IMG/VR virus record: IMGVR_UViG_3300017991_000292 | Span: 1-31,799 of that record | Direction: 5' to 3' (one strand) | Origin: a virus | Length of the DNA: 31,799 nt | Shown: one piece after another, positions 1 to 31,799 of the stretch | Layout: the number at the start of each line of letters is the position of its first letter | How positions within the stretch are numbered: position 1 is the first letter of the stretch | Made by a program: the position numbers and the translations under genes | The notes under the pieces: generated by a model | What the model saw: the letters and a program-made list of their open reading frames with translations, nothing else | The model's database searches: none | Told to the model about the DNA's origin: nothing

Positions 1-8
1 AAAAGTTC

Positions 9-38
9 TTGACATCCAGTCTGGCCGGGATATATAAT
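9..38 (+). promoter_or_regulatory. Strong sigma70-type promoter
   Basis: A perfect -35 box TTGACA (9-14) and a perfect -10 box TATAAT (33-38) are separated by 18 bp. The run GGGGGTAAAAGTCAAC follows directly (39-54) and resembles the block after three other promoters in the window. It should drive the rightward genes from 83 through the antirestriction gene to about 3187. The leader is short and ends in an AACGGAGG ribosome site. Confidence 0.88.
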
Positions 39-82
39 GGGGGTAAAAGTCAACGGGGCGCACAACGGAGGAAAAAAAACAT

Positions 83-208
83 ATGAGCGGAACAGTCACC
101 AAAAAACACTTTTTCTTAATCTGGAAAGAGTTCGGGCTGCGAGTAGCGGTCAAGATCTTGCTGAGTGGCGATGCTGCCGCTCTGTTAATCCTTATGGGAG
201 GAAAATAA
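83..208 (+). CDS. Small hypothetical protein, 41 aa, membrane-like
   Basis: First gene after the consensus promoter. ATG at 83 follows an ACGGAGG ribosome site by about ten bases, and the frame runs 41 codons to a TAA just before the next start. The N-terminal half is basic and aromatic (KKHFFLIWKEF); the C-terminal half is hydrophobic (AAALLILM). It could be a peripheral or single-pass membrane peptide. I do not recognise a family. Its place between the promoter and the ArdC-like gene suggests very early expression. Too short for standard ORF calling, but promoter, ribosome site and spacing all support it. Confidence 0.6.
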   Translation: MSGTVTKKHFFLIWKEFGLRVAVKILLSGDAAALLILMGGK

Positions 209-209
209 T

Positions 210-1148
210 ATGAGAGCCAAGAAGAGACTGACCAACGACGATGTGTACAACATGGTAAACGAGCGCATGCTCAAGATGCTGGATGAGGGAGTCATCCCCT
301 GGCAGAAGACCTGGGCCGACGGTAGCATGGGGCTGCCCCGGAACCTCATCACTAATAACGAGTACAGGGGCCTGAACACCTGGATGCTCGCGTGCTCACC
401 CTATAGCAGCCCTTACTGGCTGAGCTACAAGCAGGCCAGGGAGTGCAAGGGGTACGTCAGGAAAGACGAGAAGGGCTGTATCGTGATCTTCTGGAAGGTC
501 ATCGAGCGCAAGTCCAAGGACCCGAACGCGGAGAAAGAGACTGAGAGGATCTTCCTGCTCCGCTACTACACAGTGTTCAACACAGAGCAGTGTGAGGGCC
601 TGTCACACAAGCGCATCAAAGAGATGCAGGAGCTCAACGCCGGTCTCGACAATGACCATGACTCGATCGCAGAGTGTGAGACCATCGTGACATCTATGAT
701 CAACCCGCCCACGATCAAGCACACCAACGTCAACCGGGCATTCTACAGGCCGTCCACGGACACTGTAAACACGCCCCCGATCACCCGGTTCGAGTCCCCT
801 GAGGCCTACTACTGCACGATGTTTCACGAGCTGACCCACTCCACCGGCCATGAGTCGCGCCTCAACAGGGAGGGGGTCGCCGGTATGCAGGGCCGTGGCA
901 CCGACAATTACAGCTTCGAAGAGCTTGTCGCCGAGATGGGAGCTGCCTACCTCTGCGGCATCGCCGGTATCGAGAACGTCACGATCGAGAACAGCGCTGC
1001 TTACATAGCAGGGTGGAAGAGCAAGCTGAGTGACCCTGACAATAAGAAATGGCTCGTGAGCGCAGGCTCGAAGGCACAGAAGGCCGTTGACCACATCCTG
1101 GGTACCGACATCAGCCTCGAAGATGCCTGGGCCCGTTACCGTTCATAG
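210..1148 (+). CDS. ArdC-type antirestriction protein (ssDNA-binding domain plus zincin)
   Basis: 312 aa. The N-terminal part (about residues 5-125) has the layout of the ArdC N-terminal ssDNA-binding domain: a helix with IPWQKTW, then RGLNTWML and the later VFWK/VFN region. The C-terminal half carries a zincin signature, HELTHSTGH near residue 207 (HExxH), with a downstream EELVAEMGAAYL segment supplying the third metal-ligand region. ArdC proteins on plasmids and phages protect incoming DNA from host restriction; here it is the first sizeable gene behind the strongest promoter, which fits protection right after DNA entry. The start is set by GGGAGG at 196-201. The fold assignment is confident; actual antirestriction activity is inferred from the family. 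Confidence 0.85.
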   Translation: MRAKKRLTNDDVYNMVNERMLKMLDEGVIPWQKTWADGSMGLPRNLITNNEYRGLNTWMLACSPYSSPYWLSYKQARECKGYVRKDEKGCIVIFWKVIERKSKDPNAEKETERIFLLRYYTVFNTEQCEGLSHKRIKEMQELNAGLDNDHDSIAECETIVTSMINPPTIKHTNVNRAFYRPSTDTVNTPPITRFESPEAYYCTMFHELTHSTGHESRLNREGVAGMQGRGTDNYSFEELVAEMGAAYLCGIAGIENVTIENSAAYIAGWKSKLSDPDNKKWLVSAGSKAQKAVDHILGTDISLEDAWARYRS

Positions 1149-1159
1149 GAGGGGATAAG

Positions 1160-1324
1160 ATGGTAGACAAGATCATAGACTTCGAGTCTGGCATGATGGA
1201 TGAGGATGAGATAGTGGAATTCTTCCAGGAGCTAATCAACACCGGCATGGCCTGGACCCTACAGGGCAGCTACGGCCGAACAGCCAGAGCCCTTATCGAC
1301 GCGGGGCTTTGTGAGGAGGCATAG
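1160..1324 (+). CDS. Small conserved phage protein, 54 aa
   Basis: ATG at 1160 after AGGAGGGGATAAG; the frame runs 54 codons to TAG at 1322. The protein starts MVDKIIDFESGMMDEDE and contains FFQELINTGMAWTLQGSYGR followed by TARALIDAGL. This pattern is familiar from small uncharacterised phage proteins (ELVNTGLAWxLQGxYGR type) found in many dsDNA phages. Acidic N-terminus, no membrane segment, function unknown. It lies 11 bp after the ArdC-like gene and directly precedes the next start, so it belongs to the same transcript. Confidence 0.75.
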   Translation: MVDKIIDFESGMMDEDEIVEFFQELINTGMAWTLQGSYGRTARALIDAGLCEEA

Positions 1325-1325
1325 C

Positions 1326-1793
1326 ATGAAAGAGATCCGAATCAAATTCAACGACGGCGACCTTGACAAGAACCAGGAGATCACCATTATCGAGCAGCTC
1401 TATGACGCTTTTCGGCCACGCATCGACACTCTGTACCTGGCCGATCTTTTCTCTGCCGACCTGCTTAATTGGGTTGGCGGGCGCATCCGTGCCGACTTCC
1501 CCTGCAACGTGATGGAGTATGTCAAGGACGCGACCGAGCTGCGGGATGAGATCGATAGCCTAAAGAAGCAGCTCGAAGACATGGAGGCAAGAGAGGCCAA
1601 GACGCGCAGGGCCTGGGGTGAGGAGCGTGACGTCAACACCGCTCACCAGGCTCGCATCAGGCAGCTGGAAGAGCAGGTCGCCAGGCATGAGGCGGACATG
1701 GATCGCCTCAAGAACGAGCTGGAAGCGAGCGAGAAGGCAGCGCTGCTTCTCAAGGCCAAACTGTGGGATCTGACCACGGGGAAGGACAACTAA
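1326..1793 (+). CDS. Hypothetical coiled-coil protein
   Basis: 155 aa from the ATG at 1326, chosen because GAGGAGG lies just upstream; the longer frame from 1311 would bury that site. The N-terminal 65 residues look globular; from about residue 70 to the end the sequence is a heptad-rich coiled coil (DEIDSLKKQLEDMEARE, then RIRQLEEQVARHEADMDRL). No family recognised. The stop overlaps the next start (TAATG), indicating coupled translation. It may act as an oligomerisation or scaffold factor, but that is only a reading of its shape. Confidence 0.7.
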   Translation: MKEIRIKFNDGDLDKNQEITIIEQLYDAFRPRIDTLYLADLFSADLLNWVGGRIRADFPCNVMEYVKDATELRDEIDSLKKQLEDMEAREAKTRRAWGEERDVNTAHQARIRQLEEQVARHEADMDRLKNELEASEKAALLLKAKLWDLTTGKDN

Positions 1794-2020
1794 TGAGTCT
1801 CCAGGATGACATATTTGACGTCGACAACACACTGGAAGGATGTGCCCCGGAAGCGCAAAAAGCATTCCATAGGATTATGGCACACCTCAACGAAATCGAA
1901 TCCGAGCATGAGGAGTACGAGTCTGTCCTTAAGGACCTGAATGCCGGGATGCGGGCTGTTGATAAGATAGCTGGCGGAAAGGTTGCGATCCTACGTGACG
2001 CAGACTGGAAGGAGGCATAA
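1793..2020 (+). CDS. Hypothetical acidic helical protein
   Basis: 75 aa. The start ATG overlaps the stop of the previous gene (TAATG) with an AAGGA site upstream, so translation is coupled. The protein is acidic and helical (HRIMAHLNEIESEHEEYESVLKDL). No metal-binding or membrane features. I do not recognise it. Confidence 0.65.
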   Translation: MSLQDDIFDVDNTLEGCAPEAQKAFHRIMAHLNEIESEHEEYESVLKDLNAGMRAVDKIAGGKVAILRDADWKEA

Positions 2021-2021
2021 G

Positions 2022-2249
2022 ATGCCATTGATAAGAGACTGGAGAGCAGACCTAGAGAAGATGGACGGCAAGAAGCTGGAAGAGGTCAGGAAGGCTATCG
2101 AGACCCTCATGGGGTGGAAGCTGTTCCGGAAAGCGTTCAAGGACGTCGTCTACACACTGGCAGATGAGATCGGGTACGAGCTGGATGCCCGAGCAAAGCA
2201 GAGGCGGGAAGACAACCTGGTCGCACTGGCCAACATGGAGGTGGAATAA
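2022..2249 (+). CDS. Hypothetical small charged protein
   Basis: 75 aa starting at the ATG at 2022, one base after the previous stop, with AGGAGGCATAAG as its ribosome site. The sequence is rich in charged residues and mostly helical (DLEKMDGKKLEEVRKAIETL). The stop shares bases with the next start (TAATG). Function unknown; part of the early rightward transcript behind the promoter at 9-38. Confidence 0.65.
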   Translation: MPLIRDWRADLEKMDGKKLEEVRKAIETLMGWKLFRKAFKDVVYTLADEIGYELDARAKQRREDNLVALANMEVE

Positions 2250-3187
2250 TGAGAACAGACATCCATCGCAAGGGTGCAATCATACCGGCGGACTACGAGC
2301 ATGTGCTCAGCTACAACGGGTCTCACACACAGGATGGATGGCCGATTCCGTCCTTCGGTATCAACTGTGAGCTGGATCGCCGGAAGGTCACCGTTGATGC
2401 TCGCGGGAGTGTCACTCACGTTGAGAACGGCAAGCATGCCCCTGACGGTCGCTGCTGCATCGTTGGCCTCCGGAATGTCGCAAGGGTCAAGTGGGCATCC
2501 CATGGAAGCACCGGCCGCTGCACCGCCTGCGGAGCCCATTTCGTGTACGGCGAAGTCTGGAAGCACCGAACAACCGGGGAGCACATCCACCTGGGCCACA
2601 TCTGTGGTGCCAAGTACGGGTTCCTGATGGATCGCTCAGCCTTCGAGATGGAGGCAGATCGCAGGGCAGCAACGATCATCGCCAAGATGAAGCGCGAGCA
2701 AAATGCGCAAGATCGCGCAAAGTTCCTGGATGATCATCCTGGTCTTGAGAGGGCCCTCCAGACCGATCACCACATTGTCAAGGACATCGCCCGGAAGTTC
2801 CTGGAATGGAATTCCCTAACCGATCCGCAGGTAGAGCTGGTCACCAAGCTATACCGGGAGTCCATAGCCCCCAAGGAATGCGTTCACTGTAAGGGTGATC
2901 ACGACCTGGAGAGCTGCCCGAATCGCACCCCTCTTGAGGACGGCAGGCAGGACATGACCGGCACCATCCTATCCACGAAGTTACAGGACGGATGGTACGG
3001 GACCACGTTCAAGATGTTGGTCCTGCTCGACACCGGCTCTAAGGTCTGGGGCACAGTTCCCTCAGTGATCGACTTTGCCGAGCTGAAGGGCTCCAGGGTC
3101 AAGTTCACCGGCACAATAGAGGTTTCCCCTGACGATAAGTACTTCGGCTTTTTTAAGCGCCCCGCCAAAGCAGCAATCCTTTCTTAG
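2249..3187 (+). CDS. Hypothetical phage protein with two Cys/His clusters
   Basis: 312 aa, coupled to the previous gene (TAATG) with an AGGTGGA site. Two putative zinc sites are visible: CTACGAHF (about residue 91) paired with HLGHICGAK (about 114-122), and ECVHCKGDHDLESCP near residue 211, which looks like a zinc knuckle. Between them lies a helical part with KFLEWNSLTDPQVELVTKLY. This arrangement (CxxCG, then EHIHxGxxC, then a 'T..QVxLVxKL' helix) recurs in uncharacterised phage proteins. The C-terminal 80 residues look like a small beta domain (GTILSTKLQDGWYGTTFKML), possibly nucleic-acid binding. Last gene of the rightward unit; a long hairpin follows. Confidence 0.7.
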   Translation: MRTDIHRKGAIIPADYEHVLSYNGSHTQDGWPIPSFGINCELDRRKVTVDARGSVTHVENGKHAPDGRCCIVGLRNVARVKWASHGSTGRCTACGAHFVYGEVWKHRTTGEHIHLGHICGAKYGFLMDRSAFEMEADRRAATIIAKMKREQNAQDRAKFLDDHPGLERALQTDHHIVKDIARKFLEWNSLTDPQVELVTKLYRESIAPKECVHCKGDHDLESCPNRTPLEDGRQDMTGTILSTKLQDGWYGTTFKMLVLLDTGSKVWGTVPSVIDFAELKGSRVKFTGTIEVSPDDKYFGFFKRPAKAAILS

Positions 3188-3192
3188 CAATC

Positions 3193-3230
3193 AACGGGCC
3201 AGTCCTCAATATGGCCAGGACTGGCTCGTT
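3193..3230. terminator. Hairpin between convergent genes, possible bidirectional terminator
   Basis: Arms 3193-3206 and 3217-3230 pair over 14 positions with one G-T wobble, around a 10-base loop. It sits between the rightward gene ending at 3187 and the leftward gene ending at 3206, where a two-way terminator is expected. Neither side has a clear U tract, so termination might be Rho-assisted or the hairpin may mainly protect 3' ends. Confidence 0.6.
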
Positions 3231-3415
3231 CCCTCCATGCTGCTCGGCCTGTTATCTCCCTTCGCCCGGTTGTTAGACGCCATACCCCACATCGTCCAGA
3301 AGGACTTATCGCTACGCATCCAGTGCGGCATCCGGTCGCTCGGCTTATCGGTCTGCTCCATCCCCAGACAAAGCGAACACCAACCCTTCACCATCCCATG
3401 TTTACACCGTTCCAT
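3206..3415 (-). CDS. Small Cys-rich zinc-finger-like protein
   Basis: 69 aa. The start ATG at 3415 lies inside the end of the HD-domain gene and is preceded by GGAGGG nine bases upstream; the longer frame from 3481 lacks such a site. The N-terminus reads MERCKHGMVKGWCSLC, a C-x-H ... C-x2-C pattern common in small phage proteins and likely binding one zinc ion. The rest is basic, with tryptophans. Last gene of the long leftward operon, and its stop lies inside the right part of the 3193-3230 hairpin. Function unknown. Confidence 0.6.
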   Translation of the reverse strand: MERCKHGMVKGWCSLCLGMEQTDKPSDRMPHWMRSDKSFWTMWGMASNNRAKGDNRPSSMEGTSQSWPY

Positions 3416-4016
3416 CTTCTGCATCCCTCCACACATCGATCGGTTTGAAAAAGAGCTCCCCGAACATTGCCAGAAACTCACTCTTTGCCCGTGTATGACC
3501 CCAACACTCCTGGATCCCGAAGTTCTCGAATGGCTCTGCCTTGCACCCCTTGAAGTGAGATGCCCACTCTGCAGCCCACCCGTCTATGCCACCGGGCATA
3601 AGGTCACGCCCCTCAGTCAAACACATTCTCTTATCGATCGCGTCGACCTCGGGAGGCACGCCAATGGACTTGAGCCCGTACCTCTGCTGGATCACCTGGA
3701 GTAGGTGAGCCTCGACAGCCCTGAACAGCGGTAGCTCCGCCTTGATGTCCGGAGATATGTCCCCAATGTACGCCTCCGGTGCATCATGCATCAGCCCGTA
3801 TGGCTTCATCTCCGGGCTGCAGAGCTGTGCCACATAGACCGAGTGTTGAGCCACTGAGTACGGGATGTGTGTGTGACATGTGAACCTCGCTATGCCAGCC
3901 AGGCTATGAGCGATGTCCTCTATACAGATATCCCCCTCTGTAGGATTGAACACGCTGAACCGCCTGCCGGTGTACGTCTGCTTCCACCGTTTGCTTCTAC
4001 TTGACAATGATTCCAT
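3402..4016 (-). CDS. HD-domain phosphohydrolase (YfbR/COG1896-like)
   Basis: 204 aa. Family signature: DIAHSLAGIARFTCHT, then YSVAQHSVYVA, then LMHDAPEAYIGDI. The first His, the HD pair and a downstream Asp (VDAIDKRM) would hold the metal. Members hydrolyse deoxynucleoside mono- or triphosphates; phages use such enzymes to reshape dNTP pools. The start is ATG 4016 (GGAGG six bases upstream), not the GTG at 4022. The gene overlaps its neighbours at both ends within the leftward operon and lies two genes from a second dNTP-hydrolase-type protein. It resembles the broad bacterial/phage HD family; assignment to the dATPase DatZ cannot be made by eye. Confidence 0.8.
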   Translation of the reverse strand: MESLSSRSKRWKQTYTGRRFSVFNPTEGDICIEDIAHSLAGIARFTCHTHIPYSVAQHSVYVAQLCSPEMKPYGLMHDAPEAYIGDISPDIKAELPLFRAVEAHLLQVIQQRYGLKSIGVPPEVDAIDKRMCLTEGRDLMPGGIDGWAAEWASHFKGCKAEPFENFGIQECWGHTRAKSEFLAMFGELFFKPIDVWRDAEDGTV

Positions 4017-4272
4017 AGCCACCCTCCTTCAGATAATCTACTACCCCCTGCCTACCAATGCGCTCTGCAGCCTCCAGAGCCTCGCTGATAGTATCCATCA
4101 GGACGCTTGTGGTTGATGCTGGGCTGCCCGGCTTAAGGAACTCGATCAGGGCTACCTGGATGTTCTCCATGAGTTGATCGATATCCGGACCATTCGGGGA
4201 GAAGGAATTCCTGCCACCCAGGTCGACCTCTTGCGCCAACCCATTGCCATACGCATACACGTTTTGTCCCAC
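3997..4272 (-). CDS. Hypothetical protein, GTG start
   Basis: 91 aa, starting at a GTG at 4272, two bases after the upstream stop, with a purine-rich GGAGGGGGTGA site. No recognised domain. The middle is helical (IDQLMENIQVALIEFLKPG; ISEALEAAERIGRQGVVDYL). It overlaps the HD phosphohydrolase gene by about 20 bp. An internal ATG start (MENIQ) is possible but lacks a better ribosome site. Confidence 0.6.
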   Translation of the reverse strand: MGQNVYAYGNGLAQEVDLGGRNSFSPNGPDIDQLMENIQVALIEFLKPGSPASTTSVLMDTISEALEAAERIGRQGVVDYLKEGGYGIIVK

Positions 4273-4274
4273 GC

Positions 4275-4766
4275 CTATTCACCCCCTCCCGTTGGTGCCG
4301 AGATCGGGGTTCCCCATAGCGAGGTGACCGGCTCTCCGGGCCCGATGGTCTCATCGACCATGGCATTCATGATGTCCGCCCAGTCTGTCAGGTCTTCAAG
4401 ATCATCCAGCTCGACCGGGTAGATACCCTCCTCGATTCCCTTCTTTGTCACCATGGCACCCATGGCATTGAAACAGATCGCGGACAGGTGGTCCTCTGTT
4501 TCATCACCGGCCATGGCTTCAAGAACATGCCGGTATAGTGATGCCATCCATTCCGACAACGGCATCCCCTTTGCCCAGTTCCACTCGTTGTACTTCAGGG
4601 CACCCTTGGCCATGTGCAGGCCAAAGCGAAACAGGAAGTACGGGTGGATCAGATCAGGACGCGGCTTGATGTCCCCGCGATCCCTCTGTGCCCCCGTGGA
4701 AAAGGTGCGCCTCTGACCCGAGTCCTTGATGCCGGTCACTTGGTCCTCATAAGTTACGTCATTCAT
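4275..4766 (-). CDS. dATP/dGTP diphosphohydrolase-like protein (DUF5664 / MazZ-type N-terminal domain)
   Basis: 163 aa. The segment from about residue 20 to 110 follows the DUF5664 pattern, now named the dATP/dGTP diphosphohydrolase N-terminal domain: STGAQRDRGDIKPRPDLI, then AKGALKYNEWNWAKGMP, then RHVLEAMAGDETEDHLSAI with a following small-residue helix. In phages using 2-aminoadenine this family includes MazZ, which removes dATP and dGTP. Many phages without that modification also carry DUF5664 proteins, so the substrate is not fixed. Start and upstream stop share ATGA. Shares the operon with an HD phosphohydrolase, primase and helicase. Confidence 0.78.
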   Translation of the reverse strand: MNDVTYEDQVTGIKDSGQRRTFSTGAQRDRGDIKPRPDLIHPYFLFRFGLHMAKGALKYNEWNWAKGMPLSEWMASLYRHVLEAMAGDETEDHLSAICFNAMGAMVTKKGIEEGIYPVELDDLEDLTDWADIMNAMVDETIGPGEPVTSLWGTPISAPTGGGE

Positions 4767-4945
4767 ATCAGTTTATCCTCCCTGGCGATTCTGATCTTCC
4801 TCATCCTTTCGCCAATCTCTAAGTGGATCATCATTGACACCGCATGCAGAGCCCCGATCTTGCTCTTCTGAGGCAGTGCGTCGGCGACCTCATCTACCAG
4901 GTCACCTATCCCCTTGATGTATTCTCTGATCTCCTCTTCTGTCAT
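4763..4945 (-). CDS. Hypothetical small protein, 60 aa
   Basis: Starts at the ATG at 4945 (MTEEEIREYIKGIGDL), preceded by GGAGTAGGGAC; the longer frame to 4978 would overlap the upstream gene without gain. Predicted helical, charged ends, no membrane segment. Its stop overlaps the start of the DUF5664 gene (ATGA), so both are likely translated together. It could be an accessory subunit of that enzyme, but nothing in the sequence shows this. Confidence 0.6.
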   Translation of the reverse strand: MTEEEIREYIKGIGDLVDEVADALPQKSKIGALHAVSMMIHLEIGERMRKIRIAREDKLI

Positions 4946-4949
4946 GTCC

Positions 4950-5771
4950 CTACTCCAGTATTGGGACCATCCCAACACAGTCCCTCGGGTTGTCGGGTGA
5001 GAGCTGCACAGTCAGCCCACCCACTGTGATCGGCGGGAACCCAAACTTCTCACTGTAGGTGACCGAAGACGGCTTACCAATGATGTACGACTTCAGGTAG
5101 GATCCACACAGACAGATCCTGCGCGGGTGGGCAACCAGGCGATCGCCCTTCACAACCATCCTTGGCACGTCGTCTGTCTGCAGCCGGTGATCATGGCCAT
5201 AGAGGTACAGGTCGGCCTCCCAGTAGGGTACGTCCTTGGAGTACTTCGTGATGGATCCACCCTGCGTTCTGGTGCCCCCGCCCCATCCGTGGTGCCATCT
5301 GATCATGAGCGTCCGACTCCTACCACGCGTGCCCTTCTTCCCCTTCTGGAAGAACACCAGCCTGACGATTCCGGAGTACCCGAGATTCGACACGCCGAGC
5401 GCATCGCACAGTCTCTGCGTTGGATCGGTCCCGCTGTTGATCACGATAGCGTCCTCATGGTTACCGGACCCGATACCTATGATACGATCCTTGATAGGCT
5501 CGAAGATCTCAACAGCCCGAGCCAGCTGCCTGTCGATAATGGGATCCCCATCAACATCATCGATGGACTTCCGGTACCGCTTATCCTTGACAATGATCGA
5601 GTCCATGACATCGCCGCCGAGCAGGAAGTATGTGTCCTCGTCGCTCTCATCGATGTCTTTCCGCAGCTTCCTTGAGTCGCACGCCTTGTTCCCAAGGTGC
5701 ACATCAAAGATCGGCCGCAACTTGAACTTCTGTCCGTTCTTGTAGGGTATTTCGTACGTCGTGATAACCAT
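4950..5771 (-). CDS. Calcineurin-like metallophosphoesterase
   Basis: 273 aa from ATG 5771, which shares TAATG with the RusA stop and has GAGGAGG upstream. The metal-ligand motifs come in the expected order: FDVHLGN (about 22-28), LLGGDVMDS (about 51-57), GSGNHED (about 100), RWHHGW (about 160) and YGHDHRLQ (about 190). Such enzymes cleave phosphodiesters or phosphomonoesters with two metal ions; phage members are often annotated as DNA repair exonuclease-like. Placed between RusA and dNTP-pool genes, a role in nucleic acid processing is likely, but the substrate cannot be told. Length fits a stand-alone domain. Confidence 0.85.
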   Translation of the reverse strand: MVITTYEIPYKNGQKFKLRPIFDVHLGNKACDSRKLRKDIDESDEDTYFLLGGDVMDSIIVKDKRYRKSIDDVDGDPIIDRQLARAVEIFEPIKDRIIGIGSGNHEDAIVINSGTDPTQRLCDALGVSNLGYSGIVRLVFFQKGKKGTRGRSRTLMIRWHHGWGGGTRTQGGSITKYSKDVPYWEADLYLYGHDHRLQTDDVPRMVVKGDRLVAHPRRICLCGSYLKSYIIGKPSSVTYSEKFGFPPITVGGLTVQLSPDNPRDCVGMVPILE

Positions 5772-6148
5772 TAAGTGACCTCCTCGACGGTTACAAGGAC
5801 ACCCGGATGCTCCTTTGACACATCCCACTTATCATCAAAGCCAGCTACCTGGGGCCATCCGTCTTTTGCCAGAATCCCCGCCGCAACCAGTCCGTCCAGG
5901 ACATACTTCTTTCCGGCAACGATATTGTCGGGGTCTCTGCGCCTATTCGTTTCAAACCACATGCAACGTAAGATAATCGGCCGGTCAAAAGTCATCCGTG
6001 ACTTGTTCTGTATCATCGCCGCATTGGCCACTTTCGCTGTTACCTCAGCCTTGGTTTTAGCCGATGCCATCCGGTGTGTTCTGGCCTCGCCTATGATATC
6101 GTTCATGCCGGGGAGTCTCCCTGGTATGAAGAACTCGAATCGTTTCAT
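5771..6148 (-). CDS. rusA: RusA-type Holliday junction resolvase
   Basis: 125 aa. It opens with the RusA-type beta strand FEFFIPGRLPGMND and carries the catalytic signature RRRDPDNIV near residue 72 (the acidic D-x-D-N cluster), followed by the KYVLDGLVAAGIL helix typical of the family. RusA dimers cut Holliday junctions symmetrically and help resolve recombination or replication intermediates. The start is coupled to the primase stop (ATGA). Position between primase and metallophosphoesterase matches phage replication operons. Confidence 0.9.
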   Translation of the reverse strand: MKRFEFFIPGRLPGMNDIIGEARTHRMASAKTKAEVTAKVANAAMIQNKSRMTFDRPIILRCMWFETNRRRDPDNIVAGKKYVLDGLVAAGILAKDGWPQVAGFDDKWDVSKEHPGVLVTVEEVT

Positions 6149-7071
6149 TGCGTTTCGCCAAGGAACTGATCCAGGAAGTCACCCCGGATGTCAGGGATAT
6201 CCACATCCACAGTGATTCCATCCAGGGACAGCCTGTTGGCAAGCGCGTATGCCGCCTTCTGTCCTGCAAAGTTTGCATCGTTGTCCCCATAGACAATGAC
6301 GCTCTTCACGCCGTCCGGGGGGATGAAGCTCTCCAGTAGGGATGTCCCGAGACATGGCCATACAGGCACCTTGGTTGCGATATGCAGTGCAATCGCAGTC
6401 TCGATCCCCTCGCACACGCCGATATGTTCGGCCTGGGGATACAACCGTACGGCACCGCCGGTCATCTTCCTGATGGGTGGCAGGACCTTCTTTGGGTGCT
6501 CGATCTGCAGCTTCCCGTTATCCGGGCCTATCCATGTGCGATGCATGGTAACTGCAGTTCCGTCCGGGAGGGAGAAGAGTGCCAGCATTGCGGGGTGTTC
6601 CTGCTTTGTCTCTGGCTCGTAACACTTGGGGTGGTAGCGCAAGGTCTTCGGCATTCCGGACAGACCACGCGCCTTCAGGTAGGCATACACAGTGTCGCCA
6701 AACTCGACAGGCTTGCTACCGTTGTAGATCTCCTTCAAGATGTCCTTTGTTGCCGGTGCTTCCTGTTGATACTTCGATGGCTCAACTGTACCCACAAGGG
6801 GTGCGATTGCACTCATGGCGGATTTGAAGTCACAATTCGTGACTTTCATGACGAGTTTTATGCCATCACCTGCATGGGGATCGCACTGATTACAGTACCA
6901 CTCCCCGTTGCCGGTCTCATTGGTGAAGCGGAATCGATCCTTGCCGCCACACATCGGACACGGTGTATGCTTCCTCTGGTTCTCGCTCACGTCTATCCCG
7001 AGAGCGGATAGAATCCCTGGCCACTTACCGACGGCCGCCTCCTTGATCCTGGTGTACTTACTGCTCTGCAT
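6145..7071 (-). CDS. DNA primase (P4-type zinc ribbon plus Toprim)
   Basis: 308 aa. An N-terminal zinc ribbon of P4 alpha/T7 type is clear: CPMCGGKDRFRF (about 38-49) and WYCNQCDPHAGD (about 58). A Toprim domain follows, with GVCEGIETAIAL (catalytic Glu, about 216) and VIVYGDNDANFAG (DxD-type motif, about 258). There is no helicase domain, so this is a primase-only protein; the neighbouring SF2 helicase could supply unwinding. The start has a perfect CGGAGG site and overlaps the helicase end by 14 bp. Its role is to make RNA primers for phage replication. Confidence 0.88.
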   Translation of the reverse strand: MQSSKYTRIKEAAVGKWPGILSALGIDVSENQRKHTPCPMCGGKDRFRFTNETGNGEWYCNQCDPHAGDGIKLVMKVTNCDFKSAMSAIAPLVGTVEPSKYQQEAPATKDILKEIYNGSKPVEFGDTVYAYLKARGLSGMPKTLRYHPKCYEPETKQEHPAMLALFSLPDGTAVTMHRTWIGPDNGKLQIEHPKKVLPPIRKMTGGAVRLYPQAEHIGVCEGIETAIALHIATKVPVWPCLGTSLLESFIPPDGVKSVIVYGDNDANFAGQKAAYALANRLSLDGITVDVDIPDIRGDFLDQFLGETQ

Positions 7072-8572
7072 TCTTCCTCCGTGCGTACCGTATATTCCGC
7101 GATCGTATCCAGTTTAAGAAGTTCTGGTCAGGCCTGATGGGTGCCACATCGTCGACCTTCCTGGGCCACACTCCAGTTCGGTCCTTGTACTTGGCAACCA
7201 CCCACGTTGACTTCCATCCTTTCGGTTGCCCAACTTCCCTATAATACCACAAAAGCATCCCATAGAAAACCCTTTTTTCGATACCTGACATCTCTTTTTT
7301 CTTTTTCATCTTGCGCTCGTTGTCCAGCTCGCGCATCTCGGCCTCTATGGTCTCGACGGTCTTGCCGAAGCTCTTGACCGGGCTGCCACACCGGGGGCAT
7401 ATGGAGGACCCCTCGAACACATATGAGCATGCCTGGCATACCACCGGCTTCTTTTCCCTGGGCTTTGCCTTCCTCTCGAACCCCTTCTCCTTCCCATCAA
7501 GTTTCCACTCGATAGGATCCTCCAGAAATCCGTTCTCCTTGAGCACACCGGCATGATCAAAGAAGAGGCAGTCCTGCTTTCCAGGGGAGACGCGAAGCCC
7601 GCGACCACCGCACTGCCTGAACAACCCGAGTGACTTGGTGGGCCTTGCCATGACTATGCAGCTCACGTCCGGGACATCGAGCCCTTCCTGATAGAGAGCC
7701 ACATTGCAGATCACTGTGATATCCCCGCGTTCCATGGCGGCGAAGACCTCATCCCTCTCATCGTCGCTACTGCGTGCGTCCAGGTGGGCTGCGTTCACCC
7801 CATGCCTCTCGAACTCCTCCCTAAGAGCAATGGAGTGCTTGACGTTCACCCCGAAGACGATCGTCTTCCTGTTCTCCGCGTGCCGCAGCCAGTTGTCTAC
7901 CACATCCCCAGTCAGCTTCGGCCGATTCATGGTCTCATCGAGATCCTTGACCACATAGTCACCCATATGTACCCGCACGTTCTGCAGGTCTGGGACATGC
8001 GGAACGAAGTATCTGACCGGGCTCAGGTACCCGCTGTCGATCAGGTCGCCAGTGCTCGCAACGTCTATGATGCAATCATATACCTCTCCCATACCACGGC
8101 CATCCGCCCGAAGTGGTGTTGCCGTACACGCCATGACGACCTGGTCCTCGTACATGTCGATGATCTTCTTGTATGTCTTTGAGAGGCTCCTGTGGCCCTC
8201 ATCAATCAACACAAGATCTGCCGGTATAAAGTATCCGGAAAAGCCAAGAGGATCGCCAGTTATCCTCCGGTAGTATGTCTGTATTGTGGAGAGCTGCACC
8301 GGGAACCCAAGGTCCGGCTCGACACCAGACATGATGATACCGGACTCTATGTTGAAGTGCTCCCACAAGACGTCACGCATCTGATACACAAGGTTACGTC
8401 GGTGCACCAACCACAGCACCTTGTGCCCTTTGTCAAATGCATTCGAGATGATCTGCCCGAAGATGTGCGATTTGCCACCACCGGTTGGCAATGCCATGAT
8501 TGGCTTTCTATGCCCAGACCGGATCGCATCGCGCAACTTCACTATTGCCCCTTCCTGGTAATCTCTAAGCAT
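7058..8572 (-). CDS. SF2 DEAD/DEAH-type DNA helicase with zinc ribbon
   Basis: 504 aa from ATG 8572 (MLRDYQEGA, the usual start of this family; an in-frame ATG at 8590 is possible). Helicase motifs in order: ALPTGGGKS (Walker A), VLIDEGHRS (motif II), ACTATPLRADG (motif III), VALYQEGLDVPD, and FRQCGGRGLRVSPG (motif VI). A CxxC ... CPRCG zinc ribbon sits near residue 380-400, followed by a charged helical tail. It resembles the RadD/UvrB-like branch common in phage replication modules. It overlaps the glycosyltransferase gene upstream and the primase gene downstream. Likely an ATP-driven DNA translocase in replication or recombination. Confidence 0.88.
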   Translation of the reverse strand: MLRDYQEGAIVKLRDAIRSGHRKPIMALPTGGGKSHIFGQIISNAFDKGHKVLWLVHRRNLVYQMRDVLWEHFNIESGIIMSGVEPDLGFPVQLSTIQTYYRRITGDPLGFSGYFIPADLVLIDEGHRSLSKTYKKIIDMYEDQVVMACTATPLRADGRGMGEVYDCIIDVASTGDLIDSGYLSPVRYFVPHVPDLQNVRVHMGDYVVKDLDETMNRPKLTGDVVDNWLRHAENRKTIVFGVNVKHSIALREEFERHGVNAAHLDARSSDDERDEVFAAMERGDITVICNVALYQEGLDVPDVSCIVMARPTKSLGLFRQCGGRGLRVSPGKQDCLFFDHAGVLKENGFLEDPIEWKLDGKEKGFERKAKPREKKPVVCQACSYVFEGSSICPRCGSPVKSFGKTVETIEAEMRELDNERKMKKKKEMSGIEKRVFYGMLLWYYREVGQPKGWKSTWVVAKYKDRTGVWPRKVDDVAPIRPDQNFLNWIRSRNIRYARRKNAEQ

Positions 8573-9638
8573 GTCTCCGTATCTCCTCATCCCAACGTGA
8601 TCCTATTGTCTCAAGCCTATATCTGTCCCTCACAGTTATGGCATTATTTCCCAACTCATCCCTGAGCCTCCTGCTCATCATGAGAGACCGCATAGTATCG
8701 CTGAGGATCCGGACATCTCCAGTCGGGACCAGGAGGCCATCGCGCCCGTTGGTTATGATCTCACTCGGGCCGCTCTTGCAATTAGAGCTGATCACCGGCG
8801 TACAACATGACATTGCCTCAAGCAGCACATTCGGAAACCCCTCGTACCGGCTCGGGAGGACAAACATCCCGCATCTCCTCATGAACGAATACACTTGCCT
8901 TTGACCGAGAAACTCGACGCTGTGTCCTACATGAAGGCTCTTGGCAAGCTCCATTAGCGCAGGTTTCTCTGGGCCGTCCCCGATTATGCGCAGCCGCCAT
9001 TTGTTACTAGCTGCCCTGCGGATCTTCGCATAGGCCCTTATGAGAAGATCGAACCCCTTTTGCCTATGGAGCCGCCCGACACCCAGAATGTAACTGTCTC
9101 GCTTATCCCCAGCCAGGATCGACCTCACCGGGTTTGGAATTGCGATAGACCTTCCAACCTTGTATTTTTTCTCGATGTAGTCTGCAACCTCGGCAGTCTG
9201 GGATACGACCGCGCAGGCCCCACCATAATACACGCGACGAAGAAGTTCCCACGGGCCATTCAGTTTCTGGTGCCTCGGATCGATACGCTCTGACACTATA
9301 GTCGGGAACCTTTTCCTGGTGGCCATCAGCGTCATGACATTCATCGTATCGCCGAAGCTGATCACGATATCCGGATCGGATCTTTCTATCATGGCCCTCA
9401 GGTATCTCACACGCGAGATATTCGTGCGGATCGCATCAGTGATCGATGTGGTGGGCCTCACCACGCCAAGACCCACCCTGACAACATCCGGGTGTGGTTT
9501 GAAGAAATCACGCTTTGTGCTATCCAGGGTGATAAGGGTGACCCCGTGATTGTGAAGAACCCACCTATCTGTTAGCATCGACATGACCCTCTCTGCCCCT
9601 CCTGGGCCCATCGATGATATGACACATGTGATTCTCAT
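8565..9638 (-). CDS. GT4-family (GT-B) glycosyltransferase
   Basis: 357 aa with a clear GGAGGATGAA ribosome site. N-terminal acceptor domain begins MRITCVISSMGPGGAERV (the GGAER loop typical of GT4). The C-terminal domain has ILGVGRLHRQKGFDLLI and PSRYEGFPNVLLEAM, where the E-x7-E pair contacts the nucleotide-sugar. No signal peptide or membrane segment, so it acts in the cytoplasm. Embedded in a replication operon between tRNA-Tyr and the helicase. A second GT4 enzyme lies at 19979-21106. Possible acceptors are host surface glycans, a modified base or a protein; nothing here decides. Confidence 0.88.
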   Translation of the reverse strand: MRITCVISSMGPGGAERVMSMLTDRWVLHNHGVTLITLDSTKRDFFKPHPDVVRVGLGVVRPTTSITDAIRTNISRVRYLRAMIERSDPDIVISFGDTMNVMTLMATRKRFPTIVSERIDPRHQKLNGPWELLRRVYYGGACAVVSQTAEVADYIEKKYKVGRSIAIPNPVRSILAGDKRDSYILGVGRLHRQKGFDLLIRAYAKIRRAASNKWRLRIIGDGPEKPALMELAKSLHVGHSVEFLGQRQVYSFMRRCGMFVLPSRYEGFPNVLLEAMSCCTPVISSNCKSGPSEIITNGRDGLLVPTGDVRILSDTMRSLMMSRRLRDELGNNAITVRDRYRLETIGSRWDEEIRRHA

Positions 9639-9652
9639 TTCATCCTCCGTTC

Positions 9653-9669
9653 GTTTGATCCCATCAAAC
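9653..9669. other. Short hairpin between tRNA-Tyr and glycosyltransferase gene
   Basis: Arms 9653-9659 (GTTTGAT) and 9663-9669 (ATCAAAC) pair perfectly with a 3-base loop. On the minus strand it lies after the tRNA-Tyr 3' end and just before the CGGAGG ribosome site of the glycosyltransferase gene. It may mark processing of the mixed tRNA/mRNA transcript or protect the mRNA 5' end. No U tract. Confidence 0.45.
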
Positions 9670-9690
9670 TCTCTGCAATCAAAAGATGAT

Positions 9691-9776
9691 TGGTGGGGGG
9701 AGGAGGGATCGAACCTCCCGAGGCTATGCCACGGCGTTTACAGCGCCGCCCGCTACCTTCTACGGAATATCCCCCC
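9691..9776 (-). tRNA. tRNA-Tyr (anticodon GTA), CCA encoded
   Basis: Read on the minus strand: acceptor GGGGGGA pairs with TCCCCCC, then A and an encoded CCA. Anticodon stem CGGCG/CGCCG closes the loop CTGTAAA, giving anticodon GTA. T arm is GGAGG-TTCGATC-CCTCC. The long variable arm (with GGC/GCC pairing) is as expected for a bacterial class II tRNA-Tyr. The D stem is short (about 3 bp). The first 17 bases overlap the 3' end of the nuclease gene at 9760-10167. Confidence 0.92.
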
Positions 9777-10167
9777 ATGTTACTCTATACCTCTCATATT
9801 TCGTACCGGTTGTTATGCTTCGATGATTGGTAAATTCATCGGTTGGCACGATATACATATCTCCATCACTTGTCATGAGAAAGAGATAGTCTACTGCACG
9901 CGGATCGAATTTTCTCGCCACCCCACTCCACGACCTGTTTCCGCCACGCGTGTCCAACTGAAACTCATAGGTTCCGCTGATAGTCTTGTGTCGAGATGTT
10001 TTCACCTGGACCCTGTTCAACCTCCCATCATCTACCACAAGATCGTAATGTTGACTATCAGATAACGGAATGCTCACATAAAAGCCACGAGACGTAAACC
10101 AAGCAATAGCAATCGCAACGCCAACATCACCCTGCTTTCTGCTGTTTTTTTGATCTAAGAATGACAT
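9760..10167 (-). CDS. PD-(D/E)XK endonuclease of the homing/I-Ssp6803I-like type
   Basis: 135 aa. Motifs: KQGDVGVAIAIAWFTSRGFYVSIP (N-terminal helix then strand), HYDLVVDDGRLNRVQVKTSR (catalytic D and the Q-V-K core), then YEFQLDTRGG and VDYLFLMTSDGDMYIVP. This is the layout of small PD-(D/E)XK nucleases related to I-Ssp6803I, which recognise tRNA-gene targets in cyanobacteria. The start ATG 10167 overlaps the upstream stop (TGATG). The stop codon lies inside the D arm of tRNA-Tyr, so CDS and tRNA overlap. A free-standing homing nuclease cutting near tRNA genes is plausible; target unknown. Confidence 0.75.
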   Translation of the reverse strand: MSFLDQKNSRKQGDVGVAIAIAWFTSRGFYVSIPLSDSQHYDLVVDDGRLNRVQVKTSRHKTISGTYEFQLDTRGGNRSWSGVARKFDPRAVDYLFLMTSDGDMYIVPTDEFTNHRSITTGTKYERYRVTWGDIP

Positions 10168-10415
10168 CAATACCCCCTTGCCATTGCCAGCTTGTGCGGA
10201 TCGCCGTGGTCAGATATCAGCCCATACAGGACCATCTGGTGCGCAACACTCTTGTGCGTGCCGGAACGGTCGGTCCATCCTACCCATCTCCGGATGAGCA
10301 CGTCGAGAGATACGTCCTTGAAGGTGTCATACCACTCCCTGAGCCATTCCGCATATGCTCGGTCGTGCACACTATCTGACGGTGCCTCTGAGGCTATCAA
10401 TGCGTCAACGTCCAT
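10167..10415 (-). CDS. Hypothetical protein, 82 aa
   Basis: Acidic N-terminus, then a tryptophan-rich helical part (YAEWLREWYDTFKD; IRRWVGWTDRSGTHKSV). Starts at ATG 10415 within the end of the upstream gene, using an AGGTGG site, and ends by sharing TGATG with the nuclease gene. No family recognised. It always would be co-translated with the nuclease; a partner role is possible but not shown. Confidence 0.6.
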   Translation of the reverse strand: MDVDALIASEAPSDSVHDRAYAEWLREWYDTFKDVSLDVLIRRWVGWTDRSGTHKSVAHQMVLYGLISDHGDPHKLAMARGY

Positions 10416-10854
10416 TTTTGTCCACCTTTAGGCGATCCAGTTGCTCACTCAATTTGGCGATCTTATCCCGCCTATCAGCAATCTCCTCATTGATCCCCAC
10501 GATTCTCCCTATAAGAGCCCGATTTTTCTCTGTGTCAAGAGCGATATTGTTGATAGGCTCCTTGCTTCGCTTCTTTGTGGCCTTTCGTGTAACCCAGGCC
10601 TCGTCATAATAACCCTCGACAATAGATGTCACGGTGATGGGAAAGAAGTTGTCGTTATGCCTCCATCCACCCTTTATCAGATATCCGTCGACCCTATCGA
10701 ATTTAGACTTCAGCATATTGTCGATGTACTTCTTGGCATCAGTCAGTGTTTTGCGTACGATCTGCTCGCCATCTATCCTGATCATCCACTCATCTGTTGC
10801 CTCCAAGTACCTAATCTTGTAGTCCTTGTGCGCTGTCTCAATACCGCCCATCAT
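10405..10854 (-). CDS. Hypothetical protein with C-terminal coiled coil
   Basis: 149 aa using the ATG at 10854, eight bases after AAGGAGG (an ATG at 10860 is too close to that site). The first half is a beta-like region (YKIRYLEATDEWMIRIDGEQ) followed by KKYIDNML; the end is a heptad coiled coil (EEIADRRDKIAKLSEQLDRL). Not recognised. First protein gene after the tRNA-Pro on this strand, so it is read from a transcript that also carries tRNAs. Confidence 0.6.
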   Translation of the reverse strand: MMGGIETAHKDYKIRYLEATDEWMIRIDGEQIVRKTLTDAKKYIDNMLKSKFDRVDGYLIKGGWRHNDNFFPITVTSIVEGYYDEAWVTRKATKKRSKEPINNIALDTEKNRALIGRIVGINEEIADRRDKIAKLSEQLDRLKVDKNGR

Positions 10855-10875
10855 GATCATTCCCTCCTTGTGTTT

Positions 10876-10952
10876 TGGTCGGGAGGGCTGGATTCGAACC
10901 AGCGACTTGATGCGTCCAAGGCACCCGCCCTACCAGACTGGGCCACCTCCCG
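10876..10952 (-). tRNA. tRNA-Pro (anticodon TGG), CCA encoded
   Basis: Canonical cloverleaf on the minus strand: acceptor CGGGAGG/CCTCCCG, D stem GCCC/GGGC, anticodon stem GGTGC/GCATC (one G-T pair) with loop CTTGGAC, anticodon TGG, T arm GCTGG-TTCGAAT-CCAGC, discriminator A and encoded CCA. All features are standard. Ten bases separate it from the tRNA-like element upstream. Confidence 0.95.
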
Positions 10953-10962
10953 ATTAGTTGAC

Positions 10963-11170
10963 TGGTGGAGGCCGGAATCGAACCGGCATTTCCATTCCTC
11001 GGAAGCCTTCGGACGGCAGACCTGACGAAAGCACTTCCGGAAAGTGGATCGCGTGGCGATCTGCCTGCTGGTTAGGCAATAATCCTCTGACGACCTCGGT
11101 ATCGGTTTCAGGATGCTGATACGGATCTGGGGACCACCCATCCCTAACAACATCCCTTCCCTACTCCACC
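10963..11170 (-). ncRNA. tRNA-like element of 208 nt (interrupted tRNA or structured RNA with tRNA ends)
   Basis: The 3' end is a perfect T arm (GCCGG-TTCGATT-CCGGC) followed by CTCCACC and an A. The exact complement GGTGGAG, with TA next as in tRNA positions 8-9, lies 200 bases upstream, only 5 bases after the encoded CCA of the preceding tRNA; the 3' end lies 10 bases before tRNA-Pro. So the element fills the slot of one tandem tRNA but is about 120-135 nt too long. The inside holds consecutive hairpins at 11062-11078, 11047-11061 and 11032-11046 and a longer one near 11000-11039. No convincing D or anticodon arm was found. CCA is not encoded, unlike its neighbours. GGTGGAG acceptors are typical of tRNA-Ser. 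An intron, a decayed tRNA or a novel RNA are all open. Confidence 0.55.
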
Positions 11171-11175
11171 ACATT

Positions 11176-11248
11176 TGGTAGCGGGGGAGGGAATCGAACC
11201 CTCGCTGTCCAGGGATATGAACCCTGGCGGTCTCCTTGACTCCCCGCG
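11176..11248 (-). tRNA. tRNA-Met (anticodon CAT), initiator-like, CCA encoded
   Basis: Minus strand: CGCGGGG at the 5' end pairs with CCCCGCT except for the first pair, C1 against T72, then A and encoded CCA. The anticodon stem CAGGG/CCCTG closes the loop TTCATAT, anticodon CAT. A C1 mismatch at the end of the acceptor and three G-C pairs next to the anticodon loop are marks of bacterial initiator tRNA. The T arm GAGGG-TTCGATT-CCCTC is normal. The D arm is short (GTC-AAGGA-GAC), so total length is 73. Initiator identity is likely; elongator Met is the alternative. Confidence 0.82.
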
Positions 11249-11265
11249 TCGGTATACTGTTATAG

Positions 11266-11271
11266 ATTATA
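11266..11271 (-). promoter_or_regulatory. Possible -10 box for the tRNA cluster
   Basis: On the minus strand a perfect TATAAT lies in an AT-rich stretch (11253-11300), placing a start about 10 bases before the Met tRNA. No good -35 box stands at 16-18 bp upstream; a TTGAGA nearby is too close. Weak evidence; tRNAs may instead be read from the promoter at 12013-12042. Confidence 0.3.
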
Positions 11272-11327
11272 TTAGAATGTCTCAAGTACATATACCCTGG
11301 ATAGCGTACTTATGGTGGTGGTGGTGG

Positions 11328-11442
11328 GCATTGCTTGAGCATATCCTCAAGCATTGCTTGAGCATATCCTCAAGCATTGCTTGGAGCATGCCCGGAGCAT
11401 TGCTTGGAGCATGCCTGGAGCATGCTTGGAGCATTGCTTGGA
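11328..11442. repeat. Tandem 23-bp repeats (four units plus partial), iteron-like
   Basis: Units start at 11328, 11351, 11374 and 11397, each 23 bp and beginning GCATTGCTTG, followed by shorter units at 11420 (11 bp) and 11431 (12 bp). The first two units are identical and contain a GCTTGAG/CTCAAGC inverted repeat around a 6-base spacer; the later units carry GGAGCATGC instead. The repeats cover the 3' end of the DUF1376 gene and continue about 40 bp beyond its stop. No spacers of CRISPR type. Such direct repeats inside a replication gene resemble the iterons of the lambda O gene. Confidence 0.85.
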
Positions 11443-11789
11443 GCATCGCCCTTCTCCTTTTGCCACCTCACAGTAGCTGCCCTCCTTGCCTTTTTTGACC
11501 GCTTTTCGTGGTTCAACCTCGCCTTCTCCAGCTCCTCTTCGCAACGCTTGTGCTTCCAGAGACCATCCTCGACGATGAAGAATTCACTCAGGAACGGGAC
11601 CACGTCATCCCAACGACCCCTGTCGAGCCTGGTAATGGGGCCTATCTTGTTTTCCGGGATCGGACCCTGGTTCTTCCAGTACGCGAATAGAACAAGCAGG
11701 TAAGCACCGTGCTCCTCTGTCGAGAGGAACATCGTGTCTCCCATGTAGTCATCTATCCACATCGGCATCCACTTATCTATCTCTGCCAT
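11370..11789 (-). CDS. DUF1376-family replication-associated protein
   Basis: 139 aa from ATG 11789 (GAGAAAGGAA upstream). Residues 5-95 match the DUF1376 (YdaU-like) pattern: WMPMWIDDYMGDTMFLSTEE, HGAYLLVLFAYWKNQGPIP, then WDDVVPFLSEFFIVEDGLWKHKR. These phage proteins often occupy the replication-initiator position near the early promoter. After a basic linker (EKRSKKARRAATVRWQKEK) the last 20 or so residues (SNAPSMLQACSKQC and on) are encoded by the tandem repeats, so the C-terminus is repeat-derived. It overlaps the regulator gene by 17 bp and is second in the leftward operon. Family assignment good; initiator role inferred. Confidence 0.8.
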   Translation of the reverse strand: MAEIDKWMPMWIDDYMGDTMFLSTEEHGAYLLVLFAYWKNQGPIPENKIGPITRLDRGRWDDVVPFLSEFFIVEDGLWKHKRCEEELEKARLNHEKRSKKARRAATVRWQKEKGDAPSNAPSMLQACSKQCSGHAPSNA

Positions 11790-11979
11790 TTCCTTTCTCC
11801 AGTTCAGCCTTGATGATCTTCCGAAGATGCTTACCCGGAGCAGTACCGTGCTCCATCTTATACACGTAGCTGAGGTCCACGTCAAGTGCCTCGGCAACCA
11901 TTCTCCTGGCTTCACCTCCCTTCCCACCTTGCTGTTTTATGAGGCGTTTGATGTACGTTCTAACTGGTCGACTTTTCAT
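11773..11979 (-). CDS. Small HTH (XRE/Cro-like) regulator
   Basis: 68 aa from ATG 11979, directly after CGGAGGTGAGC; the longer frame to 12042 would run through the promoter. The C-terminal two thirds reads as a helix-turn-helix: ARRMVAEALDVDLSYVYKME followed by HGTAPGKHLRKII, like Cro/CI-type domains. The N-terminus is basic. It is the first gene behind the leftward promoter and faces the divergent rightward promoter, the classical place of a switch repressor. Candidate operators are the conserved blocks after the -10 boxes. No dimerisation or cleavage domain is present, so it is Cro-sized rather than CI-sized. Confidence 0.7.
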   Translation of the reverse strand: MKSRPVRTYIKRLIKQQGGKGGEARRMVAEALDVDLSYVYKMEHGTAPGKHLRKIIKAELEKGNGRDR

Positions 11980-12012
11980 GCTCACCTCCGTTGTTGGTTT
12001 GAGTTTACGCCC

Positions 12013-12042
12013 AGTATACACTGCCACTTTCCAAAATGTCAA
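12013..12042 (-). promoter_or_regulatory. Leftward sigma70-type promoter
   Basis: On the minus strand TTGACA (12042-12037), an 18-bp spacer and TATACT (12018-12013). GGGCGTAAACTCAAAC follows, then a CGGAGG site and the regulator start at 11979. It should drive the leftward replication operon. It lies back to back with the rightward promoter, 33 bp between the -35 boxes. Confidence 0.85.
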
Positions 12043-12075
12043 GCGAAAAAAACAGGATGTTTTCGAAAAAAATCA

Positions 12076-12105
12076 TTGACACGTTTCCGAGCGGTGGGTT
12101 AAAAT
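12076..12105 (+). promoter_or_regulatory. Rightward sigma70-type promoter
   Basis: TTGACA at 12076-12081, 18-bp spacer, TAAAAT at 12100-12105. AAGGGTAGACTC follows directly. It should drive the rightward operon starting at 12180. A second copy of the -10 and downstream block lies 30 bp further on without a -35 box. Confidence 0.82.
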
Positions 12106-12158
12106 AAGGGTAGACTCTTTGGCAAAAACTAAAATAAGGGTAGACTCTTTGGCAAAAA
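12101..12158. repeat. Tandem 30-bp duplication over the rightward start site
   Basis: The stretch from the -10 box to about 24 bases downstream is repeated exactly with a 30-bp period (12101-12128 and 12131-12158; core AAAATAAGGGTAGACTC). Copy two lacks a -35 box, so it looks like a duplicated operator or initial transcribed region rather than a second promoter. The period is close to three helical turns, which would place two bound proteins on the same DNA face. Confidence 0.85.
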
Positions 12159-12179
12159 AACACAAACGGAGGAATTGAC

Positions 12180-12425
12180 ATGCTGTCAACGCAGCGATGG
12201 GGGTATTACAGGGAACGGCTATTCATCGACAGGCTCGGATCCCACAACAGGCTGAGACCATCACCATATACACGACTTGAGCTGCTCGTGAAATATAGGG
12301 ACACGCAGTTCCCGATCAACCCCACAACTGGGGAAGAGGGACGTACAAGGTGGGGCGACATCAATAGGGTGGCCATCCGCGAATATCTCGATGCGACGAT
12401 ACACGCTCTTGGGGGTGACATATAA
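12180..12425 (+). CDS. Hypothetical basic protein, first gene of the rightward operon
   Basis: 81 aa, ATG at 12180 behind ACGGAGGAATTGAC. Basic and aromatic, with RWGYYRERLFIDRLGSHNRL near the N-terminus and a C-terminal helix (VAIREYLDATIHALGG). No recognised domain. Being first behind the divergent promoter it is a candidate early regulator or host-takeover protein, which is a guess from position. Its stop overlaps the next start (TAATG). Confidence 0.65.
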   Translation: MLSTQRWGYYRERLFIDRLGSHNRLRPSPYTRLELLVKYRDTQFPINPTTGEEGRTRWGDINRVAIREYLDATIHALGGDI

Positions 12426-12862
12426 TGCTGACACACTCAGCAGACCAGCAGATACGGAACCTCTGGGCAGCCGTTCTCAAACGCGCAGTGGATGATGCGA
12501 CGATCACCAATGAGGACCTTGTCGGTATGCATCCAAATGAAAGGTACTATGCCAAGATCTATCGAGCTCGTGCTATAGCGTGGATAGAGAACATCGGCAG
12601 GTACACATCATCAGATATAGGGAGTTTTCCTTGGGTCTGCCAGGTCCTCGGACTCGACAGGGATCACGTCAGGATGCTCGCGCTCAAGAACAAGCCAAAG
12701 CTATCACACGCTACCGGGGTATGTTACATGCCTGGGTGTGAGAGGGCTATCCAGGTGAAGAAGCACGACCTCTGCTACCGGTGTTACAGGCGGCAACGCG
12801 ACGCTGGAAAAATTGTGATAAAATCGAAAAAAAGACTTGACACCCCTAAAACCATGGTGTAA
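12425..12862 (+). CDS. Hypothetical protein with C-terminal zinc finger
   Basis: 145 aa, coupled to the previous gene. The N-terminal half is helical (RNLWAAVLKRAVDDATIT; RARAIAWIENIG) and contains FPWVCQVLGLDRDHVRMLAL, a pattern seen in small phage proteins and shaped like an HTH. The C-terminal part has VCYMPGCERA ... HDLCYRCYRRQ, a four-Cys zinc site, then a lysine-rich tail. Probably nucleic-acid binding, possibly a transcription regulator; not proven. The last 26 bases contain the next promoter, whose -35 and -10 boxes overlap the coding sequence end. Confidence 0.65.
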   Translation: MLTHSADQQIRNLWAAVLKRAVDDATITNEDLVGMHPNERYYAKIYRARAIAWIENIGRYTSSDIGSFPWVCQVLGLDRDHVRMLALKNKPKLSHATGVCYMPGCERAIQVKKHDLCYRCYRRQRDAGKIVIKSKKRLDTPKTMV

Positions 12863-12865
12863 TAT
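12837..12865 (+). promoter_or_regulatory. Third rightward sigma70-type promoter
   Basis: TTGACA at 12837-12842, 17-bp spacer, TAATAT at 12860-12865, followed by GGGGGTAGACTTCAAAC. The promoter overlaps the end of the upstream gene and gives a leader of about 25 bases to the gene at 12899. It shares its downstream block with the other three promoters. Confidence 0.82.
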
Positions 12866-12898
12866 GGGGGTAGACTTCAAACGAACTTGGAGGAAATG

Positions 12899-13156
12899 AT
12901 GGCAAAGAAATTGAGATTTGGACTTCACCGCGACATCAATCCTGGTGTATGCATGATAAAGGGGCAGATGCACGCGATCATTTCTGCCCGGCAACTCAAG
13001 AAGGGTAGAAACAAGGGGAAGTTCGAAGTAATCATGCCAGAGATGGATAAGCGCAAGCCGCTCATGCTCGATAGCGGGAAGCGCCCATTCCGCGACGGCA
13101 AGAAGGTTATCGTGGAAGAGATTGCAATCCGCAGATGGCCGACCCAGAGGAGGTAG
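12899..13156 (+). CDS. Hypothetical basic protein
   Basis: 85 aa starting MAKKLRFGLHRDINPG at the ATG at 12899, five bases after GGAGG (an ATG at 12896 and a TTG at 12887 are less well placed). Strongly basic with many Lys/Arg and beta-like segments (KFEVIMPEM; KKVIVEEIAIRRW). Could be a nucleic-acid-binding protein. First gene behind its own promoter, suggesting high early expression. Not recognised. Confidence 0.7.
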   Translation: MAKKLRFGLHRDINPGVCMIKGQMHAIISARQLKKGRNKGKFEVIMPEMDKRKPLMLDSGKRPFRDGKKVIVEEIAIRRWPTQRR

Positions 13157-13158
13157 AG

Positions 13159-13290
13159 ATGATAGTCGTACAATTCTCAGAAAGGCAGGCAGCCGCTTTG
13201 GCAGACTTTATTGACCGGTGCGTGCATCTCGGATTGAAATTTGAGGTCAGCACCATCATGGGAGGATGGAACGTGCTAATCGAGATTTAG
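13159..13290 (+). CDS. Small hypothetical protein, 43 aa
   Basis: ATG at 13159 behind AGGAGGTAGAG, two bases after the previous stop; 43 codons to TAG at 13288. The product begins MIVVQFSERQAAALADFIDR and ends GGWNVLIEI, giving a strand-helix-strand outline, as in small alpha/beta folds. Too short for routine ORF calling, but the ribosome site and tight spacing support it. Function unknown. Confidence 0.65.
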   Translation: MIVVQFSERQAAALADFIDRCVHLGLKFEVSTIMGGWNVLIEI

Positions 13291-13310
13291 AGGAGGTGCG
13301 CCATGATACC

Positions 13311-13331
13311 GGCCGGGTGTAATGCCCGGCC
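13311..13331. other. GC-rich hairpin in a 67-bp gap with its own Shine-Dalgarno
   Basis: GGCCGGG (13311-13317) and CCCGGCC (13325-13331) pair perfectly around a 7-base loop. It lies 9 bp after an ATG (13303) that has an AGGAGG site, and 27 bp before the gene at 13358. An open frame from 13303 runs 58 codons across that gene and looks non-coding. The hairpin may be an attenuator, a processing site or an operator; no U tract follows. Confidence 0.5.
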
Positions 13332-13357
13332 AGATCTAACGCGCACAAGGAGAGAAG

Positions 13358-13570
13358 ATGGCAACATTCAAGATAGCACAGAACAAGGTCGACGCGGATA
13401 TGGTAGATGTCTACACCCCACGGCAGGGGAGGCAAACCAATATACTTTGGGCTTCGATGCACATCGACTTCTTCCATGAGCTGTTGGATACTGAGGCTTT
13501 TCAATACATGGATACACGCCTCAACAATGGTGCCGAAGTCGAGTTCTCGCTCAAGGTTGAACCCCTATAA
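13358..13570 (+). CDS. Hypothetical protein, 70 aa
   Basis: ATG at 13358 behind AAGGAGAGAAG. Mixed alpha/beta sequence (MATFKIAQNKVDADMVDVYT ... HIDFFHELLDTEAFQYMD ... EVEFSLKVEPL). No recognised motif. Belongs to the rightward early run of small proteins, downstream of the 13311-13331 hairpin, which could tune its expression. Confidence 0.6.
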   Translation: MATFKIAQNKVDADMVDVYTPRQGRQTNILWASMHIDFFHELLDTEAFQYMDTRLNNGAEVEFSLKVEPL

Positions 13571-13581
13571 AGGATCTGATC

Positions 13582-13806
13582 ATGACGCACTGTAACTGTC
13601 CTTTTGAGGACATCATCGAAGCCCTGGAGGGCACAGCGCCTGGCCAGGCTTGCCCATACCTCGATGAGCATGACTGTCAGTCAACCGATGAGTCAATATA
13701 CGAAAACGCGAAACACGTAGATGCCTGGTGCCGGTTCCATCTGGAGGGGGTGGCGGCTGGTGCGAAGATTGCAAAGGGCTTCTGCGAACTATTAGAAAGG
13801 AGCTAA
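13582..13806 (+). CDS. Hypothetical Cys-containing protein, 74 aa
   Basis: ATG at 13582. Six cysteines: HCNCPFEDI at the start, then QACPYL, HDCQS, AWCRFH and GFCELL. Cysteines and histidines are spread rather than in tight C-x2-C pairs after the first, so a metal site is possible but not clear. Acidic overall. The stop is two bases before the recombinase gene start. Function unknown. Confidence 0.6.
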   Translation: MTHCNCPFEDIIEALEGTAPGQACPYLDEHDCQSTDESIYENAKHVDAWCRFHLEGVAAGAKIAKGFCELLERS

Positions 13807-13807
13807 G

Positions 13808-14578
13808 ATGGAGGGACAACACGCTCAAGAGGTAATGGAACGCACCACCGATCTTCCGGAGAAGGTGCAATCAGTTAACACGTCACCGGCCGCCATGCTG
13901 CAGATGGCAGTGGCAAACGATCTCGACCTGGATAAGGTCAAGCAACTCATGGAGCTCCAGTTCACCTGGGAGGCCGAGCAGGCCCGCAAGGAGTTCTTCG
14001 AGAATCTCGCACGCTTCCAGGAGGAATGCGTTCAGATCACAAAGGACGCTGTCAATTCCCAGTTCGGCAACAGGTATACCACCATCGGGAACCTGATGAC
14101 CACGGCGAACCCATTCCTTGGCAAGCACGGGTTCTCCGCTCGACACGAGATCGATGAGAACGGCGAGATCGTGGTGAGCTGCGTACTAACCCACAGGTCC
14201 GGACATTCTGAGAAGGTGACCATGTCCGCCCCATCGGACAAGTTGACCTCAAACACAGGGAACGATGTCCGCAACGCTATCCAGGCCAAGAAATCCACCA
14301 TCACCTACCTGCGGGCAGTCACATATGAGGCCGTGACTGGTCTGGCCGGTACGTCAGACGGGTCGCTCGACGACGACGGCAATGCCGCCGGTAAAGTCTT
14401 GACCGGTGACAAGGTGAAGAGCCTGCGCAACCTGATCAAGTCGACCGGTGCCAATGAGGCCAAGTTCCTCAAGGTCATGAAGGTGGAGAAACTGGAACTC
14501 ATTCCTGACGGCAAGTACAAGGATGCTGTGAACATGATCAAAGAGGTTGAGAAACGTCGCAAGGAGGCCGCCAAATGA
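13808..14578 (+). CDS. erf: Erf-family single-strand annealing protein
   Basis: 256 aa. The ERF-type core is visible at about residues 55-165: ARKEFFENLARFQEECVQIT, then RYTTIGNLMTTANPFLGKHG, then SCVLTHRSGHSEK and the NAIQAKKSTITYLRAVTYE helix. Erf proteins bind ssDNA as rings and anneal complementary strands, allowing RecA-independent recombination. The C-terminus is a helical tail. Start has an AAAGGAGC site. The stop overlaps the start of the exonuclease gene (ATGA), the usual annealase-exonuclease pairing of phages. Confidence 0.88.
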   Translation: MEGQHAQEVMERTTDLPEKVQSVNTSPAAMLQMAVANDLDLDKVKQLMELQFTWEAEQARKEFFENLARFQEECVQITKDAVNSQFGNRYTTIGNLMTTANPFLGKHGFSARHEIDENGEIVVSCVLTHRSGHSEKVTMSAPSDKLTSNTGNDVRNAIQAKKSTITYLRAVTYEAVTGLAGTSDGSLDDDGNAAGKVLTGDKVKSLRNLIKSTGANEAKFLKVMKVEKLELIPDGKYKDAVNMIKEVEKRRKEAAK

Positions 14579-15192
14579 TCATCATTACAGACTTCGAACA
14601 GAACACAGAAGAGTGGATGTCGGCACGCCTTGGCAACCCCGGTGCCTCAGAGTTCCACAAGATCATCGGCAAGCAAGGAAAGCGTTCTACGCAGAGGGGC
14701 CGATACATGTATGATCTCGCATCTGAAATCCTCTGGGGTATGCCAAGCTCTAAGTTCCAGAATGAGGCCATGCAGAAAGGCCACGAGGAAGAGGGTGACG
14801 CAAGGGACCAATACGAATTCGAAATGGGAACAGATATTACCCAGGTCGGAATGTGCTTCCCTGATGAACAGCGCAAGTTTCACTGCTCCCCAGACGGCCT
14901 GATACCAGATCTCAATAAGGGGATCGAGATCAAAACCACACAGGAGGGTGGCATTCACGCAGAGCGCATGGATAAACGCACAGTCGACCCCACCCACTAT
15001 GTCCAGATCCAGGGGTCACTTCTTGTGACCGGTTACGACTCGTGGGACTATGTGTGTTACAGAAAGGATTGCCCGCTCATGGTTGTCACCGTTGCACCAG
15101 ACAAGGCCTTCATGGGCAGGCTGCAGGCTGAACTCGATGAGTTTTGCCTGGAACTCGCAATGCTGGTTCAGACTATACGGGAGGGTTCATGA
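14575..15192 (+). CDS. YqaJ/lambda-type recombination exonuclease
   Basis: 205 aa, coupled to the erf gene. It begins with the family's QNTEEWMSARLGNPGASEFH segment (W-x-x-x-R-x-G-x2-x-AS). The nuclease core is CSPDGLI (Asp) and GIEIKTT (E-x-K) near residues 105-123, followed by THYVQIQGSLLVTG, the Y-x2-Q-x-Q helix of the family. The enzyme would degrade the 5' strand at double-strand ends, making 3' overhangs for Erf. Length is typical of the YqaJ type. Confident. Confidence 0.9.
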   Translation: MIIITDFEQNTEEWMSARLGNPGASEFHKIIGKQGKRSTQRGRYMYDLASEILWGMPSSKFQNEAMQKGHEEEGDARDQYEFEMGTDITQVGMCFPDEQRKFHCSPDGLIPDLNKGIEIKTTQEGGIHAERMDKRTVDPTHYVQIQGSLLVTGYDSWDYVCYRKDCPLMVVTVAPDKAFMGRLQAELDEFCLELAMLVQTIREGS

Positions 15193-15521
15193 ATGTCATC
15201 GGCTTTCAGGGTGAGGGGAGGCTCTTGGTCAGTATGACCAAGGGTGAGCTGCGGGCGATGTCTGGCCTGACTCACGATAGGGACTTCAAGAGAGTCTTTG
15301 GTTTTGAGCCCGGGACTCAGCTGGTCGATACCGCCTACAGCCGTAGCTTCTCAGACAAAGAGCGGGAGATGATTCTTAAGGTGAAAGACATCCCCGTGAC
15401 TCAGCTGGTCGATACCGCGAAAGCAGTTCTCGATACCTATAGTGGTCTCAAGACCAAGCTGGAATCGGTAAGGAACCAGATAGCCTTTCTAACAAATCAA
15501 ATGGAACCAGAGGAGGAATAA
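15189..15521 (+). CDS. Hypothetical protein with internal repeat and coiled coil
   Basis: 110 aa starting at ATG 15189, coupled to the exonuclease stop (ATGA). The peptide TQLVDTA occurs twice, 28 residues apart, with identical codons. The end forms a short coiled coil (TYSGLKTKLESVRNQIAFLT). No family recognised. Its place between exonuclease and the coiled-coil gene suggests an accessory role in recombination. Confidence 0.65.
   Translation: MNVIGFQGEGRLLVSMTKGELRAMSGLTHDRDFKRVFGFEPGTQLVDTAYSRSFSDKEREMILKVKDIPVTQLVDTAKAVLDTYSGLKTKLESVRNQIAFLTNQMEPEEE
15314..15418. repeat. Exact 21-bp direct repeat inside a gene
   Basis: A 21-bp sequence starting GACTCAGCTGGTCGA occurs at 15314-15334 and 15398-15418, 84 bp apart (28 codons, in frame). 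Both copies encode TQLVDTA without any synonymous change, so the duplication is recent or is kept at the DNA level. Confidence 0.85.
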
Positions 15522-15525
15522 GAGC

Positions 15526-16572
15526 ATGTCAGACCAAGAAATGGCAGAAGTGATGGTGGAGGAAAAGTCCCTGGTCACAGTAGAGGATGCCCAGGTATTC
15601 ACTGTTGACCTGGCCGAGGTCCGCTCGAAGATCGAAGACGCACTCACGATCCAGCTGATCCCCGATGACAAGGACTCATATGCCGCCTGCAAGAAGGCAC
15701 GCATGTACTTTGTCCACAAGAGAAACGACATCGACAGGCGCTTGAAGGAACTCAACGAAGAGGACCGCGAGCGCATCAAGAAGCGCGGTGTCACGGCCAA
15801 AGAGCTGAAGTCGATACTTGAGCCTGGAGAGCGGCACTTCACCGACATGATCGAGGCCGAAGATGCCAGGCTCGAAGCGATCGAGGAGGAGAAGAAGCGC
15901 CAGCTCCAGCAGAAGATCACCGATCGGATGACCGCATTCTCACAGTATGGCGCAGTCGTGTCATACAATGAGGTTGCCGCCATGACCGATGAGGAGTTCG
16001 ACACCGCACTCTTCGATGCGGCCGAAGAGCACAAGGAGCAAGAGAGGATCCGCCAGGAGGAAGAGGCTGCCAGGCGGGCCGAGGAAGAGAGGCTTGCCGA
16101 GGAGCGTGCAGCCCTTGAGGCTGAGCTGGCCAGGGAACGCGAAGCCAGAGAAGAGGCCCAGAGGAAGTTGGATGCTGAAAAGGCCGCCATGGAGGCAGAG
16201 AAAAAGAAGATGGCCGAAGAGGCCGCTGCTCTCCAGGCTGAAAAAGACAGGCTTGAGCGAGAGGCCCTGGAAAAGCAGGAGGCTGAGGCTCGCAGGATCG
16301 CCGAAGAGAAGGCAGCAGAAGAAGCTAAAGAGCGTGAAGCACAAGAAGCTAAAGAGCGTGCGGAACGCGAGGCTGCGGAGGCTGCGCGGCAAGAAGCGCT
16401 AAAGCCCGACAAGGACAAGCTGTCCGAGATTGTAGAGTCCATCCGCGCTGCTATCGACGATGAATTTGCCAAGCTCGCCGTCTCAGAACAGCTTGTATAT
16501 GTTGCAGAACTTCTGCAGGCCATGCTCGTGGAGGCGTGCGACGAGGCCAATCTGATGATCAACAGGGTATAG
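15526..16572 (+). CDS. Long coiled-coil protein of the recombination module
   Basis: 348 aa with a GAGGAGGAATAAG ribosome site. Residues 30-110 form a globular, DUF1351-like start (LTIQLIPDDKDSYAACKKAR, then HKRNDIDRRLKELNEEDR). From about 105 to 290 it is an extreme Glu/Ala/Arg/Lys coiled coil (RIRQEEEAARRAEEERLAEE), like TolA-type stalks. The last 60 residues are a helical domain (DDEFAKLAVSEQLVYVAELL). A 24-bp in-frame duplication (16321-16360) shows repeat growth. Phage proteins of this shape commonly sit beside annealases and exonucleases; exact role unknown. Confidence 0.72.
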   Translation: MSDQEMAEVMVEEKSLVTVEDAQVFTVDLAEVRSKIEDALTIQLIPDDKDSYAACKKARMYFVHKRNDIDRRLKELNEEDRERIKKRGVTAKELKSILEPGERHFTDMIEAEDARLEAIEEEKKRQLQQKITDRMTAFSQYGAVVSYNEVAAMTDEEFDTALFDAAEEHKEQERIRQEEEAARRAEEERLAEERAALEAELAREREAREEAQRKLDAEKAAMEAEKKKMAEEAAALQAEKDRLEREALEKQEAEARRIAEEKAAEEAKEREAQEAKERAEREAAEAARQEALKPDKDKLSEIVESIRAAIDDEFAKLAVSEQLVYVAELLQAMLVEACDEANLMINRV

Positions 16573-16679
16573 GCGGGAGATCCCGGTTTCGGAAACAACC
16601 TTATAGTAGATGGCCGGGCGTTGGGGAGGCGAAGCGGCACGAATCGAGGGAGGGTGTCCGCCCGGTCAGAAGGAGGCAC
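16573..16679 (+). other. Structured 107-bp intergenic leader
   Basis: No convincing gene. It has local inverted repeats: GTTTC/GAAAC near 16586-16597 and a larger pair CCGGGCG (16614-16620) with CGCCCGG (16659-16665) enclosing 38 bases. The AGGAGG for the next gene (16680) lies just after the second arm. No promoter of the type used elsewhere is present. It could be a cis-regulatory leader or processing site in an otherwise gapless operon. Confidence 0.4.
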
Positions 16680-17015
16680 ATGGAAGAAGAGCAAGAACGC
16701 CTATCAATCGTCAACATGAAGGATGGGGGACTGGTCGAACAGATCGACCGGGCCATCGCTGCGGTCCTGGAGAACGTCCAGGACGTCAACACAACCGAGA
16801 AACCAAGAGAGATCAACGTGAAGATCGTCATTGCTCCGAGCAAGGACAGGACCCTCCTGGAGTTTGGATTTGAGGTCAACTCCAAGCTGGCAGGTATGGG
16901 CAAGTACACCTTCACTGCAGATCTCGACACCGACGAGAGGGGCCGTCCCGTGGCTATCGAGCGGGGCCGACAAAAGAAACTCCCGTTTGAGGTAAAGGAG
17001 GTCACACAGTTATGA
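16680..17015 (+). CDS. Conserved phage protein, 'replication terminator protein'-like
   Basis: 111 aa from ATG 16680 with GAAGGAGG upstream; a longer frame from 16536 overlaps the previous gene. The start reads LSIVNMKDGGLVEQIDRAIA, then VLENVQDVNTTEKPREINVK. This pattern is that of small phage proteins that are often (without proof) annotated as replication terminator protein. Rest is beta-rich (DRTLLEFGFEVNSKLAG). It is coupled to the next gene through ATGA, and both often travel together near recombination genes. Confidence 0.65.
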   Translation: MEEEQERLSIVNMKDGGLVEQIDRAIAAVLENVQDVNTTEKPREINVKIVIAPSKDRTLLEFGFEVNSKLAGMGKYTFTADLDTDERGRPVAIERGRQKKLPFEVKEVTQL

Positions 17016-17737
17016 TCGAAGCTGCAATCAGCAAAATTCTCAGCCTGCGACCAGTAGAGACCCTTCAGATCAATGGTCACACGTACACCACAAGCGCGGT
17101 GCACCGGGTCGCATCTCCCGAGGAGGCGTTCACCCGGCCGCTTGTCTTCACGACACTGACCGGCCTGGTTGACTTCTACAACAGCGCCGAGGACGGCGCA
17201 CTGGCAGACGATCTGATCAAGTCTTACTTCCACATCGAGAATCCGCGATCTGTTGTCCTGGTCGGCGATCCCATGGGCCCAAGCAATGAGCGCCCCACAT
17301 ACGCCGGTTCGGTCTACGACGAAAATACGTACAGGTTCGGTGACTGGACAGAGATCGACATGTTCATCATTGCCCTCATGACTCAATTCGTTGAGACGGA
17401 GGATTCAAAGATGCTCATGAGCTATCTCGGGAACCTGTCAGACGAGCACGTCAAAGAGCGCGTAGACGACGGCGTGAGTGTCACGCTGACCGTCAAGACT
17501 GGCATAACGACGAAGAGCCAGGTTACCATCACAAATCCTGTGAACCTTGCACCATATGCCACGTTCACCGAGATAGATCAGCCGTCAAGGCCCTTCATCT
17601 TGAGAACCCGGAGCCATGGTGACGATGTGCAGGTTGGCCTGTTTGCTGCCGATGGGAACAAGTGGCAGGCAGAAGCTATCCAGAGGATCAAGAAGTTCCT
17701 GAATGATAAACTACCGGAGGCCTGCGTTCTCGCGTAG
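17012..17737 (+). CDS. DUF2303/YfdQ-like phage protein
   Basis: 241 aa. Features of the DUF2303 type: a central acidic segment, TNPVNLAPYATFTEIDQPSR, then FILRTRSHGDDVQVGLFAAD and GNKWQAEAIQRIKKFL at the C-terminus. Function of the family is unknown; members are found in early regions of temperate and lytic phages. Start coupled to the previous stop. The assignment is by pattern memory and is moderate. Confidence 0.6.
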   Translation: MIEAAISKILSLRPVETLQINGHTYTTSAVHRVASPEEAFTRPLVFTTLTGLVDFYNSAEDGALADDLIKSYFHIENPRSVVLVGDPMGPSNERPTYAGSVYDENTYRFGDWTEIDMFIIALMTQFVETEDSKMLMSYLGNLSDEHVKERVDDGVSVTLTVKTGITTKSQVTITNPVNLAPYATFTEIDQPSRPFILRTRSHGDDVQVGLFAADGNKWQAEAIQRIKKFLNDKLPEACVLA

Positions 17738-17753
17738 AGCGTAGAAGGGGAGT

Positions 17754-18230
17754 ATGAAAGAGATACAAGCACAGATCCGCCATGCCTGCCCTATCTGTCA
17801 GGGCAGGTTTGGCGGATACATGAAGCCCTTTGGGGAAGAGTCAGAGGAGAAGCTGAAGGAGTTCAAGCCGAACCAGATCGTGAACACCAGAGTTTCTGGA
17901 ACGCGCAAGGAACGGTCACTTCGACAGCTCAACACATACTGGGCTTGCTGCCAGACTGTGGCCGACAATACAGAGGATCCCGGATGGAACATGAAGGAGA
18001 AGGTAGACTTTGTCTGCCGTGTACAGACGCACTTCGTGGATCCGGATCTCATCTTTGTCCGCCCGGACGGCACCGTCCAGTATGGGTACAGATCAATCGC
18101 GTTCGTAAACCTGGCCCACATCGAAGCATGCAACTATTTCGACCGTGCCTTCGCTGTCATGGCCAAACACCTGGGGATCTCTGTTGATACCCTGGTCGAA
18201 GAAACTCAGAGAAATATGAAAAGCTATTAG
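17754..18230 (+). CDS. Hypothetical protein with CPIC motif
   Basis: 158 aa with an AAGGGGAGT ribosome site. Starts MKEIQAQIRHACPICQGRFGG, where C-x2-C may be half of a metal site; later Cys residues are WACCQTV and EACNYF. The middle SGTRKERSLRQLNTYWACCQ resembles the 'RSLxQNxxYWA' helix of phage recombination-mediator proteins such as NinB and DUF1367 types, but the rest does not let me assign it. It directly precedes ssb, so a DNA-metabolism role is likely. Confidence 0.6.
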   Translation: MKEIQAQIRHACPICQGRFGGYMKPFGEESEEKLKEFKPNQIVNTRVSGTRKERSLRQLNTYWACCQTVADNTEDPGWNMKEKVDFVCRVQTHFVDPDLIFVRPDGTVQYGYRSIAFVNLAHIEACNYFDRAFAVMAKHLGISVDTLVEETQRNMKSY

Positions 18231-18240
18231 GAGGCGTATC

Positions 18241-18663
18241 ATGAACAAGGCAATGTTGATAGGCAGACTGGGGCAAGATCCAGAGGTAAAGTACACTCAA
18301 ATGGGCACGGCCGTCTCGAATTTCAGTATCGCCACATCCAACAGGTGGAGAGACAAGAACGGCGATCAACAGGAAAAGACCGAGTGGCACCGCATCGTCG
18401 CCTGGGGCCGCCTGGGAGAGATCTGCGGAGAGTACCTGCAGAAGGGGAAGCAGGTCTTCGTGTGTGGCCGCATCGAAACGAACAAGTGGCAGGATAGGGA
18501 TGGTACCGACAGATACACGACACAGATCGTTGCTACAGAGGTTGAGTTCCTTGGCAGTCGGAACGACAACGGCGGCCAGAACATACGGCCCCCGTCCACC
18601 CCGCCGACACGGGGCGAAATGCCGCCTGGTGCCAGCGATGACGATGATTCTATCCCTTTTTGA
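18241..18663 (+). CDS. ssb: Single-stranded DNA-binding protein
   Basis: 140 aa OB-fold SSB: MNKAMLIGRLGQDPEVKYTQ, then FSIATSNRWRDKNGDQQEKT, EWHRIVAWGRLGEICGEYL, GKQVFVCGRIETNKW and QIVATEVEFLG, all in the order of bacterial SSB. A short low-complexity linker leads to the acidic tip DDDDSIPF, the peptide that recruits host and phage partners (RecO, exonucleases, PriA, helicases). It protects ssDNA in replication and works with Erf and the exonuclease. AGGAGG ribosome site at 18231-18236. Confidence 0.95.
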   Translation: MNKAMLIGRLGQDPEVKYTQMGTAVSNFSIATSNRWRDKNGDQQEKTEWHRIVAWGRLGEICGEYLQKGKQVFVCGRIETNKWQDRDGTDRYTTQIVATEVEFLGSRNDNGGQNIRPPSTPPTRGEMPPGASDDDDSIPF

Positions 18664-18670
18664 GGTTATC

Positions 18671-18748
18671 GTGGAAAAACAATGCTTTAAGTGCCTAAAG
18701 GAGTGGCGGACATATGAGACCACACCCCAAACCGCAAACACCGCGTAG
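18671..18748 (+). CDS. Possible micro-protein with CxxC (25 aa, GTG start)
   Basis: From a GTG at 18671 a frame of 25 codons gives MEKQCFKCLKEWRTYETT and a short tail, overlapping the start of the next gene. The QCFKCLKEW part resembles the first knuckle of phage zinc-ribbon or HNH proteins. A weak GAGG lies upstream. It may be a remnant of a broken zinc-finger gene or a real micro-protein. Confidence 0.3.
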   Translation: MEKQCFKCLKEWRTYETTPQTANTA

Positions 18749-19031
18749 CGACCCATACAAGATATGGATCAGAACGCAGCCGTGTGTGAACTGCGGCCGC
18801 TATGCGAACGAATACCTTGACGTGGTCCCAATGCACGGACGAACCGCCGGGACCGCGATCAAGGGGTCTGATTTCGAGATCCTTCCCGGCTGCGTTTCTT
18901 GTCATGAAGCCGAGCACCGGCGACGGAAGCTGTTCTGGGAGGTTGTTAAGGAAAGGACCGGATATACACGGGCCGAGCTGGTTGCAATACACAGGAGGAG
19001 ATATGAACAAGCACTTAGCGGGGCAGCTTAA
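18714..19031 (+). CDS. HNH-like nuclease (DUF968/Ref-type)
   Basis: 105 aa. Two metal-type halves: PCVNCGRYANEYLDVVPMHG and DFEILPGCVSCHEAEHRRR. This fits the compact HNH pattern in which CxxC and CxxCHxxxH hold zinc and a His before the glycine-rich turn is catalytic, as in DUF968 and Ref-like phage recombination nucleases. The lead-in SDPYKIWIRTQPC is also typical. A role in recombination or DNA end processing fits its place after ssb. The ribosome site is AAAGGAG at 18698-18704. Confidence 0.7.
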   Translation: MRPHPKPQTPRSDPYKIWIRTQPCVNCGRYANEYLDVVPMHGRTAGTAIKGSDFEILPGCVSCHEAEHRRRKLFWEVVKERTGYTRAELVAIHRRRYEQALSGAA

Positions 19032-19137
19032 CGAGCGGGCCCTCAGGGAAACTGTGGCCGTCATCGAGACCCCCTCCGGTGTCGTGAAGAACATACACCC
19101 GGATCTATTGGAGTTTGTGGAGCCGATCAATGATTAG
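19003..19137 (+). CDS. Small hypothetical protein, 44 aa
   Basis: ATG at 19003 behind AGGAGGAGAT inside the end of the HNH-like gene; 44 codons to TAG at 19135. Sequence MNKHLAGQLNERALRETVAV then a short acidic end. Not recognised. The strong ribosome site makes it likely real. Its end overlaps the start of the methyltransferase. Confidence 0.6.
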   Translation: MNKHLAGQLNERALRETVAVIETPSGVVKNIHPDLLEFVEPIND

Positions 19138-19843
19138 GGACATCATGAGGTTCGTTAGGATGGTGTTCGTCAGCTGGATGCCAGTATGGACACTGGATCA
19201 CCTACGGGAGATCCGGCAGTACGAGGCTATCCAGGTGGTAGGTGAGTTGCCTCACAGATCCTTGGTCCTGGAGGTCGGTGCAGGTGCCGGGTGGCAGGCT
19301 CGCATATTTGCTGACCTGGGCCGCTCAGTGACACCGCTTGAGGTACACGGAAGCAAGTATTCACGTATAAGTGAGGTCTACATAAGGTACTATGATGGCG
19401 AGAAGATCCCGTATTCTGGCAAGCTATTTGACGCGGTCTTCACATCCAACACCCTTGAGCATATGCCACGAGTGATGGCCATGCAAAGCGAGATGCAGCG
19501 CGTCTTGATTCACATGGGGATCGCAGTCCATGTGGTTCCAACGGCCTCCTGGGCTTTCTGGACATTCCTCACAACCCTATTCAAGTGGTGGAGGGTCCCG
19601 CATGCACACGGCGTACACGCCAGGAACCCGATCAAGGAGATGTTCAGCTATACCAGGAAGGCCTGGGAGAGACTCCTACTGGACGCTGGATGGCTGGTGG
19701 AAAAGTACCATGTAAACAACATCTTCTATACCGGCAATAGCATTTTCGCGGGCAGACTTTCTCTAAAGTCGCGGGTGCGTCTCAGTCGGATACTGGGCAG
19801 CTCCTGTCACATTTTCGTGCTGAGGGTGAACCATGAATCGTGA
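19130..19843 (+). CDS. Class I SAM-dependent methyltransferase
   Basis: 237 aa from ATG 19130 (GTGGAG upstream). Motif I is LVLEVGAGAGWQARIFADLG (E-x-G-x-G-x-G), motif II region TPLEVHGSKYS, and FDAVFTSNTLEHMPR is the usual post-motif II/IV block of Methyltransf_11 enzymes. A hydrophobic stretch (SWAFWTFLTTLFKWW) may touch membrane or lipid. It is followed by a one-pass membrane peptide and a GT4 glycosyltransferase, so methylation of a glycan or lipid-linked sugar is plausible. No DNA methyltransferase motif (DPPY/NPPF) is present. Confidence 0.78.
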   Translation: MIRDIMRFVRMVFVSWMPVWTLDHLREIRQYEAIQVVGELPHRSLVLEVGAGAGWQARIFADLGRSVTPLEVHGSKYSRISEVYIRYYDGEKIPYSGKLFDAVFTSNTLEHMPRVMAMQSEMQRVLIHMGIAVHVVPTASWAFWTFLTTLFKWWRVPHAHGVHARNPIKEMFSYTRKAWERLLLDAGWLVEKYHVNNIFYTGNSIFAGRLSLKSRVRLSRILGSSCHIFVLRVNHES

Positions 19844-19949
19844 CACAAAAAGTACCCTAAGTTTGGGTCACAAAGTGCTTACTGTCGTGATAACTGCTAT
19901 CGTGACATATGGGCTTATCGAGCTGATCGAGTGGGCGATAAAGTCGTAA
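19833..19949 (+). CDS. Small single-pass membrane protein, 38 aa
   Basis: ATG at 19833 overlaps the methyltransferase end by 11 bp, with GAGGGTGAACC upstream; 38 codons to TAA. After a basic start (MNRDTKSTLSLGHK) there is one hydrophobic helix VLTVVITAIVTYGLIELIEW and a short tail. It might anchor or assist the neighbouring methyltransferase/glycosyltransferase pair at the membrane, or be an unrelated membrane peptide. Too short for ORF lists. Confidence 0.55.
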   Translation: MNRDTKSTLSLGHKVLTVVITAIVTYGLIELIEWAIKS

Positions 19950-19978
19950 CACCCTTGTCACTATCTGGGAGGTTTGTC

Positions 19979-21106
19979 ATGTCACTTAATAGGGTGCCAC
20001 GTTTGTCCATATATCCTGGACATATCCTGTTCGTTATCGGATCCCTTGAAGTTGGTGGAACCGAGAAGCAGCTCGTAACTCTCGTCAACGGCCTGATGCA
20101 GCTTGGTGTTATCGGGGTGGATGTATTTGCCCTGGACGCTTCTGGACCACTGCGCGATCAGGTTCATGCAAAGGTTCACGATGGAGGAGTACGTGGATCT
20201 ATGCGTCGCAAACCGTGGCGCATGATTGTCGCAAGTTGGAGGCTCTTCCAGTTGATTCGGCGGACGCGTCCGCAGATTCTCCACGCATACCTTCCCCTGA
20301 TCACATTCATCGGTGCCCTCCTGGGCCGCCTGTGTAAGGTTCCCATGGTGATAACCGCCAAGCGAGCCCTCGGGACACACCAGGATCGGCGGCCGATACT
20401 GAAGCCCCTGGATCGCATAGCGAACAGGCTCAGCCACAAGATAACAGTCAATTCAGTGGCAGTCTATATGGACACTGTCGACCGCGACGGTGTGGATCCG
20501 CATAAGCTGGAGCTAATCTACAATGGTGTGAGGACACCAAGATGCGGCTCGGACATGTACTGGGGGTCGCCGCGCACAACGATAATCACAGTAGCCAATC
20601 TGATCCGGTACAAGGGACACACGGACCTCTTAAAGGCCATAGATCGTGTGGTATGCAAAGGGCACCACGTAAACGCGTTGATCGTGGGTGAGGATCGCGG
20701 AATGCTGCAGGAACTGAAGGATATGGCCTACGGCTGGTGCCTGAAGGACAATGTCAGCTTTCTCGGCCAGAGAGACGACGTGTCGAGACTGTTCAGCATC
20801 AGCGATATTGCAGTGTTGCCATCGCATGAGGAGGGCTTCTCAAATGCTATCCTGGAGGCTATGGCCCACGGTCTCCCGGTTGTGGCATATGACGTCGGGG
20901 GGAATAATGAGGCGGTGAACAATGGTATCACCGGCTACTTGGTCCCGGATGGGGACTATGTTGCGATGGCTGATCGGATCATCGATCTTATCGAGAACCC
21001 CGGCAGGGCGCTTTCCATGGGGGATTCCGGGATAGAACGCGCATCTTACATGTTCAATATCCACAGGATGATCGACAAACACGTTTCACTATATTGGGGG
21101 GAATAA
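19979..21106 (+). CDS. GT4-family (GT-B) glycosyltransferase
   Basis: 375 aa from ATG 19979 (GGGAGG eight bases upstream; the frame is open further up). The GT4 hallmarks are GSLEVGGTEKQLVTLVNGL in the N-terminal domain, then VANLIRYKGHTDLLKAI and PSHEEGFSNAILEAMAHGLP with the E-x7-E pair, and VPDGDYVAMADRI. It is a different subgroup from the enzyme at 8565-9638, not a duplicate. Cytoplasmic. Together with the methyltransferase it forms a small glycan-modifying group. Could alter the host envelope against superinfection, or modify a phage product; target unknown. Confidence 0.88.
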   Translation: MSLNRVPRLSIYPGHILFVIGSLEVGGTEKQLVTLVNGLMQLGVIGVDVFALDASGPLRDQVHAKVHDGGVRGSMRRKPWRMIVASWRLFQLIRRTRPQILHAYLPLITFIGALLGRLCKVPMVITAKRALGTHQDRRPILKPLDRIANRLSHKITVNSVAVYMDTVDRDGVDPHKLELIYNGVRTPRCGSDMYWGSPRTTIITVANLIRYKGHTDLLKAIDRVVCKGHHVNALIVGEDRGMLQELKDMAYGWCLKDNVSFLGQRDDVSRLFSISDIAVLPSHEEGFSNAILEAMAHGLPVVAYDVGGNNEAVNNGITGYLVPDGDYVAMADRIIDLIENPGRALSMGDSGIERASYMFNIHRMIDKHVSLYWGE

Positions 21107-21183
21107 TGTGCGGAATTGTCGGATGTGGCAAACAACCAGTACAAGCTATGGCCAATCCTGATGTGGGAGATGTGGAGGGAGAG

Positions 21184-21492
21184 ATGGGGTTGCTAAGGAA
21201 GATCCGTGGGATCTTGATCTACTGCAAGGTCTGCATGCAGAGGACCATGTCCTGGATGGCCATGATCAACTCGGCAATGATCGTCCTCCTTGTTCTTTCC
21301 GAATTTGGGATCAGCGTCAAGAAGTGGGCCATACCGATCTACATAGCAGCAGTCGTGATCATGGTGATTGTCGGGATCATAGAGGATCGCGCCGGGTTTC
21401 ACCGTGAGGAGATGAGAACCATAGCTGAAAGGAACCCGTACTTCCTGGACATTATGCATCAGCTGAAGGAGATCAAAAGGAGACTATTTTAA
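21184..21492 (+). CDS. Two-helix membrane protein
   Basis: 102 aa from ATG 21184, chosen for the GGAGGGAGAG site; an earlier in-frame ATG at 21106 overlaps the glycosyltransferase stop (TAATG) and would add 26 residues beginning MCGIVG. Two membrane helices are visible (MAMINSAMIVLLVLSEF; WAIPIYIAAVVIMVIVGII), with a charged C-terminal tail in the cytoplasm (EIKRRLF). No family recognised. Confidence 0.65.
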   Translation: MGLLRKIRGILIYCKVCMQRTMSWMAMINSAMIVLLVLSEFGISVKKWAIPIYIAAVVIMVIVGIIEDRAGFHREEMRTIAERNPYFLDIMHQLKEIKRRLF

Positions 21493-21698
21493 TGGGAAGG
21501 ACAACTGTCGTGTGCGGTGTCGAAGAATGTGAGCACAACAGAGTGGGGGCCTGCACACGGAGGGTTATCTTCATTGGCAAGGGTGGTAAGTGCGCAGACA
21601 ATGAGGAGGTGAATCGTGAACGCCACAGAGATACAGTATCTGACTCACACCTGGAACCCGGTAAAGATGCGGTGCAAAAGGGTTTCAGAGGGATGTGA
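21492..21698 (+). CDS. Small Cys-rich protein (DUF1540-like)
   Basis: 68 aa, start coupled to the previous stop (TAATG). The first half has the pattern VVCGVEECEHNRVGACTRR ... KGGKCADNE, four Cys plus His, like the compact metal-binding DUF1540 type proteins of phages and Firmicutes. The second half overlaps the DUF5131 gene by about 80 bp in another frame and has no clear structure. Function unknown. Confidence 0.6.
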   Translation: MGRTTVVCGVEECEHNRVGACTRRVIFIGKGGKCADNEEVNRERHRDTVSDSHLEPGKDAVQKGFRGM

Positions 21699-22392
21699 AA
21701 ACTGCTGGCACTTGACAATCTGTGATCGATTGAAGCGCAATCCGGCCCTCTCCGAGGAAAAAAGGCGTGCATTTGCCGGGGAGGTCGATCCGTTCATCGA
21801 TATGGATGAGCTGGATGCTCCCAGAAAGAGACGCATTCCGTCCATCATTGGTGTACAATTCATGGGCGATTTGTTTTATGAGGGAAACAGTCCGTCCATG
21901 ATCAACACTGTGTTTGCCACAATGCTACTGGCACGCCAGCACACCTTCCTGGTGCTCACCAAGCGCCCAGAGAGAATGGTTGAGCTATACCAGCACTGGT
22001 GGTCATGGGATAACGCGCCAAAGCATATCTGGCTCGGTATCACTGCGGAGAATCAGGCCAGGTTTGAAGAGCGATTTCAACATCTGGTGAAGGTGCCGTC
22101 CAGGGTGAAATTCATCAGCGCCGAACCTCTTCTTGGTCCTATAAACCTCGGATGGTGGCAGTGGTATATTGACTGGGTGATAACCGGATGTGAATCTGGG
22201 CCCGATAGGCGATACGCACATTGGGACTGGTTCCGTGAGCTCAGGGATCAATGTAAACATCCGAGGCTCAAGCAAATCCCATTCTTCTTTAAGCAGGGAG
22301 AGCGACTGTCCGGACATATACAATCAATGCCAATGCTCGACGGCACAGTGTGGGATCAGTTTCCGGAGGGGGTGTCCCATGCCAACCTTTAA
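21616..22392 (+). CDS. DUF5131 (phage Gp37/Gp68) three-Cys-motif protein, radical-SAM-like
   Basis: 258 aa, GTG start at 21616 after GAGGAGGTGAATC. Family marks: THTWNPVKMRCKRVSEGCEN with CW following (the three-Cys motif C-x5-C-x2-C), then SIIGVQFMGDLFYEG, TFLVLTKRPERM, IWLGITAENQ, FISAEPLLGPI and WVITGCESGP. This is the typical Gp37/Gp68 layout, a TIM-barrel-like fold resembling radical SAM enzymes. Members often sit beside a three-Cys-motif partner protein (TcmP), which I do not see here. Activity of the family is not established. Confidence 0.85.
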   Translation: MNATEIQYLTHTWNPVKMRCKRVSEGCENCWHLTICDRLKRNPALSEEKRRAFAGEVDPFIDMDELDAPRKRRIPSIIGVQFMGDLFYEGNSPSMINTVFATMLLARQHTFLVLTKRPERMVELYQHWWSWDNAPKHIWLGITAENQARFEERFQHLVKVPSRVKFISAEPLLGPINLGWWQWYIDWVITGCESGPDRRYAHWDWFRELRDQCKHPRLKQIPFFFKQGERLSGHIQSMPMLDGTVWDQFPEGVSHANL

Positions 22393-22582
22393 GTCGGTAT
22401 TCGGAAACGGTGGAAACATCGCGGGTTTTGAGTGGGACTGGCAATGTGAGGATTGCGGAAAGCAGCTGGACTTCCTACTCGTGGTGGAGAGCAAAACATC
22501 GATAGACTGGCAAGCGCGGTGTTGTGGAACGACATATATCATCTCGCCGTTCGCGGCTTGCTACTGCAAGGAGAAACCATGA
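22379..22582 (+). CDS. Small zinc-ribbon-like protein
   Basis: 67 aa from ATG 22379 (GGAGGGGGTGTCCC upstream), overlapping the DUF5131 end by 14 bp. Cysteines QCEDCGKQ, ARCCGTT and ACYCKEK are spaced as in a zinc ribbon. Aromatic, beta-rich sequence. It could accompany the DUF5131 protein. Its last bases overlap the next start (ATGA). Confidence 0.6.
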   Translation: MPTFKSVFGNGGNIAGFEWDWQCEDCGKQLDFLLVVESKTSIDWQARCCGTTYIISPFAACYCKEKP

Positions 22583-23031
22583 AGTCTGCATGGATAACCG
22601 CTGTACTATTGTTCTTTGCAATGATTGTGGTGTCTTGGCCATCCTTTCTCGCAAAGGGATACGTCACCGACGTAGAAGCTGGCCGTCAACCTGAGCATAT
22701 TGGAGGTCGGATCGAGTTCAACAGCCCCACGGCGCAGATGACCCTGTGGCCCGATGGCGAGCTGACGATCAACGGAACCAGGGTAGAGAAGCTCTACAAC
22801 TTCGAGATCCGGAAAGCCATACAGGAGCTGGCAAAGTCTATCAGACACAACGAGTCTCTCCTAATCAAGGACCGGGTAATAGAAAACCTCACTCACGCTC
22901 TTGAAGAGGCGAGTGAGGCTCTCGATAAATGCGTTCGGGGTTGCTACTGCAGGCCCGCTACTTGTTCTGATTATCCTGGAGGGCCCTCTTACCCACCAGA
23001 AAGTTCAGGACCACCGGCAACAGGGCCTTGA
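22579..23031 (+). CDS. Membrane-anchored protein with helical domain, possible spanin-like
   Basis: 150 aa from ATG 22579 with AGGAGAAACC upstream. An N-terminal membrane helix (AWITAVLLFFAMIVVSWP) is followed by a small beta part (MTLWPDGELTINGT), a long helix (ELAKSIRHNESLLIKDRVIE) and a Cys/Pro-rich tail (CVRGCYCRPATC). An inner-membrane anchor plus periplasmic coiled coil is like an i-spanin, but no partner gene overlaps it in the usual way. The last 74 bp overlap the convergent membrane-protein gene. A hairpin-forming repeat (CCTCACTC 22887-22894 / GAGTGAGG 22911-22918) lies within. Confidence 0.6.
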   Translation: MKSAWITAVLLFFAMIVVSWPSFLAKGYVTDVEAGRQPEHIGGRIEFNSPTAQMTLWPDGELTINGTRVEKLYNFEIRKAIQELAKSIRHNESLLIKDRVIENLTHALEEASEALDKCVRGCYCRPATCSDYPGGPSYPPESSGPPATGP

Positions 23032-23278
23032 CTGCGGTCTCGCCGAACAGAACAGTCAGCACAAGCAGGTTGATCAAGAAGAACACTGATCCTTCAAGTG
23101 ATTCCGCTTCTATAGTCCATGCCTTGCTGAATACCATGAAGTCGAGATACAGCGTGGAGAAGCCCCACACGATACGCTGAACACCCCTTAGAAAAAGAAG
23201 CGTTCTTCCTGCTACCGGTACAGACTCAAGATCTTTCTTCTCAATATCTCCTTTGTCTACGTCGATTTGATCGTTCAT
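22958..23278 (-). CDS. Two-helix membrane protein, holin-like
   Basis: 106 aa. Acidic/basic N-terminus (MNDQIDVDKGDIEKKDLESV), then helices around GVQRIVWGFSTLYLDFMVF and GSVFFLINLLVLTVLFGETA plus VKALLPVVLNFLV, and a charged tail. Size and layout are like class I/II holins. Directly downstream of the XhlA-like gene, so a holin/antiholin pair is a fair guess. Its 3' end overlaps the convergent gene at 22579-23031. Last gene of the late leftward module. Confidence 0.6.
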   Translation of the reverse strand: MNDQIDVDKGDIEKKDLESVPVAGRTLLFLRGVQRIVWGFSTLYLDFMVFSKAWTIEAESLEGSVFFLINLLVLTVLFGETAVKALLPVVLNFLVGKRALQDNQNK

Positions 23279-23293
23279 GACAACACCCCCCTT

Positions 23294-23536
23294 CTATGAT
23301 TTACCTGTGAACATTTCCTTGAGCCACACCATAGCAAAGACCGCAATCGTTGACATGGCCCCAGACATGCCACCCCAGAGACCAGACTTGACCTTTAAGG
23401 CAGACACGTCCTTACCTATCTCATCGAGTCTTTCAAAGATCTTGATCTGATTCTCGCGGTTGTCCCTCGCGGACGTCTCAAGAACCTTGAATTTCTCCTC
23501 GAAGTATTTGTCCCGATATTCATCTTCGTCGACCAT
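23294..23536 (-). CDS. XhlA-type coiled-coil membrane protein (holin partner)
   Basis: 80 aa with GGGAGGTATC upstream. An N-terminal acidic coiled coil (YFEEKFKVLETSARDNRENQ, EIGKDVSALKV) leads into one C-terminal membrane helix (GAMSTIAVFAMVWLKEMF). This is the shape of hemolysin XhlA-like phage proteins, which cooperate with a holin in cell lysis. Together with the next gene it suggests a lysis module, although no endolysin is visible in this window. Confidence 0.65.
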   Translation of the reverse strand: MVDEDEYRDKYFEEKFKVLETSARDNRENQIKIFERLDEIGKDVSALKVKSGLWGGMSGAMSTIAVFAMVWLKEMFTGKS

Positions 23537-23553
23537 GATACCTCCCGCTCAGC

Positions 23554-24453
23554 TCACTTCCCGATTTCATCCCGGTATAGGAAGTTTCCGGATATGAGGT
23601 TCTTTAGACCGAGCCTGTCCATGGCTTTCTTGTATTCATCCTTGAATACCTCGTAAAGACCGTCTATGAATCTATATAGCATGCTGATATCCTGGCTTGA
23701 GTAAAGCTCGGGACTGTTTGCAGTCTCCATTGCGTCCTCTTCTTGGCAATGCAGAAACTGTCTCACCTTGATGTATACGGTGTGAGGGTTCATCCCGAAT
23801 TGCTCAAGATATTCATGCGTGCCCATGCCTATTCTGCCAGTGACCTCAACATCCCTGACAGCGTGCAGAATTGCCATTTTGATGTGGTGCTCTATCTCTG
23901 CTTCTTCGAAGTCTTTCTCATCCCAATTATCAGGAATGTTGTATGCTGCCTTGATCTCATCATACGCATCCTGGAAAGCGCCGATCGCCTTTAGTGCTCC
24001 CTCTATGTATATGGACCTGTCGCTGATCCTTGACGAGAGCTCCTCCATGTCTATTTGGCGGAGCTCCTTGACGAACACGTTCTCGTCAGGACCTCCACCA
24101 CTCGCTTGAATCCTGCGCAGCTCTATCTGGTCCCTTTTGAGATCAAATATGTTCTCCTTTAATGCGGCCCTCTTCTTCTCAATCTCTGCCAAGCACTGCC
24201 TCAATCGCCTCAGTGGGGACTGAGACAGCATGGAGATCGTCATCAGCTTTGACATCGCCTGTGAGTTGCGCTTCCCGAATGCTCTCGTTGCCCGATCGAT
24301 CTCTCCCATTCGTCTGGCCACAAGTGCCATTTTCTCGTGATCCATTGTGTGAAACTCAATCTTCCCGCCGTCAACTATATTTCTTGCTACAATTACAGAC
24401 ATGGATGCTTCTATAGATTTCTGCAGGTCTGCCTTTACTACTTGCCTGTCCAT
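23554..24453 (-). CDS. Hypothetical helical protein
   Basis: 299 aa with AGGAGGGTGGT upstream. Almost entirely helical, with a central coiled coil (LRQCLAEIEKKRAALKENIF; LKRDQIELRRIQASGGG) and an N-terminal strand part (IVDGGKIEFHTMDHEKMALV). No known domain, no signal or membrane segment. Lies between the propeller gene and the lysis-like genes in the late module, so it may be a virion or assembly component. Function unknown. Confidence 0.65.
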   Translation of the reverse strand: MDRQVVKADLQKSIEASMSVIVARNIVDGGKIEFHTMDHEKMALVARRMGEIDRATRAFGKRNSQAMSKLMTISMLSQSPLRRLRQCLAEIEKKRAALKENIFDLKRDQIELRRIQASGGGPDENVFVKELRQIDMEELSSRISDRSIYIEGALKAIGAFQDAYDEIKAAYNIPDNWDEKDFEEAEIEHHIKMAILHAVRDVEVTGRIGMGTHEYLEQFGMNPHTVYIKVRQFLHCQEEDAMETANSPELYSSQDISMLYRFIDGLYEVFKDEYKKAMDRLGLKNLISGNFLYRDEIGK

Positions 24454-24462
24454 ACCACCCTC

Positions 24463-25527
24463 CTATGCGTTAGATGTCGCGCAGTGCACCCACTTGGCAG
24501 CCTCAAGATCCCCGAAGTCAGTGGCATTTCCTGCGCTTGAAATTGTGATGTAGTCGATCGTGTTTACCTTGTCGCCGTCGTCATTACTGGTATTGCCGCC
24601 GCTGAATATTCCACGGTCTGCTGTCCCGCTGGACGTCGATCTGAGGTATTGCCTTGCCTGTGTGAGATCCCCGAAGTCGGTCGCATTGCCGGTTGTTGTG
24701 ATCGTGACATAGTCCATTTCGTTTCGCACAGCACCGGTGTATCCCCCGCCGAACACGCCACGATTGCTTGTCCCGTTTGAGCAAGCGTCAGGGCCATATC
24801 TCGCAACCGTCAGATCTCCGAAGTCTGTACCGTTGCCTTCGGAGCTGATCGTGACGTACTCGATGACGTTTGTGAGGGATCCTGTATATCCGCCAGCGAA
24901 AACGCCCCTGTCTCCGGTCGCGTTAGACGTGGCCGCCAGATTGCTCTTTGTGGCAGTAAGGTCGCCGAAGTCGGTTGCATTGCCTGCAGAGCTGATTGTG
25001 ATATAGTCAATCGTATTCTGCAGGGTCTCGCTGCCGGTATCCCCGCCGCCAAGTATGCCCCTATCTGAGGTTCCGTTAGAACACGCAGCTCCATAGAACC
25101 TCGCCTGGGAGGAGTCGCCGAAGTCGGTTGCGTTCCCTTCCGAGCTGATAGTGATGTAGTCCATGGTGTCGTTGGCCGCATCTGTCCAACCGGCCATGAA
25201 TACGCCACGGTCTGTAGCGCCGTTCGACGCTGCATCACACCCTCGCCTGGCTGCCGTGAGATCTCCGAAATCCGCAGCGTCTCCCAGCGTGCCTATTGTC
25301 AGGAACGATATGACGTTGATGACGGACACCCCGCCACCTCCGAATACACCTCGGGCCCCTGCCGCAGCCGGTGCTTCGACACCTGCAACTTTCGCTGGGC
25401 TCTCCACGCCATTTACCTTCGCCGGATCTTCTACACCAGTAACCTTGAATGCAGCTATCGCAGCGCCTGGCAATGCAACAATGACCGAGAGGCCCCCGGT
25501 TGTTATGAGAAACCTCCGCCTATCCAC
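24463..25527 (-). CDS. Kelch-like six-bladed propeller protein with Tat-type signal
   Basis: 354 aa, GTG start at 25527 overlapping the upstream stop by one base. The N-terminus MDRRRFLITTGGLSVIVALP fits a twin-arginine signal (R-R-x-F-L, then a hydrophobic core and A-A-I-A). Next come three short repeats (VTGVEDPAKV, VNGVESPAKV, VAGVEAPA) as a linker. Then six about 47-residue repeats each with DRGVFGGG, DYITISSxGNATDFGDL and an A-R/K segment. The last repeat stops where the first begins, so the first RGVFGGG strand can close the ring. Such repeats are common in phage tail or appendage proteins. Export signal on a phage propeller is unusual. Confidence 0.75.
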   Translation of the reverse strand: MDRRRFLITTGGLSVIVALPGAAIAAFKVTGVEDPAKVNGVESPAKVAGVEAPAAAGARGVFGGGGVSVINVISFLTIGTLGDAADFGDLTAARRGCDAASNGATDRGVFMAGWTDAANDTMDYITISSEGNATDFGDSSQARFYGAACSNGTSDRGILGGGDTGSETLQNTIDYITISSAGNATDFGDLTATKSNLAATSNATGDRGVFAGGYTGSLTNVIEYVTISSEGNGTDFGDLTVARYGPDACSNGTSNRGVFGGGYTGAVRNEMDYVTITTTGNATDFGDLTQARQYLRSTSSGTADRGIFSGGNTSNDDGDKVNTIDYITISSAGNATDFGDLEAAKWVHCATSNA

Positions 25528-26030
25528 TACGGCACCTCAGTATAGGTCGCGTCTGGATTGAAAAATATGTACCCTGCAGCGATTCCGAACCCCACTATTT
25601 GCACTATGTCGCCGGTGTCAGATGGTGCAGCATATACAACGTCTCCGGCTGTCCCATCGCTGAGGTATACAACGTCCCCAGAGGCTGCAGAGCTGAATGC
25701 GGTGTCGTCGCGTATGGTGCCACTCAACAACAGCCTGCCAGTTTCACCGTCACCTGCGCTGTCCAGGGCAATGCCTAGTGCTGGATGTTTCACTGCGGCG
25801 TTTGTGCCGAGGGCCTTGAGCCATTCGTCTGCGGTTGCATCAGGGTAGCACAGCTCACCAAACACAACAGTCTCGCCGAATGTGACAGTAATGATATCGC
25901 CAGTAACTGATGTGTCAGCATTCAGGGTTGTCGGTATGGTCCTGTCCCCCCTGAAGCTCTGAGACCAGGCGGCCATCAGAAACGGGACCGAGATTGCCAG
26001 CATAATAAGCGCTTTGGTAGACCTTTTCAT
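25527..26030 (-). CDS. Secreted or virion beta-protein with signal sequence
   Basis: 167 aa. Starts MKRSTKALIMLAISVPFLMA, a Sec-type signal with a likely cut after AAWS or nearby. The rest is beta-rich and glycine-rich (GETVVFGELCYPDATADEWL, GDVVYLSDGTAGDVVYAAPS) and ends VQIVGFGIAAGYIFFNPDAT, an ending seen in phage tail-fibre and decoration-type proteins. It sits in the late module next to the propeller gene. Role in virion or host envelope is open. Confidence 0.65.
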   Translation of the reverse strand: MKRSTKALIMLAISVPFLMAAWSQSFRGDRTIPTTLNADTSVTGDIITVTFGETVVFGELCYPDATADEWLKALGTNAAVKHPALGIALDSAGDGETGRLLLSGTIRDDTAFSSAASGDVVYLSDGTAGDVVYAAPSDTGDIVQIVGFGIAAGYIFFNPDATYTEVP

Positions 26031-26039
26031 GACGCCCCC

Positions 26040-26447
26040 CTATTGGATCATCAAGACTGTTGTTACTGTTGCCGCAGAAGCCCCGCCTGTCTCAGTAGCC
26101 CTAATCTTCATAAACCTGGCAGGTTCTGGCTCGAACTGCAAGAGTCCACTTCCGGAAGTTAGCCCAGATCCTATGTCAGAAGCTGTAGAGGGCTCCACAA
26201 ACGTCGACCCATCGTTCGAAAGATAGTACTCGAACTTCACAGTTCCGTCGCCGGTAATCGTGTATTGCAGAGAGAAATATCCTTCGGGCTTAATAGCATT
26301 CAGGTCGTATGTCTGCAGCTCGCTCGTTCCGCTGGCAGTTAGCGCGGTAGAGCTATGATAGCTGAAGGTCTTGATGGCGTTGTTCTCTGCAAGGGCTACG
26401 ACAGCTACCAGCAGGCTCGCGCTGAGGGCTACGATTAGTTTCTTCAT
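26040..26447 (-). CDS. Secreted or virion protein with signal sequence
   Basis: 135 aa from ATG 26447 (AAGGAGATTGAAA upstream). Signal peptide MKKLIVALSASLLVAVVALA, probable cut after ALA. The mature part is Thr/Ser/Gly-rich and beta-like (YFSLQYTITGDGTVKFEYYL, SGLLQFEPEPARFMKIRATE), like jelly-roll or Ig-type domains of virion proteins. Directly follows the polyvalent gene. No family recognised. Confidence 0.65.
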   Translation of the reverse strand: MKKLIVALSASLLVAVVALAENNAIKTFSYHSSTALTASGTSELQTYDLNAIKPEGYFSLQYTITGDGTVKFEYYLSNDGSTFVEPSTASDIGSGLTSGSGLLQFEPEPARFMKIRATETGGASAATVTTVLMIQ

Positions 26448-26449
26448 TT

Positions 26450-29400
26450 TCAATCTCCTTTTCTGACTGTCTGGTTGAATCTACGATTGAAGTCCATGGC
26501 AAACCCACGGATTCTCTTCTCTATGCTCTTCTTCTGTTGATCGGATGTGGCCTTTCGCTTAGACCGATTTAGCTTTGATATCGTGGTCTGCATGTTCCTG
26601 GCCAGCTTGAACATACGCCATTCCGGGTGTTTCTTGCTGTATTCCAGCTTCTCAGATCCGGACAGGATCTTCCACCGATTGTAGTGACCTATGGCCCGAT
26701 CGCTGTTTGCCCTGAATGTCTGATAATCATACCATTCGTTTTGATCTTTCACAATCTTTCGGACGAATGGCTTTCTCCTGGTCGGCACTTCTTTGCCCTT
26801 GTACGTCTCCGCGACCAGACCGGCAGTGTCTGCATAGAACCTGCCAGTCCCACCGGTGGCGAAGTCCCACAGGTGATCGAGTGTTTCTGGTGATATATCG
26901 GCAAACTCCCAGACTGCGGGCTCTACGAGATTGCCGCCAAACAGGGCGTTTAGACCCCTGGTCAGCGCTTTACTTGTGGGCCGTGCGCTGTTCCAATACA
27001 GCTGACTGTCCGGGCGCTTCGGCCCGTAGCTGAGCTGATCTGGTCTGATGGGTCCGCCCATGAAATTCTCATTCTTGGCGATCTCGATAAATGGATCCAC
27101 AACAGTTGGAGACACGAGCTTCAAGAGCCCATCAGATCCACCGATAGGGTTGAATGCATCAAGGGCTGCAACTGCCATGAATGCTGCGCCGACTGCAGGG
27201 GTTTTCCCCTTAATCCCGCCGGATATCAGATTGTGGTACACGTCATTCATGGCGTGCCCGAAGGCCACGAACACGTTGAATCCATACGGAAGCATGACAG
27301 TAATCTGCTCTCCGTCGGGTAGCATCATGATGTAGTGTCGCTGTTTCATGTACGGGTTGATCTTGTCCCACTTGTCGACACCGTCATCGTCTTCGCCGCC
27401 GACCAGGCGATTCATCTCGGCGAGACCGAACCCGAGGGCCGCCAGCCCATATCCGATCCTTCTTACGTTCTTGTGTCTCAGGGACTTGATCACGACGGCT
27501 GAGCCCTGGATACCGGCATTGTAGAAGAGATACATGGCATTCATGGCGGTTCCATACTGACCCTTCCTATTGAAGTTGACGGTCAGATTTTTCGCCAAGC
27601 TCGCAGCCTGCGGCTCGGTTACACCGGACTCGATGGCGGCACGGAACGCGCTGAGACGCACCGCGTTCTCAACGACGGTATTGTAATCGGCGACGACATC
27701 AAAGAGCGCCTTGCTCACACGCTTTGCCGTCTGCAGCGTACCCTTGCCATCCTTGGCCAGCCTCTGGATTTGCCTCGCCTTCCTGTCAGTAGAGTGGATA
27801 TCCATCCATCCGACCTGTCCGCCAGCCTTCTTGAATCGCCGGTACCACGCGGCCATTTCGCTCTTACCTTCGCCACGGAGCTGATCCCTGATCCCCTTCA
27901 TTGCACCGGGGACATACTTCAAAGTGTCCTTGGCTGCCTGCGCACCCTTTTCGCCGGCAAGTCTGATCATCGCTGTCTGGATGTCCCTTTGGAAGTTGGT
28001 GACGATAAACTCCGGGTTGAAAGACGTGTTGATCGTAGATAGATACCTGTTGATCGAAGCCAGCGCATGGACAACCTTGCCGACCTGTGGCTGATTCAGC
28101 CGGTTCAGCGCCTCCCCAAGCTCCTTCTGTGCGACCTGGATATGATAGACCTCTCCATCCCGTGTGACCGAGAACACATCCCCACGGCTTGCCCATTTCG
28201 GATCCGGGACCCTCTTGACCTTCCCCCCGACATAGGCCCTCATGGTCGGCATCGGCCGGTAATCGCCGGGCTCATACCCACCCTTCTTCGGCTTCGTTCC
28301 GGGCTTGTGGATGGTCCACATGTTCTCGTTTGGATTCTTCTCTACCATATCGAGAAACGCCTGTCCGATCTTGGCTCTTTCTGCCTGCTGTATGGTCTGG
28401 GCAGTCTGGGAGAATAGGTTTGCAAGGAGGTCGGTGGCCCTGCTCTGTCTACCGAGCGCCCTCTTCGTCCCGCTTCGCTTAACGCTGAGCCCCTGGTTGT
28501 GGCCCATGATGTTTATGACCTCTTCGTCGGCCACCCCCTTCAGCGGGATGTAATTCTCGTACCTCTCCCATGCTTCGACCACCTCCGCAGTCTCAAGACC
28601 TGCCTCGCGTATGATGGCTCTCTGCTCATTCGAGATCTTCCTGACCATGCCCTCCAGGCGCTGAAGCTCTGCGGTCTTACCCTCCGCCTTGAACTTCTTG
28701 AGGATACCGGCGGCCTCTGTGTCGGTCATTCCGGAACCCTCTCCCGGACCAAACTCCTTCGGGTTGATGCTGTGGATGTACTCATTTCGCTCTGGTGCAT
28801 GCCTTGCGTACAGATAGTCCTCAAGCTCCTCGACGGTGATCTTGCTCTTCCGGATAGCCTCCATGAGGGGGCGCACAGTCTCATCCTCGAAGCGTTCCAT
28901 GCGATCCTGTGCCTTGCCGGTACTGAGCTCTTCGATGAGGTACGGAGACTCGTCTCTGATCACTTCGCCGCGTTCTGCGAGCCACTCCTCGACACGCTTG
29001 ATCGGAAGGTACTGATCCTGGAACTTCCTCCTGAGACCGTCGACCTGGGATTCCGCGTGCATGACATCGGTGATCGGGTTTTTCTTTGGATCCCGTATGT
29101 GCTTCACCTCTTCTACGATGGGCGCTTCCCTTGCCTCGGCTGCGGCCCTGGCAGCTGCGGCTCTGGCTTCAGCTATGCGTCTCGCGGCCCCGGCTGGACG
29201 TCTCTCGCCTATTGTGGCCTCCGCCTGGATCATCACAGGGCTGGCACTCGGTTCGTTTGCCGCCTCCCTGTATGCAACTATAGATCCTTTTTCTATACTT
29301 GCGTCCTTGAAGACCTTCTTCACTGTGCTCATGTAGTCCTTGAGGGGTTTGTTCTGTTGGAATCCCTTCTTGGTGACCTTCCCCTTTCCGGACTTGTTGC

Positions 29401-31799
29401 CCTCATACACGGAGATGTGCACAGCTCCGCCTGGGGCTACAGCGTTATAGGCCTGACGGAGCACCTGTACCTGGTTGCCTCTCTCCTCGATGACGTTGAG
29501 GACATTCGCTATGACTACCGCGTCTACGGGGTTTGCCTTGACCTGCTTGATCACCTTATCGTTGTGCTCCTCCGTCCTATTGAACGGATCGTACACAAGG
29601 CTGGTGATCCCTGCTTTCTTGTGTGCTTCTGTGGCGTTGTCGAACTTCCCTCCGCCAAGATCGAGTATCCTCTTGATGGTCTTACCGGCCGCGCCGCTCT
29701 TCTGCCAGTCGGCAATGAGCCTGGAATGCAGCTTCGGCAGCTTCGACCTGTTGATGCTGGTGTCTGCGCTGGTGATGTCCTGGACAGGCCTATCCCAGAG
29801 ACGATCACCGAACCTATCGTTATGTGCCTCCTGGGCCGTCCGTGGAACTGACAGCCGTCCAGAGTGGCCACAATTCGACGCACACCTTTCCTGGTGCTTC
29901 TCATGAAAGCACCTGGCGCCGACAATGCAGCACGTCCTCTTGTCTCCATCGAGTGCCGGGTTTCCATCTATGAACTCCACAAGGGCCCTGGATTCCTTGT
30001 TACCCGGCTTCAGGGTGCCGTCCTTCTTGAAGGCAAACTTGAAATCCTCCGCCCCTGCAGGCATCGGCTTGTTGTAGTCTTCATGGTGATATGGGGTGAT
30101 GACGTCGATGAATTGATCCATCCCCTTGTAGGAGAGGTTCAGGTAGTCCTTGTACTCCTTCAGGTTCATGGCGACTACGCGCACCTTGACATTCTCCGGG
30201 AACTTCTTCTTGAGTCGGAGGGCTTCATCCCACGGCATTCCGCCGTTCTGCCCGAGAACTCCATCGTCGATCGAGACGTTGATCACGATACCGCGATCCC
30301 CGAAATCCTCGACAAACTCGGTGGTTTTGGTGATAGCCTTGACGGAGAGACCCCTCTGGGCAGCATGGTCCAAAACCGTCTCAACTTGATCATGATGCCA
30401 CTCCCTCACATAGTCAGAGAAGCTGAATAGGCGGAGCCCGCCGCGACGATTCAGATCGTCGATCTTCTTCTGGCCCCATCTAAGTATCTTGGCCTTCTTC
30501 GGATCTGGGTTATACGGTGTGGTCTCATAGACCGGCTTTGCCTTGGCGGCGAAGACCTCATCGATACTCTTCCCACGGATGAAGTTGTCGACAGCAAGCC
30601 GTCTCGACTGTTCGACATAGCAGTAGGAACATGGCACGTCGATCCCATCAGCCACGGCCTGATCATACATGCGTATCCAGAAGTCAGGGTTGATCAGCTC
30701 ATTCCAGATATCGCTCTGAGCGTCGATGTCGCGTATGTCACCAAGTTTCCCATCAGAGAGGTGCTTGGCCACATACTCAAGGAGGTTCCGCTTCTTGGGG
30801 CAGATCGATCCGGGATCCCAGGACATGAACGTCTTTGCGTTTTTGAAGAAGCCCTGTGTGGACATCTCCTTCGCAGACGCTTCCGTTCCAATGACGTATC
30901 TCAGCACGGCTTCCTTGGCCGAGTAGTAATACTTCTCGTTGAGATCCTTCCCATTGACAATGATGTCTTGGTAGATATGATCCAGAGGGTGGCTCTTCCC
31001 TGCACCCCTCAACCGATCGGCAACTGCCTTTATGGCAGACATGACACGCCTGAAGATAGACCTAAGCTCCTTGGAAACAACGGTGCTTTTTCCATCCAGG
31101 TTTCTGAGCCACCAATCACGGAATCCGTCAGCAAACCACTCGCTCTTGTTCTTGAACTTCTTCCCAGGATTCTCCTTCTTGAACGCTTTGGCAGCCGCCT
31201 TGTACTCCCTGGTGACAGTCTTGAAGTCTCTCGACTGGACAGGGCCAAGAAGGCGCTTATAGGCAAACTCGCCAAATTCGTGGAGAAACACGTCCACATT
31301 CCGGCCATTGAACATGACCGCGACGTGATTAGCGTCCTCTTTGAGTTCCCCTACCTTCTCGGTGATAAGGGCACCCTCGACCACCTGTTGCTGCTGTTGG
31401 CTGCCAGGCACCCCATGGGCAGCAAGCTGTGCTCCGGTAGGGGCAAACTGCTGCTCTGAGAAACGTGGCTCGAAGTGATCCTTCCAGGACTGCGGAAACA
31501 TCTCCATGATGCCGTCGATAATCGCGGCCTCATCCTTGGTCACCAGCCCCTTTTTGACTGCCTGCTTCAGGCCTACATGTTTGACGTCGGCTGTCTTGAA
31601 TTCCGGAAGAGGCTGATTCTCCCACTTCTCGCGGCCAGCCAGGCTGAAGGCATAGTGATCTTCCAGGGTAATGGCGTTCTCATCGAACACGACATAGTTC
31701 GACGGCCGAACATCAGCAACAACCAGGTCTCCGCTCTGGAGACCCTTGATGATTTCTCGGTACTGTGGCAGATGCTCTGGAACGATATCCGGATCCTTG
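26450..31799 (-). CDS. Giant polyvalent protein (5'-partial): degenerate zincin, radical-SAM-like, methyltransferase, LPD38-like
   Basis: The frame is open to the window edge, so the start is outside; at least 1782 codons. Counting from the codon at 31690: (1) 131-200, FLHEFGEFAYKRLL plus EWFADGFRDWW, a zincin-like site in which the second His of HExxH is replaced by Glu. (2) About 285-610, a radical-SAM-like barrel: VPCSYCYVEQSRR (354-357), SVKAITKTTEF, GIVINVSIDD, VRVVAMNL, with a later Cys cluster (587-607). (3) 672-810, a class I methyltransferase: RILDLGGGKFDNA, YDPFNR, ANVLNVIEE, APGGAVHISVYEG. (4) An Ala/Arg linker, then helical regions. (5) About 1210-1520, LPD38-like: INTSFNPEFIVTNFQRDIQT and hydrophobic segments. 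Such proteins are packaged and injected with DNA. Confidence 0.75.
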   Translation of the reverse strand, partial: KDPDIVPEHLPQYREIIKGLQSGDLVVADVRPSNYVVFDENAITLEDHYAFSLAGREKWENQPLPEFKTADVKHVGLKQAVKKGLVTKDEAAIIDGIMEMFPQSWKDHFEPRFSEQQFAPTGAQLAAHGVPGSQQQQQVVEGALITEKVGELKEDANHVAVMFNGRNVDVFLHEFGEFAYKRLLGPVQSRDFKTVTREYKAAAKAFKKENPGKKFKNKSEWFADGFRDWWLRNLDGKSTVVSKELRSIFRRVMSAIKAVADRLRGAGKSHPLDHIYQDIIVNGKDLNEKYYYSAKEAVLRYVIGTEASAKEMSTQGFFKNAKTFMSWDPGSICPKKRNLLEYVAKHLSDGKLGDIRDIDAQSDIWNELINPDFWIRMYDQAVADGIDVPCSYCYVEQSRRLAVDNFIRGKSIDEVFAAKAKPVYETTPYNPDPKKAKILRWGQKKIDDLNRRGGLRLFSFSDYVREWHHDQVETVLDHAAQRGLSVKAITKTTEFVEDFGDRGIVINVSIDDGVLGQNGGMPWDEALRLKKKFPENVKVRVVAMNLKEYKDYLNLSYKGMDQFIDVITPYHHEDYNKPMPAGAEDFKFAFKKDGTLKPGNKESRALVEFIDGNPALDGDKRTCCIVGARCFHEKHQERCASNCGHSGRLSVPRTAQEAHNDRFGDRLWDRPVQDITSADTSINRSKLPKLHSRLIADWQKSGAAGKTIKRILDLGGGKFDNATEAHKKAGITSLVYDPFNRTEEHNDKVIKQVKANPVDAVVIANVLNVIEERGNQVQVLRQAYNAVAPGGAVHISVYEGNKSGKGKVTKKGFQQNKPLKDYMSTVKKVFKDASIEKGSIVAYREAANEPSASPVMIQAEATIGERRPAGAARRIAEARAAAARAAAEAREAPIVEEVKHIRDPKKNPITDVMHAESQVDGLRRKFQDQYLPIKRVEEWLAERGEVIRDESPYLIEELSTGKAQDRMERFEDETVRPLMEAIRKSKITVEELEDYLYARHAPERNEYIHSINPKEFGPGEGSGMTDTEAAGILKKFKAEGKTAELQRLEGMVRKISNEQRAIIREAGLETAEVVEAWERYENYIPLKGVADEEVINIMGHNQGLSVKRSGTKRALGRQSRATDLLANLFSQTAQTIQQAERAKIGQAFLDMVEKNPNENMWTIHKPGTKPKKGGYEPGDYRPMPTMRAYVGGKVKRVPDPKWASRGDVFSVTRDGEVYHIQVAQKELGEALNRLNQPQVGKVVHALASINRYLSTINTSFNPEFIVTNFQRDIQTAMIRLAGEKGAQAAKDTLKYVPGAMKGIRDQLRGEGKSEMAAWYRRFKKAGGQVGWMDIHSTDRKARQIQRLAKDGKGTLQTAKRVSKALFDVVADYNTVVENAVRLSAFRAAIESGVTEPQAASLAKNLTVNFNRKGQYGTAMNAMYLFYNAGIQGSAVVIKSLRHKNVRRIGYGLAALGFGLAEMNRLVGGEDDDGVDKWDKINPYMKQRHYIMMLPDGEQITVMLPYGFNVFVAFGHAMNDVYHNLISGGIKGKTPAVGAAFMAVAALDAFNPIGGSDGLLKLVSPTVVDPFIEIAKNENFMGGPIRPDQLSYGPKRPDSQLYWNSARPTSKALTRGLNALFGGNLVEPAVWEFADISPETLDHLWDFATGGTGRFYADTAGLVAETYKGKEVPTRRKPFVRKIVKDQNEWYDYQTFRANSDRAIGHYNRWKILSGSEKLEYSKKHPEWRMFKLARNMQTTISKLNRSKRKATSDQQKKSIEKRIRGFAMDFNRRFNQTVRKGD

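Follow-up and report, generated by a model that had tools for sequence, protein, structure and literature searches.

What kind of unit occupies the slot between two tRNA genes of a phage array when it has the ends of a tRNA and nearly three times its length? The question is raised by IMG/VR virus record IMGVR_UViG_3300017991_000292, analysed here over 31,799 nt (the window). Its minus strand encodes tRNA-Met (CAT; 11176-11248) and a canonical tRNA-Pro (TGG; 10876-10952; Rfam RF00005, 65.6 bits), both found by ARAGORN, and tRNA-Tyr (9691-9776), found by tRNA search. Between tRNA-Met and tRNA-Pro lies a 208-nt element (10963-11170, minus strand), delimited by sequence, fold and the intron mode of ARAGORN, which sets its ends at 10962-11171. 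In the reading that we prefer, with a probability of about 0.45, the element would be an RNA with a non-tRNA body enclosed by a tRNA acceptor and T arm, part of the minus-strand array transcript and cut out of it by tRNA enzymes.

Layout of the element and its array

Read on the minus strand, the element has the order GGTGGAG TA, 174 nt, GCCGG TTCGATT CCGGC CTCCACC A. The acceptor 5' strand GGTGGAG (11170-11164), which with the following T8 and A9 occupies 11162-11170, pairs without mismatch (7/7) with CTCCACC (10970-10964), and a T11171-A10963 pair extends the helix to 8 bp. The T arm GCCGG-TTCGATT-CCGGC (10971-10987), recognised in the sequence and by a pattern scan, keeps every T-loop invariant. 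The acceptor 3' strand with A73 (10963) covers 10963-10970 and is followed by GTC; the element ends in CTCCACCA, and CCA is not encoded after its discriminator, while it follows the discriminator in all three neighbouring tRNAs. The perfect T arm and 7-bp acceptor match reported in the first-pass annotation were confirmed on the minus strand, as were the spacings to the flanking tRNAs, 5 nt (AATGT) to tRNA-Met and 10 nt to tRNA-Pro. The body between the ends (10988-11161, 174 nt) has no recognisable D or anticodon arm, and fold predictions place hairpins in it at about 11156-11110, 11094-11048 and 11047-10992. Sense-strand frame 0 of the element is open, but it runs across the acceptor and T arm. 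A second copy of the element was not found in the window.

A sigma-70-like site, TTGACA-18-TATACT (12013-12042, minus strand), identified only as an 11/12 match to the consensus, lies upstream of the same-strand DUF1376 gene and tRNA run. Short repeats (GCATTGCTTGGAGCATG...) are found at the 3' end of that gene (window 11310-11450), and the matching region of record L096, beside its similar gene, contains a different short repeat (AGCTATAGTCC). A sequence of about 30 nt (CTAAAATAAGGGTAGACTCTTTGGCAAAAA) is directly repeated at 12098-12160, upstream of plus-strand genes. The tRNA-Met of the window is initiator-like, with a 1-72 mismatch, and has a mini D arm (3-bp stem, 5-nt loop). Its D stem shows a compensatory change relative to L096:9049-9120 (minus strand), GTC/GAC versus GGC/GCC, and L205 contains a tRNA start similar to that of this tRNA-Met.

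Relatives, host and the origin of the ends

Relatives of the phage were sought through the helicase gene beside the cluster (7058-8590, minus strand). Helicase relatives in IMG/VR reached 67% identity (L008), the others being at 49-58%, and further ones were found in MAG contigs. Since several of the closest MAG relatives are labelled as Deltaproteobacteria or Desulfobacterota groups, the host is probably a bacterium of this kind. The tRNA cluster with the element was absent from the helicase relatives examined, the whole cluster missing at the corresponding place, so that a Met-Pro slot lacking the element was not observable. L096 has a related tRNA-Met only, located elsewhere in the record, and L012 has normal Tyr, Pro and Pro tRNAs without the element.

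Searches with the element itself yielded one known sequence. Its blastn matches among phages fell only on the tRNA parts. Exact searches of IMG/VR with the 24-nt end and an 18-nt body stretch returned nothing, and a gapped acceptor plus T-arm pattern returned 32 stretches there, none recognisably related. The same pattern had no match in GTDB genomes. Records very near the window were possibly left out of these scans.

The ends might match by chance, or derive from a transferred 3' end of a host tRNA or tmRNA, for instance an attachment-site core, in which case they would enclose no RNA unit. A T arm and an acceptor 3' strand by themselves, such as this part of the element, have the appearance of an attP core lying in a tRNA gene, and tmRNA 3' ends resemble the element end. 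Against this, a pairing-compatible 7-mer followed by U8 and R9 arises within the first 15 positions after tRNA-Met with P = 0.00055 in dinucleotide shuffles, making a chance acceptor match unlikely. In 297 genomes from the probable host phylum, neither the 24-nt end (at most 1 mismatch) nor a tRNA with the element's acceptor occurred, a result that argues against a copied attachment site, and the ORFs examined revealed no integrase. We consider an origin of this sort very improbable. A scan for an acceptor, U8R9 and a perfect T arm in units of up to 400 nt covered 2.39 Mb of loci, for the most part from helicase relatives; it yielded real tRNAs, the element and two further oversized units. Among normal tRNAs, none used the element's T arm.

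Search for a tRNA within the body

The element could be a tRNA interrupted by a small intron or enlarged in one arm, the extra part being removed or tolerated to give a working tRNA, and a novel small intron was among the first-pass proposals. ARAGORN in intron mode called a tRNA-Gly(GCC) at c[10962,11171], which spans the exact unit and has a 123-nt intron and mismatched D and anticodon stems. The 7-bp acceptor, the TTCRA T arm and U8 of a functional tRNA are present. A D and an anticodon arm did not emerge after removal of one insert in a deletion test, in which every single interval leaving a 38-61-nt middle was removed and the ARAGORN score was compared with that of constructs having the same ends and a shuffled middle; only single insertions are covered by this test. 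The best score of 113.5 was equalled by 41 of 200 shuffled middles, and by 16 of 60 in a repeat run, so no single deletion gave a better tRNA than shuffled middles did, and the intron proposal failed on this point. The number of deletions called a tRNA pointed in the opposite direction (924 of 1212, a count reached by 2 of 60 shuffles and thus above 58 of them); we gave more weight to the score, the count being cruder and less discriminating.

The same test was applied to ten other oversized phage tRNA-like genes, six of which (one each in L089, L184, L188 and L196 and two in L173) beat all 60 of their shuffles. In the remaining four, shuffles reached the gene in 1 (L199), 3 (L187), 8 (L190) and 56 (L123) cases out of 60. 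The tRNAs of L173, L196, L184, L188 and L089 have the acceptor and T-arm frame in common with the element, and all are in phage sequence; unlike the element, they still show a D arm, an anticodon arm or both, and none of their 60 shuffles equalled them.

A group I intron would require a group I core and an insert no shorter than about 200 nt. No Rfam match to one was found up to E = 5, and the extra sequence amounts to at most about 130 nt, too short for such an intron. Splicing of the archaeal type is unlikely, given the probably bacterial host lineage. Although tRNAs with 45-260-nt inserts exist in other phage records, we judge an interrupted or expanded working tRNA to be improbable here.

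Other known RNA classes were also considered, and Rfam had no match for the body. Like tmRNA (ssrA), the element has tRNA-like ends joined by a long body, but it is much shorter and its third acceptor pair (3-70) is U-A instead of G-U; this pair and the lack of an Rfam or ARAGORN match speak against tmRNA. The earlier view that neither a group I intron nor a tmRNA is present agrees with these Rfam and ARAGORN searches. A YrlA (Y RNA-like) match at 10927-10988 scored 24 bits, against a cut-off of 69, and was rejected as an effect of two tandem tRNA-like units: it covers the element T arm together with the D arm of the tRNA that follows, not a unit with its own ends. For an HDV-like theta ribozyme at a tRNA end (PMC10879173), Rfam gave no HDV-type match at E up to 5. 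An alternative GGAG/CUCC pairing, in which ACCA would serve as the encoded CCA end, forms a 9-bp minihelix versus 12 bp and is less likely.

A tRNA-ended RNA or a relic

Taken whole, the element is more stably folded than shuffled sequence (z = -3.1 to -3.4), an effect due largely to its acceptor and T stems. For the 177-nt middle by itself, z was -1.44, compared with a window background of -0.43 +/- 1.19 (sd). The successive hairpins described initially are indeed predicted in the body, but they fold no better than shuffled sequence, and the hairpin claim therefore carries little weight.

A precedent for an RNA with tRNA ends is RNAC (species 1 RNA) of phage T4, which is transcribed, is visible on Northern blots and has an unknown role (PMC3014915, PMC9697503). 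Its sequence of 139 nt has the T arm CCGGG-TTCGAAT-CCCGG near the 3' end and ends that pair at 5 of 7 positions; in the deletion test, no tRNA was recovered from it. Like RNAC, the element combines a long non-tRNA body with complementary ends and a canonical T arm near the 3' end, lies inside a phage tRNA array, lacks CCA and has no recoverable cloverleaf. It differs in length (208 versus 139 nt), in its fully paired 7-bp acceptor (5/7 in RNAC) and in its position, between two tRNAs rather than at the cluster end; expression of RNAC is known, while the element is known from sequence alone. The likeness appears to be one of plan only.

In the reading of the element as a tRNA-ended RNA, the minus-strand array transcript would carry it between tRNA-Met and tRNA-Pro, and its ends would form an acceptor/T-arm minihelix of 12-13 bp. 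RNase P and the 3' tRNA enzymes recognise mainly the acceptor/T-arm stack, and for this reason we infer that host RNase P could cut the 5' side of the element and 3' tRNA-processing nucleases could trim its 3' side. The result would be a stable RNA, about 210 nt long, of which 174 nt form the non-tRNA body; it would be made alongside the phage tRNAs, as T4 RNAC is. It would probably be neither charged nor used in translation, because it lacks both a recognisable anticodon arm and an encoded CCA.

This reading is favoured by the ends, U8/A9 and T arm, which stand at the exact places expected for an array unit, and by the sigma-70-like site before the minus-strand gene run. The z value of the body (-1.4) and the missing CCA, encoded in all three neighbours, count against it, as does the lack of a homologue, which leaves no basis for a covariation or selection test.

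A close rival, which we hold to be plausible without favouring it, is a decayed or rearranged tRNA locus, in which a single tRNA, or what is left of two or three fused ones, lost the D and anticodon arms via insertion or recombination, the ends surviving by chance. Phage tRNA arrays rearrange often, and in the related record L089 a 110-nt tRNA contains an additional T arm. The neighbouring tRNA-Met is also non-canonical, and the absence of CCA and the body, unstructured by the shuffle test, would suit a relic. Decay, however, should strike all parts alike, and here both acceptor strands, U8/A9 and all T-arm invariants are intact; nothing recognisable was left of a D arm, an anticodon arm or a further T arm. 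The initial suggestion of a decayed or insertion-filled tRNA is of this kind and is plausible. A single sequence cannot decide between a working RNA and a relic.

Tentatively, phages outside the T4 group may make non-coding RNAs that are processed as tRNAs, being excised and stabilised by host enzymes, and the element may be one of them, with a regulatory or decoy function. The tRNA-ended RNA of the first-pass annotation is possible in view of T4 RNAC; the decoy role attached to it found no support. If the reading as a tRNA-ended RNA is true, the plan of RNAC would occur independently in a phage unrelated to T4, a sign that phages repeatedly use tRNA ends to package other RNAs, and the element would provide a second system for asking what RNAC-type RNAs do. 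The claim is kept modest, the element being represented by one sequence.

Oversized tRNAs in other phage records

The oversized tRNAs of L173, L188 and L196 are a finding separate from the 208-nt element. According to a 2014 review, all phage group I introns observed by then were in protein genes, despite the many phage tRNA genes (PMC3984707), and these tRNAs therefore merit a study of their own.

L173 (IMGVR_UViG_3300022890_000042) contains two tRNAs of 134-135 nt (155-289 and 1926-2059) with inserts of about 60 nt and tRNA matches of 47-48 bits; one has the anticodon UUA (ochre suppressor). Their inserts have the common motif CACCTCGG..CCATCnA....AGCATACAnGCT and compensated stems. The pair is also present in L177, a 188-kb contig, and a pattern scan for the insert motif gave matches in the L173 and L177 contigs only. 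At L188:4131-4472, a 342-nt tRNA-Leu-like gene has its anticodon loop interrupted by about 259 nt of extra sequence, near the usual group I intron site of tRNA-Leu(UAA); Rfam finds no group I intron in it. The 45-nt insert at L196:5803-5919 (minus strand) can be removed to leave what ARAGORN calls as a clean tRNA-Pro(UGG). The 110-nt tRNA of L089 (1502-1611, minus strand), a record related to the window through the helicase, contains a second T-arm-like hairpin that is complete.
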